Shown piece after piece: positions 1-64,000 of a stretch of 64,000 bases of DNA. The stretch comes from Agrobacterium pusense. GTDB lineage: Bacteria > Pseudomonadota > Alphaproteobacteria > Rhizobiales > Rhizobiaceae. The stretch lies in the NCBI RefSeq assembly GCF_900102105.1, contig NZ_FNBB01000012.1, positions 62,001-126,000 on the forward strand, in the 5' to 3' direction. The position numbers were made by a program, and so were the translations under genes. The notes beneath the pieces were generated by a model. That model did no database searches, was not told the origin of the DNA, and saw nothing but the letters and a program-made list of their open reading frames with translations. Numbering within the stretch: position 1 is the stretch's first letter; every line of letters starts with the position of its first letter.

Positions 1-153
1 GATGACTTCCGTGTCGCCGGTGCTTTCGGCTGCCGTCTCGCCCGGCTTCAGTCGGTAAAGGCCGAAACCGACATAACCCCAATCCGCGCTTTGGGGCGTG
101 ATATCGTGCACCTTGCCGCTTGTCGCGACCGGCTTGCGCAGAAGTGAGGTCAT
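1..153 (-). CDS. iolB: 5-deoxy-glucuronate isomerase IolB (partial, N-terminus only)
   Basis: Only the first 51 codons are present; the gene runs off the left edge. The reverse-strand reading starts with ATG at 153 behind the ribosome site AAGGAAC and begins MTSLLRKP, followed by HDITPQSADWGYVGFGLYRL. This is the opening of IolB, which isomerises 5-deoxy-D-glucuronate to 5-dehydro-2-deoxy-D-gluconate in cytoplasmic myo-inositol breakdown. It is last in the iolCDEB order and is separated from iolE by about 200 bases that hold a mosaic repeat. The family call rests on the N-terminal signature and the operon context, since the cupin metal site lies outside the window. Confidence 0.85.
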   Translation of the reverse strand, partial: MTSLLRKPVATSGKVHDITPQSADWGYVGFGLYRLKPGETAAESTGDTEVI

Positions 154-211
154 GGTGTCGTTCCTTTTTCGTGTGTAGCACAAACATGTCGTTCGGTAGT
201 TTCGCGCCCTA

Positions 212-325
212 CCCATTCCGGCCTTGAGCCGGAATCCAGCTGACGCGCGTCTGCGCGGCGTGAAGACTTTTTCAGCCCAAGGACTTGGGCTGGCTGGATA
301 CCGGCTCAAGGCCGGTATGACGGGT
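212..325. repeat. Mosaic palindromic repeat, copy A
   Basis: Intergenic element of about 114 bases made of four hairpins in a row. The left terminal palindrome is TTCCGGCcttgaGCCGGAA, then comes a GACGCGCGTC-type inner palindrome, then CAGCCCAAG-GA-CTTGGGCTG, then the right terminal palindrome TACCGGCtcaaGGCCGGTA. The two ends are roughly inverted copies of each other. It sits inside the iol operon between iolE and iolB. Related copies are at 6148, 31831, 37832 and 61064. It resembles rhizobial RIME-type intergenic mosaic elements; the family name is my inference. Confidence 0.8.
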
Positions 326-356
326 GGGATAGGTCACCCGCCTTCCTTGGCTCAGC

Positions 357-1265
357 TCAAGCAGCCTCAGCCTTATCCAGCCCCACTTCCCGCGCAAACG
401 CCTTCAGCGATTTCAGCCCAAGGCTCTGATATTCGAACGGGTTGCGCACGTCAGGATCCTGCTCGGCCTCGATCACCAGCCAGCCGCTATAGCCATGCTC
501 GGCCGCCACTTTCAGCACGGGCGGGAAGTTTACACCGCCTTCGCTATCGCCCGGCACGGTGAAGACACCGCGGCGAACGCCTTCGAGGAAGGAAAGCCGT
601 TCATTGCGGACCTGATCGGCAATGACCGGGCGCACGTTCTTGGCATGGATATGGCCAACGCGGCCCATGTATTTCTGCGCAACGCGAACAGGGTCGCCGC
701 CGCCGAACAAGCAATGGCCGGTATCGAGCAGCAGATGCGTCTTCGGGCCGGTGTGCTTCATCAACAGGTCGATCTCGTCTTCGCTCTCGACCACCGTGCC
801 CATGTGGTGGTGATAAACGAGGGTGACGCCCTGTTCTGCGGCAAAGGCGGCCAGCGCTTCCACGCCTGCGCCGAATTTCGCCCAGTCATCGGCCGCAAGG
901 CGCGGACGGTCGACCAGCGCCGTGTTGTCCGCGCCGTGGATGGCGTTGGAGGTCTCGCAGACGATGATGACCTTCGAGCCCATGGCCTTCAGGAGGTCAA
1001 GCGCCGGCTGCATCGCCTTCTTTTCGGATTCGATATCGTCGGTCAGAAGGTTCAGCGAATGCCAGCCCGAGACGAAGGAGAGGCCGCGTGGCGAAAGCAC
1101 GCCCTTCAGGCCTTCCGGGTCGGTCGGGAATTTGTGACCCTTTTCGATGCCGTCGAAGCCGATCTTGGCGGTTTCATCAAGGCATTGTTCAAGGCTGATA
1201 TGGGCGCCCAGCGTGCGGTCGTCGTCATTGGACCAGGCGATGGGGTTGGTGCCGTAACGGATCAT
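357..1265 (-). CDS. iolE: 2-keto-myo-inositol dehydratase IolE
   Basis: IolE (myo-inosose-2 dehydratase) removes water from 2-keto-myo-inositol to give 3D-(3,5/4)-trihydroxycyclohexane-1,2-dione. The protein is 302 aa and starts [16 protein letters not shown], the typical IolE opening. It is an AP-endonuclease-2-type TIM barrel with metal-ligand segments such as [23 protein letters not shown] and [10 protein letters not shown] chose ATG at 1265, behind AAGGAAAG and one base after the iolD stop codon, rather than the longer open frame, because the protein then matches the usual family start. It is translated in series with iolD. Confidence 0.93.
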
Positions 1266-1266
1266 C

Positions 1267-3093
1267 TTACTGTCTTTCCTTGACATGGTTTTCATAACGG
1301 GCGCGCGCCGGGCCGATTTCGGCGCGGTCTGAGACTTCAGGCACCGCGACATCCCACCAGTGGCCACCGGCTCTCGGGGTCGGATAGGGGTCGGTATCGA
1401 TGACGATGACGGTCGTGCGGGTGGAGGCGCGGGCGGCGGCGAGGGCCTCTTCCAGTTCGGTTATGGTCGAAACCTTGCGTGCATCCGCGCCCATCGAGCC
1501 GGCATGGGCGACGAAGTCGATGGCGATGGGATTGACGTTGGTATGGGCGTAGAGGTTGTTGAACTCCGCGCCGCCGGTTTCCATCTGCAGACGGTTGATG
1601 CAGCCGTAACCCCTGTTGTCGGTAATGACGAGCGTGATCTTCACGCCCATGGCGACCGATGTGGCAAGCTCGGAATTCATCATCATGTAAGAGCCATCGC
1701 CGACCATGACGATCACGTCCCGGTCCGGTTCCGCCATCTTGATGCCGAGACCGCCGGCGACCTCGTAACCCATGCAGGAGAAGCCGTATTCCATGTGATA
1801 GGAAAGCGGCAGCTTGGATTTCCAGAGCTGGTGCAACTCGCCCGGCATGGTGCCGGCCGCGCACATGACGACGGTATTGTCGCGCGACTGGCGCTGGACA
1901 GCACCGATGACCTGCATGTCGGTCGGCAGGCTGTTTGCGTGCTCTTCGCCCGGCGCCGCCGTATCGGCATCGGCCTTTTCGAACCATGCTGCCTTGAGGC
2001 CCGCATCCGGCGCTGCAAAACGGTGAGCGCCGAGGGCTGCGGAGAGTTTTTCAAGCCCGATTTTGGCATCCGCCGTCAGGCTGATCGCATCATGCTTGGC
2101 GCTGTCATAGGGCTGGACGTTGAGCGCCAGGATCTTGCGGTTCGGGTTCTTGAACAGCGCCCAGGAGCCGGTGGTGAAGTCCTGAAAACGGGTGCCGACA
2201 CCAAAGACCAGATCGGCCTTTTCGCTGATGATGTTGGCGCTTTCGGCACCGGTAACGCCAACGGGGCCGAAATTGAGATCGTGATCCCAAGCCAATGCTG
2301 ATTTACCGGCCTGCGTTTCGACGACGGGGATGGAGTGGGTTTCGGCAAAGCGCTTCAGCGTCTCCGTTGCGCCGGCGAAATGAACGCCGCCGCCAGCAAC
2401 GATGATGGGGTTCTTCGCGGCCTTCAGCGCCGCGACGGCCTCTTCGAATTCCACCACGTCGGGCTCGGGGCGGCGCTGGCGCCAGACCCGCTTTTCGAAG
2501 AAGCTTTCGGGATAATCATAGGCTTCCGCCTGTACATCCTGGCAGAAGGCGAGCGTGACGGGGCCGCAATCGGCAGGGTCCGTCATGGTGCGCATGGCGC
2601 GGGGGAGGGCGGTGAGCAACTGTTCCGGGCGCATGATGCGGTCGAAATAGCGGCTGACAGGACGGAAGCAGTCATTCACCGTCATGGTGCCATCGCCGAA
2701 ATCTTCGAGCTGTTGCAGCACTGGGTCCGGGCCACGATTGGCGAAGACATCGCCGGGGATGAGCAGGACGGGCAGGCGGTTGACATGCGCCAGCGCTGCC
2801 GCCGTCACCATATTGGCGGCACCCGGGCCGATGGACGAGGTGACCGCCATGGCGCGGCGGCGGCGCAGCTGCTTGGAATAGGCGATGGCCGCGTGGGCCA
2901 TGGACTGCTCGTTCTGGCCGCGATAGGTCGGCAGCTCGTCCCTGATGCCGTAAAGCGCTTCGCCGATGCCGGCGACATTGCCATGGCCGAAAATCGCCCA
3001 CATGCCGGCGATATAGGTTTCGCCATGTTCATTCATCTGCGCTGCCAGGTAACGAACCATGGCCTGCGCAGCCGTCAATCTTGCTGTCTTCAC
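1267..3093 (-). CDS. iolD: 3D-trihydroxycyclohexane-1,2-dione hydrolase IolD
   Basis: IolD is a thiamine-diphosphate enzyme that opens the ring of the IolE product to 5-deoxy-D-glucuronate. The 608-aa length is normal for the family. The three acetolactate-synthase-type domains are in order: the N-terminal Pyr domain, a central domain, and a C-terminal PP domain carrying the ThDP/Mg motif [16 protein letters not shown]...NRGYG (near residue 450). The start is GTG at 3093, whose bases overlap the iolC stop (GTGA), so the pair is translationally coupled. It lies in iolCDEB. Confidence 0.94.
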
Positions 3094-5006
3094 GCTGCCT
3101 CTCCCTTTTTGGCGCGCGCCTCATCCCAAATACGGCACAGGCTGGTATAGCGCTGCGCCATATCCTTGACCGCTTCCTCGTCGGTCATCTTGCCCGAGAG
3201 CCAGCCGCGGGCGGCGTCGGCAAAAATCGTGCGGCCAACCGCGAAACCCTTGACCAGATCGAAACCGGCCGCAAGGCGGAAGCTTTCTTCCAGTTCGCTC
3301 TGCGGTGCGTCGAGACCGAGAACGACGATGCCCCTCACGTAAGGGTCGTTGCGGTTAACGGCGTCGCAGGCATTCTTCCATGCCGCGGTGGTTTTCATCG
3401 GCTCCAGCTTCCACCAGTCCGGGTAAACGCCGATCTCGTAAAAGCGCTCGATGATGCGGGCGGCGGTCAGATCGTCGGTCGGGCCGACCTTGGAGGGAAT
3501 GATCTCCAGCAGCATTTCCAAGCGGTTGCGCCGTGCGGCTTCAAACAGCCGTATCACGGTCTCTTCCTGCGCAGCGCGCATCTCATCCGTGTCATCGGGG
3601 TGATAGAAACAAAGTACCTTGACGACATTTTCGAGCGGCCATTCGGCGAGCCCGCCAAAGTCCTTGCCGAGATCGGGTTCCAGTGTCAGCGGACGGGAAC
3701 CCGGCCATTCCACCGGACGGCCGATCCAGAGGCCGGAGCCGCTGGCGGCAAACAGCGCGTCACGTCCAAGGCGTCCGTCGCAGAGAATGCCATAGCCCGG
3801 CTCACCACCGGAAACTTTTTGCGCGGCCTGGAGGCAAAGCTTCTTGAAGGCGCCGATCTGCTCATGCTTGACGCCAAGCTCGTCGGCGATCGCTTCCAGC
3901 TGCATGCGATGGTCGAAAGCGAAGACGCGCATGGTCTCCCAATCGCCCTTGCGGTTGGTGGACCAGTGCACCTGCTCCAGCGCCTCGTCCTTGCGCAGCG
4001 CCTTGTTGCGAATGCCGGCCTTGAAGAAATATTGCAGCTCTTCCCAGCTTGGATAGGCAGGCGTGCAGCCATGGCGGGAGACCGCGAAGGCGCCGCAGGC
4101 ATTGGCGTATTTCAGCGTCGTCGGCCAGTCTTCGCCGCGCAGCCAGCCGCGGAACAGTCCGGCCATGAAGCCGTCACCAGCGCCCAGAACATTGAAGACC
4201 TCGATCGGGAAACCTTCGCCCGTCTGCCCGTCATCGAGGCTTGCGGGAATATCGCCGGTGAAGACCGAAGCACCCATCGGGCCGCGCTTGCACACCAGCG
4301 TGGCATTCGAAACCTTGCGCACGGCATTCAGTGCGGCCAGCGTATCTGTCGAGCCGCCGGCAATGTGGAATTCTTCTTCCGTGCCGACGATCAGATCGAA
4401 GAGATGCAGGGTGGATTGCAGCTTGGCGGTGACCTTCTGCGATTCCACGAAACGGCTCTCGCCATCGCCATGGCCGGCCACACCCCAGAGATTGGGGCGG
4501 TAATCGATATCGAGCGCGGTTTTCGCACCATTTTCGCGGGCAAGTTTCAGGGCCTTCAGCACGGCCGCTTCCGTTCTTGGATGCGACAGATGCGTGCCGG
4601 TGGCGCAGACGCAGGCCGCCTCGGCAATGAAGGCGGGATCGATATCGTCTTCGCTCAGCGCCATGTCGGCACAGTTTTCGCGGTAGAAAATCAGCGGAAA
4701 CTGGTTCTGGTCACGAATGCCGAGCAGCACCAGCGCGGTCAGGCGCTCCGGGTCGGTTTTCACGCCGCGCACGTCAACGCCTTCGCGCACCAGCTGTTCG
4801 CGGATGAAGCGGCCCATGTGCTCGTCGCCGACACGGGTGATGACGGCGCTGTTAAGGCCAAGCCGCGCAGCACCGGCTGCGATGTTCGTGGGAGAGCCGC
4901 CAATATATTTGGCAAAGGAGGCCATGTCCTCCAGACGGCCACCGACCTGCGACCCATAAAGGTCAACAGACGAGCGCCCGATCGTGATGAGATCAAGTTT
5001 TTTCAA
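3090..5006 (-). CDS. iolC: 5-dehydro-2-deoxygluconokinase IolC fused to DUF2090 aldolase-like domain
   Basis: The N-terminal half (about residues 1-325) is a PfkB/ribokinase-type sugar kinase: it opens KKLDLITIGRSSVDLYG, has GGSPTNIA and ends with the catalytic signature NVLGAGDGFMAGLFRG. It phosphorylates 5-dehydro-2-deoxygluconate. The C-terminal half (about 330-638) is a DUF2090 domain, related to class I/LacD-type aldolases and often fused to IolC in proteobacteria; it may supply the IolJ aldolase step, which has no separate gene here. I placed the start at TTG 5006 because a perfect AGGAGG lies six bases upstream; the longer GTG start at 5024 would put that AGGAGG inside the gene. The predicted length is 638 aa. 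It is the first gene of iolCDEB. Confidence 0.9.
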   Translation of the reverse strand: MKKLDLITIGRSSVDLYGSQVGGRLEDMASFAKYIGGSPTNIAAGAARLGLNSAVITRVGDEHMGRFIREQLVREGVDVRGVKTDPERLTALVLLGIRDQNQFPLIFYRENCADMALSEDDIDPAFIAEAACVCATGTHLSHPRTEAAVLKALKLARENGAKTALDIDYRPNLWGVAGHGDGESRFVESQKVTAKLQSTLHLFDLIVGTEEEFHIAGGSTDTLAALNAVRKVSNATLVCKRGPMGASVFTGDIPASLDDGQTGEGFPIEVFNVLGAGDGFMAGLFRGWLRGEDWPTTLKYANACGAFAVSRHGCTPAYPSWEELQYFFKAGIRNKALRKDEALEQVHWSTNRKGDWETMRVFAFDHRMQLEAIADELGVKHEQIGAFKKLCLQAAQKVSGGEPGYGILCDGRLGRDALFAASGSGLWIGRPVEWPGSRPLTLEPDLGKDFGGLAEWPLENVVKVLCFYHPDDTDEMRAAQEETVIRLFEAARRNRLEMLLEIIPSKVGPTDDLTAARIIERFYEIGVYPDWWKLEPMKTTAAWKNACDAVNRNDPYVRGIVVLGLDAPQSELEESFRLAAGFDLVKGFAVGRTIFADAARGWLSGKMTDEEAVKDMAQRYTSLCRIWDEARAKKGEAA

Positions 5007-5146
5007 AAGGTTCCTCCTTAGCACCGCACGCTGGCGCGGTCTGCCTCATATGTGTCGAGCGGATCAGGCAACCATGCCGCCAGCTATTGCCATCCCCGCT
5101 CCGGTGAGCCTCCTCCGCTCACATGTCCGTCACGAGAAAGACAGTC

Positions 5147-5164
5147 GTGGAATGTCCGTTTCAT
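5147..5164. promoter_or_regulatory. Candidate IolR operator in the iolC promoter
   Basis: GGAA-TGTCCG-TTTC at 5149-5162 is one base away from GGAA-N6-TTCC, the palindrome reported for the rhizobial IolR repressor. It lies about 140 bases upstream of the iolC TTG and resembles the perfect site before iolR at 6071-6090. The spacing is right for an operator in the iolC promoter; binding is inferred. Confidence 0.5.
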
Positions 5165-5210
5165 GAATTTGGATCATAAATTCTATTTTTTCCGTTTTCA
5201 ATAAAAATAT

Positions 5211-6026
5211 TCAGGCCGTCTTACGTGTTCCCACAGCCACGGCCAGCGTGATGGCGAGACAGAGCGTGGCCGAAAGGGAGCGGAAAGCGCCGAAATCGAT
5301 CTCTGTAACCGTCAGCAGCGTTGCGCCGGATTTCCTTAGCGGATTGACGGCGGAATCGGACATGGCGACAACCGGAACGCCCTTGGCGCGGGCCGTTTCC
5401 GCCAGTTCCAGCGTCTCGGTAGAGTAGGGGGAAAAGGTGATTGCGATCAGCGCGTCGTCGCGGGAAATCGCACTGATATTGCCGAGCCCGCCCACGGCGC
5501 TATGCAGAACCGCCGGCACCTTCATCTTCTCGAAGGCATAGGCCAGATAGCTGGCAATGGGGAAGGACCGCCGCAGGCCGACGATATGCACGGTGCGCGC
5601 CTTGGCCAGCACGGAAACCGCCTCATCGAGCTGTCGGGTGTCGACCGATTTCAGCAGCATTTCCAGCGACGAGCGGCCGGCTTCCACGAATTCGGCAAGC
5701 AGGCCGGACGCGCTTTCATCACCCTTTTCGCGCAGATGATCGAGCCGCGTGGCATAATCCGGCCAGCCGCCGACATAGGAATCACGGAACAGACGCTGCA
5801 TTTCCGAAAATCCGGAAAAACCCATGATCTGGCAGAAACGCATGAAGGCCGAGGGTTGCACGCCGGCGCCTTCAGCCATTTCGGCGACGGTGGAAACGGC
5901 GATTCGATCCTGATTGGAGGCGACATAATCGGCACATTGCCGCAATCGTTTCGGCAAACCCTCCGCCACCTGGAGCAGCCGCTCCTCAAAAGCCTTTACG
6001 GAGTCTGGCGCCTCGATTGCCGTCAT
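5211..6026 (-). CDS. iolR: RpiR-family transcriptional regulator IolR
   Basis: 271 aa with an N-terminal RpiR helix-turn-helix (about residues 15-95, VSTVAEMAEGAGVQPSAFMRFCQIMGFSGFSEMQ) and a C-terminal SIS sugar-phosphate-binding domain (about 125-265, TVHIVGLRRSFPIASYLAYAFEK). This is the architecture of rhizobial IolR, which represses inositol genes until a pathway intermediate binds the SIS domain. The gene lies directly upstream of iolCDEB on the same strand, with a palindromic operator in its own leader, so autoregulation is likely. The start at 6026 has GGGAACG upstream. Confidence 0.88.
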   Translation of the reverse strand: MTAIEAPDSVKAFEERLLQVAEGLPKRLRQCADYVASNQDRIAVSTVAEMAEGAGVQPSAFMRFCQIMGFSGFSEMQRLFRDSYVGGWPDYATRLDHLREKGDESASGLLAEFVEAGRSSLEMLLKSVDTRQLDEAVSVLAKARTVHIVGLRRSFPIASYLAYAFEKMKVPAVLHSAVGGLGNISAISRDDALIAITFSPYSTETLELAETARAKGVPVVAMSDSAVNPLRKSGATLLTVTEIDFGAFRSLSATLCLAITLAVAVGTRKTA

Positions 6027-6070
6027 TGTCGTTCCCTGGTGCAGATTGAAATCGTGTGCACTTTAACTGC

Positions 6071-6090
6071 AATGGAATTTTTATTCCATT
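6071..6090. promoter_or_regulatory. Palindromic operator upstream of iolR (GGAA-N6-TTCC)
   Basis: AATGGAAT-TTTT-ATTCCATT is a perfect palindrome with 8-base arms. It contains the exact GGAA-N6-TTCC pattern described for IolR in Sinorhizobium. It lies 45-64 bases before the iolR start codon, in the right place for autorepression. Confidence 0.7.
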
Positions 6091-6147
6091 GGGTTTTTCG
6101 GAGGAAGGGCAGATGAGACGGCGGGGCTTTGTGTGATCGGTCACCCT

Positions 6148-6262
6148 CCGTCGCTCCGGCCTCGAGCCGGAATCCAGCCGACGCGCGTCGGCGCGGCGCG
6201 AAGGGTCTCTTCACCCCAAAGACTTGGGGTGCCTGGATGCCGGCTCAAGGCCGGTATGACGG
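6148..6262. repeat. Mosaic palindromic repeat, copy B
   Basis: Four hairpins in the same order as copy A: left end CTCCGGCctcgaGCCGGAA, an inner GACGCGCGTC-type palindrome, CACCCCAA-aga-cTTGGGGTG, and right end TGCCGGCtcaaGGCCGGTATGACGG. The third hairpin differs from copy A by paired changes (CAGCCC/GGGCTG becomes CACCCC/GGGGTG), so pairing is kept. It lies between the end of the transporter operon and iolR. Confidence 0.8.
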
Positions 6263-6298
6263 AGATTATATATGAACGCGCAATGGCGATACGTTGGC

Positions 6299-7015
6299 TT
6301 AGTGCAGCCCACCCACGCCTAGATGCGTATCGATAATATCCGGGTTCTCCACCAGTTCGCTCGACGGTCCGTCCCAGACGATGCGGCCGCGTTCCATGAT
6401 GATGGCGTGGTCGGCGAAGTCGATGGCCATCTGGATGCGTTGTTCGACGAGAAGAATGGTCATTTCGCCGGATTGCGCGAGCTTGGAGAAGGCGGCCATC
6501 AGCTCTTCGCAGATGACGGGGGCGAGGCCTTCGAGCGGTTCATCGAGCAGCAGCACCCGCGGCTGGCCGAGAATGGTGCGGGCGGTGGACAGCATCTGCT
6601 GTTCGCCACCGGAAAGTTGCGAGCCGAGATTGCGGCGGCGCTCCTTGAGGCGCGGAAACAGCGTGTAGGCTTCCTCGATCGCCGATTTCGGTCGCCCCTT
6701 GAGGCCCACGAACAGGTTTTCCTCCACCGTCAGCGTCGGAAACACGTCACGGGTCTGTGGCACGTAACCGAGGCCGGCCTTGGCGCGCGCAGCACTTGGC
6801 AGGGTGCCAATCTCCTGCCCCCCGATGCGGATATCGCCGGAAAAACGCTTCGTCTGGCCGGCCAGCGTGGCGAAGAGGCTTGTCTTGCCGACGCCGTTGC
6901 GGCCGAGCACGGCGAAACGCGAGCCCGATGGCACGGAAAGCGACAGGCCCTCGATGACCCTTGTCGGGCCATAACCGGCCGTGAGGTTGACGATTTCAAG
7001 CGGCGCTGCGGGCAT
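6299..7015 (-). CDS. Branched-chain-type ABC transporter ATPase (LivF type, probable protocatechuate uptake)
   Basis: 238-aa ATPase of the HAAT/LivF class. It has Walker A GRNGVGKTSL, the ABC signature QLSGGEQQMLSTARTIL and Walker B RVLLLDEPLEGLAP. I chose the ATG at 7015 (MPAAPLEIVNLTAGYG), which overlaps the end of the LivG-type gene by 20 bases; the longer open frame has no family match. It is the last of five genes. The promoter of this operon holds a PcaQ box, so the substrate is probably protocatechuate, and the gene would correspond to one of the two ATPases of the Sinorhizobium PcaMNVWX system. Confidence 0.88.
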   Translation of the reverse strand: MPAAPLEIVNLTAGYGPTRVIEGLSLSVPSGSRFAVLGRNGVGKTSLFATLAGQTKRFSGDIRIGGQEIGTLPSAARAKAGLGYVPQTRDVFPTLTVEENLFVGLKGRPKSAIEEAYTLFPRLKERRRNLGSQLSGGEQQMLSTARTILGQPRVLLLDEPLEGLAPVICEELMAAFSKLAQSGEMTILLVEQRIQMAIDFADHAIIMERGRIVWDGPSSELVENPDIIDTHLGVGGLH

Positions 7016-7760
7016 CGGCGTAACTTCCCAGATAGGCTTGGCGGACTTCCGCATTGCTGGTGACATCATCAGGCGAGCCGTCGAAAATGACGGCGCCGGC
7101 GGCCAAAACGACGACGCGCTTGGCAAAACGGAAGACCAGATCCATGTCGTGTTCGATCATCAGGATCGCGAGGTCGGATGGCAGCCGGTCAAGCGCCTGT
7201 TCGATGCGCGCGGTTTCTGTGGAAGGCACGCCGGCGGCAGGTTCGTCGAGCAAGAGGATTTTCGGGCGAAGCGCCATGGCAAGCGCGATCTCGATCAGCC
7301 GCTGCTGGCCATAAGCGATTTCGCGCACCTTTGTTTCGGCGAGGGCCGTGAGGCCAAGCGTGCCGAGAATGTCGCGGGCTTCGCCCATCACGGCAGGCAT
7401 GGCACGGTAACGGCCGAAAATCCGGCCGGTCTTGCCCTCACGCTGGAGAATGGCGAGCGCCACGTGCTCCTCTGGCGTCATGTCCTGAAACAGCCTGGTA
7501 ACCTGGAAGGAACGTACGAGCCCGCGTTTCACGCGCTGGCTGGCGCTGAGGCCCGTCACATCCTCGCCGGCGATGCGCACCGTACCGGCTGACGGTTTGA
7601 TATTGCCGGTGACGAGATTGACAAAGGTCGTCTTGCCGGCGCCATTGGGGCCGATGAGTACCGTCCGGTCTCCCGGCGAAAGCGACAGCGAGACGTTGTT
7701 GGTGACGACGAGGCCGCCGAAATTTTTCTGCAGGCCGGAGACTTCGAAAATGGCGCTCAT
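6996..7760 (-). CDS. Branched-chain-type ABC transporter ATPase (LivG type, probable protocatechuate uptake)
   Basis: 254-aa ATPase with Walker A GPNGAGKTTFVNLVTG, a slightly unusual signature region YGQQRLIEIALAMALRPKILLLDEPAAG (YGQQRL in place of LSGGQ, as is common in LivG proteins), and H-loop MIEHDMDLVFRFA. The C-terminal extension is typical of LivG. The ATG overlaps the permease stop (ATGA), with GGGGAGG upstream. It works with the LivF-type ATPase on the inner face of the membrane. Confidence 0.88.
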   Translation of the reverse strand: MSAIFEVSGLQKNFGGLVVTNNVSLSLSPGDRTVLIGPNGAGKTTFVNLVTGNIKPSAGTVRIAGEDVTGLSASQRVKRGLVRSFQVTRLFQDMTPEEHVALAILQREGKTGRIFGRYRAMPAVMGEARDILGTLGLTALAETKVREIAYGQQRLIEIALAMALRPKILLLDEPAAGVPSTETARIEQALDRLPSDLAILMIEHDMDLVFRFAKRVVVLAAGAVIFDGSPDDVTSNAEVRQAYLGSYADARSAA

Positions 7761-8764
7761 TTGCGACCTCCCCGGAGACGCGCGATGATTTGTTCGCCTG
7801 CGCCATAAAGGCCGCGCGGCGCGAAGAGCACGACGGCGATCAGCAGCAGGCCGACAATGGTGAGCCAGTGAAACGGGTTGGCGGCGGAAACCACGTCTTC
7901 AAACCACATGAAGGTGACGGTGCCGATCAGCGCGCCGTAAAGGGAACCCGCGCCACCGAGCACCAGCATGACCAGCCCCTCGGCCGATAGCGTGAAGCTG
8001 AGGCTGTCCAGGCCGACGACCTGCGTGGAGATGGCGTTAAGCGCACCACCAATGCCGGCGACGATGCCTGAGATAACGAACATCTTCAGGATTGTGCCAT
8101 TGACGGCGCCGCCCATGGCCTGAATGCGGATGCTGTCCTGTTTGACGCCGCGGCACAACATGCCGAAGGGTGAATTGACGACCACCTTTAGGGCGAGGAA
8201 GACGACAAGCAGCAGGCAGACACCATAGATATAGGCGGTGCGGCCGAAGAGGTCGAATTCGAAGGTGCCGAACAGCGCGTCCGGCGAAACGCCGGCAAGA
8301 CCGTCGCTGCCGCCGGTCCAGCCTGAAGCCTTGTTCGCCGCCTCGTGGAACAGGTGGATGACGGCGATGGATAGCACAAGCTGTGGAAGCCCGTGGGCAC
8401 GCAGCAGCACCGCGCCGGAAAGCAGCCCGGCCACGCCGCCCGCTGCCGCGCCGATGACGGTCATGAGAAGCGGGTCGGTGATTTCAAAATGGGCGGCGGC
8501 GATGCCGGCGGCATAAGCGCCGGCGCCGAAGAGGGCGGCATGGCCAAGCGTGGCGACGCCGCAATAACCGGTGACGAGATCGATCGACAGCACCAGAAGC
8601 GCAATGGCTATGATGCGTGTCAGAAGCGCCAGATTATCCGGAAACAGGTAATAACCGGCAACAGCGGCGGCGATGATGAGGAGCGGCCCCGCGAGCGTGC
8701 GCAGCGGTGAGCGCGCCTTCGGAATGTCTGCCGTTTCAGTCACGTCGTTCATGAGCACCGCCAT
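7757..8764 (-). CDS. Branched-chain-type ABC transporter permease (LivM type)
   Basis: 335-aa inner-membrane permease with several hydrophobic helices (for example PLLIIAAAVAGYYLFP and IIAIALLVLSIDLVTGYCGV). It contains the LivM-family cytoplasmic loop (RGVKQDSIRIQAMGGAVNGTILKMFVISG) that contacts the ATPases. I take the ATG at 8764, one base after the LivH-type stop codon; an upstream TTG is less likely. It pairs with the LivH-type permease to form the channel. Confidence 0.87.
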   Translation of the reverse strand: MAVLMNDVTETADIPKARSPLRTLAGPLLIIAAAVAGYYLFPDNLALLTRIIAIALLVLSIDLVTGYCGVATLGHAALFGAGAYAAGIAAAHFEITDPLLMTVIGAAAGGVAGLLSGAVLLRAHGLPQLVLSIAVIHLFHEAANKASGWTGGSDGLAGVSPDALFGTFEFDLFGRTAYIYGVCLLLVVFLALKVVVNSPFGMLCRGVKQDSIRIQAMGGAVNGTILKMFVISGIVAGIGGALNAISTQVVGLDSLSFTLSAEGLVMLVLGGAGSLYGALIGTVTFMWFEDVVSAANPFHWLTIVGLLLIAVVLFAPRGLYGAGEQIIARLRGGRK

Positions 8765-8765
8765 C

Positions 8766-9629
8766 TCATTTCGCCCTTCCAAGAAGGCCGCGCGGGAACA
8801 GCGTGATGATCACGATGACCGCCAGATAAAAGAAGAATTCGCCATATTCGGGCGCAAGATATCGCCCGGTCGTATCGATGGCGCCGAGCAGCAGACAGGC
8901 GATCAACGCGCCGGGAATGGAGCCCGCGCCACCAACGGAAACCACGACCAGAAAGGTGACCATGTAGCGCAGGGCATAATAGGGTTCCACCGGCAGCAGT
9001 TCCGCGCCGATGACGCCGCCCATGGCGGCTAGTCCGACGGCGATGGCGAAGCTGACGGCATAGATGATTTCGGTGCGCACGCCGAGGGCTGCGGCCATGG
9101 CGGCATTATCGACCGCCGCGCGCAGCTTGATGCCGAAGGCGGTCTTTTCAAAGGTGAACCACAGCGCGCCGGCCACGGCAAGACCGCAGACAATGGCGAA
9201 GATGCGGTGGGTGGCGATGGTGCGGAAGCCAAGATCGGTGGGGCCGGCCAGCTGCTGCGGCAGCGGAATGGTCTTCAGCGTCGGGCCGAAAACGAAGTTT
9301 GCGATGCCAATGATGCAGAAGGTGATGCCGATGGTCATCAGCACCTGTGTCAGTTCCGGCGCGCCATAGATGCGGCGATAAAGGAAACGTTCGAGCGGTA
9401 TGGCGATGACGATGGTGCCGACGATCGCGACGAGGATCGCAGCCGCATAACCGAGACCCAGTCCGTGGGCGGCATAGGAGGCGAGATAACCGCCGATCAT
9501 GGCGAAAGCGCCGTGCGCCAGATTGACCACGCGCATCAGCCCCATGGTGACCGAAAGGCCGATGGATATGATGAACAGGACCATGCCATAGGCAAGCGCA
9601 TCGATGAGGATGCTGAAGACCGTCTGCAT
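8766..9629 (-). CDS. Branched-chain-type ABC transporter permease (LivH type)
   Basis: 287-aa permease beginning MQTVFSILIDALAYGMVLFIISIGLSVTMGLMRVVNLAHGAF, the LivH signature. The start is ATG 9629, preceded by GGGAGGAG; the longer frame lacks a family match. It contains the EAA-like loop (RAAVDNAAMAAALGVRTEIIYAV). It follows the binding-protein gene after a 90-base gap with a strong hairpin, a common arrangement that lowers expression of the membrane parts relative to the binding protein. Confidence 0.88.
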   Translation of the reverse strand: MQTVFSILIDALAYGMVLFIISIGLSVTMGLMRVVNLAHGAFAMIGGYLASYAAHGLGLGYAAAILVAIVGTIVIAIPLERFLYRRIYGAPELTQVLMTIGITFCIIGIANFVFGPTLKTIPLPQQLAGPTDLGFRTIATHRIFAIVCGLAVAGALWFTFEKTAFGIKLRAAVDNAAMAAALGVRTEIIYAVSFAIAVGLAAMGGVIGAELLPVEPYYALRYMVTFLVVVSVGGAGSIPGALIACLLLGAIDTTGRYLAPEYGEFFFYLAVIVIITLFPRGLLGRAK

Positions 9630-9676
9630 GATGAAGAAACTCCTCCCGGTGCTGCAATGCCCGTCCGGGCCGGAAA

Positions 9677-9697
9677 CGGGCCGCCACTGGCGGCCCG
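9677..9697 (-). terminator. Intra-operon hairpin after the binding-protein gene
   Basis: CGGGCCGCC-act-GGCGGCCCG is a perfect 9-base stem just downstream of the substrate-binding-protein stop. There is no T-run, so it more likely stabilises the upstream message or attenuates than ends transcription. Confidence 0.5.
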
Positions 9698-9719
9698 GCA
9701 ATATTGTCCTGTCTGGCCG

Positions 9720-10892
9720 TTACTTCGCGGCGGCGAGACCCGGATCGCCCTGTTTTTCGAAGGTCTGGACTTCCTTGTTGTAATAGCTGCCGTCATCGGC
9801 CTTGGCTACTTCGCGCAGATAGATGTTCTGCGTGATGTGGCGGCTTTCCGGGTCGATGCTGACCGGGCCGCGCGGGCTTGTCCAGGAAAGGCCCTTGACT
9901 GCCTCAACCGCCTTTTCCGCATCCTGCTTGCCGCCAGTGGCCTCGATCATCTTGCTGATGACATACATGCCGTCAAAGGCGCCGACGGAAGGGAAGGAGA
10001 GTTCCTTCGGATTGCCGATTGCCTTGGTTGCGGCTTCCACGAAGGTCTTGTTCTCGGGTGAATCATGCGAGATGGCATAATGGAAGGTCGTCTGCATGCC
10101 GAGTGCGGCTTCCCCGAGCGCCGGCAGGTCGGATTCCTGCGTCAGATCACCCGGCGCGAAGAGCTTGACGCCTGCGGATTTCAGGCCGTTGTCGTTGAAG
10201 GCCTTGACGAAACCGAGCGTGGTCGGGCCCGATGGCAGGAAGGCGAAAACACCCTGTGCGCCGGAATCCTTCACACGTTGCATGATGGGACTGAAATCAT
10301 TGGTGGAAAGCGGCATGCGGATGGTTTCAACCACTTCGCCGCCGGCAGCGGTGAAGGCCGCCTTGAAAGCATTTTCGGCATCGACGCCCGGGCCATAATC
10401 GCTGACCAGTGAGATGACCTTCTTCACGCCGCCGTCAAAGGCCACCTTGGCGATGGGGGTGGAAGTCTGCCAGGTGGTGAACGACGTGCGCACCACATAG
10501 GGGCTCTTGGTCACGATGGCCGAGGTGGCGGCATTCATGACCACCATCGGCACGTTGCCCTGCTTCAGCAGGGGTGTGACGGCCATGGCGTCAGGGGTAA
10601 AATAGAAGCCGGCAAGATATTGCACGCCTTCCTTCACCACCAGATCCTGCGCCAGTGCCTTGGATTGCGCCGGATCGGCCTGCGGCACATCGCGATAGAC
10701 GACCTCCACCGTGTCATTGCCGACCTTGTTGCCGTGAAGGGCAAACCAGGCATCGATGCCGGCCTTGAAGTTCTTGCCCTGCAGCGCAAACGGGCCGGAG
10801 AACGGGCCGACAACGCCCACCTTGATCGTTTCTGCATAAGCGGCAGAGCTGAAACAGATGGCCGCTATCGCCACGGTGATCCGAAATTTCAT
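9720..10892 (-). CDS. Periplasmic substrate-binding protein, LivK type (probable protocatechuate binding, PcaM-like)
   Basis: 390-aa periplasmic binding protein with a signal peptide (MKFRITVAIAAICFSSAAYA, cut before ETIKVG) and a Peripla_BP_6 fold (VGVVGPFSGPFALQGKNFKAG near the N-terminus). Start ATG 10892 follows GGAGGAAACC. It is the first gene of the five-gene operon. The promoter carries ATAACC-TGAC-GGTTAT, matching the PcaQ box, and a five-gene HAAT-type transporter under PcaQ control is known in Sinorhizobium as pcaMNVWX. I therefore infer protocatechuate or a similar hydroxybenzoate as the ligand; the sequence alone would only say branched-chain amino-acid family. Confidence 0.82.
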   Translation of the reverse strand: MKFRITVAIAAICFSSAAYAETIKVGVVGPFSGPFALQGKNFKAGIDAWFALHGNKVGNDTVEVVYRDVPQADPAQSKALAQDLVVKEGVQYLAGFYFTPDAMAVTPLLKQGNVPMVVMNAATSAIVTKSPYVVRTSFTTWQTSTPIAKVAFDGGVKKVISLVSDYGPGVDAENAFKAAFTAAGGEVVETIRMPLSTNDFSPIMQRVKDSGAQGVFAFLPSGPTTLGFVKAFNDNGLKSAGVKLFAPGDLTQESDLPALGEAALGMQTTFHYAISHDSPENKTFVEAATKAIGNPKELSFPSVGAFDGMYVISKMIEATGGKQDAEKAVEAVKGLSWTSPRGPVSIDPESRHITQNIYLREVAKADDGSYYNKEVQTFEKQGDPGLAAAK

Positions 10893-11231
10893 GGTTTCCT
10901 CCAAATTCGCCTGTGGCTCCCATCCACCGGTCCAGGCTGCCAGATTGATGATTAAGAATATCAAAGTAAAATGAAATAAGGGGGGTAATAAATAACCTGA
11001 CGGTTATCAATACCGCGTCTTTGACGCCTTGCCCATATCGGATCGGGAAATCAGCCCGGCGCCTGCCCCTTTTTCAGCTCCACATCGCCTTGGTCTTCGC
11101 GGTCTAACAGTTCGGGGCAAATGTCGCCTGCAACCGCGCGACCGGCCGTCCCGCAACCAGAGCTTTAACCAGTTCTAAGGGGATTTTTCGTAGTCTCCCC
11201 AAGCATATTTAGAACGTTATTTGGTGTCTTG
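10893..11231. promoter_or_regulatory. Intergenic promoter region with PcaQ box (10992-11007)
   Basis: Divergent intergenic region between the LivK-type gene (minus) and a small unknown gene (plus). It holds ATAACC-TGAC-GGTTAT at 10992-11007, matching ATAACC-N4-GGTTAA, the PcaQ site described in Sinorhizobium meliloti, at 11 of 12 fixed positions. The box is about 100 bases upstream of the binding-protein start codon. Apart from a GC-rich stretch around 11060-11160 I see nothing else. Confidence 0.75.
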
Positions 11232-11606
11232 ATGGGCGAATATCAGAATAAAGCTGTTGAGCTGATGCGCAATCGCGTTGGAGAAAACAGGCTCAACAAC
11301 CGGATCGAGCGTCGTGAAGCATTTCTGCGCAAGGCGCTGACGCTTTATCATGCCATGGGTGGTGCGATGGAGGATGTGGAAGCGGCCGTCAAGGACGCCG
11401 TGTCATCACCTGCACCGACCATCGACGTGGCCGTTGGCGACGTGATGTACAAGCTGGCCGCCATCGGCCATGTGGCCGATCTCGATATTATCCAGGCGGG
11501 ATATAACAAGCTTGATGCCGCCAACCTGCATATTCTCAGCAAGGGCAAGAAGCTGCTGCAAAAACAGCGCGATCAGAAACTGGCTGCGACAACGCCGGGG
11601 AAGTGA
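11232..11606 (+). CDS. Conserved-looking small protein of unknown function
   Basis: 124 aa, starting MGEYQNKAVELMRNRVGENRLNNRIERREAFLRKAL (ATG 11232; a TTG lies directly before it). I do not recognise the family. The protein is soluble and mostly alpha-helical by composition, with a basic N-terminus rich in Arg/Asn and a lysine-rich C-terminus (SKGKKLLQKQRDQK). There is no signal peptide or membrane helix. It stands alone between two minus-strand operons, and no clear ribosome site is visible. Codon use is like its neighbours, so it is probably a real gene, but no function can be given. Confidence 0.65.
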   Translation: MGEYQNKAVELMRNRVGENRLNNRIERREAFLRKALTLYHAMGGAMEDVEAAVKDAVSSPAPTIDVAVGDVMYKLAAIGHVADLDIIQAGYNKLDAANLHILSKGKKLLQKQRDQKLAATTPGK

Positions 11607-11632
11607 ACCGCCCGCCCGGGGCGGTTGCCGTA

Positions 11633-13366
11633 TCAGGCCACTTGCGGCGACAGGATTTCCTGCCAGGCATCGTAGGCGGACAGCACCGTTTCCATTTGCG
11701 CCGTGTGGCCGGTGATGAAATCCGTGCCATAGATGGTTTCGTCGGGATATTCGGTGATCAGCGTCATCGGCACGGTGTGGCGGTCATCGATGGACGACAG
11801 GCACGGAAAGCCGTTGATGATGCGGAAACCGGTTTCGCCGGCGTGGATTTCATAAAGCGCGATCTGGCGGTTATTGTAGTCGAGCAGGCCGGGAATGGCG
11901 CCGAGATGGCGGGTTACCTTGTCCAGCAGGGCTTCCGCTCGGCTTTCCCAGTCCGCATGGTGGCGGATGATGAGGAAGAAACCCTTCGGCAGCGTCCACA
12001 TGGCGAAATTGCGCGGCACATAACCGGACAGAGGCCGGGTCCACTCATGTGAAGGATACCCGTGCAGGTTCACATGCAAACTGGCGCCGCTCATTTCCTG
12101 CGCCTTGAAACGGATTTCCTTCTCGTTCAGATGCGCAGCCGAATTTTCCGGCGTGCGATATTCGAGGTCATCGCCAAGGGCGGTGTACCGCGCCGCATGA
12201 TGCATGTGGCGCGGATTATCGACGCGCAGACGCTGATGCAGGGCGTAACCGTCAGGATTTTCCAGCGGCGAGATGGTGAAATGCGCGCCCTTGCGATCAG
12301 CGAGTTTGCGGGCGGCGCGGATGGCGCCGACGATGCCCGTCGTCTCGTTGGGGTGCTGGCCGCCGCTGATCATCACCGCGGCATCGCTGCCGGCGAGATA
12401 ACGGGCGGAAAGGATGCGGCCGGAGCGGGAGCGCGCCTGGAATGCCTCGCCGCCGATTTCCTCAAGCAGCCCTGCGAGCTGGCCTGCCGCAACCGGTTCG
12501 CGCGCCTCATCGATCGGTTGCTCGCCGCCATCGAGGAAGGCGGTTGTGAGCGGGCGGGTCTCGATGTGAAGGGTGATCTCGCCTTCGCTTTTGACGATTT
12601 CCGGTACGATCTGGCCGGGCTTGAGGCCACGGTCACCCAGCGGTCGGCCGGATTTTTTCTGAAAGAACTCCAGCAGCGAGAAATAGAAATCCTCGTGCAG
12701 CGCTTCGCGCAGGCTGACGACCTCATCACCAACGGAAAGAGGCAGATCTTCTGCCGGATGGGTAACACGGATGTTCAGTTCCTCGAAATAGGGCTCTTCA
12801 TCGCCCCAGCCGTGGTTGGCGACGGCACTGATTGCCGCTTCAAAAAGCTGTTCGTAATCCGTCTCCAGTCGCTCGCCCGAGGCATCACCGGCAAGCCGGA
12901 ACCAGCCGGTTGGCGAGACATTGGTTTCGCCGACGATATCGGTATGAACCCGGTTCGGAGCCAGAACCTTCAGAGTTTCCGTCTTGCCACGGCGGCTCAG
13001 CGTCACCTCATAATGGAAACTGCCGTCCTCGCGGGCGATGAAATCCAGCTTCGCGTCGCCCACCAGCGCCGCCAGCGGATAGGCCTCCAGCCGGAAACGG
13101 TTGGAGGGGGCGTTTTCGTGCACCGGGTAACGCACTTCGATGGCGTCGACGCCATCCAGATTGATCTCTTCCAGAAAGGTGAAGAGAAGCGGCTTGTAGG
13201 CGCTGCGGATGCGGGCGCAGATGCCTTTTTTCTTCAGCCTCTCTTCAGTCTCGCGGCGGCTTTTGGCGTCATCGAAGGTCCATGCCTCGAAGGACTGGCC
13301 GGGCTCGGCTTTGGCGACAAGCGCGTCCAGCGTGCGTTCGAAGGTCTGGTCGAAAATCTGGCTCAT
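11633..13366 (-). CDS. M14-family zinc carboxypeptidase-like protein
   Basis: 577 aa. The C-terminal half is an M14 (carboxypeptidase A/succinylglutamate desuccinylase-like) domain: GGQHPNETTG near residue 340 gives the HxxE zinc pair and LHVNLHGYPSHEW near 430 gives the third histidine. The N-terminal 300 residues (QSFEAWTFDDAKSRRETEERLKKKG...) are not recognised; they may be a substrate or assembly domain. There is no signal peptide, so it is cytoplasmic. It is the last gene of a peptide-type ABC transporter operon, which suggests it hydrolyses an imported peptide or N-acyl amino acid. Start ATG 13366 has GAGGTAACC upstream; a GTG sits directly before it. Confidence 0.82.
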   Translation of the reverse strand: MSQIFDQTFERTLDALVAKAEPGQSFEAWTFDDAKSRRETEERLKKKGICARIRSAYKPLLFTFLEEINLDGVDAIEVRYPVHENAPSNRFRLEAYPLAALVGDAKLDFIAREDGSFHYEVTLSRRGKTETLKVLAPNRVHTDIVGETNVSPTGWFRLAGDASGERLETDYEQLFEAAISAVANHGWGDEEPYFEELNIRVTHPAEDLPLSVGDEVVSLREALHEDFYFSLLEFFQKKSGRPLGDRGLKPGQIVPEIVKSEGEITLHIETRPLTTAFLDGGEQPIDEAREPVAAGQLAGLLEEIGGEAFQARSRSGRILSARYLAGSDAAVMISGGQHPNETTGIVGAIRAARKLADRKGAHFTISPLENPDGYALHQRLRVDNPRHMHHAARYTALGDDLEYRTPENSAAHLNEKEIRFKAQEMSGASLHVNLHGYPSHEWTRPLSGYVPRNFAMWTLPKGFFLIIRHHADWESRAEALLDKVTRHLGAIPGLLDYNNRQIALYEIHAGETGFRIINGFPCLSSIDDRHTVPMTLITEYPDETIYGTDFITGHTAQMETVLSAYDAWQEILSPQVA

Positions 13367-13371
13367 CACGG

Positions 13372-14220
13372 TTACCTCGAGGTTCTGCCTGTTGGGTCGA
13401 GGCTGTCGCGCAGCCAGTCGCCGAGAAGGTTGAGGCCAAGCACGGTCAGAAGAATCGCAAGGCCGGGAAAGACGCTAACCCACCATGCCGTCTGCAGATA
13501 GGTACGCCCATCCGCCAGCATGCCGCCCCAGCTCGGAATTGTCGGATCAACGCCGAGACCGAGGAAGGTGAGGCTGCTTTCCAGCAGGATGTTGTTGGCG
13601 ACGTTGAGCGTCATCAGCACGATGACCGGGCCGATGAGGTTCGGCAGCAGGTGCTGAAGGATGATGCGCCAGTCTTTCACGCCGATGGCGCGGGCGGAAA
13701 GAATGAATTCCCGCTCCCTGAGCGTCAGCACCGATCCGCGCACGAGACGGGCATATTGCACCCATTGCGAGACGATCAGGAGGATGATGGTGTTGGTGAG
13801 ACTGCCGCCGACAATTGCGATGAAGGTGATGGCGAGCAGGATGAAGGGCATGGCGAGCTGGATATCGGCAAAGCGCATGACCAGCATATCCCAGAAGCCG
13901 CGATAGTAACCGGCGACAAGCCCAACCGCGACGCCGAAGATGACAGCACCGATGACCGAGGTGAAACCGACCAGCAGCGAAATCTTGCCACCTGCGACGA
14001 CGCGGGCGAGCACATCACGCCCGAGCGGATCGGTGCCGAGGGGATGGGCGGCATTGGCGAAGGGTTTGGCAAGGCGCGCCATCAGGTCGATCTTGTCGGC
14101 CCCGCCAGGAAACAGCACATCGGAAAAGATGACGGCAAGGCAGATGATTGTCGTCAGCGACGCGCCGAGGACGAATTCGAGATTGGTGAAGCGCGCGAGA
14201 CGCGAGGTTTTGGCAGCCAT
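13372..14220 (-). CDS. Peptide-type ABC transporter permease (DppC/OppC type)
   Basis: 282-aa inner-membrane permease. It shows the DppC features: a non-conserved N-terminus, the HPLGTDPLGRDVLARVVAGGKISLLVG segment, and the EAA loop (SARAIGVKDWRIILQHLLPNLIGPVIV). The start is ATG 14220, nine bases after GGAG that itself overlaps the end of the upstream permease gene. It pairs with the DppB-type permease at 14227-15150. Confidence 0.9.
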   Translation of the reverse strand: MAAKTSRLARFTNLEFVLGASLTTIICLAVIFSDVLFPGGADKIDLMARLAKPFANAAHPLGTDPLGRDVLARVVAGGKISLLVGFTSVIGAVIFGVAVGLVAGYYRGFWDMLVMRFADIQLAMPFILLAITFIAIVGGSLTNTIILLIVSQWVQYARLVRGSVLTLREREFILSARAIGVKDWRIILQHLLPNLIGPVIVLMTLNVANNILLESSLTFLGLGVDPTIPSWGGMLADGRTYLQTAWWVSVFPGLAILLTVLGLNLLGDWLRDSLDPTGRTSR

Positions 14221-14226
14221 CGTCAC

Positions 14227-15150
14227 TTACTCCGTGCGGATGCGCGGATCGACAAGCCCATAGGCGATATCGACCAGAAGGTTGATGCCGACGATCATCA
14301 GCGACAGCACGGTGATGACGGCCTGAAGCACGGGATAATCGCGCGCGCCGACCGCGTCGAAGGCGAGCGTGCCGAGGCCCGGCCAGTTGAAGACACGCTC
14401 GATAACGACGATACCGCCCAGCAGCCCGCCAAATTGCAGGCCGAAATAGGTGATGAGCGGAATGGCGCAGTTGCGCAGCGCATGTTTGTAGAGAACCTTG
14501 CTTTCACTGAGCCCCTTGGCGCGCGCCACCATGACGTATTGAGAACGCAGCGTATCGAGCATTGCCGTGCGCACAAGGCGTACATTGGTGGCAGTAAGGA
14601 TCACACCCATGGTGACCGCGGGCATGATGTAGCTCGCAAAACCGCCCATGCCGCTTGGCGGCAGCCAGCCGAGCGTGATGGAGAACAGCAGCACCAGCAT
14701 GGTGGCCAGCCAGAAATTCGGGAAGGAAAGGCCGATAAGCGAGAAGATGCGGATCACCTGATCGGCCGTCTTCCCGCGCGATGTTGCGGCCTTGATGCCG
14801 AGCGGGATGGACAGCGCAATCGACACCGCCATGGAGATGAAGGCCAAGAGCAGCGTGGCGGGCAGGGCATCGGCGATCAGGCGCGAGACCGGCGTGCTGC
14901 CGGTGAAGCTGCGGCCGAAATCGAGCGTCAGAAGGCCCTTCAGGAAGCTGAAATATTGCACGAAGAACGGCCGGTCGGTGCCGAGCGCCGCACGGATGCG
15001 CGCCAGATCATCTTCAGTCATGCTGCCGCCGCCCTGGAACATGGTGACGGCGGGGTCACCCGTCAGGCGGATGGCGAAAGAAACGAGAAGGGTGATGGCG
15101 ATGACGACAAAAATCGCCTGCAGCAATCGCTTGATGAGGAAACCGGCCAC
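14227..15150 (-). CDS. Peptide-type ABC transporter permease (DppB/OppB type)
   Basis: 307-aa permease starting with GTG at 15150 (AAGG upstream): MAGFLIKRLLQAIFVVIAITLLVSF, the typical DppB first helix. It contains LGTDRPFFVQYFSFLKGLLTLDFGRSF and the EAA-type loop ARAKGLSESKVLYKHALRNCAIPLITYFG. It follows the binding-protein gene after a hairpin-containing gap and precedes the DppC-type gene by six bases. Confidence 0.9.
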   Translation of the reverse strand: MAGFLIKRLLQAIFVVIAITLLVSFAIRLTGDPAVTMFQGGGSMTEDDLARIRAALGTDRPFFVQYFSFLKGLLTLDFGRSFTGSTPVSRLIADALPATLLLAFISMAVSIALSIPLGIKAATSRGKTADQVIRIFSLIGLSFPNFWLATMLVLLFSITLGWLPPSGMGGFASYIMPAVTMGVILTATNVRLVRTAMLDTLRSQYVMVARAKGLSESKVLYKHALRNCAIPLITYFGLQFGGLLGGIVVIERVFNWPGLGTLAFDAVGARDYPVLQAVITVLSLMIVGINLLVDIAYGLVDPRIRTE

Positions 15151-15176
15151 GTTTTTTACCTTGAAGAGAGACCCGG

Positions 15177-15202
15177 CCTTGCCCGCATTGCGGCGGGCAA
15201 GG
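15177..15202 (-). terminator. Strong hairpin between binding-protein and permease genes
   Basis: CCTTGCCCGC-ATTGCG-GCGGGCAAGG is a perfect 10-base stem with a 6-base loop in the 76-base gap after the binding-protein stop. No T-run follows, so it fits an mRNA-stabilising or partial terminator role. Confidence 0.55.
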
Positions 15203-15226
15203 TGTGTTGATCAGAAACCAGCCTGA

Positions 15227-16762
15227 TTATTCGACGGTAACGTCGGTCAGTTTCAGGCGATTGTCAGGCGGTGCGACAAAACCCTTGACCCGTTTGTTGA
15301 TGCCGTAAATGGCATTGGTGTTGTAGAGCGGGATTTCCAGCGCGCGTTCGGCGGTGTAGCTGCCGATTTCCTTGAGAATCTTTTCGCGCTCGGCGCGGTC
15401 CGTCAGCGGACGCTGGGATTCCAAGAGCTTGTCCAGCTTTTCGTCCTTGTCATAGGGGTTCCACTTTTCACCCGAGTGATACATGGAATAGGCGGTGTTA
15501 TCGTAATCGAAGGTCCAGCCGCCCCATTTCTGCTGGAACATCGCGCCGGTCTTGCCCTGCGGAATGATGTCGTTCAGGAGAACGTTGGTTTCATAGGGCT
15601 TGATGGTAGCGGTGATGCCAACCATGGAGAGGTAGCTGGAAATGACCTGCGCCACCTCGTTCATCGTCGCGTCATTGCCGCGGATGTCGATCTGCAGCGC
15701 CGCACCCGGCTTGACGCCGGCTTCTGCGAGCAGCTTTTTCGCGCCTTCAGGATCGTAAGGCAGCGGCTTTAGTTCCGGATCGTAACCGAAGGACAGCGCG
15801 CTCTGGAAGCTTGCGATTTCCGATGCCTGGCCGGCAAGGATCGACTTGACGATGGTGCCGCGGTCGACGGCCATGATGATGGCCTTGCGGACCTTCGGAT
15901 CGGCGGTGATGCCGTCACGGGTGTTGAAACGCAGCGCGTCGACCGTCGGGCCGGGAACGCTGACGATCTGAAGCTTGGAATCGCCTTCGATGACCGGGAT
16001 CATGCCGATCGGGATGGTGGGCGGAATGACGAGATCGACGCGGCCTGCCTGCAATTCGGCAACGGCGGTCGCCGGCTCTGAAATGAAGCGGTATTCCAGT
16101 TCGGAAAGCTTCGGTGCGCCGCCCCAGTAATCCGGGTTGGCTTCAAGCTTGATGTTGGTCTTCGGTGCATAGGATACGAATTTGAACGCGCCGGTGCCGA
16201 TTGGGTTGAGGTTGAAGTTGTCCTCACCCTTTTCCTGGATATATTTCGGCGGCACGATCATGCCGCCATAACCGGCAAGCTTGGTGAGCAGAACCGGATC
16301 CGGCGCCTTCAGCTTCATGTCGACGGTGTAGTCGTCGATGACATCGACGCTTTCGATGGCGACATAGTTGGAGCGCTGCGGGCCCTTGGCACCCTGTTCG
16401 CCAAGAAGGCGCTCGAAGGTGAACTTGACGGCGGCGGCGTTGAAGGGCTCGCCATTGTGGAACTTGACGTTCTGGCGCAGCTTGAAGCGGATGCGCTTGC
16501 CTTCATCCAGCTCTTCCCAGGATTCGGCGAGGCCGGGCACGACCTTCAGGTCCGGGCCGCGATAGGTGAGGCCATCGAAGATGTTGGTGGCGACAGCCGC
16601 CCATTGAACGAGGAAGGTGTCGATCGGATCCCAGCTGCCCGGATCCTGCGGGCTGGAAATGGTCATCTTGCCGGCGGCAAGAGCCGGTGCGGCGGTCAAG
16701 GCCGTTGCGGCCATGGCAAGCGCGACGAACGTTGTCGTCATCCCCTTCTTGATCATTGTCAT
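15227..16762 (-). CDS. Peptide-type ABC transporter substrate-binding protein (SBP_bac_5)
   Basis: 511-aa periplasmic protein with a signal peptide (MTMIKKGMTTTFVALAMAATALTAAPALA). It has the family-5 extracellular binding-protein fold, with the motifs AESWEELDEGKRIRFKLRQNVKFHNGEPFNAAAVKFTFERLL and GTGAFKFVSYAP. ATG 16762 is preceded by GAGGAACAGG. The second gene of the ATPase-binding protein-DppB-DppC-M14 operon. The ligand cannot be read from sequence; the M14 partner suggests a small peptide or acylated amino acid. Confidence 0.9.
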   Translation of the reverse strand: MTMIKKGMTTTFVALAMAATALTAAPALAAGKMTISSPQDPGSWDPIDTFLVQWAAVATNIFDGLTYRGPDLKVVPGLAESWEELDEGKRIRFKLRQNVKFHNGEPFNAAAVKFTFERLLGEQGAKGPQRSNYVAIESVDVIDDYTVDMKLKAPDPVLLTKLAGYGGMIVPPKYIQEKGEDNFNLNPIGTGAFKFVSYAPKTNIKLEANPDYWGGAPKLSELEYRFISEPATAVAELQAGRVDLVIPPTIPIGMIPVIEGDSKLQIVSVPGPTVDALRFNTRDGITADPKVRKAIIMAVDRGTIVKSILAGQASEIASFQSALSFGYDPELKPLPYDPEGAKKLLAEAGVKPGAALQIDIRGNDATMNEVAQVISSYLSMVGITATIKPYETNVLLNDIIPQGKTGAMFQQKWGGWTFDYDNTAYSMYHSGEKWNPYDKDEKLDKLLESQRPLTDRAEREKILKEIGSYTAERALEIPLYNTNAIYGINKRVKGFVAPPDNRLKLTDVTVE

Positions 16763-16803
16763 CTACCTGTTCCTCTTCAGATGGTTGTGGTTCTGGTTGT
16801 TAT

Positions 16804-18624
16804 TCAGGCGCTCTTCGCGATGAAGTGGCCCGGATTGATTTCCTCATGGGCGAGAATGGCCGGCTCATCGCCGACACGGCGCACGGGATTGGGAATTTCG
16901 CCCTCGATCATGGCGATGCGGCGCTCGATGGTCGGATCGGCCACCGGCACGGCCGATAGCAGGCGGCGGGTATAATCATGGGTCGGCGTTTCGAAGACCT
17001 GGCGGCGGCTGCCCATTTCCATGATCTGGCCGAGATAAAGCACGGCGACGCGGTGGCTCATCTTTTCCACGACAGCCATGTCATGGCTGATGAAGAGATA
17101 GGCGAGCCCGCGCTCGGCCTGCAAATCCATGAACAGATTGATGATCTGCGCCTGAATGGAAACATCGAGCGCCGACAGCGCCTCGTCGGCAATGATGAGC
17201 TTCGGATCGGAAGCGAGCGCGCGGGCAATGCAGACACGCTGGCGCTGGCCACCGGAAAACTCGTGCGGATACCGCGCGGCGTGCTCGGAGGAGAGGCCCA
17301 CACGCTCCAGCAATTCATCCACCCGCCGCTTTACGGCTTTCTGATCATTGATCAAACCATGGGTGTTGATCGGCTCGGCAATCGAAAAACCAACCGTCTT
17401 GCGTGGATCGAGCGAGGCGAAGGGGTCCTGGAAGATATATTGCACTTCCTGACGCATGCGGAAGCGTTCCGCCGCCGACATCTGTGCAAAGCTGCGGCCG
17501 TTGAAGGTTATTTCGCCCGAGATGGCCGACTGCAACTGCTGGATGGTGCGGCCGATGGTGGATTTGCCAGAGCCGGATTCTCCCACCAGCGCCAGCGTTT
17601 CGCCGGCATGAATATCGAAACTGACCTTCTGCACGGCGCTGCACCGGTGCGTTGCCTTGCCGAACAGGTTCTTGCGGATATCGAAGCGCACGAACAGGTC
17701 CTTGACCGACAGAAGCGGTTTCTGGTCGTATTTCGCGGTATTTTGCACGCGCTCTTCACCGATCACGACCGGCTGGCCATCCTGCAGCACCGTGAGCGGC
17801 AGGCGCTTCGGGAAGGCTTCACCTTCCATGCTGCCAAGGCGCGGAACGGCGGAAAGCAGGGCGCGCGTGTAAGGGTGCTGCGGATTGGCGAAGATATCCT
17901 TGACCGGACCTTCCTCGACCTTTTTGCCCTTCCACATGACGACGACGTCATCGGCCATTTCCGCCACCACGCCCATGTCATGGGTGATGAAGACCATGCC
18001 CATGCCGAGCTTCTTTTGCAGGTCGCGCATGATGTTGAGGATCTGCGCCTGAATGGTCACGTCGAGCGCCGTCGTCGGTTCGTCGGCAATGAGAAGCTTC
18101 GGGCGACAGGCGAGCGCCATGGCAATCATCACACGCTGGCGCATGCCGCCGGAAAGCTGGTGCGGGTATCGCTTCAGAAGCTCGGCTGCATCGGGCAGGC
18201 GCACCATTTCGAGAAGCTTCTGTGCTTCTGCCATCGCTGCCTGCTTACCCATCTTCTCATGCAGCACAAGCACTTCGCAGATCTGGTCGCCGATGGTGAA
18301 GACGGGGTTGAGCGAGGTCATCGGCTCCTGGAAGATCATGGCGATCTCCTTGCCGCGGATCGAGCGCATCTCTTTCTGAGAGGCCTTCAGCAAGTCCCTG
18401 CCTTCAAACAGGATTTTGCCTGTCGGATAGGTCGCGCCCATCATGTCCGCAAGGCGCATGGTGGAGAGCGACGTGACCGATTTTCCCGATCCGGATTCGC
18501 CGACGATCGCCACTGTGCGGCCGGGCTCGACGCGAAAGGAAATATCGTCCACGACGCGGCTGTTGCCAAACTCGACGCTCAGGCCTTCGACGGACAGCAG
18601 GGCGTTTGCGTTTGCGGCAGTCAT
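16804..18624 (-). CDS. Peptide-type ABC transporter ATPase, two fused domains (DppD-DppF)
   Basis: 606 aa with two complete ATPase domains: N-terminal Walker A GESGSGKSVTSLS and signature LSGGMRQRVMIAMAL; C-terminal Walker A GESGSGKSTIGRTI and signature FSGGQRQRVCIARAL. Each half ends with the oligopeptide C-terminal motif (HPYTRALLSAVPR and HDYTRRLLSAVPV), as in GsiA-type proteins. I chose ATG 18624 (MTAANANALLSVEGL), with GGAGACAC upstream; the open frame extends 49 codons further without family match. It is the first gene of the operon. Confidence 0.92.
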   Translation of the reverse strand: MTAANANALLSVEGLSVEFGNSRVVDDISFRVEPGRTVAIVGESGSGKSVTSLSTMRLADMMGATYPTGKILFEGRDLLKASQKEMRSIRGKEIAMIFQEPMTSLNPVFTIGDQICEVLVLHEKMGKQAAMAEAQKLLEMVRLPDAAELLKRYPHQLSGGMRQRVMIAMALACRPKLLIADEPTTALDVTIQAQILNIMRDLQKKLGMGMVFITHDMGVVAEMADDVVVMWKGKKVEEGPVKDIFANPQHPYTRALLSAVPRLGSMEGEAFPKRLPLTVLQDGQPVVIGEERVQNTAKYDQKPLLSVKDLFVRFDIRKNLFGKATHRCSAVQKVSFDIHAGETLALVGESGSGKSTIGRTIQQLQSAISGEITFNGRSFAQMSAAERFRMRQEVQYIFQDPFASLDPRKTVGFSIAEPINTHGLINDQKAVKRRVDELLERVGLSSEHAARYPHEFSGGQRQRVCIARALASDPKLIIADEALSALDVSIQAQIINLFMDLQAERGLAYLFISHDMAVVEKMSHRVAVLYLGQIMEMGSRRQVFETPTHDYTRRLLSAVPVADPTIERRIAMIEGEIPNPVRRVGDEPAILAHEEINPGHFIAKSA

Positions 18625-19104
18625 GTCAGTGTCTCCGGCGTGGCCTGCGCCGGTGAAGCGGCGCGGTGGTCTGGAAAAGGAAAAGGGCGATGGGCAGGCG
18701 AGCTTGGCGCAACGCCAGGCGGGAATGTCGAAAATGTCGGGTGAGATCGCATCTTCAGGATGCTTTTTCACGGGGAGCCGCGCGACAATCGATGCCCCGC
18801 ATTAATAGCCGCAGTGCCGCCGCAGCCGTGCCGGTTACATCCATGGCAGCCACCCGACGCGAAACGCCGGATGCCAATTCGACAATGCGCATGAAACCTT
18901 ATTCTCCCCCGCCCTTGTTTTATGGAAAAAGCTAACAAAACAGAACAATCATGTCCATAGTGTTGAACAATTTTTGTGTACTGCTCTACAAATACGCATA
19001 TGCACCGATTTTGAGCGCGTGTTCCTGCACAATGCTTCGCAAAGAGGCGTGTATTCCGCCTGTAGCGCCACTAAAAACGCTGAGAAGAACGAAGAGGAAT
19101 AGGA
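18625..19104. other. Intergenic region upstream of the peptide transporter operon
   Basis: 480 bases between divergent genes. The right part (18900-19040) is AT-rich and fits promoters for both directions. The left part contains a 45-codon minus-strand reading frame at 18755-18892 (MRIVELASGVSRRVAAMD...), with AAGG a few bases before its ATG; I cannot tell whether it is translated. I see no clear operator. Confidence 0.5.
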
Positions 19105-19407
19105 ATGCCGTGCATGAACAATAGGGCAGGTGCAGTCAGGCTGAGGGGTTTTCTACGATGCTTGTCCAAGGATGATGTCGAACTGGTCCGGCGCCACCTT
19201 CCTGAACATCTTCGTCTGACGAGAGAGGAACCCGGCTGCATTTCCTTCGAGGTATCCGAGACAGACGATCCCCTGATCTGGCGGGTTGAGGAGCTTTTTG
19301 CCGATCGTGCCGCCTTTGATTTTCATCAGCAGCGGACGCGGGCGTCGGAGTGGTTTATGGCGACCTCCGTCATTCCACGCGATTACGAGATAACGACATT
19401 GGAATAA
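19105..19407 (+). CDS. ABM-domain protein (YgiN-like putative quinol monooxygenase)
   Basis: 100 aa, with the ABM (antibiotic biosynthesis monooxygenase) ferredoxin-like fold suggested by HLRLTREEPGCISFEVSETDDPLIWRVEELFADRAAFDFHQQRTRASEWF. Such small dimeric proteins oxidise quinols or aromatic intermediates without a cofactor, or act on sugars; the substrate is not known here. ATG 19105 follows GAGGAATAGG. It converges on quiC, whose product protocatechuate belongs to aromatic metabolism, so a role in handling quinones is possible but unproven. Confidence 0.72.
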   Translation: MPCMNNRAGAVRLRGFLRCLSKDDVELVRRHLPEHLRLTREEPGCISFEVSETDDPLIWRVEELFADRAAFDFHQQRTRASEWFMATSVIPRDYEITTLE

Positions 19408-19470
19408 ATGAGAATAGGCCGCAGCGGCATTCCTGCCGGCTGCAGCCTGTTCGGATTTCGCTGCCGAGAC

Positions 19471-21408
19471 CTATTCCTTCGGCATGCCAACCGGCGGCGC
19501 AAGGCGTCGTTGCGCGGCAATGCGGAAGGGGGCGTTCATGGCACCATAACCGCCGTAAGCCCCGCGTCTTTCGATGATTTCGAAGAAGAAACCTTCGCCG
19601 AAGGTGCGGCTGTAGATCTGGAAATATTCGCCATTGTCGTCGCGGTCATAAAGGATGCTGGCAGCCCGGAGAGCATCGGAAAATTCCGGCTCCAGACCGA
19701 AACGCGCTTCCAGATCGTCGTAATAATTGCGCGAGATCGGCAGCGCCTGAAAACCGCGCGCCTGCATCGCCTTGGCCGTTGCGAAAATATCGTGGGTGGC
19801 GAAGGCGATGTGCTGGATGCTGGTGCCGAAACCTTCAGCCAGGAATTTGCCGGCGAAGGTCTTGCGATTGTCGGCACCGTTCATGGTCAGGCGAAAATGC
19901 GGCGAGGGTACGCTTTCAATCGCCTGGCTGCGCACCAGCCCGCCCGGATCGACCACATCGACCATCGGTGTGCGGCGGGTAGAAAACAGCGAGGTGTAGA
20001 ACAGAAGCCACGTCAGCATTTCATCGTAATGCGTTGTTTGCGCAAGATGATCGATCCTCTTCAGCCCGGCATCGCCAGCTGGTTTATTGTCGCCGACTGT
20101 CGCAAACTCATTGTCCCAGATGGAAGCAAGCGCCGGCGAATCGTCGAGGAAATAAATGACACCGTTGCCCACGCCCTGAATGGCCGGGACGGCGACTTCG
20201 CCCGTCTTGCGCGGCTCGGCGAAGGTGGGCGCACCCAGCGCTTCAGCACGCGCCAGCGCCGCTTTGGCGTCATCGACCTTCAGGCCGAATGCATAGGCAT
20301 TGGTGCCGTGGATGGAATAGGACGCCCCGGCGAAACTGTCGCCGCCATCACTGGTATTGATGACGATGCGGATATCGCCCTGGGTGTAGAGGTCGACATC
20401 GCGATTGCGGTGATGTGCGGTTTTCTCGAAACCGAGCGTGGCGAGCAGCGCCTCCAGATTGATCTTTTCTTCCGGCGCCGTGGTGAATTCCACGAACTCC
20501 ACGCCCCGCGTCTCAACCCGGTCCGGCATGGCGGGCACGTCGATTCTGATATCCGGCTCAAGACGGCGCACCTGATCCATCAGGTTGACGAGCGAGCGGT
20601 GGCCGTCCTCCGCGAGCAGCCGGGCCGAGCCGCCGCGGAACTGGTCATTGAAGATCTCGAGCGACAGCGGGCCGCTATAACCGGTTGCAGCCACGGCGCG
20701 CATGAAATCCACGACAGGCAGATCGCCTTCTCCCGGCATGTTGCGGAAATGGCGGCTCCAGTAGAGCAGGTCCATGTCGATCAGCGGCGCATCGGCCAGC
20801 TGGACGATGAAAATCTTGTCGCCGGGAATGGAACGGATGGAATTGGGATCGATCTTGCGCGACAGCGTGTGGAAACTGTCGAGAATGATGCCGACATTGG
20901 CGTGGTCAGCACGGCGCACCACTTCCCAGGCATCGCGGTGATCGCTGATGTGACGGCCCCAGGCAAGCGCCTCGTAACCCACGCGCACGCCATGTTTTGC
21001 GGCAAGTTCGCCCAGCTGATGGAAGTCGGCGGCGGCGCGGTCTATGCCGCCGAGCGAGACCGGCGAGACATTCGAGCAGATCAGCATCAGATCTGTGCCG
21101 AGTTCGCCCATGATGTCGAATTTCCGCTGCGCTCTCTCGAAGGCGCGGGCGCGGTGCGGCTCCGGCATGCCCTCGAAATCGCGGAACGGCTGAAACAGGG
21201 TGATATCAAGTCCGTGGTCGGCAGCCAGTGCCTTTACCTCGCGCGGGGAGGCGTCATAGGTCAGGAAATCGTTTTCGAAAATCTCCACGCCGGAAAAGCC
21301 GGCCTTGGCGATCGCCGCCAGCTTTTCGGGGAATTCGCCACTGATCGATACGGTTGCAATGGATGTGCGCATTGGCATGCCGTGTCCTGCTGTGTCATAG
21401 CTCGCCAT
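19471..21408 (-). CDS. quiC: 3-dehydroshikimate dehydratase, two-domain QuiC type
   Basis: 645 aa. The N-terminal domain (about 1-290) is an AP-endonuclease-2-type TIM barrel (IAKAGFSGVEIFENDFL, RVGYEALAWGRHISDHRDAWE, LSLEIFNDQFRGG) that converts 3-dehydroshikimate to protocatechuate. The C-terminal domain (about 300-640) is like 4-hydroxyphenylpyruvate dioxygenase, with two VOC modules; the usual iron-ligand positions look filled (His in RIDHLAQT, His in IQHIAFATHD, Glu in FFFEIIERRG). This is the QuiC1 layout. I chose ATG 21408 (MASYDTAGHG), preceded by AAGGAAGG. It is divergent from the TetR gene, and its product feeds the pca genes 6 kb away. Confidence 0.9.
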   Translation of the reverse strand: MASYDTAGHGMPMRTSIATVSISGEFPEKLAAIAKAGFSGVEIFENDFLTYDASPREVKALAADHGLDITLFQPFRDFEGMPEPHRARAFERAQRKFDIMGELGTDLMLICSNVSPVSLGGIDRAAADFHQLGELAAKHGVRVGYEALAWGRHISDHRDAWEVVRRADHANVGIILDSFHTLSRKIDPNSIRSIPGDKIFIVQLADAPLIDMDLLYWSRHFRNMPGEGDLPVVDFMRAVAATGYSGPLSLEIFNDQFRGGSARLLAEDGHRSLVNLMDQVRRLEPDIRIDVPAMPDRVETRGVEFVEFTTAPEEKINLEALLATLGFEKTAHHRNRDVDLYTQGDIRIVINTSDGGDSFAGASYSIHGTNAYAFGLKVDDAKAALARAEALGAPTFAEPRKTGEVAVPAIQGVGNGVIYFLDDSPALASIWDNEFATVGDNKPAGDAGLKRIDHLAQTTHYDEMLTWLLFYTSLFSTRRTPMVDVVDPGGLVRSQAIESVPSPHFRLTMNGADNRKTFAGKFLAEGFGTSIQHIAFATHDIFATAKAMQARGFQALPISRNYYDDLEARFGLEPEFSDALRAASILYDRDDNGEYFQIYSRTFGEGFFFEIIERRGAYGGYGAMNAPFRIAAQRRLAPPVGMPKE

Positions 21409-21430
21409 ATTGCCTTCCTTTTCAGCCTTA

Positions 21431-21448
21431 TGTACTGATTGGTTAATA
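21431..21448. promoter_or_regulatory. Candidate TetR operator in the quiC/TetR intergenic region
   Basis: TGTACTGATTGGTTAATA lies in the 73-base gap between the divergent quiC and TetR genes. A related sequence, TGTACCAGTTAGTTCATT, lies upstream of the quinate/shikimate transporter at 26812-26829: 12 of 18 bases agree and most differences are transitions. Its core ACTGATTGGT is a partial palindrome of the ACYRRYYRGT type that TetR proteins often bind. Binding is inferred. Confidence 0.5.
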
Positions 21449-21481
21449 AGCAGGGCGTGACCGCAGGCCGCCGCCCCACCG

Positions 21482-22189
21482 ATGGAATGGATGATGACCA
21501 AAACTGCGACTTTGAACGCGACCCGAGAAAGCCGGCAGGCGAAGCGTGATCCGGAAGGGGTTCGCCGCGACATTCTTTCGGTGGCCATGGAAGAGTTTTC
21601 GCAAAACGGCCTCTCCGGCGCCCGCATCGATGAAATAGCGGCGCGCACGCGCACGTCCAAGCGCATGATCTATTATTATTTCACCGACAAGGAGAGCCTT
21701 TACCAGCGCGTTCTGGAGGAGGCTTATGCCAAGGTGCGCGGCGGCGAGAGCGATCTGGAGCTCGATGATTTGGAACCGGCTGCGGCGCTCGACAAGCTCT
21801 GTCGGTTCACCTTCGATCACCACCGGCGCAATCCCGCTTTCATTCGCATGGTGATGATCGAGAACATCCATCACGGCCGGCACATGCAGTCCTCCGAAAC
21901 GATCCGCCAGCTCAACCGTCCGGCCATCGATGCGCTGGAAAGCGTGCTGCTGCGAGGCCAGCAGAGCGGCGTCTTCCGCGAGGGCATCGATGCGCTGGAA
22001 TTGCACTGGCAGATCAGCGCGCTGTCCTTTTTCAACGTCTCGAATGTCACGACGTTCTCGTTCATCTTCGGCGACAGCCTGTTCACCGATGCGGGACAGG
22101 AGACATTGTCGCGGCATGTCAGCGACATGGTGCTGCGTTATGTGCTGACGCCCGCCCATATCACGACGAGCGCGAAAGACGGCCAATGA
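21482..22189 (+). CDS. TetR-family regulator, probable quinate/shikimate regulator
   Basis: 235 aa. The N-terminal TetR helix-turn-helix is clear ([55 protein letters not shown]), followed by a TetR_C ligand-binding domain. It is divergent from quiC and convergent with aroQ (ends overlap by 29 bases), so it most likely controls quinate/shikimate genes. The exact start is uncertain: ATG codons at 21482, 21491 and 21494 are all possible and none has a strong ribosome site. Confidence 0.85.
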
Positions 22190-22604
22190 GGTGGCGCAGC
22201 GCCACTTCATAACCTTCGATGCCGAGGCCGGCGATCACGCCTTCGGCGCGGGTCGAGACATAGGAGTGGTGCCGGAAGACCTCGCGCTTGTGGATGTTGG
22301 AAATGTGAACCTCGATCACCGGCCCCTCAAAGGCATTGAGCGCATCGAGGATGGCCACCGACGTATGGGTAAAGGCGCCGGGGTTGATGGCGATGCCTGC
22401 GGATTTGCCGCGGGCTTCGTGAACCCAGTCGATCAGCTCATATTCCCGGTTGCTCTGGGCAAAAAACAGTTCGTGGCCGGCGGTTTCTGCGATCCCGCGG
22501 CAACGGGACTCGATGTCAGCGAGCGTTTCATAGCCGTAGATTTCCGGCTGGCGCTGGCCGAGCAGGTTGAGGTTCGGGCCGTTGAGGATGGTGAAAAGAC
22601 TCAT
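22161..22604 (-). CDS. aroQ: Type II 3-dehydroquinate dehydratase AroQ
   Basis: 147-aa type II enzyme that interconverts 3-dehydroquinate and 3-dehydroshikimate. The family motifs are all present: [17 protein letters not shown] with the catalytic tyrosine, [12 protein letters not shown]-type loop ([13 protein letters not shown]), [18 protein letters not shown]. The ATG at 22604 overlaps the aroE stop (ATGA) with GGAGGGGG upstream. Type II enzymes are reversible and suit breakdown as well as synthesis; the operon partners (aroE, an importer, with quiC nearby) point to a catabolic role. Confidence 0.93.
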
Positions 22605-23470
22605 GCCACCCCCTCCGCCATGCACAGCTCGGTGAAATGTGCGGTCATACGCGCAGCGTCCGGCTCGCGGCCGCAGAAGAGGCGGAATGCGCCAACGGCC
22701 TGAAACACCGTCATGCCGCCGCCGGGCAGGGTGCGACAGCCCTTTTTCGCCGCCGTCGCCAGCAACTCGGTCACGAGCGGCATGTAGACGATATCGGCCA
22801 CCCAGTGTCGTTGTTCGATCAGGGCGGCCGAAACCGGCATGCCGGGATGGGCGGGCATGCCCATTGGCGTGGCGTGGATCAGGCCATCGGCAAAGGGCAG
22901 GGAAGCGGCCGGGTCGCCAACGGCAAAGGCGCGCCCTTCTCCGAACCGGTCGTTGAGTTCGCTCGCCAGGCGCTCGGCCCGGGGCAAATCGCGATCGAAA
23001 ATATCGAGTCTCATAATATCGAGCTTCAGGGCGGCATGGGCGACAGCCACACCGGCGCCGCCTGCGCCGACCAGCAGCGCCCGATCACGCTTTGCATCCG
23101 GCAGGCCGCGCACGAAGCTTTCGTAAAAGCCGTACCAGTCGGTGTTATGGCCAATGCGGCGGCCGTCGCGGAAGACGACGGTATTGACCGCTCCAAGCAT
23201 GCGGGCGTCGTCAGAAAGTTCGTGCAGATGCGCGATGACGGCCTGTTTGAACGGATGGGTGATATTGGTGCCGGCAAAACGGCGCGCCTCCAGCTCATCG
23301 AGCAGATCGGGAAGGGCGCTCAGGGGCAATTTGCGGGCGGAGACATCCACCAGCTCATAAGAATAGTCGAGACCATGGGCTGCTCCCTCGCGCATATGCA
23401 GCGCGGGTGACTTGGATAGCTGGATATCGGCGCCTATCAGGCCGACCTTGAATGCGGTTTTGTCTGTCAT
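22601..23470 (-). CDS. Shikimate/quinate dehydrogenase, AroE family
   Basis: 289 aa. The shikimate-site motif [14 protein letters not shown], the catalytic lysine in NITHPFKQ and NTDWYGF are all present, followed by the nucleotide-binding loop [14 protein letters not shown]. After the second strand the sequence is [13 protein letters not shown]: an Asp where NADP-using AroE has an Asn/Arg-rich patch, which suggests NAD as cofactor and a catabolic quinate/shikimate dehydrogenase. I chose ATG 23470 ([13 protein letters not shown]); the longer frame is intergenic repeat. It is coupled to aroQ. Confidence 0.88.
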
Positions 23471-23550
23471 GATCTCGGGTCGTTCATCTGTTCGGCGGCG
23501 GGCATCGCCTGCCTTCGGGTTGCTGGCGAGGTGATGAAACCTCGCCGTCG

Positions 23551-23625
23551 TCATCCTCGGGCCTGATCCCGGGGATCTGTCATCCGCTGGCTCCATTGAT
23601 CCCCGGGCCTGTCCCGGGGATGACG
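23551..23625. repeat. Short mosaic repeat, copy F (terminal palindromes only)
   Basis: GTCATCC...GGATGAC ends enclose two palindromes of the CCCGGGCCTGATCCCGGG kind, pointing towards each other, with 20 bases of spacer. It looks like the terminal modules of copies A-E without the two inner hairpins. It lies between the transporter ATPase gene and aroE, inside the operon. Confidence 0.65.
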
Positions 23626-23673
23626 CTGTCTCTGCGGGGGAGGTCGCCAAGAGTTCCCCGCGGAGCGCGAACC

Positions 23674-24435
23674 TCAATGATGGGCGAGAATTTCGCCAAG
23701 GAACGTGCGGGTACGCTGGTGCTTGGGATCGCGGAAGAATTCCTCCGGGGGGCCTTCCTCGATGATCTCGCCTTCCGACATGAAGACCACGCGGTCGGCC
23801 ACCTGCCGGGCGAAACCCATTTCATGCGTCACGCAGATCATCGTCATGCCGTCGCGGGCAAGACCGATCATGGTGTCGAGCACTTCCTTCACCATTTCCG
23901 GATCGAGGGCCGAGGTCGGTTCGTCGAACAGCATCGCCTTCGGTTCCATACACAGCGCCCGCGCAATCGCCGCGCGCTGCTGCTGGCCGCCGGAAAGCTG
24001 GGCGGGGTACTTGTCGGCCTGGTTGAGAATGCGCACGCGCTCCAGATATTTGCGTGCCGTCGCCTCCGCATCGGCCTTCGACAGGCCTTTCACCCGCATG
24101 GGCGCCAGCGTGCAGTTTTCCATGATGGTCTTGTGCGGGAAGAGATTGAAGCTCTGGAACACCATTCCCACTTCGCGCCGAACCGCATCGATGGCGCGGC
24201 TGGAATCCGAAAGCATGGTTCCCTCCACTGTAATCTTGCCCTCCTGAATCTCCTCCAGATGGTTGATGCAGCGAATGAGGGTGGATTTGCCCGAACCGGA
24301 CGGGCCGCAAAGAACGATCTTCTCGCCCTTGCGAACCGTCATGTTGACATTTTTAAGCGCGTGGTAGGCTCCATACCACTTTCCGACCCCTTCAAGGGCG
24401 ATAAGCGGAACCTGTGCGGCGGCGGATTGCGGCAT
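23674..24435 (-). CDS. Polar-amino-acid-type ABC transporter ATPase (probable quinate/shikimate uptake)
   Basis: 253-aa GlnQ-type ATPase: Walker [19 protein letters not shown], signature [15 protein letters not shown], Walker [16 protein letters not shown]-loop [12 protein letters not shown] 24435 follows GGAGGTTTCC. By sequence it belongs to the PAAT amino-acid family. It sits in one operon with aroE and aroQ and shares a candidate operator with quiC, so I infer quinate, shikimate or a related cyclic acid as the imported compound. Confidence 0.88.
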
Positions 24436-24448
24436 GGAAACCTCCAGA

Positions 24449-25288
24449 TTACTTCACGGTGAAGGGGATGTCGGGAAGGCTGTCCGGGAAGGCCGGCACT
24501 TCGCGCTTCATCCATTTGTCGTAAATCTTGGCGAGCTGACCGTCCGACTTGATCTTGTCGAGGAAGGCGTTGACGGTTTCGTTCCAGTCCTTCTCGCCTG
24601 GGCGGGTGCCGGCGCCGTTATACATGGTCGTCAGTTCGAACTTTGATTCGTACTTGCCCTCGGCGGCCTTGTTCAGCCGGTCGCCGTAGAACATGTTGCC
24701 GCCCACGGCTTCGACCTGGCCCGATATCAGCGCCTGAATATTGGCGGCGTCGTCATCGAAGCGCAGGATATTGGCTTTGGAGCCGGCACCGGCAGTAATC
24801 GCCGTGTCCATGGCGCTCGACTTCGGCACGCCGACATTGATGCCGGTCAGATCATCGTAACCGGCGATCTTCTTGTCCTTGGGGGCATAGACGGAAAACA
24901 CGTTGCCGACATAGGGCTTCGAATACTGGATGCTCTTGGCGCGCTCGGCGGTCATGGCCATGGTGGCGAAGAGCACGTCGACCTTGCCGGTCAGCAGCGC
25001 CGGGATGCGGTTTGCGACGGCGAGCGGCACGAACTCGGCCTTGACGCCGAGATAGTCCGCGAAGGCCTTGCCGATATCGGCATCGAGACCATCCTGCACG
25101 CCGCTGGAATTCACGAAGCCCCAGGGCGAATTATCACCCTGAATGCCGATGACGACCTTGCCCTTGGCCTTTGCCTCTTCAACGGTCCCGGCGAAAGCAT
25201 CGCCCGGTGTCACGAAAGGCAGCGCAACCGTTGCCGCGGCGAGCGCGAGCAGGGCGCGACGCGAGAATTTCATGCTGGTGGTTTTCAT
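24449..25288 (-). CDS. Polar-amino-acid-type ABC transporter binding protein (probable quinate/shikimate binding)
   Basis: 279-aa SBP_bac_3 protein. Signal peptide with a Tat-like [25 protein letters not shown]. The fold motifs are [37 protein letters not shown] and [30 protein letters not shown]. In amino-acid binders of this family an Arg after TxTxxR binds the carboxylate; here the segment reads [10 protein letters not shown] with the Arg kept, which also suits a carboxylated cyclitol. GAGGAGCAAAAG precedes ATG 25288. Confidence 0.88.
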
Positions 25289-25330
25289 CTTTTGCTCCTC
25301 CTTACAAAGCTGATGAGATGGTTTTGACGT

Positions 25331-25981
25331 TTAACGGGACGCGGCCTGCAGCCGCTTTTCGACGCCGGCGCCCCACAGGGAGAGCGGCCAGCAGATCAGG
25401 AAATAGATGATGCCGACGAGGGCGAAGACGGTGAGCGGGCGGAACGTCTGGTTGGAGACGATCTGTCCGGCGCGGGAGAGCTCGACGAAACCCACGATCG
25501 CCGCAAGCGAGGTGCCCTTGATGAGCTGCACGAGGAAACCGATGGTGGCTGGCAGTGAAATCTTGAGGGCCTGCGGCAGGATCACATCCTTCATGCGTGA
25601 GACGTAATGCAGGCCGAGCGCATTGGCCGCTTCCGTCTGCCCCTTCGGCACAGCCTGGATGCCGCCGCGCCAGATTTCACCCAGAAAGGCGCTGGCATGC
25701 AGCGTGAAGGCGATGGCAACGGCGATCCAGGCATCGACATTGAGGCCGGCGAGCGCCACGCCGTAATAAACGACGAAAAGCTGCATCAGGAGCGGCGTGC
25801 CCTGGAAGATGGCGATGTAGGCCGTGCTTGCCCGCTGGATTGCCGGGCTGTCCGCAACGCGGGCGAGCGCCACGCAAAGGCCGAAAATGCCGCCGCCGAT
25901 AAAGCCGATGATGGTCAGCGCAAGGGTCCATTTCAGACCCTGCAGCAGGAAGAAGAGTTCGTTGGGACCGATGGATGCCAT
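25331..25981 (-). CDS. Polar-amino-acid-type ABC transporter permease 2
   Basis: 216-aa HisMQ/GlnP-type permease (KWTLALTIIGFIGGGIFGLCVALARV; EAANALGLHYVSRMKDVILPQALKISLPATIGF EAA loop). It starts at ATG 25981 behind GGAGAAAAG. It forms the membrane channel with the permease at 25994-26662. Confidence 0.9.
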   Translation of the reverse strand: MASIGPNELFFLLQGLKWTLALTIIGFIGGGIFGLCVALARVADSPAIQRASTAYIAIFQGTPLLMQLFVVYYGVALAGLNVDAWIAVAIAFTLHASAFLGEIWRGGIQAVPKGQTEAANALGLHYVSRMKDVILPQALKISLPATIGFLVQLIKGTSLAAIVGFVELSRAGQIVSNQTFRPLTVFALVGIIYFLICWPLSLWGAGVEKRLQAASR

Positions 25982-25993
25982 TGTCTTTTCTCC

Positions 25994-26662
25994 TCACTTG
26001 ACCGGATAGCTGAAGGAAAGGCGGGAGATGAGCGAGAAGACGGCCATCATCAGCGAGGAAATGACGAGATAAAGCAGCGTGATCGAGAAATAGACCTCGA
26101 AGGATCGGAACGTATCCGCCTCGATCTTCTGCGCGACCGAAGTCAGCTCGTAAGCGGCGATCGAAGTGCAGACAGACGTCGTCAGCGTCAGCATGATGAA
26201 CTGGCTGGTGAGTGACGGATAGACCGCGCGCAACGCCGGCTTCAGGATAATATGGCGGAAGATCTGCGCCCGGTGCAGGCCGAGCGCGAGGCCCGCTTCC
26301 ACCTGGCCCTTGGGGATGGAATCGACCCCGCCTCGAATGATTTCAATGGCGTAGGCGCCACCGTTCAGGGCCAGCGCAATGATGGCGGTGACGGTGGGAT
26401 TGAGCTTGATGCCGATCTGCGGCAGGGCGAAGAAGATGAAGAATATCTGCACCAGAAACGGCGTATTGCGGATGGCTTCCACAAAGCCGATGACGATGCC
26501 GCGCAGCAGCCTGAAACGCGAGCGTCGGGCGACAACCCCGAGAACCCCGATGACGGTGGCAAGCGACATGCCGGCAATGGCAAGGCCGATCGTCGCCAGA
26601 CAGGCTAAAAGCAGCTCGGGCAGCCGGTCTATGACCGCTGAGAAATCGAGACTGTAAGACAT
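25994..26662 (-). CDS. Polar-amino-acid-type ABC transporter permease 1
   Basis: 222-aa HisMQ-type permease, starting MSYSLDFSAVIDRLPELLLACLATIGLAIAGMSLATVIG at ATG 26662 behind GGGAGGAAG. The EAA loop reads EAGLALGLHRAQIFRHIILKPALRAVYP. It is the first gene of the six-gene operon permease-permease-binding protein-ATPase-aroE-aroQ; the candidate operator at 26812 lies 150 bases upstream. Confidence 0.9.
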   Translation of the reverse strand: MSYSLDFSAVIDRLPELLLACLATIGLAIAGMSLATVIGVLGVVARRSRFRLLRGIVIGFVEAIRNTPFLVQIFFIFFALPQIGIKLNPTVTAIIALALNGGAYAIEIIRGGVDSIPKGQVEAGLALGLHRAQIFRHIILKPALRAVYPSLTSQFIMLTLTTSVCTSIAAYELTSVAQKIEADTFRSFEVYFSITLLYLVISSLMMAVFSLISRLSFSYPVK

Positions 26663-26811
26663 TCTTCCTCCCAACCCCTTCGGGTCCGGACAGGCTTTGC
26701 GCCTTGTCCGCATCGCTCTGGAACCGTGCGGCGCCAAAGCCCTCCATTTGTCGATTTTTGCCGCTGCGGGCTTCGAACCCTCGTCGGCGGCGTCTCGTTA
26801 ATCTTAATGTT

Positions 26812-26829
26812 TGTACCAGTTAGTTCATT
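26812..26829. promoter_or_regulatory. Candidate TetR operator upstream of the quinate/shikimate transporter operon
   Basis: TGTACCAGTTAGTTCATT is related to the 21431-21448 sequence in the quiC/TetR gap (12 of 18 bases identical, same orientation relative to the window). It sits about 150 bases before the first transporter gene. The remainder of the 26663-27003 gap shows only a terminator hairpin and AT-rich DNA. Confidence 0.5.
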
Positions 26830-26853
26830 TTTGTGTCAAGCGCCATATCCGGT

Positions 26854-26881
26854 TAAAAAGCGGCGTTGCCGCTGTTTTTTT
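26854..26881 (-). terminator. Rho-independent terminator of the pca operon
   Basis: AGCGGC-gtt-GCCGCT with A-tract on the left and a T-tract on the right. Read on the minus strand after pcaB it is a 6-base GC stem followed by TTTTT; read on the plus strand it also ends in a T-run, so it can act in both directions. Confidence 0.75.
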
Positions 26882-27003
26882 GTTTTTTGAAATTCCCGAT
26901 AAAGTCTTTTTTATCAATGGCTAATGCAAAGGAGCGCAAGCGCTTTCCGCACGTCACCATGTCGCCACCGGTCGCCCGTCTGGCAGTTCCTGGAAGCCCT
27001 GGT

Positions 27004-28092
27004 CTATGGAAGATGGCGATCGCCCTGAGGCTCGTTTTCGCCTGCGCCCAACCTGTCTATCTGTCCCGCCAACCGCTCGGCGATCAGCAGCGAGGCTCCC
27101 GTTGCCGTCACCATTTGTGGGAGCGACAGCCATTCCAGCATCCAGCCCGCGCCGGACCTTTCCTGTTCGTGCACAAGCGACTGGTGCAACGCCGATATGT
27201 GCACGGCATTGAAGCGCGCGAGCGTCACCAGCGTTTCGGCATTGACCGGGTTTTGTTTGTGCGGCATGGCCGAGGAACCGCCGCCTCCGGAGAGGCGGAT
27301 TTCCGTGCCAAGTTCGGCCATGAGCGCGATGTCCTGCCCGAACTTGCCGAGCGTGCCCGTGATCAGCGAAAGCAGACCGGAAAATTCGGCGATGCCGTCG
27401 CGCTGGCTTTGCCATTGTGGCCGATCCGCAAGGCCGAGGCGCCTTGCCAGATCGATGCGCACGGCTGCGGCATTGTCACCGAGCTTTTCGAGCGTGCCGG
27501 CCGCGCCGCCGAATTGCAGGGCGAAACCGGTCTGCGCGAAGCTCTGGAGCCGCAGCAAATGGCGCTCCAGCGGTGAAATCCAGCTTGCCGCCCGATCGGC
27601 GACCGTGATGCCGATCGCGGCCTGCATGCGGGTATAGCCCGTCAACGGATTATGGCCGTCGCGGGAGGCGAGATCTCCCAGCGTATCGACGAGACGCCCG
27701 AGCCGCATGGCGATGATTTCCGCCGCCATTTTCAGCCGCAGCATCAGGCTGGTATCGATGACATCCTGGCTGGTCGCGCCGAAATGCACCTTGTCCGCTG
27801 CCTTGCCGGCGACCGCCGCCCGCATCTGCCGGATGAGTTCGGGAACCACAACGCCGTCCTTTGCGACGCCGTGGCGAAGGGCGGTGATGTCGGCGGCAAA
27901 GTCCGACAGGCCTGAGACAATCGCTTGTGCCACCTCATCCGCAAGGATGCCAGCCTCCGCCTCCGCCTCCGCCAGCGCCGCTTCGAAACGGATCATGGCG
28001 TCGATATCCGCCCTTGCCGAAAACAGCTCGACGATTTCGCTGTCGCCGAAAAGGCCTGAGAGGAAAGGGTGCTCGAAGGGGGAAAGGCTCAT
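27004..28092 (-). CDS. pcaB: 3-carboxy-cis,cis-muconate cycloisomerase PcaB
   Basis: 362 aa of the fumarase/aspartase superfamily. It closes 3-carboxymuconate to 4-carboxymuconolactone. The signature GGGGSSAMPHKQNPVNAETL is present, as is the upstream FGATSQDVIDTS. ATG 28092 gives MSLSPFEHPFLSGLFGD. It is the last gene of pcaDCHGB and is followed by a strong terminator. The length is close to bacterial PcaB proteins of rhizobia, shorter than the 450-aa Pseudomonas form. Confidence 0.92.
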   Translation of the reverse strand: MSLSPFEHPFLSGLFGDSEIVELFSARADIDAMIRFEAALAEAEAEAGILADEVAQAIVSGLSDFAADITALRHGVAKDGVVVPELIRQMRAAVAGKAADKVHFGATSQDVIDTSLMLRLKMAAEIIAMRLGRLVDTLGDLASRDGHNPLTGYTRMQAAIGITVADRAASWISPLERHLLRLQSFAQTGFALQFGGAAGTLEKLGDNAAAVRIDLARRLGLADRPQWQSQRDGIAEFSGLLSLITGTLGKFGQDIALMAELGTEIRLSGGGGSSAMPHKQNPVNAETLVTLARFNAVHISALHQSLVHEQERSGAGWMLEWLSLPQMVTATGASLLIAERLAGQIDRLGAGENEPQGDRHLP

Positions 28093-28160
28093 CGTCCGTC
28101 TCGCTTTCTTTTGCGCATATCGTTGTCGCAAAACCGCTGCACACTTTTGCGCGATATGCG

Positions 28161-28781
28161 TCAGATATCGAAAAACACGGTTTCGCCTTCGCCCTGCAGA
28201 CGGATATCGAAACGATAGACGTTGCCTTCTTCCTTTTTGGCGACAAGCGTGGCGATGCGGCTTTTCTGCTCGATGCGGGCGAGAACGGGATCGGCGGCAT
28301 TGGCCTCCTGTTCTTCCGGGAAATACATACGGGTCTGCAGGCCGATATTGATGCCGCGCGCGACGATCCAGAAGGTGATGTGCGGCGCCATCGGCCGACC
28401 GTCGCGGAACGGCACCGAGCCGGGCTTGATGGTTTCGAAGACGAATTCGCCCGTATCCATGTCACCGGGCGAGCGGCCCCAGCCGATGAAATTCGGATCG
28501 GCCTTGCCGCGCGTTTCGCTCGGGCTGTTGTAATAGCCGTCGGTATCGGCCTGCCATATCTCGATCAGCGCATCCTTGAGCGGCATGCCGGCGCCGTCAT
28601 AGACCGTGCCGCGCACGCTGATGCGCTCGCCGCGGGCCTTGTCGTTATAAAGCGGGCCGGAACCGAGATCCTTCTCGAACACGCCTTCGATGCCGACGAA
28701 ATTCGGTGTGCAGCCGATATGCACATAGGGCCCTGCCGTCTGTGAGGCGGTTTCCTTGAAATAGTTGAGCGGCTGAACCAT
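28161..28781 (-). CDS. pcaG: Protocatechuate 3,4-dioxygenase alpha subunit PcaG
   Basis: 206 aa. Intradiol dioxygenase fold without the iron ligands that the beta subunit supplies. Motifs: QTAGPYVHIGC, GTVYDGAGMPLKDALIEIWQADTDGYYNSP, PHITFWIVARGINIGLQTRMYF. With PcaH it opens the protocatechuate ring between the hydroxyls to give 3-carboxy-cis,cis-muconate. It begins two bases after pcaH. Confidence 0.94.
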   Translation of the reverse strand: MVQPLNYFKETASQTAGPYVHIGCTPNFVGIEGVFEKDLGSGPLYNDKARGERISVRGTVYDGAGMPLKDALIEIWQADTDGYYNSPSETRGKADPNFIGWGRSPGDMDTGEFVFETIKPGSVPFRDGRPMAPHITFWIVARGINIGLQTRMYFPEEQEANAADPVLARIEQKSRIATLVAKKEEGNVYRFDIRLQGEGETVFFDI

Positions 28782-28783
28782 GG

Positions 28784-29955
<1,172 letters not shown>

Positions 29956-29958
29956 CGG

Positions 29959-30756
29959 TCAATGCTCCGGCAAGGTCTTGAGAAAAATGCACGCGGCCTG
30001 CGCGTAGGCGAGTGGCTGTTCAAGGCAGGGAATGTGGCCGCAGCCGGCGATTGTTACAAAGCGGCTTGCGGGAATGAGGTCTGCCAGCGATTTTACCAGT
30101 TCCGGCGGTGTCGAGCCGTCCTGATCGCCCACGACACAAAGCGTCGGCACGGCAATGCGCCCGGCGGCAGCGGTAAAATCCGCATCGCGGATGGCGGCGC
30201 AAGTGCCGCTGTAACCGGCTTCCGGCTGCTGCGCCAGCATGTTGCGTGCGCCGGCATAGGCGGCATTGTCAGGCGTGCGGAAGGCGGGCGTGAACCAGCG
30301 CTCCATGACGGGATCGACTAGCGAGCCGAGGCCATCGGCAGAGATTTTGTCGATGCGGGCGTTCCACATGTCGGCCGTGCCGATCTTGTGAGCGGTATTG
30401 CTGAGCACGAGTGCGCGGACGAGATCGGGCCGGCGGGCATAAAGCCCCTGGGCAATCAGGCCGCCGACGGACAGTCCCCAGATGACGGCACTTTTCACGC
30501 CGAGATGATCGAGCAGCGCGATCAGGTCACCGGCATGGTCGTCGATCGAATAGGGTGGGCAACCGATATCGGAAAGCCCGTGGCCACGCTTGTCGTGCAG
30601 CACGTAGGCATAGTCATCGCCAAGCACCTCGGTCACCGCATCCCAGATGCGGAAATCCGTACCGAGCGAATTGATGAAGGCGATGACCGGCTTGCCGCTG
30701 TCCAATCCCTTGACGCGATAATGGATCACGGTCTCGCCGCAGCGCAGAAAATGCAT
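29959..30756 (-). CDS. pcaD: Beta-ketoadipate enol-lactone hydrolase PcaD
   Basis: 265-aa alpha/beta hydrolase. The catalytic triad is visible: Ser in WGLSVGGLIAQ, Asp in VVGDQDGSTP and His in GCGHIPCLEQP. It hydrolyses the enol-lactone to beta-ketoadipate. ATG 30756 (MHFLRCGETVIHYRV) is behind GGAGGAGCC; the frame extends further but without family match. It is the first gene of pcaDCHGB, divergent from pcaQ, with a PcaQ box between. Confidence 0.93.
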   Translation of the reverse strand: MHFLRCGETVIHYRVKGLDSGKPVIAFINSLGTDFRIWDAVTEVLGDDYAYVLHDKRGHGLSDIGCPPYSIDDHAGDLIALLDHLGVKSAVIWGLSVGGLIAQGLYARRPDLVRALVLSNTAHKIGTADMWNARIDKISADGLGSLVDPVMERWFTPAFRTPDNAAYAGARNMLAQQPEAGYSGTCAAIRDADFTAAAGRIAVPTLCVVGDQDGSTPPELVKSLADLIPASRFVTIAGCGHIPCLEQPLAYAQAACIFLKTLPEH

Positions 30757-30826
30757 GATGGCTCCTCCTGCCGGGGATATTGCAAGCGGGTTCCGGTTAA
30801 GTAAAATGACATTATCGATGAAAATC

Positions 30827-30842
30827 ATAACCACTGGATTAT
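30827..30842. promoter_or_regulatory. PcaQ binding site in the pcaD-pcaQ intergenic region
   Basis: ATAACC-ACTG-GATTAT fits the PcaQ consensus ATAACC-N4-GGTTAA at 10 of 12 fixed positions and lies about 70 bases upstream of pcaD and just before the pcaQ start, as described for the pcaD promoter of Agrobacterium and Sinorhizobium. Confidence 0.75.
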
Positions 30843-30849
30843 ACGAGCG

Positions 30850-31791
30850 ATGGTCGACCAGCGTATCAAGTTCCGCCACCTGCAGACCTTCGTGGAGGTT
30901 GCGCGGCAGAAAAGCGTCATCCGTGCCGCCGAAATCCTGCATGTCAGCCAGCCGGCGGTGACAAAAACGATCCGCGAACTGGAAGAGATTCTGGGTGTCT
31001 CGCTATTTGACCGCGAGGGTCGCGGCATTCGCATCAGCCGCTACGGCGAGGTTTTCCTGCGCCACGCCGGCGCGACGATGACGGCGTTGCGACAGGCGGT
31101 CGATTCGGTTTCGCAGGAGGCGGCGCGCGCCGGTCCCCCGGTGCGGGTGGGTGCTCTGCCCACGGTTTCGGTCCGCATCATGCCGAAGGCGATGGCTGGT
31201 TTTCTGGCGGAAAAGACCGGCAGCCCGGTGAAGATCGTGACGGGCGAAAACGCCGTTCTGCTGGAGCAGCTGCGGGTCGGCGATCTCGATCTCGTCGTCG
31301 GCCGTCTCGCGGCGCCGCAGAAGATGGCCGGGTTTTCCTTCGAGCATCTCTATTCGGAAAGGGTGCGCTTCGTGGTGCGGGCTGGCCACCCGCTTCTGTC
31401 GCCCGGTGTTTCGGTGTTCGATCACCTGCATGAATATCCGGTGCTGATGCCCACACGGCAGTCCGTCATCGGTCCTGTCGTGGAACAGTTTTTGATCGCC
31501 AACGGTGTTCCGGCCCTGCCGATTCGCATCGAAACCGTATCCGACGCCTTCGGCCGCGCCTTTCTGCGCACCAGCGACGCGATCTGGATCATCTCGGAGG
31601 GCGTGGTGGCGGCGGATGTGGCGGACGGCATCCTCGAAATTCTGCCGGTCGAGACCGGCGATACCAGCGGGCCGGTGGGACTGACGGTCCGGGCCGATAC
31701 GCAGCCCTCGCTGCCGCTTTCGCTGCTGATGCAGGCCATACGTGAGGCGGCGGGCGAGTTGCTGGATGGGAGGGCGGAGGCTGGTTCTTGA
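30850..31791 (+). CDS. pcaQ: LysR-type activator PcaQ
   Basis: 313 aa. The LysR helix-turn-helix covers about residues 8-65 (FRHLQTFVEVARQKSVIRAAEILHVSQPAVTKTIRELEEILGVSLFDREGRGIRIS); an inducer domain follows. PcaQ activates the pca operon with beta-carboxymuconate and carboxymuconolactone as co-inducers. The gene is divergent from pcaD. A PcaQ box also occurs before the LivK-type transporter gene, giving it a second target here. Confidence 0.92.
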   Translation: MVDQRIKFRHLQTFVEVARQKSVIRAAEILHVSQPAVTKTIRELEEILGVSLFDREGRGIRISRYGEVFLRHAGATMTALRQAVDSVSQEAARAGPPVRVGALPTVSVRIMPKAMAGFLAEKTGSPVKIVTGENAVLLEQLRVGDLDLVVGRLAAPQKMAGFSFEHLYSERVRFVVRAGHPLLSPGVSVFDHLHEYPVLMPTRQSVIGPVVEQFLIANGVPALPIRIETVSDAFGRAFLRTSDAIWIISEGVVAADVADGILEILPVETGDTSGPVGLTVRADTQPSLPLSLLMQAIREAAGELLDGRAEAGS

Positions 31792-31830
31792 GATGAGGGT
31801 GAGGGTCGGAAAAGTCTGAGAACCTCTCCT

Positions 31831-31948
31831 CCGTCATTCCGGCCTTGAGCCGGAATCCAGCCACGGCGCGTCTGCGCCGTGAAAAGAGTCCTTTTTTCCG
31901 ATCAATGACTTGATCGCGCTGGACCCCGGATCAGGTCCGGGGTGACGG
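31831..31948. repeat. Mosaic palindromic repeat, copy C
   Basis: Left end ATTCCGGCcttgaGCCGGAAT, inner palindrome CACGGCGC-gtct-GCGCCGTG, inner palindrome CGATCAA-tgac-TTGATCG, and right end CCCCGGAtcaggTCCGGGG then TGACGG. It lies between the convergent pcaQ and pobA genes. Copy E at 61064 has the same modules in the opposite orientation. Confidence 0.82.
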
Positions 31949-31991
31949 GTATGGAAACGGTAGGGATAAAAGCCGCGTGTCTGGGGCAGCC

Positions 31992-34205
<2,214 letters not shown>

Positions 34206-34951
34206 ACGGACAGAAGTGCAGGCAAATATCGCTCCACCAGATCATCCATCGAAGCGACCGAGGCGGCGAGCCCGACATTCAGTGCGGCAACCGTTTGGCC
34301 ACGCACGCTTTTCAGCGGCACGGCGATGGAGCGAAGGCCGATTTCGACTTCCTGATCGATCAACGCATAACCGCGATGGCCGGTCACCTCGATTTCGGTG
34401 AGCAAGGCCTGAATATCAGTAATGGTTTTTTCCGTGCGGGCGACCAGCCGGGAGGCTTCGAGAATGTCGCGCTGGCGTTCGGGCGGCTGAGCGGAAAGAA
34501 GAACACGGCCCATGGAGGTGCAATAGGCGGGCAGGCGCGACCCCGGCATCAGCGCAATGGACATGACCCGCTGCTGGGCGGCGCGGGCCACATAAACGAT
34601 TTCGGTTTCGTCCAGGATAGAGACGGAGGTGCTCTGGCCGATCTCCTCCGAAAGGCGATCGATGAGCGGCTGGACGATTTTGGGAAGCGGCATGGTGGCG
34701 AGGCAGCCGGTTCCGAGCCGCAGCACCTTCGGCGTGACGGTAAAGAACTTGCCGTCATAGGCGGCATAACCAAGCTCCGATAGCGTGAGCAGGCAGCGGC
34801 GTGTGGTGGCGCGGTCCAGTCCGGCGATCTCGGCGGCATCGGAGATGGAAAGCCGCGGCCGCTCGGCGCTGAAGGCTTCGATCACGCGCAATCCCTTGGC
34901 GAGACCGCCCATCATGTCTCTTTCATTGACGGCCATGGCTCCGCTCCATTT

Positions 34952-34984
34952 GTGCGATATACGAACAAAAATCATATAACGCAC
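34952..34984. promoter_or_regulatory. PcaR operator(s) upstream of pcaI
   Basis: On the minus strand 34966-34952 reads GTTCGTATATCGCAC, 12 of 15 bases identical to GTTCGATAATCGCAC, the site reported for Pseudomonas PcaR. A second, weaker half (ATCATATAACGCAC) lies at 34971-34984, so two sites may be arranged in tandem. It is between pcaR and pcaI. Confidence 0.7.
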
Positions 34985-35074
34985 AAAATCCTTGCCGTCG
35001 AGGCAATTTCAGCTTTACCTCATGTCCAAGCAGCCCTGCCGGTCCATCCGCTCGGCTGGATGGAGGTTTTGAGA

Positions 35075-35782
35075 ATGGACAAGACAATCAAGAGCGCGGA
35101 AGAGGCGCTTGCTGGCATCGGCGATGGTGCGACGATCATGATCGGCGGTTTTGGCGGCTCCGGCGCGCCGATCGAGCTGATCCACGCACTGATCGACAAG
35201 GGACCGAAGGACCTTACCGTCATCAACAACAACGCCGGCAATGGCCGCATCGGCATCGCCGCGATGATCGATGCGGGCATGGTCAAGAAGATGATCTGCT
35301 CCTTCCCGCGCTCTTCGGATCCGCGCGCCTTCACCGATCGCTATCTGGCCGGCGAAATCGAACTGGAGCTGGTGCCGCAGGGCACGCTTGCCGAGCGCAT
35401 TCGCGCTGGCGGTTCCGGTATTCCGGCCTTCTACACCCCGACAGGTTTCGGCACGGAACTGGCAGAAGGCAAGGTAATCGCGGAATTCGACGGCCGCTCC
35501 TACGTGCAGGAGCGCTGGCTGAAGGCCGATTTTGCCATCGTCAAGGCCGAGCTTGGCGACACCTATGGCAACCTCACCTACAACAAGGCCGGGCGCAATT
35601 TTAACCCGCTGATGTGCATGGCCGCGAAAACCACCATTGCGCAGGTCTCGAAGATCGTCGCCGCCGGCGAGATCGATCCGGAGCATGTCGTGACGCCGGG
35701 TATTTTCGTGAACGGCGTCGTGGAAATTTCCGATCCGCAACAGGAAGAAGTCCTCATTCGCGCGGGAGTAGCCTACGCATGA
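35075..35782 (+). CDS. pcaI: 3-oxoadipate CoA-transferase subunit A PcaI
   Basis: 235 aa, alpha subunit of the class I CoA transferase (GATIMIGGFGGSGAPIELIHALIDKGPKDLTVINNNAG). It moves CoA from succinyl-CoA to beta-ketoadipate. ATG 35075 (MDKTIKSAEEAL) is behind GGAGG; the frame opens earlier without match. It is coupled to pcaJ by a 4-base overlap. Confidence 0.95.
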   Translation: MDKTIKSAEEALAGIGDGATIMIGGFGGSGAPIELIHALIDKGPKDLTVINNNAGNGRIGIAAMIDAGMVKKMICSFPRSSDPRAFTDRYLAGEIELELVPQGTLAERIRAGGSGIPAFYTPTGFGTELAEGKVIAEFDGRSYVQERWLKADFAIVKAELGDTYGNLTYNKAGRNFNPLMCMAAKTTIAQVSKIVAAGEIDPEHVVTPGIFVNGVVEISDPQQEEVLIRAGVAYA

Positions 35783-36474
35783 CCACGACCATCGACACCC
35801 GCGAAGACATCAAGCTTTCCAACGCCCAGATCGCTTGGCGCGCGGCGCAGGACATCGAGGATGGCGCCTACGTCAATCTCGGCATCGGCTTTCCGGAAAT
35901 GGTGGCGCGCTATCAGCCACCCGGCCGTCAGGCGATCTTCCACACCGAAAATGGCATCCTGAATTTCGGCGAAGCGCCGCCGGAAGGCGAGGAGGACTGG
36001 AACCTCATCAATGCCGGCAAGAAGGCCGTGACGCTGAAACCGGGCGCCGCCTTCTTCCACCATGCCGACAGCTTCGCCATGGTGCGTGGCGGACATCTGG
36101 ATGTGGCGATTCTCGGGGCCTATCAGGTGGCCCAGAATGGCGATCTCGCCAATTGGCGCGTCGGCTCCAAGGGTGTGCCAGCCGTCGGTGGGGCCATGGA
36201 TCTTGTTCATGGCGCCAAGCAGGTCTTCGTCATCACCGAACATGTGACCAAGAATGGCGATCCGAAGCTGGTGGAGAAATGCGCCTTCCCGCTGACCGGC
36301 GTCGGCTGCATCACCCGCATCTATACCAGCCATGCGGTGATTGACGTGGTCGATGGCCGGTTCGTGCTGCGTGAAAAGCTGGCCGCGATGACGTTTGAAG
36401 AGCTACAGGCCATGACCGGCGCGCCGCTTCATGTGGATGGCACGGTTGCTGATCTCGTTGCACCGGAACTTTGA
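35779..36474 (+). CDS. pcaJ: 3-oxoadipate CoA-transferase subunit B PcaJ
   Basis: 231 aa, beta subunit with the catalytic glutamate in FHTENGILNFGEAP. ATG 35779 overlaps the pcaI stop (ATGA). It forms a heteromer with PcaI. Confidence 0.95.
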   Translation: MTTTIDTREDIKLSNAQIAWRAAQDIEDGAYVNLGIGFPEMVARYQPPGRQAIFHTENGILNFGEAPPEGEEDWNLINAGKKAVTLKPGAAFFHHADSFAMVRGGHLDVAILGAYQVAQNGDLANWRVGSKGVPAVGGAMDLVHGAKQVFVITEHVTKNGDPKLVEKCAFPLTGVGCITRIYTSHAVIDVVDGRFVLREKLAAMTFEELQAMTGAPLHVDGTVADLVAPEL

Positions 36475-36484
36475 GGAAACACCG

Positions 36485-37690
36485 ATGACCGAAGCCTATA
36501 TCTGCGATTACATCCGCACGCCCATTGGCCGTTTCGGCGGTGCGTTTTCTTCCGTGAGGGCGGATGACCTCGGCGCGGTGCCGCTGAAGGCGCTGATGGA
36601 ACGCAATCCTTCCATCGACTGGGAAGCCGTCGAGGATGTGATCTTCGGCTGCGCCAATCAGGCGGGTGAGGATAACCGCAACGTGGCGCGCATGTCGTTG
36701 CTGCTCGCCGGCCTGCCGGTGTCGGTAACCGGAACGACCATCAATCGTTTGTGCGGTTCCGGCATGGATGCCGTCATTGCTGCCGCCCGCGCCGTCAAAT
36801 CGGGCGAGGCGGAGTTGATGATTGCCGGCGGTGTCGAAAGCATGAGCCGCGCGCCCTTCGTTCTGCCCAAGGCGGAGAGCGCTTTTTCGCGCAATGCCGA
36901 AATCTACGACACCACAATCGGCTGGCGTTTCGTCAACCCGCTGATGAAGGCGCAATATGGCGTCGATTCCATGCCGGAAACCGGTGACAATGTCGCGGTC
37001 GATTATCAGGTCTCGCGCGAGGATCAGGATGCCTTCGCCGTACGCAGTCAGCAGAAGGCAGCGGATGCGCAGGCCAATGGCCGGCTCGACAGGGAAATCG
37101 TTTCGGTAACGATCCCCCAGCGCAAGGGCGATCCACTTGTCGTCTCGAAGGACGAACATCCGCGGGCCACAAGCCTCGAAGCACTGGCTAAGCTGAAGCC
37201 GGTGAACAAGCGCGAGGGCGCTACGGTAACGGCGGGCAATGCGTCTGGCGTCAATGATGGCGCGGCCGCGCTTATCATCGCGTCAGCCGAGGCTGCGAAG
37301 AAATATGGCCTCACTCCCATCGCCCGTATCCTCGGTGGCGCCGCTGCCGGCGTGCCGCCGCGCGTGATGGGCATCGGCCCGGCTCCGGCCTCCGCCAAAC
37401 TTCTGGCGCGGCTCGGGCTGAAGCAGGAACAGCTCGATGTGATCGAGCTGAACGAGGCATTCGCCAGTCAGGGCCTTGCAACGTTGCGCCAGCTCGGCAT
37501 TGCCGATGACGATGCGCGGGTAAATGCGAATGGCGGTGCCATCGCGCTCGGCCATCCGCTCGGCATGTCCGGTGCGCGTATCGCCGGCACGGCGGCGCTC
37601 GAACTTTCCTTGACGGGCAAGCGGCTGGCGCTCGCCACCATGTGTATCGGCGTCGGGCAGGGTATCGCCGTCGCGCTGGAGCGGATCTGA
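36485..37690 (+). CDS. pcaF: Beta-ketoadipyl-CoA thiolase PcaF
   Basis: 401 aa. The thiolase active-site Cys is in INRLCGSGMDAV (near residue 90), the active-site His in NGGAIALGHPLGMSGARI and the second Cys in CIGVGQG near the C-terminus. It cleaves beta-ketoadipyl-CoA to succinyl-CoA and acetyl-CoA, the last step. ATG 36485 follows GAGGAAAC. It ends the pcaIJF operon. Confidence 0.95.
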   Translation: MTEAYICDYIRTPIGRFGGAFSSVRADDLGAVPLKALMERNPSIDWEAVEDVIFGCANQAGEDNRNVARMSLLLAGLPVSVTGTTINRLCGSGMDAVIAAARAVKSGEAELMIAGGVESMSRAPFVLPKAESAFSRNAEIYDTTIGWRFVNPLMKAQYGVDSMPETGDNVAVDYQVSREDQDAFAVRSQQKAADAQANGRLDREIVSVTIPQRKGDPLVVSKDEHPRATSLEALAKLKPVNKREGATVTAGNASGVNDGAAALIIASAEAAKKYGLTPIARILGGAAAGVPPRVMGIGPAPASAKLLARLGLKQEQLDVIELNEAFASQGLATLRQLGIADDDARVNANGGAIALGHPLGMSGARIAGTAALELSLTGKRLALATMCIGVGQGIAVALERI

Positions 37691-37697
37691 CGGGATA

Positions 37698-37733
37698 GCG
37701 GCTTCAGCATCGTGATGACGGTGCTAATGCCGC
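37698..37733 (+). terminator. Hairpin after pcaF
   Basis: Two-part stem: outer GCGGC/GCCGC and inner AGCATCGT-gatg-ACGGTGCT with one G-T pair, eight bases after the pcaF stop. No T-run, so Rho-independent termination is uncertain. Confidence 0.5.
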
Positions 37734-37831
37734 CGTAAACCGGTACGAATTCCCGCTGCCGCAGCTTCCTTAGTGTGACAGTGGCCATTCAGGTTACTCG
37801 GCAGGTGATTTTTCGCTCTGACACATCCCAG

Positions 37832-37954
37832 CCCCCTCATTCCTGTGCTTGTCACAGGAATCCAGCCGACGCGCGTCTGCGCGGCGGAAAGACTCCTCTC
37901 AGCCCAGGGACTTGGGCTGGCTGAGTCTCTGTGACAAGCACAGAGATGAGGGGA
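37832..37954. repeat. Mosaic palindromic repeat, copy D (diverged arms)
   Basis: Same four-hairpin order, but the terminal palindromes are TCCTGTG-cttgt-CACAGGA and CTCTGTG-acaag-CACAGAG instead of CCGGC-type stems, with outer CCCCTCAT/ATGAGGGG ends. Pairing is kept although the bases differ. The middle hairpin CAGCCCA...TGGGCTG matches copy A. It lies between pcaF and the LacI gene. Confidence 0.8.
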
Positions 37955-38053
37955 GGAGGCGTGCTGGGCCAAGCAAGCCGGCCCTGCGATGCAGGCCCCG
38001 GTCGATTATTCCCTGATAAAGTACTCCACGCTCTTATCCCTCTGCACATGTTG

Positions 38054-38065
38054 GATTCCATCATA
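38054..38065. promoter_or_regulatory. Possible LacI operator, site 1
   Basis: GATTCCATCATA, within the inverted repeat GGATT-N7-AATCC, lies about 60 bases before the LacI gene at 38123. Eleven of 12 bases recur after that gene at 39162-39173. The remainder of the 37691-38122 gap is a terminator hairpin and mosaic repeat D. Confidence 0.35.
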
Positions 38066-38122
38066 ATCCGTGACATGTTTTGCGAGATATGACAGGAATC
38101 TTTCCGTCTACGGGGCACCCGC

Positions 38123-39151
38123 ATGAAACGTCCGACCATTACCGATGTTGCAAAGGCCGCCGGCGTCAGCGTCGCCACGGTCGACCGGGTGCTGAACGGC
38201 CGCCTGCCGGTGCGGGAGGAAACCTCGCGGCGTGTGTTCGAGGCCGCGGAGAAGATCGGCTTTCATGCCACCAACATCATTCGTCAGCGTATGCTGGCGG
38301 ATATGCCTTCCTATGGCCTTGGCATCATTCTGCGCAAGGAGCGGCATGCCTTTTATCAGACCTTTGCCGATGAGCTGGAGCTTGCGGCGCGCAACATCCG
38401 GGATCGCCACGTCAATCTGCGCATCGAATTTGCGCAATCCGGTGAGCCGGCGGAGCTTGCGGCGCTGCTTATGGGCATGAAGGGCCGGGTACAGGCGGTG
38501 GCCGCTACCGGGCCGGACCACCACGATGTCACGGCCGCCGTCGAGGCATTGAAGATCAAGGGCATTCCGACATTCTCGCTGCTTTCCGATTTTGCCCAGG
38601 GCGTGCGGGAGGCTTATCTCGGTGTCAACAGCATGAAGGTGGGGCGCACAGCGGCGTGGATGATCTCACGACTGGCGCGCAGCAAGGGCAAGGTGCTTCT
38701 GCTGCTTGGCGGTCACCGGTTTCATGGTCACTCGCTGCGCGAAACCGGCTTTCGCAGCTACATGCGTGAATATGCGCCGGAATTTGAGGTTATGGATGCC
38801 CTGATCACGCTGGAAACGCGACGCGTAACCTATGAGCTCGTGATGGACTCTATCGCCAAGCACAGGGATCTCGTCGGCATCTATTGCGTGGGCGGCGGCA
38901 TGGAGGGCGTGATAGAGGCACTTCAACACGAAAAGCGGCAGGAACCCATCGTCTGCCTTGTCAACGAACTGACCCCCTTGTCCCGCCAGGCACTGCTGGA
39001 AGGCAGCATCAGCGGCGTGTTCCAGACCCCGCTGCGCGAATTGTGCGCCGATCTCATCGCAACCATGGTTCACACTATCGAACATGGCATGGCGGAGACG
39101 CCGGGACAGCGTTTCCTTCCTGCCCATCTCTGGGTTCCTGAAAGCCTTTGA
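38123..39151 (+). CDS. LacI-family regulator (inositol cluster 2)
   Basis: 342 aa. The LacI helix-turn-helix opens the protein (PTITDVAKAAGVSVATVDRVLNGRLPVREETSRRVFEAAEKIGF) and a periplasmic-binding-protein-like sensor domain follows (SYGLGIILRKERHAFYQTFADELE). It lies upstream of the binding protein-iolH-iolG-iolI genes in the same direction and probably controls them; the ligand is presumably a sugar or inositol. Confidence 0.88.
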   Translation: MKRPTITDVAKAAGVSVATVDRVLNGRLPVREETSRRVFEAAEKIGFHATNIIRQRMLADMPSYGLGIILRKERHAFYQTFADELELAARNIRDRHVNLRIEFAQSGEPAELAALLMGMKGRVQAVAATGPDHHDVTAAVEALKIKGIPTFSLLSDFAQGVREAYLGVNSMKVGRTAAWMISRLARSKGKVLLLLGGHRFHGHSLRETGFRSYMREYAPEFEVMDALITLETRRVTYELVMDSIAKHRDLVGIYCVGGGMEGVIEALQHEKRQEPIVCLVNELTPLSRQALLEGSISGVFQTPLRELCADLIATMVHTIEHGMAETPGQRFLPAHLWVPESL

Positions 39152-39161
39152 TGGTTTGATA

Positions 39162-39173
39162 GATTACATCATA
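39162..39173. promoter_or_regulatory. Possible LacI operator, site 2
   Basis: GATTACATCATA, 11 of 12 bases as at 38054-38065, eleven bases after the LacI stop. Together the two copies flank the regulator gene and the second stands upstream of the inositol cluster. Confidence 0.35.
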
Positions 39174-39431
39174 TCGCGTCCGCCCGTTTCTATCATGCTT
39201 GATGGTTTTGCCTGCTGCTGACGCGTTGACGTGGTGACCGGACTAGGAAATCTTGCCTGCCTGTGGAGCGGACAGGAGGCCGACCTTCACAGCATGAGAT
39301 TACGTCGGGGTTGCTTGACGCCGCGGATATTCCTTCGCGGCGCGGGGGCAGCTTTTTCCGGAAAGCCGTGACGGCGCACTTCGAGCGCGATGGTGCGGCC
39401 GGTTCTTTTCAAGGTTTGGAGGGGGAACGAG

Positions 39432-39614
39432 ATGAAAAGACATTTCGCCAATGCAGCCTTCGCGACCATGCGGACGACGGGCGCGCCGGTGCAGGCCGTT
39501 GGAGTTTCGATGGCGCTGAAACCTGCCGGAAACGCTGCGGCAGACAGGAGGGTCTTCGTGCCCTTCGAGCTGGTAACGCCCACCAATCTCAAAAACCATC
39601 AGGCCGGGAATTGA
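39432..39614 (+). pseudogene. Remnant of a sugar-binding-protein gene (in-frame deletion)
   Basis: A 60-codon frame starting at ATG 39432 behind a strong GGAGGGGG. Its end DRRVFVPFELVTPTNLKNH matches the C-terminal tail of the binding protein encoded just downstream (EKTLWVPFELVTPENMSAY; VPFELVTP identical). Thus the tail of a periplasmic sugar-binding protein is joined to a start region and the body is missing. It looks like a deleted paralogue. The surrounding 39152-39751 region otherwise shows no gene. Confidence 0.6.
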
Positions 39615-39751
39615 GCCATGGCCGTGCCTGCCGGCTTCTGCGCTCCCCGGGGGAGTGCCGCCGGAGGGGCCTAACGCGCCGCAGCCGGGCACGACCGGCT
39701 ACGGCAAAAACTGGACAATGCAATCAGCAGCGATTTCCGCGGGAGGAAACC

Positions 39752-40675
39752 TTGAAAAAACTATTGATGGCGACGGCACTCTGTATCTTCGCGACACCGG
39801 CTCTGGCCGAGACCCGAATTGCAGTCTCTATGACGTCTTTCGACAATCCGTTTCTGACGATCCTGCTCAACGGCATAAGGGCCGAGGCCGGGCGCGACAA
39901 GACCATCGAGCTTCTGGTCGAGGATGCCCAGCTCGATCCTTCAAAGCAGCTGAATCAGGTGCAGAATTTCATTGCCAATGGCGTCGATGCGATCATTGTC
40001 AACGCCGTCGACGGTGACGCTACCTCGGCGATAACCAAGGCCGCATCCGCTGCGAAAATTCCGCTTGTCTATGTGAACCATCCGCCGGCTGAGCTGGAAA
40101 CCGGGCTGCCTGACGGCACGGCATTTGTCGGCTCCAACGAACTTGATTCAGGCACCATGGAAGCCGAAGCCGCCTGCAAGCTGATGGGCGGCAAGGGCAA
40201 GGCCGTCATTCTGATGGGCCCTTTGGAAAACCATGCGGCGCTGGTGCGCACCAAGGATGTGGAAACGGTGTTCTCCAAGCCGGACTGCAAGATCGAAATC
40301 CTTGAAAAGCAGACGGCGAACTGGAGCCGCACGCAGGCACAGGACCTCGTTTCCTCCTGGCTGACGGCGGGCATACAGTTCGATGCGGTCATCGCCAACA
40401 ACGATGAAATGGCGATTGGCGCCGTGCAGGCGCTGAAGGCAGCGGGCGTATCCATGAAGGACGTCGTCATTGCCGGCATTGACGCGACACCCGATGGACT
40501 TGCCGCGATGCAGGCGGGCGATCTCGATATCACCGTCTACCAGAATGCGACGAAGCAGGGCGAGGTCTCCGTTCAGACGGCGGTGAAGGCCGCTGCCGGT
40601 CAAAGCACCGAAAAGACGCTCTGGGTGCCCTTCGAACTCGTCACGCCGGAAAACATGTCCGCCTATGCCAAATGA
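39752..40675 (+). CDS. Sugar ABC transporter substrate-binding protein (orphan, Peripla_BP_4)
   Basis: 307 aa. Signal peptide LKKLLMATALCIFATPALA cut before ETRIAVSM, then the ribose-binding-type fold (VSMTSFDNPFLTILLNGIRAEAG; NGVDAIIVNAVDGDATSAITKAASAAKIPLVYVN; AVIANNDEMAIGAVQAL). I chose TTG 39752, five bases after GGAGG; the open frame extends far upstream without match. No permease or ATPase gene follows, so it must share a transporter encoded elsewhere. It is first in the iolH-iolG-iolI cluster, so an inositol is a plausible ligand. Confidence 0.85.
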   Translation: MKKLLMATALCIFATPALAETRIAVSMTSFDNPFLTILLNGIRAEAGRDKTIELLVEDAQLDPSKQLNQVQNFIANGVDAIIVNAVDGDATSAITKAASAAKIPLVYVNHPPAELETGLPDGTAFVGSNELDSGTMEAEAACKLMGGKGKAVILMGPLENHAALVRTKDVETVFSKPDCKIEILEKQTANWSRTQAQDLVSSWLTAGIQFDAVIANNDEMAIGAVQALKAAGVSMKDVVIAGIDATPDGLAAMQAGDLDITVYQNATKQGEVSVQTAVKAAAGQSTEKTLWVPFELVTPENMSAYAK

Positions 40676-40677
40676 GC

Positions 40678-40693
40678 CGGGGCTTCGGCCCCG
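40678..40693 (+). terminator. UUCG hairpin after the sugar-binding-protein gene
   Basis: CGGGGC-TTCG-GCCCCG, a perfect 6-base stem with a UUCG tetraloop starting five bases after the stop codon. It likely stabilises the binding-protein message, with partial read-through to iolH. Confidence 0.6.
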
Positions 40694-40721
40694 TCCCTTA
40701 TCCCACCGACTGGAAACAGCC

Positions 40722-41618
40722 ATGAATCATACGCTCGATCCCCACATGTTCCGGCATCTTTCGCTGGCCGAGACCTGCCGCAAGGTCGCAGAGCTCGGTT
40801 ACGACTATGTCGAACTTTCACCCCGTCCGGATTTTCTGTCCTGGTGGACGCGACCGAAGGTCTATCCCGAGCGCGTCGCCGAATTCAAAAAGGCCCTGAA
40901 GGATCACGGCGTCGGCCTTGCCACGCTGCAGCCCATGTATCGCTGGGCGAGCCCGTATCCGGACGAATGGGAGGTAGCGATCGACAACTGGAAACGCGCC
41001 ATCGAGATTGCAGTCGAGATGGAGTGCCCGATGTTCGTTTCGGAATTCGGTCGTGGAGGCTCGCCGGAGCGCAGCCTCAACGACCGGTCCGGCCTGCACC
41101 GTCCGGAAACCTGCGAAGCGCAGTTCTTCCGCGCCATGGATGTTCTGGTTCCGATCCTCGAGCGGGAGGGGCTGGTGCTGTCGCTGGAGGCGCATCCCGA
41201 AGACTGGGTCGAGGAAATCGCGCCGGCCATCGACATCATCAAGACCATCAATTCCAAGGCGGTAAAGGCCTCCTTCATCGCGCCTCACACCTTCTTTTAC
41301 GGTCCGGACATGGTTGCCAACCTGCGCGCGACCGAAGGTCATCTGGTGCATGTGCGCCTTGCCGATACCTATGACCACACCAAATCGTCGCAGCTGCGCT
41401 ACATCGTTAATCCGCCCGGCGCCAAAGTCAGGGTGCACCAGCACACGGATTTCGGCCAGGGCGAGATCGACTGGGAGATATTCTTCGCCACGCTGGCCGA
41501 CATGAAATTCGACGGTGTGCTGTCGAACTGCGTCTTTGCCTGGGAAGATCGTGTCGATGAAAGCGCGCGTTTTATGCTCAGCGAAACCCGGCGATATGTC
41601 GCCAAATACTGGAAATGA
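40722..41618 (+). CDS. IolH-like sugar phosphate isomerase/epimerase
   Basis: 298 aa TIM-barrel protein. It resembles Bacillus IolH: NWKRAIEIAVEMECPMFVSEFG, PHTFFYGPDMV, LADTYDHTKSSQLRYIVNPPGAKVRVHQH and GEIDWEIFFATLADMKFDG. IolH belongs to inositol operons but its reaction is not settled. ATG 40722 is behind GGAAACAG. It lies between the binding-protein gene and iolG. Confidence 0.85.
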   Translation: MNHTLDPHMFRHLSLAETCRKVAELGYDYVELSPRPDFLSWWTRPKVYPERVAEFKKALKDHGVGLATLQPMYRWASPYPDEWEVAIDNWKRAIEIAVEMECPMFVSEFGRGGSPERSLNDRSGLHRPETCEAQFFRAMDVLVPILEREGLVLSLEAHPEDWVEEIAPAIDIIKTINSKAVKASFIAPHTFFYGPDMVANLRATEGHLVHVRLADTYDHTKSSQLRYIVNPPGAKVRVHQHTDFGQGEIDWEIFFATLADMKFDGVLSNCVFAWEDRVDESARFMLSETRRYVAKYWK

Positions 41619-41627
41619 GGTTTTCAG

Positions 41628-42638
41628 ATGACTGTGAAAATTGGTGTCATCGGCACCGGTGCCATCGGGCGCGATCACGCCCGACGTATCAATGAGGTTC
41701 TGGGCGGTGCGAAGGTCGTTGCGCTGAGCGACGTCAACCGCGCCTCGTCCGAAGCGGTCAAAAAAGACATCGCCCCTGATGCCGCCATTTTCGCCACCGG
41801 CGAGGAGCTCATCGCATCAGCTGATGTGGATGCCGTGCTTGTCACTTCCTGGGGCGCGACGCATGAGCAATATGTGTTGGCGGCCATCGCCGCCGGCAAG
41901 CCGTGCTTCTGCGAAAAGCCGCTGGCGACGACGGCAGAGGGCGCGAAGCGGATCGTCGATGCTGAGGTGGCGCATGGCAAACGGCTGGTACAGGTGGGTT
42001 TCATGCGCCGCTACGACGCCGGTTACGTGGCGCTGAAAAAGACCGTGGACACCATGATCGGCGCCCCGATCATGGTCCATGCCGCCCATCGCAACCCGAC
42101 CGTTCCGAAGCAGTATGTGACGCCCATGGCAATCCACGACACGATGATCCATGAGATCGACGTGCTGCGCTGGCTGCTCGATGACGACTATGTGTCGGCC
42201 CGGGTTCTCTTTCCACGTGCCGCCGCCCGCAGCCATGCAAAGCTGAGGGACCCGCAGATCGTCATTCTGGAAACGGCCAGGGGCACGATCATCGACGTCG
42301 AAATCTTCGTGAACTGCCACTACGGTTACGACATACAGTGCCAGGTGGTCGGCGAGGACGGCATTGCCAGCCTGCCGGAGCCGATGGCGATACAGACACG
42401 GCTCGGCGCCAAGCTGCAGAACGATATTCTCACCGACTGGAAGGATCGCTTCATCGCGAGCTACGACGTCGAATTGCAGGACTTCATCCATGCGGCGGCG
42501 AAGGGAACAGCCTCCGGCCCCAATTCCTGGGACGGCTACGTGGCCGCGATCACTTCCGATGCCTGCGTCGCCGCGCAGGAGACGGACGGAGCAGCCGTCG
42601 CAATCAGGCTTCCCGCCCGTCCCGCCCTTTATCAGTGA
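41628..42638 (+). CDS. iolG: Inositol 2-dehydrogenase / D-chiro-inositol 3-dehydrogenase IolG
   Basis: 336 aa, Gfo/Idh/MocA family. N-terminal Rossmann motif [16 protein letters not shown]; catalytic [15 protein letters not shown] (Lys) and VHEIDVL-type segment ([15 protein letters not shown]). Near-identical stretches to Bacillus IolG ([44 protein letters not shown]). It oxidises inositol isomers with NAD. iolB-E are absent here, so the product must enter the pathway at 1-6026. Confidence 0.9.
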
Positions 42639-42646
42639 GGTCTTTC

Positions 42647-43432
42647 ATGCGTTTTGCCATCAACCACATCACCGCCCCGGCGCTTTCGCTTGAGGACTTC
42701 TTCCAGACCGCGCGCGAACTCGGCCTCACCGAGGTCGAGATCCGCAACGACTTGCCGGATATTGTCGGTACGGTGACACCGGCGCAGGTGAAGGCGGCGG
42801 CCGACAAGGCCGGCGTGACGATCATCTCCATCAACGCGCTTTATCCCTTCAACGTCTGGTCGGGCGACCTGCCGCAGCGCGCCGTCGCCATGGCCGATTA
42901 CGCCGCGGCGAGCGGTGCAAAAGCGCTGGTCATGTGCCCGCTCAATGACGGCAGGGCGGTTTCCTTCGACGATCTCGTGACGGCGCTGAAGGCCATGAAG
43001 CCGATCCTTGAGGAGAGGGGCCTTACCGGTATTGTCGAACCGCTCGGCTTCCCGGTCTCCTCGCTGCGCACCAAGACCGAGGCGGTGAGAGCCATTGATG
43101 TGGCCGGCGGCGGCGATGTCTACAGGCTGGTGCACGACACCTTCCACCATCACCTCGCGGGCGAGATGGCGTTTTTCCCCGAACGCACCGGTCTCGTCCA
43201 CATTTCCGGCGTCACCGACCCCGCCGTCTCCGTCGCCGACATGCTGGATGCCCACCGCGTCCTGGTGGATGGCGCCGACCGGCTGGAGAATATCGCCCAG
43301 ATCAGGGCGCTGGAGGCCGCCGGTTACAAGGGCCCCTACAGCTTCGAGCCCTTTGCGACGGAAGTTCATGACCTGAAGGACCCGGCTGCTGCCGTGAAAG
43401 CCAGCATCGACCACATCGCCGGCGCGCTCTGA
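42647..43432 (+). CDS. IolI-like 2-keto-myo-inositol isomerase
   Basis: 261-aa AP-endonuclease-2-type TIM barrel (MRFAINHITAPALSLEDFFQTARELGLTEVEIRND; LTGIVEPLGFPVSSLRTK; RLVHDTFHHHLAGE; GPYSFEPFA). The metal ligands Glu (EPLGF), Asp/His (HDTFHH) and Glu (FEPFA) are in place. Similar to IolI, which interconverts 2-keto-myo-inositol and 1-keto-D-chiro-inositol. ATG 42647 is behind GAGG. Confidence 0.82.
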   Translation: MRFAINHITAPALSLEDFFQTARELGLTEVEIRNDLPDIVGTVTPAQVKAAADKAGVTIISINALYPFNVWSGDLPQRAVAMADYAAASGAKALVMCPLNDGRAVSFDDLVTALKAMKPILEERGLTGIVEPLGFPVSSLRTKTEAVRAIDVAGGGDVYRLVHDTFHHHLAGEMAFFPERTGLVHISGVTDPAVSVADMLDAHRVLVDGADRLENIAQIRALEAAGYKGPYSFEPFATEVHDLKDPAAAVKASIDHIAGAL

Positions 43433-43439
43433 CCGCGCT

Positions 43440-43465
43440 GCCGCCCGCGGTGAAGCGCGGGCGGC
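43440..43465 (+). terminator. Terminator-like hairpin after the iolI-like gene
   Basis: GCCGCCCGCG-gtgaag-CGCGGGCGGC, a perfect 10-base stem seven bases after the stop. No T-run follows. Confidence 0.6.
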
Positions 43466-43628
43466 AACCGGACGATCGCCAAAGCCGGAGAAATCAATTC
43501 CGCATTTACGGATGATGCTGTAGTCTCCGCTAACGAGAGAGCAGCAGACCGGCGCGGTTATTCTTCAGATCGATTGCGTGAGTCTTTCCGCCAGGGCCGT
43601 CCGAAGAAGAGTGGTTGAATTCCCTTTT

Positions 43629-44675
43629 ATGAAAATAGACAGGAAAACGACGCTTAAGGACGTCGCGCGGGAGGCGAATGTTTCGCTGAGCACGGCTTCG
43701 CATGCGATCAACGGCACGGCGCCGCTCACCACGCAGGTTCGCGAGCGGGTTCTGGAAGCCGCCCGGTCGCTTGGTTATCTCGAAAACCGGCGCCAGAAGG
43801 CGACCATCGCCACCTTGCGTGTCGTCCTGCTGGCCATGACCAATGACGCGGCACCGCAGAGCGACCTCAACATGGTCAGCTGGACAATGTTGAACGGCTT
43901 CCGCCGCGAATGCGAGCGGCGCGGAATCCGCATCGTTCCCTATGTCAGTGCAACGAGCCGGCTCGACCCCGTGGCGGTTGCCGAAGCCGTCAGGACAGAT
44001 AATGTGGACGGTGTCGTGGTTCTGAATGACGACAGGCCGCAGCTGGTCGAGGCGCTTTCCGCGCTTGGCAAGCCCGTGGTGCTGATCAATGGCGAAGATC
44101 CGGCCATGATCGTCGATACGGTAACGGCGGAGAACCGGTTCGGCGCTCGCCTCGGCATCGAGCATCTGCTGTCGCTCGGGCATCGCAATATTGTGCATGT
44201 GACCTGGAAGGGCCGCACGACGATCCGCCGTCGTCATGATGGCTATAACGATGCATTCCTTGCAACGGGCCTTGCCGTTCCGGCCGATATGGTCATCGAG
44301 GTCGAGAGCTACGAACCGGAATGGGGGGAGGTGGCTATCCGCCGTCTGCTTGCCGAGCAGCGACCACTGCGAAACGCCACCGCGATTTTCTGCGCCGCCG
44401 ATAATCTGGCGCTCGGCTGTCTGAAGGCCTTGGGGGAGGCCGGCATCCGGGTGCCCGAGGATGTCTCGGTGCTGGGTTTCGATGACATCATGCCAGCCGC
44501 CTTCAGCACACCGCCTCTCAGCACCATCCAGTTGCCCGCCGACAGGCTGGGCGGGGCGGCGCTGTCGCTGCTGGAGCAGCGGCTGGTGGCGGCCGATCCC
44601 ACCCGGCCGGCGCACCGGCTGGAACTCGGTTGCCGGCTGGTGCTGAGGGGCAGTATCGCCCCGCCGCGCAAATAG
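43629..44675 (+). CDS. LacI-family regulator
   Basis: 348 aa. LacI helix-turn-helix TTLKDVAREANVSLSTASHAINGTAPLTTQVRERVLEAARSLGYLEN and sugar-sensing domain (VPEDVSVLGFDDIMPAAFSTPPLSTIQLPADRLGGAAL, the usual C-terminal motif). I chose ATG 43629 over GTG 43578 because it fits the family start. It follows the iolI-like gene and precedes the Ldh2 gene in the same direction; it could control either. Confidence 0.87.
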   Translation: MKIDRKTTLKDVAREANVSLSTASHAINGTAPLTTQVRERVLEAARSLGYLENRRQKATIATLRVVLLAMTNDAAPQSDLNMVSWTMLNGFRRECERRGIRIVPYVSATSRLDPVAVAEAVRTDNVDGVVVLNDDRPQLVEALSALGKPVVLINGEDPAMIVDTVTAENRFGARLGIEHLLSLGHRNIVHVTWKGRTTIRRRHDGYNDAFLATGLAVPADMVIEVESYEPEWGEVAIRRLLAEQRPLRNATAIFCAADNLALGCLKALGEAGIRVPEDVSVLGFDDIMPAAFSTPPLSTIQLPADRLGGAALSLLEQRLVAADPTRPAHRLELGCRLVLRGSIAPPRK

Positions 44676-44791
44676 GCCGCTTTCCGCCGCCGCCGCGCCG
44701 ATCGACGTTTTCCAGGTGATATTCGATTGCAAAAACCTATCCCATGAATAGCCTGTGCGGCATGGATTCTGGAATCGGGAGGGTTCCCCGC

Positions 44792-45868
44792 ATGTCGCAC
44801 AGCAATGAAAACGTCCCTGCTCTGGCGAGGCTGGATGAGCTGGATCGGTTCTGCCGCGCCGTTTTCCTCGCTGCCGGTACGGATGACGAGACGGCCGATG
44901 CGGCGACCCGCGCCATGATGCATGGTACGCGGCTTGGCGTTGACAGCCACGGTGTGCGCCTGCTCGCTCATTATGTCACCGCACTTGAAGGCGGGCGTCT
45001 CAATCCGCGACCGCAGATCAGCCGCGTTTCCGGCTTCGGCGCGGTGGAGACGGTGGATGCGGACAACGCCCACGGCGCCCGCGCCACCTATGCGGCCATG
45101 GAAAACGCCATGGCGCTCGCGGAAAAATTTGGCATCGGCGCGGTGGCGATCAGGAATTCCTCGCATTTCGGACCGGCTGGGGCTTATGCGCTGGAGGCGG
45201 CCCGTCAGGGCTATATCGGCCTGGCATTCTGCAATTCGGACAGTTTCGTGCGCCTGCATGATGGCGCCATGCGCTTTCACGGCACCAACCCGATTGCCGT
45301 CGGCGTTCCTGCAGCGGATGACCTGCCGTGGCTGCTGGACATGGCGACCAGCGCGGTGCCCTATAATCGCGTGCTGCTTTATCGTAGCCTCGGGCAGCAA
45401 TTGCCTGCGGGGGTTGCCTCGGATGGTGACGGCGTCGATACAAGGGATCCGAATGCTGCGGAAATGCTTGCCCCCGTCGGCGGCGAATTCGGCTTCAAGG
45501 GGGCGGCGCTGGCAGGAATGGTGGAGATTTTCAGTGCGGTTCTGACCGGCATGAAGCTGAGCTTCGATATCGCCCCGATGGGGGGGCCGGATTTCTCCAC
45601 GCCGCGCGGGCTTGGTGCCTTCGTTCTGGCGCTGAAACCGGAAGCCTTCCTTGAGCGCGACGCGTTTGACGAGGGCATGAAGCGCTATCTCGAAGTGCTG
45701 CGGGGTTCCCCCGTTCGCGAGGATTGCAAGGTCATGGCGCCTGGCGATCGCGAATGGGCGGTGGCGGCGAAGCGGGAAAGGGAGGGGGCGCCGGTCGATC
45801 CGGTCACACGCGCAGCCTTTTCGGAAATGGCGGCAAGGTTTTCGGTCAGCCCGCCCGCTTATCACTAA
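44792..45868 (+). CDS. Ldh2/malate-type NAD(P)-dependent oxidoreductase
   Basis: 358 aa of the Ldh_2 family (GVDSHGVRLLAHYVTALEGGRLN; HFGPAGAYALEAARQGYIGLAFCNSD; HGTNPIAVGVPA). Members reduce or oxidise 2-oxo/2-hydroxy acids, ureidoglycolate, imino acids or sulpholactate. The substrate is not visible. ATG 44792 is eight bases after GGGAGGG. It is downstream of LacI and convergent with a c-di-GMP gene. A ureidoglycine aminohydrolase gene lies 4 kb away, so an AllD-like role is possible but unproven. Confidence 0.8.
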   Translation: MSHSNENVPALARLDELDRFCRAVFLAAGTDDETADAATRAMMHGTRLGVDSHGVRLLAHYVTALEGGRLNPRPQISRVSGFGAVETVDADNAHGARATYAAMENAMALAEKFGIGAVAIRNSSHFGPAGAYALEAARQGYIGLAFCNSDSFVRLHDGAMRFHGTNPIAVGVPAADDLPWLLDMATSAVPYNRVLLYRSLGQQLPAGVASDGDGVDTRDPNAAEMLAPVGGEFGFKGAALAGMVEIFSAVLTGMKLSFDIAPMGGPDFSTPRGLGAFVLALKPEAFLERDAFDEGMKRYLEVLRGSPVREDCKVMAPGDREWAVAAKREREGAPVDPVTRAAFSEMAARFSVSPPAYH

Positions 45869-45894
45869 GCTTCCACGATTGTCGCAGCGCCCGC

Positions 45895-47901
45895 TCAGGC
45901 GGGACGAAGAAGCATGCTGGGGCGCGGATAGAGTGCTTTTGCGGGCCCCAGCCTTTCCGCCACGACCGGACGGCCGATGTAGTAGCCCTGCGCGTAATCG
46001 ATTTCCATCTGGCGCACGAGCCTCAGCTGTTCCTCGGTTTCCACGCCTTCGATCAAAATTTTATGGCCGCGATTGCGAATGAGGCGGATCATGTCCTGCA
46101 GCATCGCCCGTCCGCGTGGGGTCTTGCTGTCATGCAGGAAGGAACGATCAATCTTGACGGTATCGAAATCCGTCATGCGCAGCCATGACAGGCCGGCGAA
46201 ACCCGTTCCGAAATCATCCAGCCAGATTTTGATGCCAAGCGTCTTCAGGTCGTTCAGGCAACGCAGCACATCCGAATGCATTTCCATGTCCAGGCCTTCG
46301 GTGATTTCGAAGGCGAGCCTGTTGCCGGCAATACCGGCTTCCACGAGAATGGCCGCGACGGACGTGGCGAACCCCGGGTTCTTTAATTGCATGGGTGACA
46401 CATTGACGCTGACGACATCAACCCTGTCATCGGCCAATATGTGCTTGCAGACCGTCTTGATGGTCCACAGGCCCAGTTCCATGATCGTGCCGGTACGCTC
46501 GGCGATCGGGATGAAGATGCTGGGGGCGACGGAATTGCCATCCAGCAGGCGAAGTCGCATCAGCGCCTCGACGCCTGTCGTTTCATTGGTCGAGATGTTC
46601 AAGATCGGCTGGTAGACAAGGGAAACAAGGTTCTCCGAAACTGCGATCTTCAGAAGAGCGGCGATGTTTTCCGTTTCGTCGCTGGTCTGCGGATCGTCGG
46701 GATCAAACAGCTTCATGCAATTGCGGCCATTGCCCTTGGCGATGTAAAGCGCGCGATCGGCCTCGTTGATGATCTTCTCCAGCTTGCCGTCCGGATTGGG
46801 GCGGGTGAAGGAGGCGCCGATGCTGACAGTGACGATGAAGGTGCCGTCGCGGCGCTGGTCATGTGCGAGGGACAGGCTTTCCACGGTATGGCGGATCGTT
46901 TCGGCGAGCTCGCCAACCTGCTGTTTGGACTTGAATGGCGCCAGCACGATGAATTCTTCGCCACCATAACGGCCGATCGAGGCGCCGTGCTGGATGATTG
47001 CATCCTGCAAGGCATTACCCACGGTCACGAGACACTTGTCGCCTTCCTGGTGGCCATAACGGTCGTTGTATTTCTTGAAGAAATCGACATCGATCAGGAA
47101 TACGGAAAAACCTTCTTCCTTCTTCATCCAGTTATCCCACAACAGGCGCAGATGGTGATCGATGGCGCGGCGGTTCTGCAGCCCGGTCAGGGAATCGGTG
47201 TTGGAAAGACGCAGCAGCGCCTGGCCACGCTCATCCGCCGCCTTCTGCTGGGCCTTCGCTTCCAGCCCGTTGACGAAGACATGGTAGCGTTCCCTGTTCA
47301 GGTTCCAGTTCACATAAGACGTGAAGACGAAGCAGGAGATATAGAAGGTGCCGAAAGCGAATTTGTAGAAAGCGTCTTCAGGAAACTGCGTCGCCGCCAG
47401 AAAATAGGTGACGAGAATGATGCCCGATGACACCAGCGACAGATGGAATCTGAAAGTGAAAAACAGATTGGCGCCCATCATGAAGATCGCCCCGAAAACC
47501 ATGTAATAGGACATGTTTTCGATATTGTCGGTCAGCAGCGATGGCAACAGCCAGCCGATATAACCCATGACGAGGGCGGTCGCACAGGTGAGGTCGAGCG
47601 CTGCGGTGCTGGCTCCCCGGCGTACCTGGATTTCCAGTGTCAGCAGCGCTGATACGGCGACCGCGAAACGTGCGACAATGGTGTAAAACGCGACGTCGGG
47701 TATCAGAACGATGTCTGAAGCGGCAAACAGAAGATAAATGAAGACAGCCGTCCACAGGCCCCGACGGATAGAACCCCGGCGGCTGCGTTCGCCTTCCTGC
47801 TGGTAAAGGGCAAGAAGTTCATCAGAAAACCGGGAGTCCGGCCGCCGATAGTCTTGCTGTCCACTCACCTCTCCCAATGTGTGCTTCATGCACTTTCCCA
47901 T
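45895..47901 (-). CDS. Membrane-bound diguanylate cyclase/phosphodiesterase (GGDEF-EAL)
   Basis: 668 aa. The N-terminal 220 residues carry six hydrophobic helices (for example LWTAVFIYLLFAASDIVL, TALVMGYIGWLLPSLL, YYMVFGAIFMMGANLFF). GGDEF domain with an intact active site (YGGEEFIVL near residue 314), then EAL with EAL (GVEALMRLR near 445), DDFGTG, KIDRSF and EGVET. Both halves look catalytically able, so it can make and break c-di-GMP. The start is 47901 or 47889 (both ATG). Confidence 0.92.
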   Translation of the reverse strand: MGKCMKHTLGEVSGQQDYRRPDSRFSDELLALYQQEGERSRRGSIRRGLWTAVFIYLLFAASDIVLIPDVAFYTIVARFAVAVSALLTLEIQVRRGASTAALDLTCATALVMGYIGWLLPSLLTDNIENMSYYMVFGAIFMMGANLFFTFRFHLSLVSSGIILVTYFLAATQFPEDAFYKFAFGTFYISCFVFTSYVNWNLNRERYHVFVNGLEAKAQQKAADERGQALLRLSNTDSLTGLQNRRAIDHHLRLLWDNWMKKEEGFSVFLIDVDFFKKYNDRYGHQEGDKCLVTVGNALQDAIIQHGASIGRYGGEEFIVLAPFKSKQQVGELAETIRHTVESLSLAHDQRRDGTFIVTVSIGASFTRPNPDGKLEKIINEADRALYIAKGNGRNCMKLFDPDDPQTSDETENIAALLKIAVSENLVSLVYQPILNISTNETTGVEALMRLRLLDGNSVAPSIFIPIAERTGTIMELGLWTIKTVCKHILADDRVDVVSVNVSPMQLKNPGFATSVAAILVEAGIAGNRLAFEITEGLDMEMHSDVLRCLNDLKTLGIKIWLDDFGTGFAGLSWLRMTDFDTVKIDRSFLHDSKTPRGRAMLQDMIRLIRNRGHKILIEGVETEEQLRLVRQMEIDYAQGYYIGRPVVAERLGPAKALYPRPSMLLRPA

Positions 47902-48203
47902 AGTGTTGCGTATACTTATTAAGTAACTGCTTATTCCACTTTTCCGTGTGCTGTCGCACCCAGTTCGGGTTCCTGTCGATCTCTGCCAAAGCGGATTGAG
48001 ACCATGGAAAGGAAGAACGCATCATACGTTCGCAACATTAAGTTTCACTAAACCGCCTATCCTCCCAGCCGCCACCCGAGAGTGTGACCAAAAAAATACG
48101 CTGATTTACTAATCTATCCCTACACCGCGCAAAAATCGAAATCGAGTGGCCTTCGGTGTCCCAGAAACGTATAGTTAACAATGTGTTAACACTGGAGGCT
48201 GAA
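47902..48203. promoter_or_regulatory. Divergent promoter region with paired GTTAAC sites
   Basis: AT-rich DNA between the GGDEF-EAL gene and the methyltransferase. Two GTTAAC palindromes (48174-48179 and 48185-48190) are centred 11 bases, one helical turn, apart directly before the GGAGG at 48194. They may be an operator; this supports a methyltransferase start downstream of them. Confidence 0.4.
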
Positions 48204-49250
48204 GTGGTGCGGGTAAAGAAGAAAAATCTGGATGGGGCAAGTCTGATCACCCCGGATACTGTCGCAAAAGAGATTTTTGCACGCAAAACGAAAACGTTCG
48301 ATGAGCAGTTCGCAGTTGCAAAAGCAGAAATTGCCATCATTCTCGAATTGGCACAGCAGCAGTTCGATAATGGTATTTCAGCACATGACATAATACATCG
48401 AACGGCGGGGGCGCTGCATGGGTTGCGAGAAAAACTCCACTCAAGCGTGTGGGCTGAACTGATCCCCATCATACAGAATCACCCCGTGTCGGAGCGTTTT
48501 CTGCAGGATCCGTTCACGCGCTGGTCGTTCGACAAGCCGCGGGGTTATTCCGGCGATGCGCAATTGCTGGATTTTATCTATGGCCACGAAAGCGTTGCCG
48601 GTCTGGTGAAGAATGCGACGCCGCTGGGGCGTGATCTTTACGACTATACGAAGGACGCCAGTTCTTCCGTGGCGGTGCGCGAGCGACGGGATCTGCTGAC
48701 GCGCTTTGTCGACGAAGCGGCGGCCCGGCACGGTGAAGATACCGAAATCCTCACCATAGCGTCCGGACATCTGCGCGAGGCGGATGCTTCCGCGGCGCTG
48801 AAGGAGGGCAGGCTGCGGCGCTGGGTGGCGCTCGATCAGGACCCCTTGAGCGTCGGTTCCGTTGCCCGCGATTTCGCCGGCACCTGCATCGAGGCGATCG
48901 ACGGCTCGGTGCGCGATATCGTCCTGCGCACGCAGGAGCTCGGCACTTTCGATCTGATATACGCAGCCGGTCTATACGACTACCTGAACGACCGTGTGGC
49001 GATCAAACTCACGCGGCGCTGCATGGAGATGCTGAAACCCGGCGGCATGTTCCTCTTCGCCAACTTCTCCGAGGACATCGTTGTGGACGGCTACATGGAA
49101 ACCTTCATGAACTGGGCGCTGCTGTTGCGCTCGAAGGCGGATATGTGGCGGATCGTCAATGCCAGCGCCGATCCCGACAGCATCGAGGCTGAGGTGTTCT
49201 TTGGCGAGAACCACAATATAGTCTACGCGACGATGCGTAAGAAGGCATGA
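48204..49250 (+). CDS. SAM-dependent methyltransferase, possible PhcB-like lipid-signal enzyme
   Basis: About 348 aa from GTG 48204 (GGAGG five bases upstream; GTG 48207 is an alternative and the frame is open from 48156). The C-terminal part is a class I methyltransferase fold (ILTIASGHLREADASAAL, LRRWVALDQDPLSVGSVA, FDLIYAAGLYDYLND, LKPGGMFLFANF). The N-terminal half has no familiar domain but contains the phrase FTRWSFDKPRGYSGDAQLLDFIY, which I associate with proteins annotated as 3-hydroxypalmitic-acid methyl ester (extracellular factor) biosynthesis, as in Ralstonia PhcB. That link is from memory and unproven. Confidence 0.7.
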   Translation: MVRVKKKNLDGASLITPDTVAKEIFARKTKTFDEQFAVAKAEIAIILELAQQQFDNGISAHDIIHRTAGALHGLREKLHSSVWAELIPIIQNHPVSERFLQDPFTRWSFDKPRGYSGDAQLLDFIYGHESVAGLVKNATPLGRDLYDYTKDASSSVAVRERRDLLTRFVDEAAARHGEDTEILTIASGHLREADASAALKEGRLRRWVALDQDPLSVGSVARDFAGTCIEAIDGSVRDIVLRTQELGTFDLIYAAGLYDYLNDRVAIKLTRRCMEMLKPGGMFLFANFSEDIVVDGYMETFMNWALLLRSKADMWRIVNASADPDSIEAEVFFGENHNIVYATMRKKA

Positions 49251-49339
49251 CATCCTTCGGCCCGTCTTCCTGCCAATAACCATTTGCTTAAACCTCGTCG
49301 CGGGCCTAAGAATCCGCGCCGAATGCATTGCAGAATGGA

Positions 49340-50164
49340 ATGGCTGAAATGAAGAGATATTATTCGGATATGGGCGGTCTGCCCGGGCAGACGGAACTCC
49401 TGTCGAGCAAGGCTGTATTCAAGACCGCCTATGCTGTCATCCCCAAGACCGTGATGTCCGATATCGTGACAAGCGTGCTGCCCCACTGGACCGGCACGCG
49501 TGCCTGGATCATCGCCCGGCCGATGACCGGCTTTTCCGAGACTTTCGCGCAATATATCGTTGAAGTGCAGCCCGGCGGCGGCAGCGACCGTCCGGAGCCC
49601 GACGCAAGGGCGCAGGCGGCGATCTTCGTCGTCGATGGCGAGATGACCGTGGAATTCGAGGGCGCCCGGCATGAGCTGCGGGAGGGCTCCTTCGCTTTCC
49701 TTCCGGCCGGCAGCCGCTGGCAGATCCGTAATTCGGGCGAGGCGCCGGTCAAATTCCACTGGGTGCGAAAGGCGTTTCAGGCCGTGGACGGGCTGGAGCC
49801 ACCGCCGGCGATCTTCACGCATGAAGACGAAACCGCCCTTTCGGCAATGCCGGACACCGACGGCAAATGGGCGACGACCCGTTTCATCGATCCTGATGAC
49901 GTGCGTTACGATATGCATCTCAACATCGTCACCTTCGAGCCGGGCGCGACCATTCCCTTCATGGAAACCCATGTCATGGAACACGGCCTTTATGTTCTCG
50001 AAGGCAAGGCCGTGTACCGGCTGAACGAGGACTGGGTGGAGGTGCAGGCCGGCGACTTCATGTGGCTGCGCGCCTATTGCCCGCAGGCGTGTTATGCGGG
50101 CGGGCCGGGCCGATTCCGCTATCTGCTCTATAAGGATGTAAACCGACACGTGAAGCTCTGGTAA
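49340..50164 (+). CDS. (S)-ureidoglycine aminohydrolase (bicupin, AllE/UGHY type)
   Basis: 274 aa with two cupin domains. The C-terminal cupin holds the metal-site pattern (IPFMETHVMEHGLYVLEGKAVYRLNEDWVEVQAGDFMWLRAYCPQACYAGG); the N-terminal opening (YYSDMGGLPGQTELLSSKAVFKTAYAVIPK, DIVTSVLPHWTGTRAWIIARPMTGF) matches ureidoglycine aminohydrolases, which release ammonia from ureidoglycine in allantoin breakdown. No other allantoin gene is in the window. The start could be ATG 49340 or 49349. Confidence 0.85.
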   Translation: MAEMKRYYSDMGGLPGQTELLSSKAVFKTAYAVIPKTVMSDIVTSVLPHWTGTRAWIIARPMTGFSETFAQYIVEVQPGGGSDRPEPDARAQAAIFVVDGEMTVEFEGARHELREGSFAFLPAGSRWQIRNSGEAPVKFHWVRKAFQAVDGLEPPPAIFTHEDETALSAMPDTDGKWATTRFIDPDDVRYDMHLNIVTFEPGATIPFMETHVMEHGLYVLEGKAVYRLNEDWVEVQAGDFMWLRAYCPQACYAGGPGRFRYLLYKDVNRHVKLW

Positions 50165-50334
50165 CGGGCCTGCGGTCTGCAAAAAACCATGAATTGTCGC
50201 GCAATCCGGCGGTTTGCGCGATAAATGCTTGCTTTGGATCGAATATCCCTAATAAATTCCCGTAGGCGGCGGCTAGTGCTGCGCCGCTCCGTTTGGTGAT
50301 CCGCCTGCACCTATCCTTGAGAAGACTTGCCCGT

Positions 50335-51840
50335 ATGACTGAGACGATCGATGCCAATGTCTTCAATCTTGCGCCCGTGGCGATGTGGATCGAGGATTTC
50401 AGCGAGGTAAAGCGCCAGTTCGATATCTGGCGGGCGGAGGGCGTAGAGGATCTCAGGGCGTTTCTTCTGGACGATCTGACAAGGGTGGCGGCCTGTTCGC
50501 AGAAGATCCGCGTCATCCAGGTCAACGCCAGGACGCTGGAACTGTTCGAGGCGCACGACCAGAACCATCTCGTCGACAATCTGCACCGCATATTTCGCGA
50601 TGACATGCTAGAGAGCCATGTGAACGAGCTTTCCGAACTCTGGGCCGGCAAGACGGAATTCACCAGCAATGCTGTCAATTATTCGATCGGTGGCAAGCGG
50701 CTGGACATTCAGTTGCGCGGCGCGGTGATACCCGGCCACGAGGACACGCTCGACCGGCTGCTTCTGACCACCGAGGATGTGACGGAGCGGGAGGAGGCCC
50801 GCCGCAAGGAGCTGCTCAACCGCCGTTATGCCGAGGGCATGTTCAAACATTCGCCTGTGTCCCTGTGGGTGGAGGATTTCAGCCGGGTAAGGCGCCTGAT
50901 CGAGGAGGTCAGGGAGCGCGGCATCATCGATTTCCGGGTCTTCATGGATGTGCATCCGGAATTCGTGCGGCAATGCATGAGCGAAATCCGCGTCATCGAC
51001 GTCAATCGCGCGACGCTCGACCTGTTCTGTGCGCCGGACCGGCAGGTTCTGCTGCAGCGACTAGGCGATATTTTCCGCGACGAGATGGAAAAGCCGTTCC
51101 GCGAACAGCTGATGGAACTCTGGAACGGTAATCTCAGCCATCACCGCGAGGTGGTGAACTACGCGCTGGACGGTTCCGAGCGGCATCTGCTTTTGCATTT
51201 TTCGGTTTTTCCCGGGTATGAGCGGGACTGGTCTCTGGTGCAGGTGGCGCTGACGGATATTACCGCGCGCAAGAAAGCCGAAGCGTACCTCGAATATCTC
51301 GGCAAGCACGATGTGCTGACCAAGCTGCACAACCGCGCCTTCTATTCCGACGAGTTGAACAGGCTGGAGCGCAGCGCGTTGCGGCCCGTATCGGCGATCG
51401 TGATCGATCTCAACGGCTTGAAGGACGCGAATGACAAGCTTGGGCACGATGCCGGCGACGCCCTGTTGCGACGCATGGGCGAGGTGCTGAACGGCGTGGT
51501 GACCGCGCCGAACCACGCAGCCCGCATCGGCGGCGACGAATTCGCCATTCTTCTTCCCGGCGCCGACAAGCAGGTGGCCGCCGCCATGGTCGAAACCGTT
51601 TATGAGCTGCTGAAGATCAACAACCAGTTCTATTCCAGCGCACCGCTCAGCCTGTCGTTGGGTGTGGCGACCAGCGAGGCAGGCGAGACGATGGAATCGT
51701 TGGTGCGCCGCGCCGATATGAATATGTACGAGCAGAAAAATGCCTATTACGCGGCGCTGCGTAACAGGTCTGCCGACAATAACGACAAGACCAATGCCGG
51801 CCCCCAGCCGGAAGCCAGCTCGCTGAAGCGTTTGTCCTGA
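50335..51840 (+). CDS. Diguanylate cyclase with two duplicated PAS-like sensor domains
   Basis: 501 aa. Two similar N-terminal domains: LAPVAMWIEDFSEVKRQFDIWR...IRVIQVNARTLELF (about 10-145) and HSPVSLWVEDFSRVRRLIEEVR...IRVIDVNRATLDLF (about 170-310); both have a GH/GY-DWS-like end and precede a linker. The GGDEF domain has GGDEF intact (IGGDEFAIL near residue 399) and no clear RxxD inhibitory site. It is soluble, with no membrane helices. ATG 50335 is the chosen start. Confidence 0.9.
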   Translation: MTETIDANVFNLAPVAMWIEDFSEVKRQFDIWRAEGVEDLRAFLLDDLTRVAACSQKIRVIQVNARTLELFEAHDQNHLVDNLHRIFRDDMLESHVNELSELWAGKTEFTSNAVNYSIGGKRLDIQLRGAVIPGHEDTLDRLLLTTEDVTEREEARRKELLNRRYAEGMFKHSPVSLWVEDFSRVRRLIEEVRERGIIDFRVFMDVHPEFVRQCMSEIRVIDVNRATLDLFCAPDRQVLLQRLGDIFRDEMEKPFREQLMELWNGNLSHHREVVNYALDGSERHLLLHFSVFPGYERDWSLVQVALTDITARKKAEAYLEYLGKHDVLTKLHNRAFYSDELNRLERSALRPVSAIVIDLNGLKDANDKLGHDAGDALLRRMGEVLNGVVTAPNHAARIGGDEFAILLPGADKQVAAAMVETVYELLKINNQFYSSAPLSLSLGVATSEAGETMESLVRRADMNMYEQKNAYYAALRNRSADNNDKTNAGPQPEASSLKRLS

Positions 51841-52044
51841 CGGTGAGAGGGGTCATCGACCCTCGCGCAATTATTTCTGATCTTCCGGCCATAAGGCCCA
51901 AGGTGGGACCCGCGCCGTCGTGGGTCCCAGCCCCCTTCCGTTTCCCGATGCTCTTGCGAATGCAGGCCGTGTTACCACGCCGTCTCGCGCGGCTTCACAA
52001 GCGCGTGAGGCCGGTTTTGCGCTGCAACAATTCTATTGTCAGAA

Positions 52045-52074
52045 ATTTACATACGTCTTAGTATGTATGTAAAT
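52045..52074. promoter_or_regulatory. AcrR-type operator upstream of the efflux genes
   Basis: Arms ATTTACATAC and GTATGTAAAT separated by 10 bases: a perfect inverted repeat. Its central 24 bases (52048-52071) have the same TACATAC...GTATGTA layout and length as the E. coli AcrR site. It sits 30-60 bases before the efflux start codon. The matching regulator is the TetR at 56542. Confidence 0.75.
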
Positions 52075-52104
52075 GTGACCTTTTTCATGGATTCGGAGCG
52101 CAGA

Positions 52105-53295
52105 ATGGCGAAAAGACTGGGGCAGATCGTGGCGGTGTTGTTGGCGGGCATCGTTGTGGTCGGATGTAGCGACGAGCAGGCGTCTGCCCCCGGCGCGCCG
52201 CCGCCTGGTGCAGTCAAGGTCGTGACCGTGAAGCAGGAAGAGCTGCCGATAACCAACGACCTGCCGGGCCGCATTGCACCGACGCGACTTGCGGAAGTGC
52301 GCCCGCGTGTCTCCGGCATCATCGTTGAGCGCGTGTTCGAGCAGGGTTCGCTGGTGAAGGAAGGCGATGTCCTCTACCGCATCGATCCCGCCCCGTTCCA
52401 GGTGCGCGTAGACAGCGCCGAGGGCACGTTGCGCCGGGCGCAGGCCGCGCAGCTTCAGGCGCGCCAGACGGCCGACAGGCAGCAGCAGCTGCGCCGTTCC
52501 AACGTTGGTTCGCAGCAGGAATTCGACAACGCCATTGCCCAGCTGGCGCAGGCCGATGCCGAGGTGGCGGTGGCTGAGGCAGGCCTGGCCGAAGCGAAGC
52601 TCAATCTTCAATATGCGGATGTTAAAGCCCCGATCAGCGGCCGGATCGGCCGCGCGCGTATTACGGAAGGCGCGCTCGTCAGCGCGACCGGCTCTGAAAA
52701 CCTGGCGACGATCCAGCAGCTTGATCCGATCTATGCCGACTTCACCCAGCCGGCGGCCGATCTCATTCGGCTGCGCAAGGCGCTTCAGGACGGCAAGCTG
52801 ATGACCGGCCCGAATGAAGCCGAAGTCAATCTGCTCTTCGATGACGGCAGCCGTTACCCGCAGCCCGGCCGTCTGCTGTTTTCGGAAGCGGCGGTTGATG
52901 AGACCACCGGCCAGGTGACGCTGCGCGGCGAATTTCCCAACCCGAACGGCGATCTGCTGCCGGGCATGTATGTCCGCGTGCAGATCCAGCAGGGCATTCA
53001 GAAGGCTGCATTCGCGGTGCCGCAGCAGGCGGTTCAGCGCGATGCCGGCGGTCAGGCGAGCGTGCTTGTCGTCAACGCCGAAGATACGGTCGAGCAGCGG
53101 CGCGTCAGCGTCGGCCGTTCCATCGGTGACCGCTGGGTGATTTCGGAAGGGCTGAAGGATGGCGACCGCGTTGTTGCCGAAGGCTTCCAGAAGACCGCCC
53201 CGGGAGCCAAGGTGAAGCCTGAACCCTGGTCCGACGAGGCCGATGTCGCCGCTGCCGCAGGTAGCGAGAGCGCGGCTCCGGCCCAGAAGCAATAA
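52105..53295 (+). CDS. RND efflux periplasmic adaptor lipoprotein (AcrA/MexA type)
   Basis: 396 aa. Lipoprotein signal AKRLGQIVAVLLAGIVVVG-C (lipobox Cys 21), then HlyD-type hairpin and barrel (LPGRIAPTRLAEVRPRVSGIIVERVFEQGSLVKEGDVLYRIDPAPF; YADVKAPISGRIGRARITEGALV). ATG 52105 is six bases after GGAG. It links the pump at 53307 to an outer-membrane channel that is not in the window. Confidence 0.93.
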   Translation: MAKRLGQIVAVLLAGIVVVGCSDEQASAPGAPPPGAVKVVTVKQEELPITNDLPGRIAPTRLAEVRPRVSGIIVERVFEQGSLVKEGDVLYRIDPAPFQVRVDSAEGTLRRAQAAQLQARQTADRQQQLRRSNVGSQQEFDNAIAQLAQADAEVAVAEAGLAEAKLNLQYADVKAPISGRIGRARITEGALVSATGSENLATIQQLDPIYADFTQPAADLIRLRKALQDGKLMTGPNEAEVNLLFDDGSRYPQPGRLLFSEAAVDETTGQVTLRGEFPNPNGDLLPGMYVRVQIQQGIQKAAFAVPQQAVQRDAGGQASVLVVNAEDTVEQRRVSVGRSIGDRWVISEGLKDGDRVVAEGFQKTAPGAKVKPEPWSDEADVAAAAGSESAAPAQKQ

Positions 53296-53306
53296 GGACC
53301 GATTTC

Positions 53307-56300
53307 ATGGCACGTTTTTTCATCGATCGGCCCATTTTTGCCTGGGTCGTCGCCATCTTCATCATGCTGGCGGGCCTGCTCGCCATTCCCATGCTGCCTA
53401 TTGCGCAATATCCGAATGTGGCGCCGCCGCAGATTTCGGTCTCCACGACCTATCCCGGCGCTGCGCCGGAAGATATCTACCAAAGCGTCACGCGCCCGAT
53501 CGAAGAGGAACTGAACGGTGTTCCCGGCCTGATCTATTTCGAGTCGACATCAGAGGCTTCAGGCCGCATTTCGATCAACGTCACGTTTGAACCTGGCACC
53601 AATATCGGTGAGGCGCAGGTCGAAGTTCAAAACCGCATCGCACGCGTGGAGCCACGCCTGCCGCAGGCAGTGACGCAGCAGGGCCTGCGCGTGGAACAGG
53701 CAGGCACCTCGTTTCTGATGATGGTGGCGCTCACCTCCGTCGACGGCAATACCGATGCCATCGGTCTGGGCGATTATCTCAGCCGCAACGTGCTCGGCGA
53801 ATTGCGCCGCGTTCCCGGCGTTGGCAGCGCGCAGCTCTTTGCCACCCAGCGCTCCATGCGCATCTGGATGGATCCGGACAAGATGCTGGGCCTCAGCCTG
53901 ACGTCGAGCGACGTCATCGGCGCCATCCAGGCGCAGAACTCGCAGGTCGCCGCCGGCCGTATCGGTGCATCGCCAAACCCGATTGGCCAGCAGATTTCCG
54001 CGACCGTCAACGTGCAGGGTCAGCTCACATCGCCGGAAGAGTTCGGCTCCATCGTGCTGCGCGCCAACCCGGATGGTTCTTCCGTCAGGCTGCGCGATGT
54101 CGCGCGTGTGGAGGTGGGCGGCGAAAGCTATAACTTCTCGAGCCGCCTGAACGGCAAGCCGAGCGCCGCCATCGGCGTGCAGTTGTCGCCGACCGGCAAT
54201 GCGCTGCAGACATCGGAGGGCGTACGCGCCACGATGGAGGAGCTGTCGCGCTATTTCCCGCAGGGCATAGAGTATGAAATTCCCTATGATACCAGCCCCT
54301 TCGTCAAGATTTCGATCGAGAAGGTCATTCACACGCTGATCGAGGCGATCATCCTCGTCTTCGTGGTGATGTTCGTGTTTCTCCAGAACATCCGCTACAC
54401 CATCATTCCGACATTGGTGGTGCCCGTGGCGCTGCTCGGCACCTGCGCCATCATGTATGTCTCGGGTTTCTCGATCAACGTTCTGACCATGTTCGCCATG
54501 GTTCTCGCCATCGGCATTCTGGTGGATGACGCGATCGTCGTCGTTGAGAATGTCGAGCGCATCATGGCGGAAGAGCATCTGTCGCCGAAGGAGGCGACCC
54601 GCAAGGCAATGGGCCAGATTTCCGGCGCGATCATCGGCATCACGCTGGTGCTGACGGCCGTGTTCGTGCCCATGGCCTTCTTCCCCGGCGCCGTCGGCAT
54701 CATCTACCAGCAGTTCAGCCTGACCATGGTGGTGTCGATCCTGTTCTCCGGCTTCCTGGCCCTGTCGCTGACGCCGGCGCTGTGCGCTTCTTTCCTGAAG
54801 CCCATCAAGGCCGGCCATCATGAAAAGAAGGGCTTCTTCGGCTGGTTCAACCGCAACTTCGACAAGGCGTCGCACAAATATTCGTCTTCGGTCGGCGGCA
54901 TCATCAAGCGCTCCGGCCGCTTCATGGTGATCTATGCGGCGCTGCTGGTCGGTCTCGGCTGGGCCTATATGCAATTGCCGAGCTCGTTCCTGCCGAACGA
55001 AGACCAGGGCTACCTGATCGTGGACATCCAGGCGCCTGCGGAAGCCAGCAGCGACCGCACCCTGCAGTCCATCCAGCAGATCGAAAAGATCTTTCTGGAA
55101 GAGCCGGCGGTTGAACGCGTCATCGCCGTGTCGGGCTTCTCCTTCTCCGGTTCCGGCCAGAACGCCGGCCTCGCCTTCGCGACGCTGAAGGACTGGAGCG
55201 AACGTGGACCGGAGGATTCTGCAGCGGCCATCTCAGCCCGGATCAATGGCAAGCTCTGGGGCCTGCCGGACGCAATGTCCTTCGCGCTGTCGCCGCCGCC
55301 CATTCAGGGTCTCGGCAACTCCAGCGGCTTTACCTTCCGCCTGCAGGACAGGTCCGGAGCGGGCCAGACGGCGCTGAGCGCCGCCGGCGCGCAGCTGATG
55401 GCCGCGGCGCGGCAGAGCCCCATCCTTGCCGGCCTTCGCATTGAAGGCATGCCGGATGCGGCGCAGGTCAATCTCGTCATCGACCGCGAGAAGGCAAACA
55501 CATTCGGCGTGACTTTCAGCGATATCAACGCCACCATCTCGGCCAATATGGGTTCGTCCTACGTCAACGACTTCCCCAATGCCGGCCGTATGCAGCGCGT
55601 GACGGTGCAGGCCGAACAGGGCCAGCGCATGAAGACCGAGGATCTTCTGAACCTCAACGTCCGCAACGCCAATGGTGGCATGGTGCCGATCAGCTCTTTC
55701 GCCTCGGTGGAATGGGTGCGCGGTCCTTCTCAGGTGGTCGGTTATAACGGCTATCCGGCGATCCGTATCGGTGGCCAGGCGGCGCCGGGCTACTCCTCCG
55801 GTGATGCCATTGCCGAAATGGAACGTCTGGCGCGCGAATTGCCCGGCGGTTTCGGTTTCGAATGGACCGGCCAGTCACTGCAGGAAATCCAGTCGGGTTC
55901 GCAGGCACCGGCGCTCATCGGTCTCAGCGTGCTGTTCGTCTTCCTGCTGCTCGCAGCGCTTTACGAAAGCTGGTCAATTCCGCTCTCCGTCATGCTGGTG
56001 GTGCCGCTCGGGGTCATCGGCTCGGTGGCGGCGGTGATGCTGCGCGGCATGCCGAACGATGTCTACTTCCTCGTCGGCCTCGTCGCCATCATCGGCCTTT
56101 CCGCGAAAAATGCGATCCTCATCATCGAATTCGCCAAGGATTTGCGGGCAGAGGGCAAATCCACCTATGATGCGACGGTGGAGGCGGCGCATCTGCGCTT
56201 CAGGCCGATCCTGATGACGTCGCTCGCCTTCTCGCTCGGCGTGCTGCCCATGGCGATCGCCTCCGGCGCGAGCGCCGCGAGCCAGAACGCCATCGGTACC

Positions 56301-56441
56301 GGTGTTCTCGGCGGCATGATCTCGGCGACGATCCTCGCGATCTTCTTCGTTCCCGTGTTCTTTGTTTTCGTCATGAAGATTTTCGGGGATTGGAAGAAGG
56401 AGAACGAGATTGCTGCTGACGCCGTTTCACCGGCGGAATAA
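53307..56441 (+). CDS. RND efflux transporter (AcrB/MexB type)
   Basis: 1044 aa, normal HAE1 length. Opens MARFFIDRPIFAWVVAIFIML. Proton-relay residues are present: the Asp pair in AIGILVDDAIVVVENVERIM (TM4) and Lys in IIGLSAKNAILIIEFAKDL (TM10). It pumps drugs or plant compounds outward using the proton gradient. It follows the adaptor after 11 bases. It may correspond to Agrobacterium AmeB/IfeB-type systems; which one cannot be told. Confidence 0.94.
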   Translation: MARFFIDRPIFAWVVAIFIMLAGLLAIPMLPIAQYPNVAPPQISVSTTYPGAAPEDIYQSVTRPIEEELNGVPGLIYFESTSEASGRISINVTFEPGTNIGEAQVEVQNRIARVEPRLPQAVTQQGLRVEQAGTSFLMMVALTSVDGNTDAIGLGDYLSRNVLGELRRVPGVGSAQLFATQRSMRIWMDPDKMLGLSLTSSDVIGAIQAQNSQVAAGRIGASPNPIGQQISATVNVQGQLTSPEEFGSIVLRANPDGSSVRLRDVARVEVGGESYNFSSRLNGKPSAAIGVQLSPTGNALQTSEGVRATMEELSRYFPQGIEYEIPYDTSPFVKISIEKVIHTLIEAIILVFVVMFVFLQNIRYTIIPTLVVPVALLGTCAIMYVSGFSINVLTMFAMVLAIGILVDDAIVVVENVERIMAEEHLSPKEATRKAMGQISGAIIGITLVLTAVFVPMAFFPGAVGIIYQQFSLTMVVSILFSGFLALSLTPALCASFLKPIKAGHHEKKGFFGWFNRNFDKASHKYSSSVGGIIKRSGRFMVIYAALLVGLGWAYMQLPSSFLPNEDQGYLIVDIQAPAEASSDRTLQSIQQIEKIFLEEPAVERVIAVSGFSFSGSGQNAGLAFATLKDWSERGPEDSAAAISARINGKLWGLPDAMSFALSPPPIQGLGNSSGFTFRLQDRSGAGQTALSAAGAQLMAAARQSPILAGLRIEGMPDAAQVNLVIDREKANTFGVTFSDINATISANMGSSYVNDFPNAGRMQRVTVQAEQGQRMKTEDLLNLNVRNANGGMVPISSFASVEWVRGPSQVVGYNGYPAIRIGGQAAPGYSSGDAIAEMERLARELPGGFGFEWTGQSLQEIQSGSQAPALIGLSVLFVFLLLAALYESWSIPLSVMLVVPLGVIGSVAAVMLRGMPNDVYFLVGLVAIIGLSAKNAILIIEFAKDLRAEGKSTYDATVEAAHLRFRPILMTSLAFSLGVLPMAIASGASAASQNAIGTGVLGGMISATILAIFFVPVFFVFVMKIFGDWKKENEIAADAVSPAE

Positions 56442-56453
56442 CATCGAGGGAAA

Positions 56454-56485
56454 GCCGGGACACCGTCATGTGATGACGCCCCGGC
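56454..56485 (+). terminator. Hairpin after the RND transporter gene
   Basis: Outer GCCGGG/CCCGGC and inner GTCAT/ATGAC pairs separated by short loops, 12 bases after the stop codon. No T-run. Confidence 0.45.
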
Positions 56486-56541
56486 ATTGAGGAAAGGCAC
56501 GGTGCGGAAGCGCCGTGCCGGCAGTGGAAGGAGATAACGGA

Positions 56542-57165
56542 ATGCGCCGTACCAAGGCCGAGGCAGAAGAGACGCGTCAGGCGATCCTTGCCGCTGCCGA
56601 GCGGGTGTTCTTCAAGAAGGGCGTTGCCAACAGCTCGCTGGACGAGGTGGCGGCCGCGGCCGGGGTCACACGCGGGGCGATATACTGGCATTTTTCCAGC
56701 AAGACCGATCTCTTCATCGGCCTTTACCAATCGGTGGCGCTGCCGGAATCCGACCTGCTCGATTTCGGCGATCCCGACCTCAAGGGTGCGGCGCTGCTCT
56801 CCAGGATAGAAGAAGCGGCCTGCAAATGGCTGGCGCTCCTGGCGGGCGACGAACAGCGCCAGCGCATCATGACGATCAGTCTTCGTACCAATTATTCCGA
56901 TGAGTTCGCGCCCGTGCTTCATGCGCAGGAGGAGCTGGATCGATACCACAAGGAGCGGCTGGAGGCGGCTTTCGAGCGGGCGCAGGCGGAAGGCGCGTTT
57001 AACGACAACTGGACCGCGGAATCCGCGCTTGGCGCGCTTTACTGGCTTTTGAAGGGCATGTGCTCCGACTGGCTGCTGTTCGGCAAACGATTCGATCTGG
57101 CCAGCGACGGCGCCGAAGCTGTACATCGCCTCATGAAAGGCTTCCAGCGTTCCCCTGCAGAGTGA
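56542..57165 (+). CDS. TetR-family repressor of the efflux pump (AcrR type)
   Basis: 207 aa. HTH region KAEAEETRQAILAAAERVFFKKGVANSSLDEVAAAAGVTRGAIYWHFSSKTDLFIGLYQSVALP closely follows the AcrR/TtgR style, with a TetR_C_2-type ligand domain behind. ATG 56542 follows AAGGAG. It is in the same direction as the pump genes and probably binds the inverted repeat at 52045-52074. Confidence 0.88.
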   Translation: MRRTKAEAEETRQAILAAAERVFFKKGVANSSLDEVAAAAGVTRGAIYWHFSSKTDLFIGLYQSVALPESDLLDFGDPDLKGAALLSRIEEAACKWLALLAGDEQRQRIMTISLRTNYSDEFAPVLHAQEELDRYHKERLEAAFERAQAEGAFNDNWTAESALGALYWLLKGMCSDWLLFGKRFDLASDGAEAVHRLMKGFQRSPAE

Positions 57166-57297
57166 CGCGTTTTGCGGGCTCCCCGTCCACCGGTCGCCCC
57201 TCACATTTCAGTGTATTCTAACACACAAGCGAAATTTGCTTTACGTACCTCAAAACCAACGCTAGCTTCTTCTCCGAGCTTTGGGAGGAGTTCGCTC

Positions 57298-57354
57298 ATG
57301 GTCACTTCAAGGACAATCGAAGGGCAGGAGCCCGTTCGCACCGGATGTCGGTGA
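57298..57354 (+). CDS. Possible 18-aa leader peptide before the ribose-type transporter
   Basis: ATG 57298 lies seven bases after a strong GGGAGGAG and gives MVTSRTIEGQEPVRTGCR, stopping six bases before the ATPase ATG at 57361. The near-ideal ribosome site and the close stop suggest translational coupling. Its existence as a protein is not shown. Confidence 0.35.
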   Translation: MVTSRTIEGQEPVRTGCR

Positions 57355-57360
57355 GGGCGC

Positions 57361-58884
57361 ATGGCTATTGCTGAGGTTACTCCGGAACCGGCACTTGTCC
57401 GGACGGTCGGGTTATCGAAATCTTTCGGACCGGTTCAGGTTCTGAAGGACATAGAGATAGACGTGCGGGCCGGTGAGGTGCATGCCATCATCGGTGAGAA
57501 CGGCGCCGGCAAGTCGACGCTCATGAAACTGCTGGCGGGCAATGAAAAGCCCTCGGGCGGTGAGATCCGTGTCGACGGCGACCCCGTCACGCTGAGCGGG
57601 CCGGTGGATGCCGAACATCGCGGCATTGTGCTCGTCCATCAGGAAATATTGCTCGCGCCTGATCTGACGGTGGCGCAGAACATCTACCTTGGCCGCGAAC
57701 TGCGCAAGGGCCCGGTGGTGGACGATCGTGCCATGCGCGACGGCGCCCGCAGGGCGATCACCGAACTGGGCGGCGTGATAGACCCCGACGCCATCGTCGG
57801 CAGCCTGTCTATCGCCCAGCGGCAGTTGGTGCAGATCGCGCGCGTGCTGCTCGTGCCGCATCGGCTGGTCATTTTTGACGAACCGACGGCCAGCCTGACG
57901 CCTATCGAAACCGAGGCGCTGCTTAACGTCATCCGCGATATTCGCGCGAAAGGCGTGGCCGTGCTCTATATCTCGCACCGCCTGCCGGAAGTGAAGGAAA
58001 TCGCCGACCGCGTGACCGTGCTGCGCGACGGCCGGCTGGTCGCCTCTCACCCGGCCTCGGAGCTGGAGCCGGCCGATATGGCGCGGCTGATGGTGGGGCG
58101 CGATGTGGCGAAACTCTATCCCGACCGGAACGCCGGCGGCGAGCGCGAGCCTGTTCTTGAGGTGGAGCATTTTAACGTTCCCGGTTATGCGCAGGATGCC
58201 GGTTTCAGCCTGCGCAAAGGCGAAATCCTCGGTTTTGCCGGGCTGGTGGGGGCGGGCCGGACGGAGCTGATGGAGGGTGTGCTGGGCCTGCGGACCGGGC
58301 GTGGGACGGTGCGTCACCTTGGCCGGACGGTGCACTTCGCCAAGGCGGAGGACAGCCTCAGGGCCGGCATCGTTTACCTCAGCGAAGACCGTAAGGGGAA
58401 GGGGCTGTTGCTCACCAAGGATCTGCGGGTCAATCTCACGCTTGCGTCGCTGAAAAAATTCAGCCGTCTGTTCCAGATCGACACCGGCCGGGAAACGGCC
58501 GCGCTTGATGCTGCAGTGCGCGACTTCGACATTCGCACAGGACGCAAGGACTTGCTGGCGGGCCAGCTTTCCGGCGGCAACCAGCAGAAGCTGCTGCTGG
58601 CCAAGATGATGCTGCTCGACCCGTCCATCGTCATCATCGACGAGCCGACCCGCGGCATCGATATCGGCACCAAGGAGCAGATTTACCGCTTTATCGCCGG
58701 GCTTGCGGATGAGGGGCGCTCGATCATTGTCGTTTCCTCGGAAATGCCGGAGCTGATCGGCATCTGCGACCGCATTCTGGTGATGCGTTCGGGCAGGATT
58801 GTCGGTGAGGTGACGGGGGAGCGCATGACTGAAAACGACATCGTGGCGCTGGCGACGGGTGTTCACACGCAGGAACCCGCCTGA
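57361..58884 (+). CDS. Ribose-type sugar ABC transporter ATPase (RbsA/MglA family)
   Basis: 507 aa with two ATPase domains. First: Walker A GENGAGKSTLMKLLAG, signature LSIAQRQLVQIAR, Walker B LVIFDEPTASLT. Second: degenerate Walker A GLVGAGRTELMEG, signature LSGGNQQKLLLAKMMLL. This asymmetry is normal for the family. It is the first transporter gene of ATPase-permease-binding protein. The sugar is not evident. Confidence 0.93.
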   Translation: MAIAEVTPEPALVRTVGLSKSFGPVQVLKDIEIDVRAGEVHAIIGENGAGKSTLMKLLAGNEKPSGGEIRVDGDPVTLSGPVDAEHRGIVLVHQEILLAPDLTVAQNIYLGRELRKGPVVDDRAMRDGARRAITELGGVIDPDAIVGSLSIAQRQLVQIARVLLVPHRLVIFDEPTASLTPIETEALLNVIRDIRAKGVAVLYISHRLPEVKEIADRVTVLRDGRLVASHPASELEPADMARLMVGRDVAKLYPDRNAGGEREPVLEVEHFNVPGYAQDAGFSLRKGEILGFAGLVGAGRTELMEGVLGLRTGRGTVRHLGRTVHFAKAEDSLRAGIVYLSEDRKGKGLLLTKDLRVNLTLASLKKFSRLFQIDTGRETAALDAAVRDFDIRTGRKDLLAGQLSGGNQQKLLLAKMMLLDPSIVIIDEPTRGIDIGTKEQIYRFIAGLADEGRSIIVVSSEMPELIGICDRILVMRSGRIVGEVTGERMTENDIVALATGVHTQEPA

Positions 58885-58934
58885 GCGCCCGCGTTCGGGG
58901 AAACATGGCCTGACAAAAGAAACTGAGGGGAAAT

Positions 58935-59936
58935 ATGACTGAGGCCGCATTTGATAACGGCAAAACGCCGAAGACCTCGAAGGACTGGGACCTGCGCGCC
59001 GTCGCGCCTTTCGTGGCGCTGGCACTGCTGCTGGTTCTCGGCACCATCGCCAATCCCAATTTCATCGGCATCGACAATCTGTTGAATGTCATCACCCGCA
59101 GCGCCTTCATCGCCATCATCGCGCTGGGCGCGACCTATGTCATCACGTCAGGCGGGCTGGACCTGTCGGTGGGCGCCATGGTTGCTTTCGTGGCCAGCCT
59201 GATGATCCTGTTCATGAACAGCGGCGCGATAGCGAGCCCGTTGCTGATGCTTCTTGCGGCAATGGCGCTCGCGCTCGCCATCGGCGCGGCCTGCGGGCTG
59301 GTAAACGGGCTCATCACCACCATCGGCCGCATCGAACCCTTCATCGCCACACTCGGCACCATGGGTATCTATCGCGGGCTGACGACCTGGCTGTCGCAGG
59401 GCGGCGCGATCACGCTGCGCAACCCGGAAATCCAGACGCTTTATCGCCCGGTCTATTTTGGTAATGTTCTGGGCGTGCCGGTGCCGGTCATCGTCATCTT
59501 CGTCACGGCTGCGATAGCCGCCTTCGTGCTTTACCGTACACGCTACGGGCGGCATCTGACGGCGGTGGGCTCCAGTGAGGATGTTGCGCGTTATTCCGGC
59601 ATTCCGGTCGCCCGGGTTCGCACCATCGCCTATGTGGTACAGGGGCTCTGCGTCGCCGTTGCGGTGCTGCTTTACGTTCCGCGCCTCGCGTCTACTTCGG
59701 CAACGACAGGCATGTTGTGGGAGCTGCAGGCGATTACGGCCGTCGTCGTCGGCGGTACGGCGCTGCGCGGCGGGGTAGGGCGCATCTGGGGCACGATCTG
59801 CGGCGCCTTCATTCTGGAGATCGTCGGCAACATCATGATCCTGTCGAACTTCGTCAGCGAATATCTGATCGGCGCCATTCAGGGGGCCATCATCATCATC
59901 GCCATGCTGGTGCAGCGCTCGCTCAGCCGCAGGTAA
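58935..59936 (+). CDS. Ribose-type sugar ABC transporter permease (RbsC family)
   Basis: 333-aa permease with about eight hydrophobic helices (VAPFVALALLLVLGTIANPNF; AIIALGATYVITSGGLDLSVGAMVAFVASLMI) and the RbsC loop GSSEDVARYSGIPVARVRTIAYVVQGLC. ATG 58935 has GAGGGGAA upstream. Confidence 0.92.
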   Translation: MTEAAFDNGKTPKTSKDWDLRAVAPFVALALLLVLGTIANPNFIGIDNLLNVITRSAFIAIIALGATYVITSGGLDLSVGAMVAFVASLMILFMNSGAIASPLLMLLAAMALALAIGAACGLVNGLITTIGRIEPFIATLGTMGIYRGLTTWLSQGGAITLRNPEIQTLYRPVYFGNVLGVPVPVIVIFVTAAIAAFVLYRTRYGRHLTAVGSSEDVARYSGIPVARVRTIAYVVQGLCVAVAVLLYVPRLASTSATTGMLWELQAITAVVVGGTALRGGVGRIWGTICGAFILEIVGNIMILSNFVSEYLIGAIQGAIIIIAMLVQRSLSRR

Positions 59937-60008
59937 GGTATCACGCCGCGCCATGTGGGGCAGGCGCGGTTGGAGGAGGAACGCCCCGGTCTTGGGAGGA
60001 AAGAGACT

Positions 60009-60962
60009 ATGCGTAATAAATTCATCGGCGTGGCCTTTGCCGCGCTGGCAACGGTGCTGGCGGGTTCGGCCCACGCGCAGGACAAAAAGGTCACGATCGG
60101 CGTGTCCATTCCGGCGGCCGACCATGGCTGGACGGCGGGCGTGGTCTACCATGCCGAACGTGTGGCGAAGCTTCTGATGAAGGAGCATCCGGGTCTCAAC
60201 GTCATCGTCAAGACATCGCCGGACGCCGCAAACCAGGCCAATGCGCTGCAGGATCTGGCCGTGCAGGGGCTCGACGCGCTGGTCGTCCTGCCGTCCGATC
60301 CCGATCCGCTTGTCAACGCCATCAAGGAGATCAAGGACAGGGGCACCTTCGTCGCGCTCGTCGACCGCGCGCCGAGTGTCAACGACAATTCTATCCGCGA
60401 TCTCTATGTGGCCGGCAACAACCCGGCGCTCGGCCAGGTGGCCGGCGAATACATCAAGAAGACGACGCCGGATGCCGAAGTCGTGGTCATTCGCGGCCTG
60501 CCGATCCCGATCGACCAGCAGCGCCAGGATGGCTTCGACAAGGGTATCGCCGGCTCGAATATCAAGGTTCTCGACCGCCAGTACGGCAACTGGAACCGCG
60601 ACGACGCCTTCCGTGTGATGCAGGACTATCTGACCAAGTACAAGAAGATCGACGTGGTCTGGTGTCAGGACGACGATATGGCGATCGGCGTGCTGGAAGC
60701 CATCCAGCAGGCCAAACGCACCGATATCCAGTATATCGTCGCGGGCGCCGGGTCCAAGGACATGATCAAGAAGGTCATGGACGGCGACAAGCTTGTGCCG
60801 GTCGACGTGCTCTATCCGCCGGCGATGGTGGCGACCGCCATGCAGCTGACGGCCGGGCATTTCTACGATCAGGTGCCGGTCGCGGGTGAGTACATCCTCG
60901 ATGCGACGCTGATCACCAAGGACAATGCCGAGCAGTTCTACTTCCCGGATTCGCCGTTCTGA
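60009..60962 (+). CDS. Ribose-type sugar ABC transporter binding protein
   Basis: 317 aa. Signal peptide MRNKFIGVAFAALATVLAGSAHA, then VTIGVSIPAADHGWTAGVVYHAERVAK and QGLDALVVLPSDPDPLVNAIKEIKDRGTFVALVDR. Peripla_BP_4 fold. ATG 60009 is behind GGGAGGAAAG. Could bind an inositol, ribose or another sugar; the orphan binding protein at 39752 might share this channel, but nothing in the sequence shows it. Confidence 0.92.
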   Translation: MRNKFIGVAFAALATVLAGSAHAQDKKVTIGVSIPAADHGWTAGVVYHAERVAKLLMKEHPGLNVIVKTSPDAANQANALQDLAVQGLDALVVLPSDPDPLVNAIKEIKDRGTFVALVDRAPSVNDNSIRDLYVAGNNPALGQVAGEYIKKTTPDAEVVVIRGLPIPIDQQRQDGFDKGIAGSNIKVLDRQYGNWNRDDAFRVMQDYLTKYKKIDVVWCQDDDMAIGVLEAIQQAKRTDIQYIVAGAGSKDMIKKVMDGDKLVPVDVLYPPAMVATAMQLTAGHFYDQVPVAGEYILDATLITKDNAEQFYFPDSPF

Positions 60963-60982
60963 CGAGCTGGCTTCTGCCATGC

Positions 60983-61008
60983 GACGCCCGCTGCAAGGCG
61001 GGCGTCGA
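60983..61008 (+). terminator. Terminator after the ribose-type transporter operon
   Basis: CGACGCCCGC-tgcaag-GCGGGCGTCG, a perfect 10-base stem 20 bases after the stop, followed by a mixed T-containing stretch. Confidence 0.65.
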
Positions 61009-61063
61009 TGCTGCTAAAAGTTTTGCCTAGGTTTGGATTTGGCGAGACGGCTGCATCCCCACT

Positions 61064-61177
61064 CCGTCACCCCGGACTTGATCCGGGGTCCAGGGCGATC
61101 AAGTCCTTGATCGCGGGAGAGTCCTTCACGGCGCAGACGCGCCGTGGCTGGATGCCGGATCAAGTCCGGCATGACGG
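61064..61177. repeat. Mosaic palindromic repeat, copy E (inverted relative to C)
   Basis: CACCCCGGActtgaTCCGGGGT left end, GCGATCAAGtccTTGATCGC, CACGGCGCagacGCGCCGTG and GCCGGATcaagtCCGGC right end. Read on the other strand it has the same module order as copy C. It separates two convergent genes (the binding protein at 60962 and the LysR gene). Confidence 0.82.
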
Positions 61178-61201
61178 AAGGACGCTCGGCGAATGCCGCC
61201 T

Positions 61202-62095
61202 TCACCCGTTCTTCCTGAACCACGCCGAGAGATAATCCACGAAGCTGCGCACCTTGGCGGGCAGGTAGCGACGATGCGGATAGACCGCATAAATGCCGCG
61301 GTCCTTGGAAATATAATCGTCGAACAGCGTCACCAGTTCTCCGGACTGGATATAGGGCCGGGCGATAAAGTCAGGCACCATGGCGATTCCGAGGCCGGCA
61401 CGGGCGGCGCGCAGGGTCGCCTGTGGGCTGTTGACCTCGATGGGGCCGCTGATGGCGACCGAATTTGAGCCGCCATCCGGCTCCAGATACCGCACCGTAT
61501 TATGAAAACGCGTATTGGTGTCGATGATGAAGGGAACGCGGGAGAAATCCTGCGGACCATCGAGCGGTCCGTGTTGCGCGACGAAATCCGCCGTCGCCAC
61601 CGCATAGACCCGGAAATCGGAAAGCTTGCGGGCGATCAGGCCCGAATCCTCCAGCCGGGTGATCCGGATCGCGAGATCGAAGCCTTCTTCGATCAGGTCG
61701 ACGAATCGGTCTTCCGCGACGATCTCAAGCGACAGTTCCGGATTTTCCCTGGCGAAGTCGATGAGGCTCTGGCCGACCTCCGCGTCGATGAAAGTGCGTG
61801 GAACGGAGATCCGCAGTTTTCCTTTCAGATCGGCATTCTTTTCCCGAACAAGGTCGGCGAGATTGTCGATCTCCTTCAGAATGTCGGATGCTGTGCGATA
61901 ATAGGTGTGCCCGGCTTCCGTCAGCGAAAACTGCCGCGTGGTTCGGTTTAAGAGAAGCGCTCCGAGATCGTCCTCCAGTTCCCGCACATATTTGGACAGA
62001 AGCGCCTTGGAGCGCCCGGTCTTGCGCGCCGCAGCGGAAAACCCCTCCGCTTCGACAACATCGATAAAGGCGCGGATGCGCGTCAGCGTGTCCAT
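61202..62095 (-). CDS. LysR-family transcriptional regulator
   Basis: 297 aa: HTH TRIRAFIDVVEAEGFSAAARKTGRSKALLSKYVRELEDDLGALLLNRTTRQFSLTEAG, then an effector domain. CrgA/AaeR-like LysR subgroup by style; target unknown. It is divergent from the decarboxylase gene but the long leader separates them, so a link is only possible. Start ATG 62095 (MDTLTRIRAF). Confidence 0.88.
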   Translation of the reverse strand: MDTLTRIRAFIDVVEAEGFSAAARKTGRSKALLSKYVRELEDDLGALLLNRTTRQFSLTEAGHTYYRTASDILKEIDNLADLVREKNADLKGKLRISVPRTFIDAEVGQSLIDFARENPELSLEIVAEDRFVDLIEEGFDLAIRITRLEDSGLIARKLSDFRVYAVATADFVAQHGPLDGPQDFSRVPFIIDTNTRFHNTVRYLEPDGGSNSVAISGPIEVNSPQATLRAARAGLGIAMVPDFIARPYIQSGELVTLFDDYISKDRGIYAVYPHRRYLPAKVRSFVDYLSAWFRKNG

Positions 62096-62214
62096 GAAAA
62101 CCCTCCAGTTTGTTCCATATAATTGAACGCTGCATCCTGACTGTTCAACCTTAAAATCGCTGCTGAAAAATTCCGCTATATGGTGAAAAAATCCTCTTGA
62201 TTATGACGGCGAAT

Positions 62215-62632
62215 ATTCTTATCTCCCGTGCTGCCCAAAGTCGCACGTGCCCATGTGTGTCCGCCGATTCCTCGATGTGGTGAGGATTTAGGTAAGGTAC
62301 CTGGAACTAACCCCTCCAGTCGCTATTCCGGCCAACCGGAAAATGCGAGGACATACGAAGCAACGACGGTGCGGGCCTTTCTGGTTCTCTGCCGGCTCTC
62401 CATCAGCCGGGGTACTAAAGAGGCACACCATCATTGCCTGAAGTGCGGTCGGGTCATTCCCTCCAATCCATGGCAGACAAAGCCGAATGATGCTCTGGCA
62501 GGGCGTCGTTCACATTCGCGCCTTGAGCGTATGTTATCGATTCTGCGCCTCCACCGGCTGATTCGAATGCATATCTCGAGCGTCCTTTGTCCTCCGGATT
62601 TTTCCAGAGCCGGTTTAACAGGGAATACATCG
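62215..62632 (+). promoter_or_regulatory. Long structured leader of the decarboxylase gene (candidate speF RNA)
   Basis: The 537-base gap between LysR and the decarboxylase holds a GC-rich leader with stem-loops TTCCGG-CCAA-CCGGAA (62326-62341) and CCGGCT-ctccatc-AGCCGG (62392-62410). A conserved RNA called speF is known upstream of ornithine decarboxylase genes in alphaproteobacteria, and position and size fit. I could not match the speF consensus base by base. The frame of the decarboxylase is open through this leader from 62228, but no ribosome site supports starting there. Confidence 0.5.
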
Positions 62633-63766
62633 ATGACGACTGCACGCATTCTCGACTTCATCAAGACCCGACGTCCCGAAGGCCCTTGCCTCGTGGTTGA
62701 TCTCGACGTCGTGCGCGACAATTTCAACGCGTTCCGGCACTCCCTGCCGAACAGCGCGATTTATTATGCCGTGAAGGCAAACCCGGCTCCCGAAATCCTG
62801 AAGCTGCTTGCTTCGCTCGGCTCCAACTTCGATTGCGCCTCCGTGGCTGAAATCCAGATGGCGCTCGATGCGGGTGCGACTTCCGACCGTATCTCCTTCG
62901 GCAACACCATCAAGAAGGAACGCGATGTTGCGCGCGCCCATGCGCTCGGCATCGATCTCTTCGCCGTGGACAGCCATGAGGAAGTTGAGAAGGTTGCCCG
63001 TGCAGCTCCCGGCGCGCGCGTGTTCTGCCGCGTTCTGACGGATGGCGAAGGTGCGGAATGGCCGCTGTCGCGCAAGTTCGGCTGCGTACCGCAGATGGCT
63101 GTCGACGTTCTGGTTTACGCCCATCAGCTCGGTCTCGAGTCCTACGGCGTATCCTTCCATGTCGGTTCGCAGATGATGAACCTTGACGCGTGGGATGCGG
63201 CACTGGCCGATGCCAAGCGCGTTTTCGCTTCGCTTGCCAAACAGGGCATCCACCTGCAGATGGTCAATATGGGCGGCGGTTTCCCGACAAAGTACCTGCG
63301 CGACGTTCCGGCTGCCGAAGAATACGGCCAGGCCATCGACACGGCGCTGCGCAAGCACTTCGGTAACCAGATCCCGAAGACCATCATCGAACCGGGCCGC
63401 GGCATGGTCGGCAATGCCGGCGTCATCAAGGCGGAAGTCGTTCTCGTGTCGCGCAAGTCCGACAATGACAACCACCGCTGGGTGTTCCTCGACATCGGCA
63501 AGTTCGGCGGTCTCGCCGAGACGATGGATGAGGCGATCCGTTACCCGATCCGCACCGAGCGCGATCAGGACGAGATGGAGCCCTGCGTTCTGGCCGGCCC
63601 GACCTGCGACAGCGCCGACGTGCTGTATGAAAAGAACATGTATCCGCTGCCGGTCTCGCTGACCATCGGCGATGAAGTTCTGATCGAAGGCACGGGCGCT
63701 TACACGACCACCTATTCGGCGGTCGCGTTCAACGGTTTCGAGCCGCTGAAGGCCTACGTCATCTGA
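62633..63766 (+). CDS. Ornithine/lysine decarboxylase (PLP-dependent, alanine-racemase fold)
   Basis: 377 aa of the eukaryotic-ODC/DAP-decarboxylase type (fold III). The PLP lysine is in YYAVKANPAPEILK, with GVSFHVGSQ, NMGGGFPTKY, EPGRGMVGNAG and the catalytic cysteine region CVLAGPTCDSADVLYEK. It makes putrescine (and, in rhizobia, often cadaverine). I chose ATG 62633 (MTTARILDFIKTRRPEG) because family members begin there; GGGAA lies upstream. Confidence 0.93.
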   Translation: MTTARILDFIKTRRPEGPCLVVDLDVVRDNFNAFRHSLPNSAIYYAVKANPAPEILKLLASLGSNFDCASVAEIQMALDAGATSDRISFGNTIKKERDVARAHALGIDLFAVDSHEEVEKVARAAPGARVFCRVLTDGEGAEWPLSRKFGCVPQMAVDVLVYAHQLGLESYGVSFHVGSQMMNLDAWDAALADAKRVFASLAKQGIHLQMVNMGGGFPTKYLRDVPAAEEYGQAIDTALRKHFGNQIPKTIIEPGRGMVGNAGVIKAEVVLVSRKSDNDNHRWVFLDIGKFGGLAETMDEAIRYPIRTERDQDEMEPCVLAGPTCDSADVLYEKNMYPLPVSLTIGDEVLIEGTGAYTTTYSAVAFNGFEPLKAYVI

Positions 63767-63772
63767 TCCGAG

Positions 63773-63795
63773 CGCCGTCCGCTGAAAGGGCGGCG
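63773..63795 (+). terminator. Hairpin after the decarboxylase gene
   Basis: CGCCGTCC-gctgaaa-GGGCGGCG, 8-base stem with one G-T pair, seven bases after the stop codon. No T-run. Confidence 0.55.
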
Positions 63796-63957
63796 TCTCG
63801 ACCAAGCTTCCGTTCCGGCCCTGCCGATTGTGCTGTTGCGCAAATCCCTGCTTGCTGCACCTCTTCCAGCCGAGGAAAGCGTGTCGGCGGGCCGGAACGG
63901 CTCCACCAATTTTCATCAAGGGCCGCGTGTGGGCGGTTGTGTGACGGGAGGCCAAGG

Positions 63958-64000
63958 ATGGCCGCTCTTTTGAATTCGGTACGGGCATTTTTCACACCGC
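63958..64000 (+). CDS. Start of a downstream gene (partial)
   Basis: ATG 63958 behind GGGAGGCCAAGG gives MAALLNSVRAFFTP before the window ends. Only 14 codons are visible. Rhizobial decarboxylases of this kind are commonly followed by a GNAT-type acetyltransferase, which this may be; the sequence here cannot prove it. Confidence 0.4.
   Translation, partial: MAALLNSVRAFFTP

Follow-up and report, generated by a model that had tools for sequence, protein, structure and literature searches.

The five genes at positions 6299-10892 of the DNA analysed here, a 64,000-nucleotide stretch of Agrobacterium pusense that we call the window, can with considerable confidence be named the Agrobacterium pcaMNVWX operon. 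Judged from its sequence, it very probably encodes a PcaQ-controlled ABC importer for protocatechuate, a plant-derived phenolic acid, and probably for close hydroxybenzoates. A likely protocatechuate importer with a PcaQ box was what an initial annotation had proposed, and the proposal is supported by collinear orthologs, the placement of the box, a PcaQ with 73% identity to that of Sinorhizobium meliloti and a binding protein of the hydroxybenzoate type. The pcaMNVWX system has already been described in relatives, and its identification with the window operon as the Agrobacterium counterpart is well supported. An operon that by its domains would be labelled a transporter of branched-chain amino acids or urea gains a specific name and a proposed substrate, and a candidate uptake step is supplied for phenolic-acid catabolism in Agrobacterium.

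Genes of the operon and of the protocatechuate pathway

The operon is read leftward from 10892 to 6299, with its five genes on one strand and the last four contiguous or overlapping. pcaM (9720-10892, minus strand, 390 aa) encodes a periplasmic binding protein whose N-terminus, judged by eye, resembles a signal peptide. It is followed on the same strand by the permease genes pcaN (8766-9629, 287 aa) and pcaV (7757-8764, 335 aa) and the ATPase genes pcaW (6996-7760, 254 aa) and pcaX (6299-7024, 241 aa, GTG start assumed). One Peripla_BP_6 domain (PcaM), two BPD_transp_2 domains (PcaN, PcaV) and two ABC_tran domains (PcaX and PcaW, the latter also with BCA_ABC_TP_C) were found, in agreement with the earlier remark that by domains the five genes look like a branched-chain amino-acid transporter. 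On a quick PcaM tree the protein clusters with PcaM of Agrobacterium tumefaciens-group strains; the source genome comprises 5.28 Mb in 28 contigs.

Aligned with PcaMNVWX of S. meliloti 1021 (pSymB), all five proteins match in the same order and on the same strand over most of their length, with identities of 85, 85, 73, 74 and 72%. The S. meliloti operon (SMb20568 to SMb20784) is reported to encode a PcaQ-regulated, protocatechuate-inducible ABC transporter (MacLean et al., 2011, via passages of PMC4495286 and PMC5002191), in line with the earlier statement that such a PcaQ-controlled system is known in this species. We found ATAACCGGGGGATTAT upstream of the pSymB operon. PMC5002191, citing MacLean et al., 2011, describes this sequence as the mutagenesis-supported binding site for PcaQ in front of pcaMNVWX, and its presence ties our comparison to the characterised S. 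meliloti operon.

The pca genes and pcaQ, which the initial annotation had placed 16 kb away, were indeed found about 16 kb off, at 27004-31791, and PcaQ, PcaD, PcaH, PcaG and PcaB all passed their NCBIfam cut-offs. The minus strand carries pcaB (27004-28131; NF004631 and TIGR02426; start codon unsettled), pcaG (28161-28781; TIGR02423), pcaH (28784-29524; TIGR02422) and pcaD (29959-30735; TIGR02427; true start near 30735, unsettled). The LysR-type regulator gene pcaQ lies on the plus strand (30850-31791; TIGR02424, 459 bits against a cut-off of 304), and the N-terminal DNA-binding part of its product is well conserved with respect to S. meliloti PcaQ. Between pcaD and pcaQ we found a second PcaQ-type box, ATAACCACTGGATTAT (30827-30842, 11 of 12 fixed bases), which ends 7 bases before the pcaQ ATG and whose half-sites are those of the S. 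meliloti pcaM site.

Further genes of note lie around this cluster. pobA, for 4-hydroxybenzoate 3-monooxygenase, occupies 31992-33164 on the minus strand (TIGR02360 above cut-off). Adjoining it is a gene for an AraC-type regulator (33282-34205, plus strand; HpaA model below cut-off), in a position like that of pobR (atu4545) in A. tumefaciens. At 34175-34984 on the minus strand lies a PcaR/PcaU/PobR-family regulator above cut-off. On the way from the transporter to the pca genes, the region 22161-26737 encodes a type II dehydroquinate dehydratase, a shikimate-dehydrogenase-like protein and an ABC transporter with a family 3 binding protein, and resembles an uptake-and-entry cluster for quinate/shikimate or the like. 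A 255-aa ORF adjoining the dehydratase gene (21443-22210) gave no NCBIfam match at E 0.001.

In the mechanism we propose, PcaM would capture protocatechuate in the periplasm, PcaN and PcaV would form the channel, PcaW and PcaX would hydrolyse ATP, and the pca enzymes inside the cell would cleave the ring and break it down. With its gene about 20 kb off, PcaQ would bind the palindrome at 10992-11007 and activate the operon. For PcaQ of Agrobacterium, carboxymuconate and carboxymuconolactone are the reported effectors and the pcaDCHGB genes a reported target of activation (PMC12288460). We infer that this control extends to pcaMNVWX, with PcaQ binding and induction in the present strain as well. 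As PcaQ answers ring-cleavage intermediates and would activate the operon, the first turnover of substrate would raise uptake.

No PcaK-type (AAHS) protein exceeds the TIGR00895 cut-off in the strain's own genome, where 31 weak matches reach at best 184 of 419 bits; matches in 14 control genomes also lay below this cut-off, which was thus never seen to fire. The pca cluster of A. fabrum is reported to be without pcaK, and the best PcaK-like gene there, at 29% identity, is not induced by 4-hydroxybenzaldehyde (PMC12288460, 2025). With no PcaK-type match above cut-off and an A. fabrum cluster without pcaK, pcaMNVWX is the leading uptake candidate among the transporter classes considered.

The binding protein and its probable substrates

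Sequence and model comparisons both assign PcaM to the hydroxybenzoate-binding rather than the leucine-binding type. In phmmer searches it matched 4evs and 4f06 with E-values of 6e-154 and 1e-152, against 1e-7 for the leucine-specific binding protein 1usg and 2e-11 for Thermotoga LivK 3td9. An AlphaFold2 model built from 32 sequences (mean pLDDT 87) aligned with 4f06 and 4evs at a Z of 55 (54.8) and 64% identity over 368 residues. A grouping with leucine/isoleucine binders had been named, together with a lack of PcaQ binding or protocatechuate induction, as what would speak against protocatechuate import; we found 15-22% identity to leucine binders, and PcaM falls with the hydroxybenzoate binders.

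The entry 4evs is titled as R. palustris RPA0985 with 4-hydroxybenzoate, and the next structures, at 42-44% identity, carry vanillic acid and p-hydroxybenzoic acid in their titles. The titles of the nearest solved structures thus name 4-hydroxybenzoate or vanillate and none names protocatechuate. The entry 4eyk, which shares the sequence of 4ey3, we take to be a protocatechuate complex. In a thermal-shift screen, 4-hydroxybenzoic acid is reported to stabilise RPA0985 by 29.5 C (PMC3223731). A pcaM mutant of R. leguminosarum reportedly grows poorly on protocatechuate and like the wild type on 4-hydroxybenzoate; in that species protocatechuate is reported as an inducer of pcaM and 4-hydroxybenzoate as an inducer of the operon (PMC4495286). 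From the ligands of the relatives together with growth and induction in R. leguminosarum, protocatechuate emerges as the best-supported physiological substrate, and a wider hydroxybenzoate range is likely.

Gene context was surveyed in 80 named loci. They are the top-ranking 80 among 303 relatives, a choice that favours close ones. All 80 have the four downstream genes with pcaM, on the same strand and within 5 kb. Within 2.5 kb upstream of pcaM, pcaB was present in 20 loci, pobA in 34 and neither, as in the window, in 26. The importer might instead serve mainly 4-hydroxybenzoate (perhaps vanillate), with protocatechuate secondary and PcaQ control notwithstanding. We consider this unlikely, although the titles of RPA0985 and of the 42-44% structures, the 34 loci with pobA directly upstream and the 4-hydroxybenzoate induction reported for R. 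leguminosarum all point that way, because the R. leguminosarum mutant is impaired on protocatechuate and not on 4-hydroxybenzoate, the operon follows pcaB in 20 loci and the operator is of the PcaQ type. Protocatechuate import under PcaQ control is the reading that we retain.

The PcaQ-type box and its conservation

The predicted PcaQ-type operator of pcaMNVWX, ATAACCTGACGGTTAT (10992-11007), is an exact palindrome with perfect inverted half-sites, and its centre lies 107 bases ahead of the pcaM ATG. The box matches ATAACC-N4-GGTTAT at 12 of 12 fixed bases. The 11 of 12 counted in the initial annotation holds for ATAACC-N4-GGTTAA, a form that the S. meliloti pcaQ/pcaD box shows and that we take to be the published PcaQ consensus, whereas the palindromic form is matched exactly. 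The exact pattern occurs once in the window and in none of 100 dinucleotide shuffles; allowing up to two mismatches gave three matches in the window, a number reached by none of the 100 shuffles. The 5.28 Mb genome contains no exact copy other than 10992-11007. If up to one mismatch is tolerated, it has four sites in all versus six for a reversed control pattern, so that enrichment of the 11/12 motif was rejected as evidence; a match of this grade means little by itself, and location and conservation carry the argument. Of the two one-mismatch sites outside the window, one lies inside a MetQ-type methionine-binding-protein-like gene with a permease adjoining, and the other is flanked by genes for a TetR-like regulator and an oxidoreductase-like protein; by eye, nothing among the ORFs around either resembles pca genes. 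A plasmid search with the 148-base promoter gave no match.

Among 21 close loci, the window's own included, the box matches at 12 of 12 bases in 20 and at 11 of 12 in one, and it is centred at -106 to -108 before pcaM in all of them. When these promoters (20 distinct sequences) are aligned, the 12 fixed bases of the box show no variation except at one, where a single row deviates, whereas among the first 175 columns, a gappy stretch more distant from pcaM, not one position is invariant. The operator is thus conserved in place while the neighbouring upstream DNA drifts. All 21 genomes have pcaQ 11 to 22 kb off on the same contig. Seven further genomes of the genus, with a PcaM of 83-85% identity, have best boxes of only 7 to 11 of 12, and their pcaQ is either on a different contig or no closer than 126 kb. 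Boxes may be weaker where the operon is unlinked to pcaQ, a tie that is no more than suggestive, as the seven genomes may be close kin. The genomes and loci compared are related, and the counts are not independent.

It is very unlikely that the palindrome arose by chance and that the operon is under other control. The lack of genomic enrichment of 11/12 matches and the boxes of 7 to 11 of 12 in the seven unlinked genomes would fit such a view, but it is at odds with the exact box that 20 of the 21 close loci have in the same place amid drifting DNA, and with the mutagenesis-supported orthologous site of S. meliloti (PMC5002191). Phyletic co-occurrence was set aside as weak support. A PcaM of at least 83% identity is present in 28 of 37 genomes of the genus (own included), in each case together with pcaQ and pcaH, yet both of these genes also occur in eight of the nine genomes without it; presence of pcaQ and pcaH does not require the pcaMNVWX transporter.

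Across the 80 loci, the highest-scoring site within 250 bases upstream of pcaM reaches at least 9 of 12 in 66, of which 59 have it at -136 to -100; in 21 loci it falls below 9 of 12 or outside this interval. By comparison, at least 9 of 12 was reached by 0.7% of 52-base and 4.4% of 250-base stretches in a random control (8,000 stretches of the same loci, 100 per locus, true sites left in). The pobA-linked loci divide by the gap between pobA and pcaM: 21 of the 34 have a gap of 162-399 bases and a box in it (9-11 of 12), and 13 have a gap of 64-132 bases and no box (best 5-7 of 12), the nine shortest gaps being too short for a box at the usual distance, so that a short gap and a missing box are not fully separate observations. 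The short-gap loci are L052, L055, L057, L059, L063, L065, L069, L078, L080, L092, L098, L110 and L116. In the 300 bases before pobA, scanned in all 34 pobA-linked loci, there was no PcaQ-type box (best 6-8 of 12). On the quick PcaM tree, in which 35 of 79 inner branches are poorly supported, the short-gap state needs four changes, and strongly supported branches force only one. These observations suggest that control of the transporter can shift from PcaQ to the promoter of pobA. A broader picture, which we offer tentatively, is that of a general hydroxybenzoate importer whose control has moved from one regulator to another. With its own PcaQ box it would follow protocatechuate turnover; in some lineages of Rhizobium and Neorhizobium it would have joined a pobA-pcaMNVWX transcription unit, given up the box and come to follow the pobA promoter and hence 4-hydroxybenzoate; and in Agrobacterium it would be the missing uptake step for phenolic acids of plants.

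Naming of the operon and comparison with known systems

The best NCBIfam models for the operon proteins are of the Liv and Urt types, and the listed ones, which for both ATPases are the best 25 of about 180 families, all stay below their curated cut-offs. This applies to LivJ/K (66 of 477 bits), LivH (67.5 of 379), LivM (56 of 366), LivG (202.5 of 362) and LivF (157.5 of 441) as well as to UrtA (82 of 493), UrtB (154 of 250), UrtC (117 of 296), UrtD (195 of 304) and UrtE (232 of 286), and automatic naming of the operon would therefore be generic. A true branched-chain amino-acid or urea importer with a coincidental pca link is scarcely credible, since the Pfam domains and best models that favour it are offset by these missed cut-offs, by the distance of PcaM from leucine binders relative to RPA0985 and by pcaB or pobA directly upstream in 54 of the 80 relatives.

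In the literature covered, pcaMNVWX is named, as far as the passages considered show, for S. meliloti or for R. leguminosarum (PMC4495286, PMC5002191). Among the matches listed for PcaQ, PcaM and Agrobacterium in titles and abstracts there is no account of the operon in Agrobacterium, which MacLean et al., 2011 may nevertheless have predicted, and PMC12288460 on A. fabrum mentions neither 'ABC transporter' nor 'branched-chain'. In the main text of another paper on Agrobacterium, the words 'transport' and 'ABC' do not occur.

With R. palustris RPA0985 (4evs; PMC3223731) the comparison concerns the binding protein, which is 64% identical to PcaM (Z 54.8 over 368 residues) and differs in having been solved with 4-hydroxybenzoate. 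R. leguminosarum 3841 is reported to have the five homologous genes (RL3906-RL3910), with pcaM needed for normal growth on protocatechuate, a pcaM mutant that is less competitive in pea nodule infection and a site predicted by MacLean et al., 2011 (all according to PMC4495286). Its operon differs in being chromosomal, adjoining a predicted 4-hydroxybenzoate hydroxylase gene and lying away from the pca genes of pRL11. The closest counterpart is that of S. meliloti, with the same gene order, five orthologs at 72-85% identity and a PcaQ-type box upstream. Both have pcaQ, pcaD, pcaH, pcaG and pcaB on the same flank of the transporter, and in both the pcaQ/pcaD region carries an 11/12 box, ATAACCACTGGATTAT in the window and ATAACCTCCTGGTTAA in S. 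meliloti. The two differ in that the window box is a perfect palindrome and in that pcaB lies about 8 kb from pcaM in S. meliloti, whereas in the window about 16 kb, with other genes between, separate the operon from pcaB.
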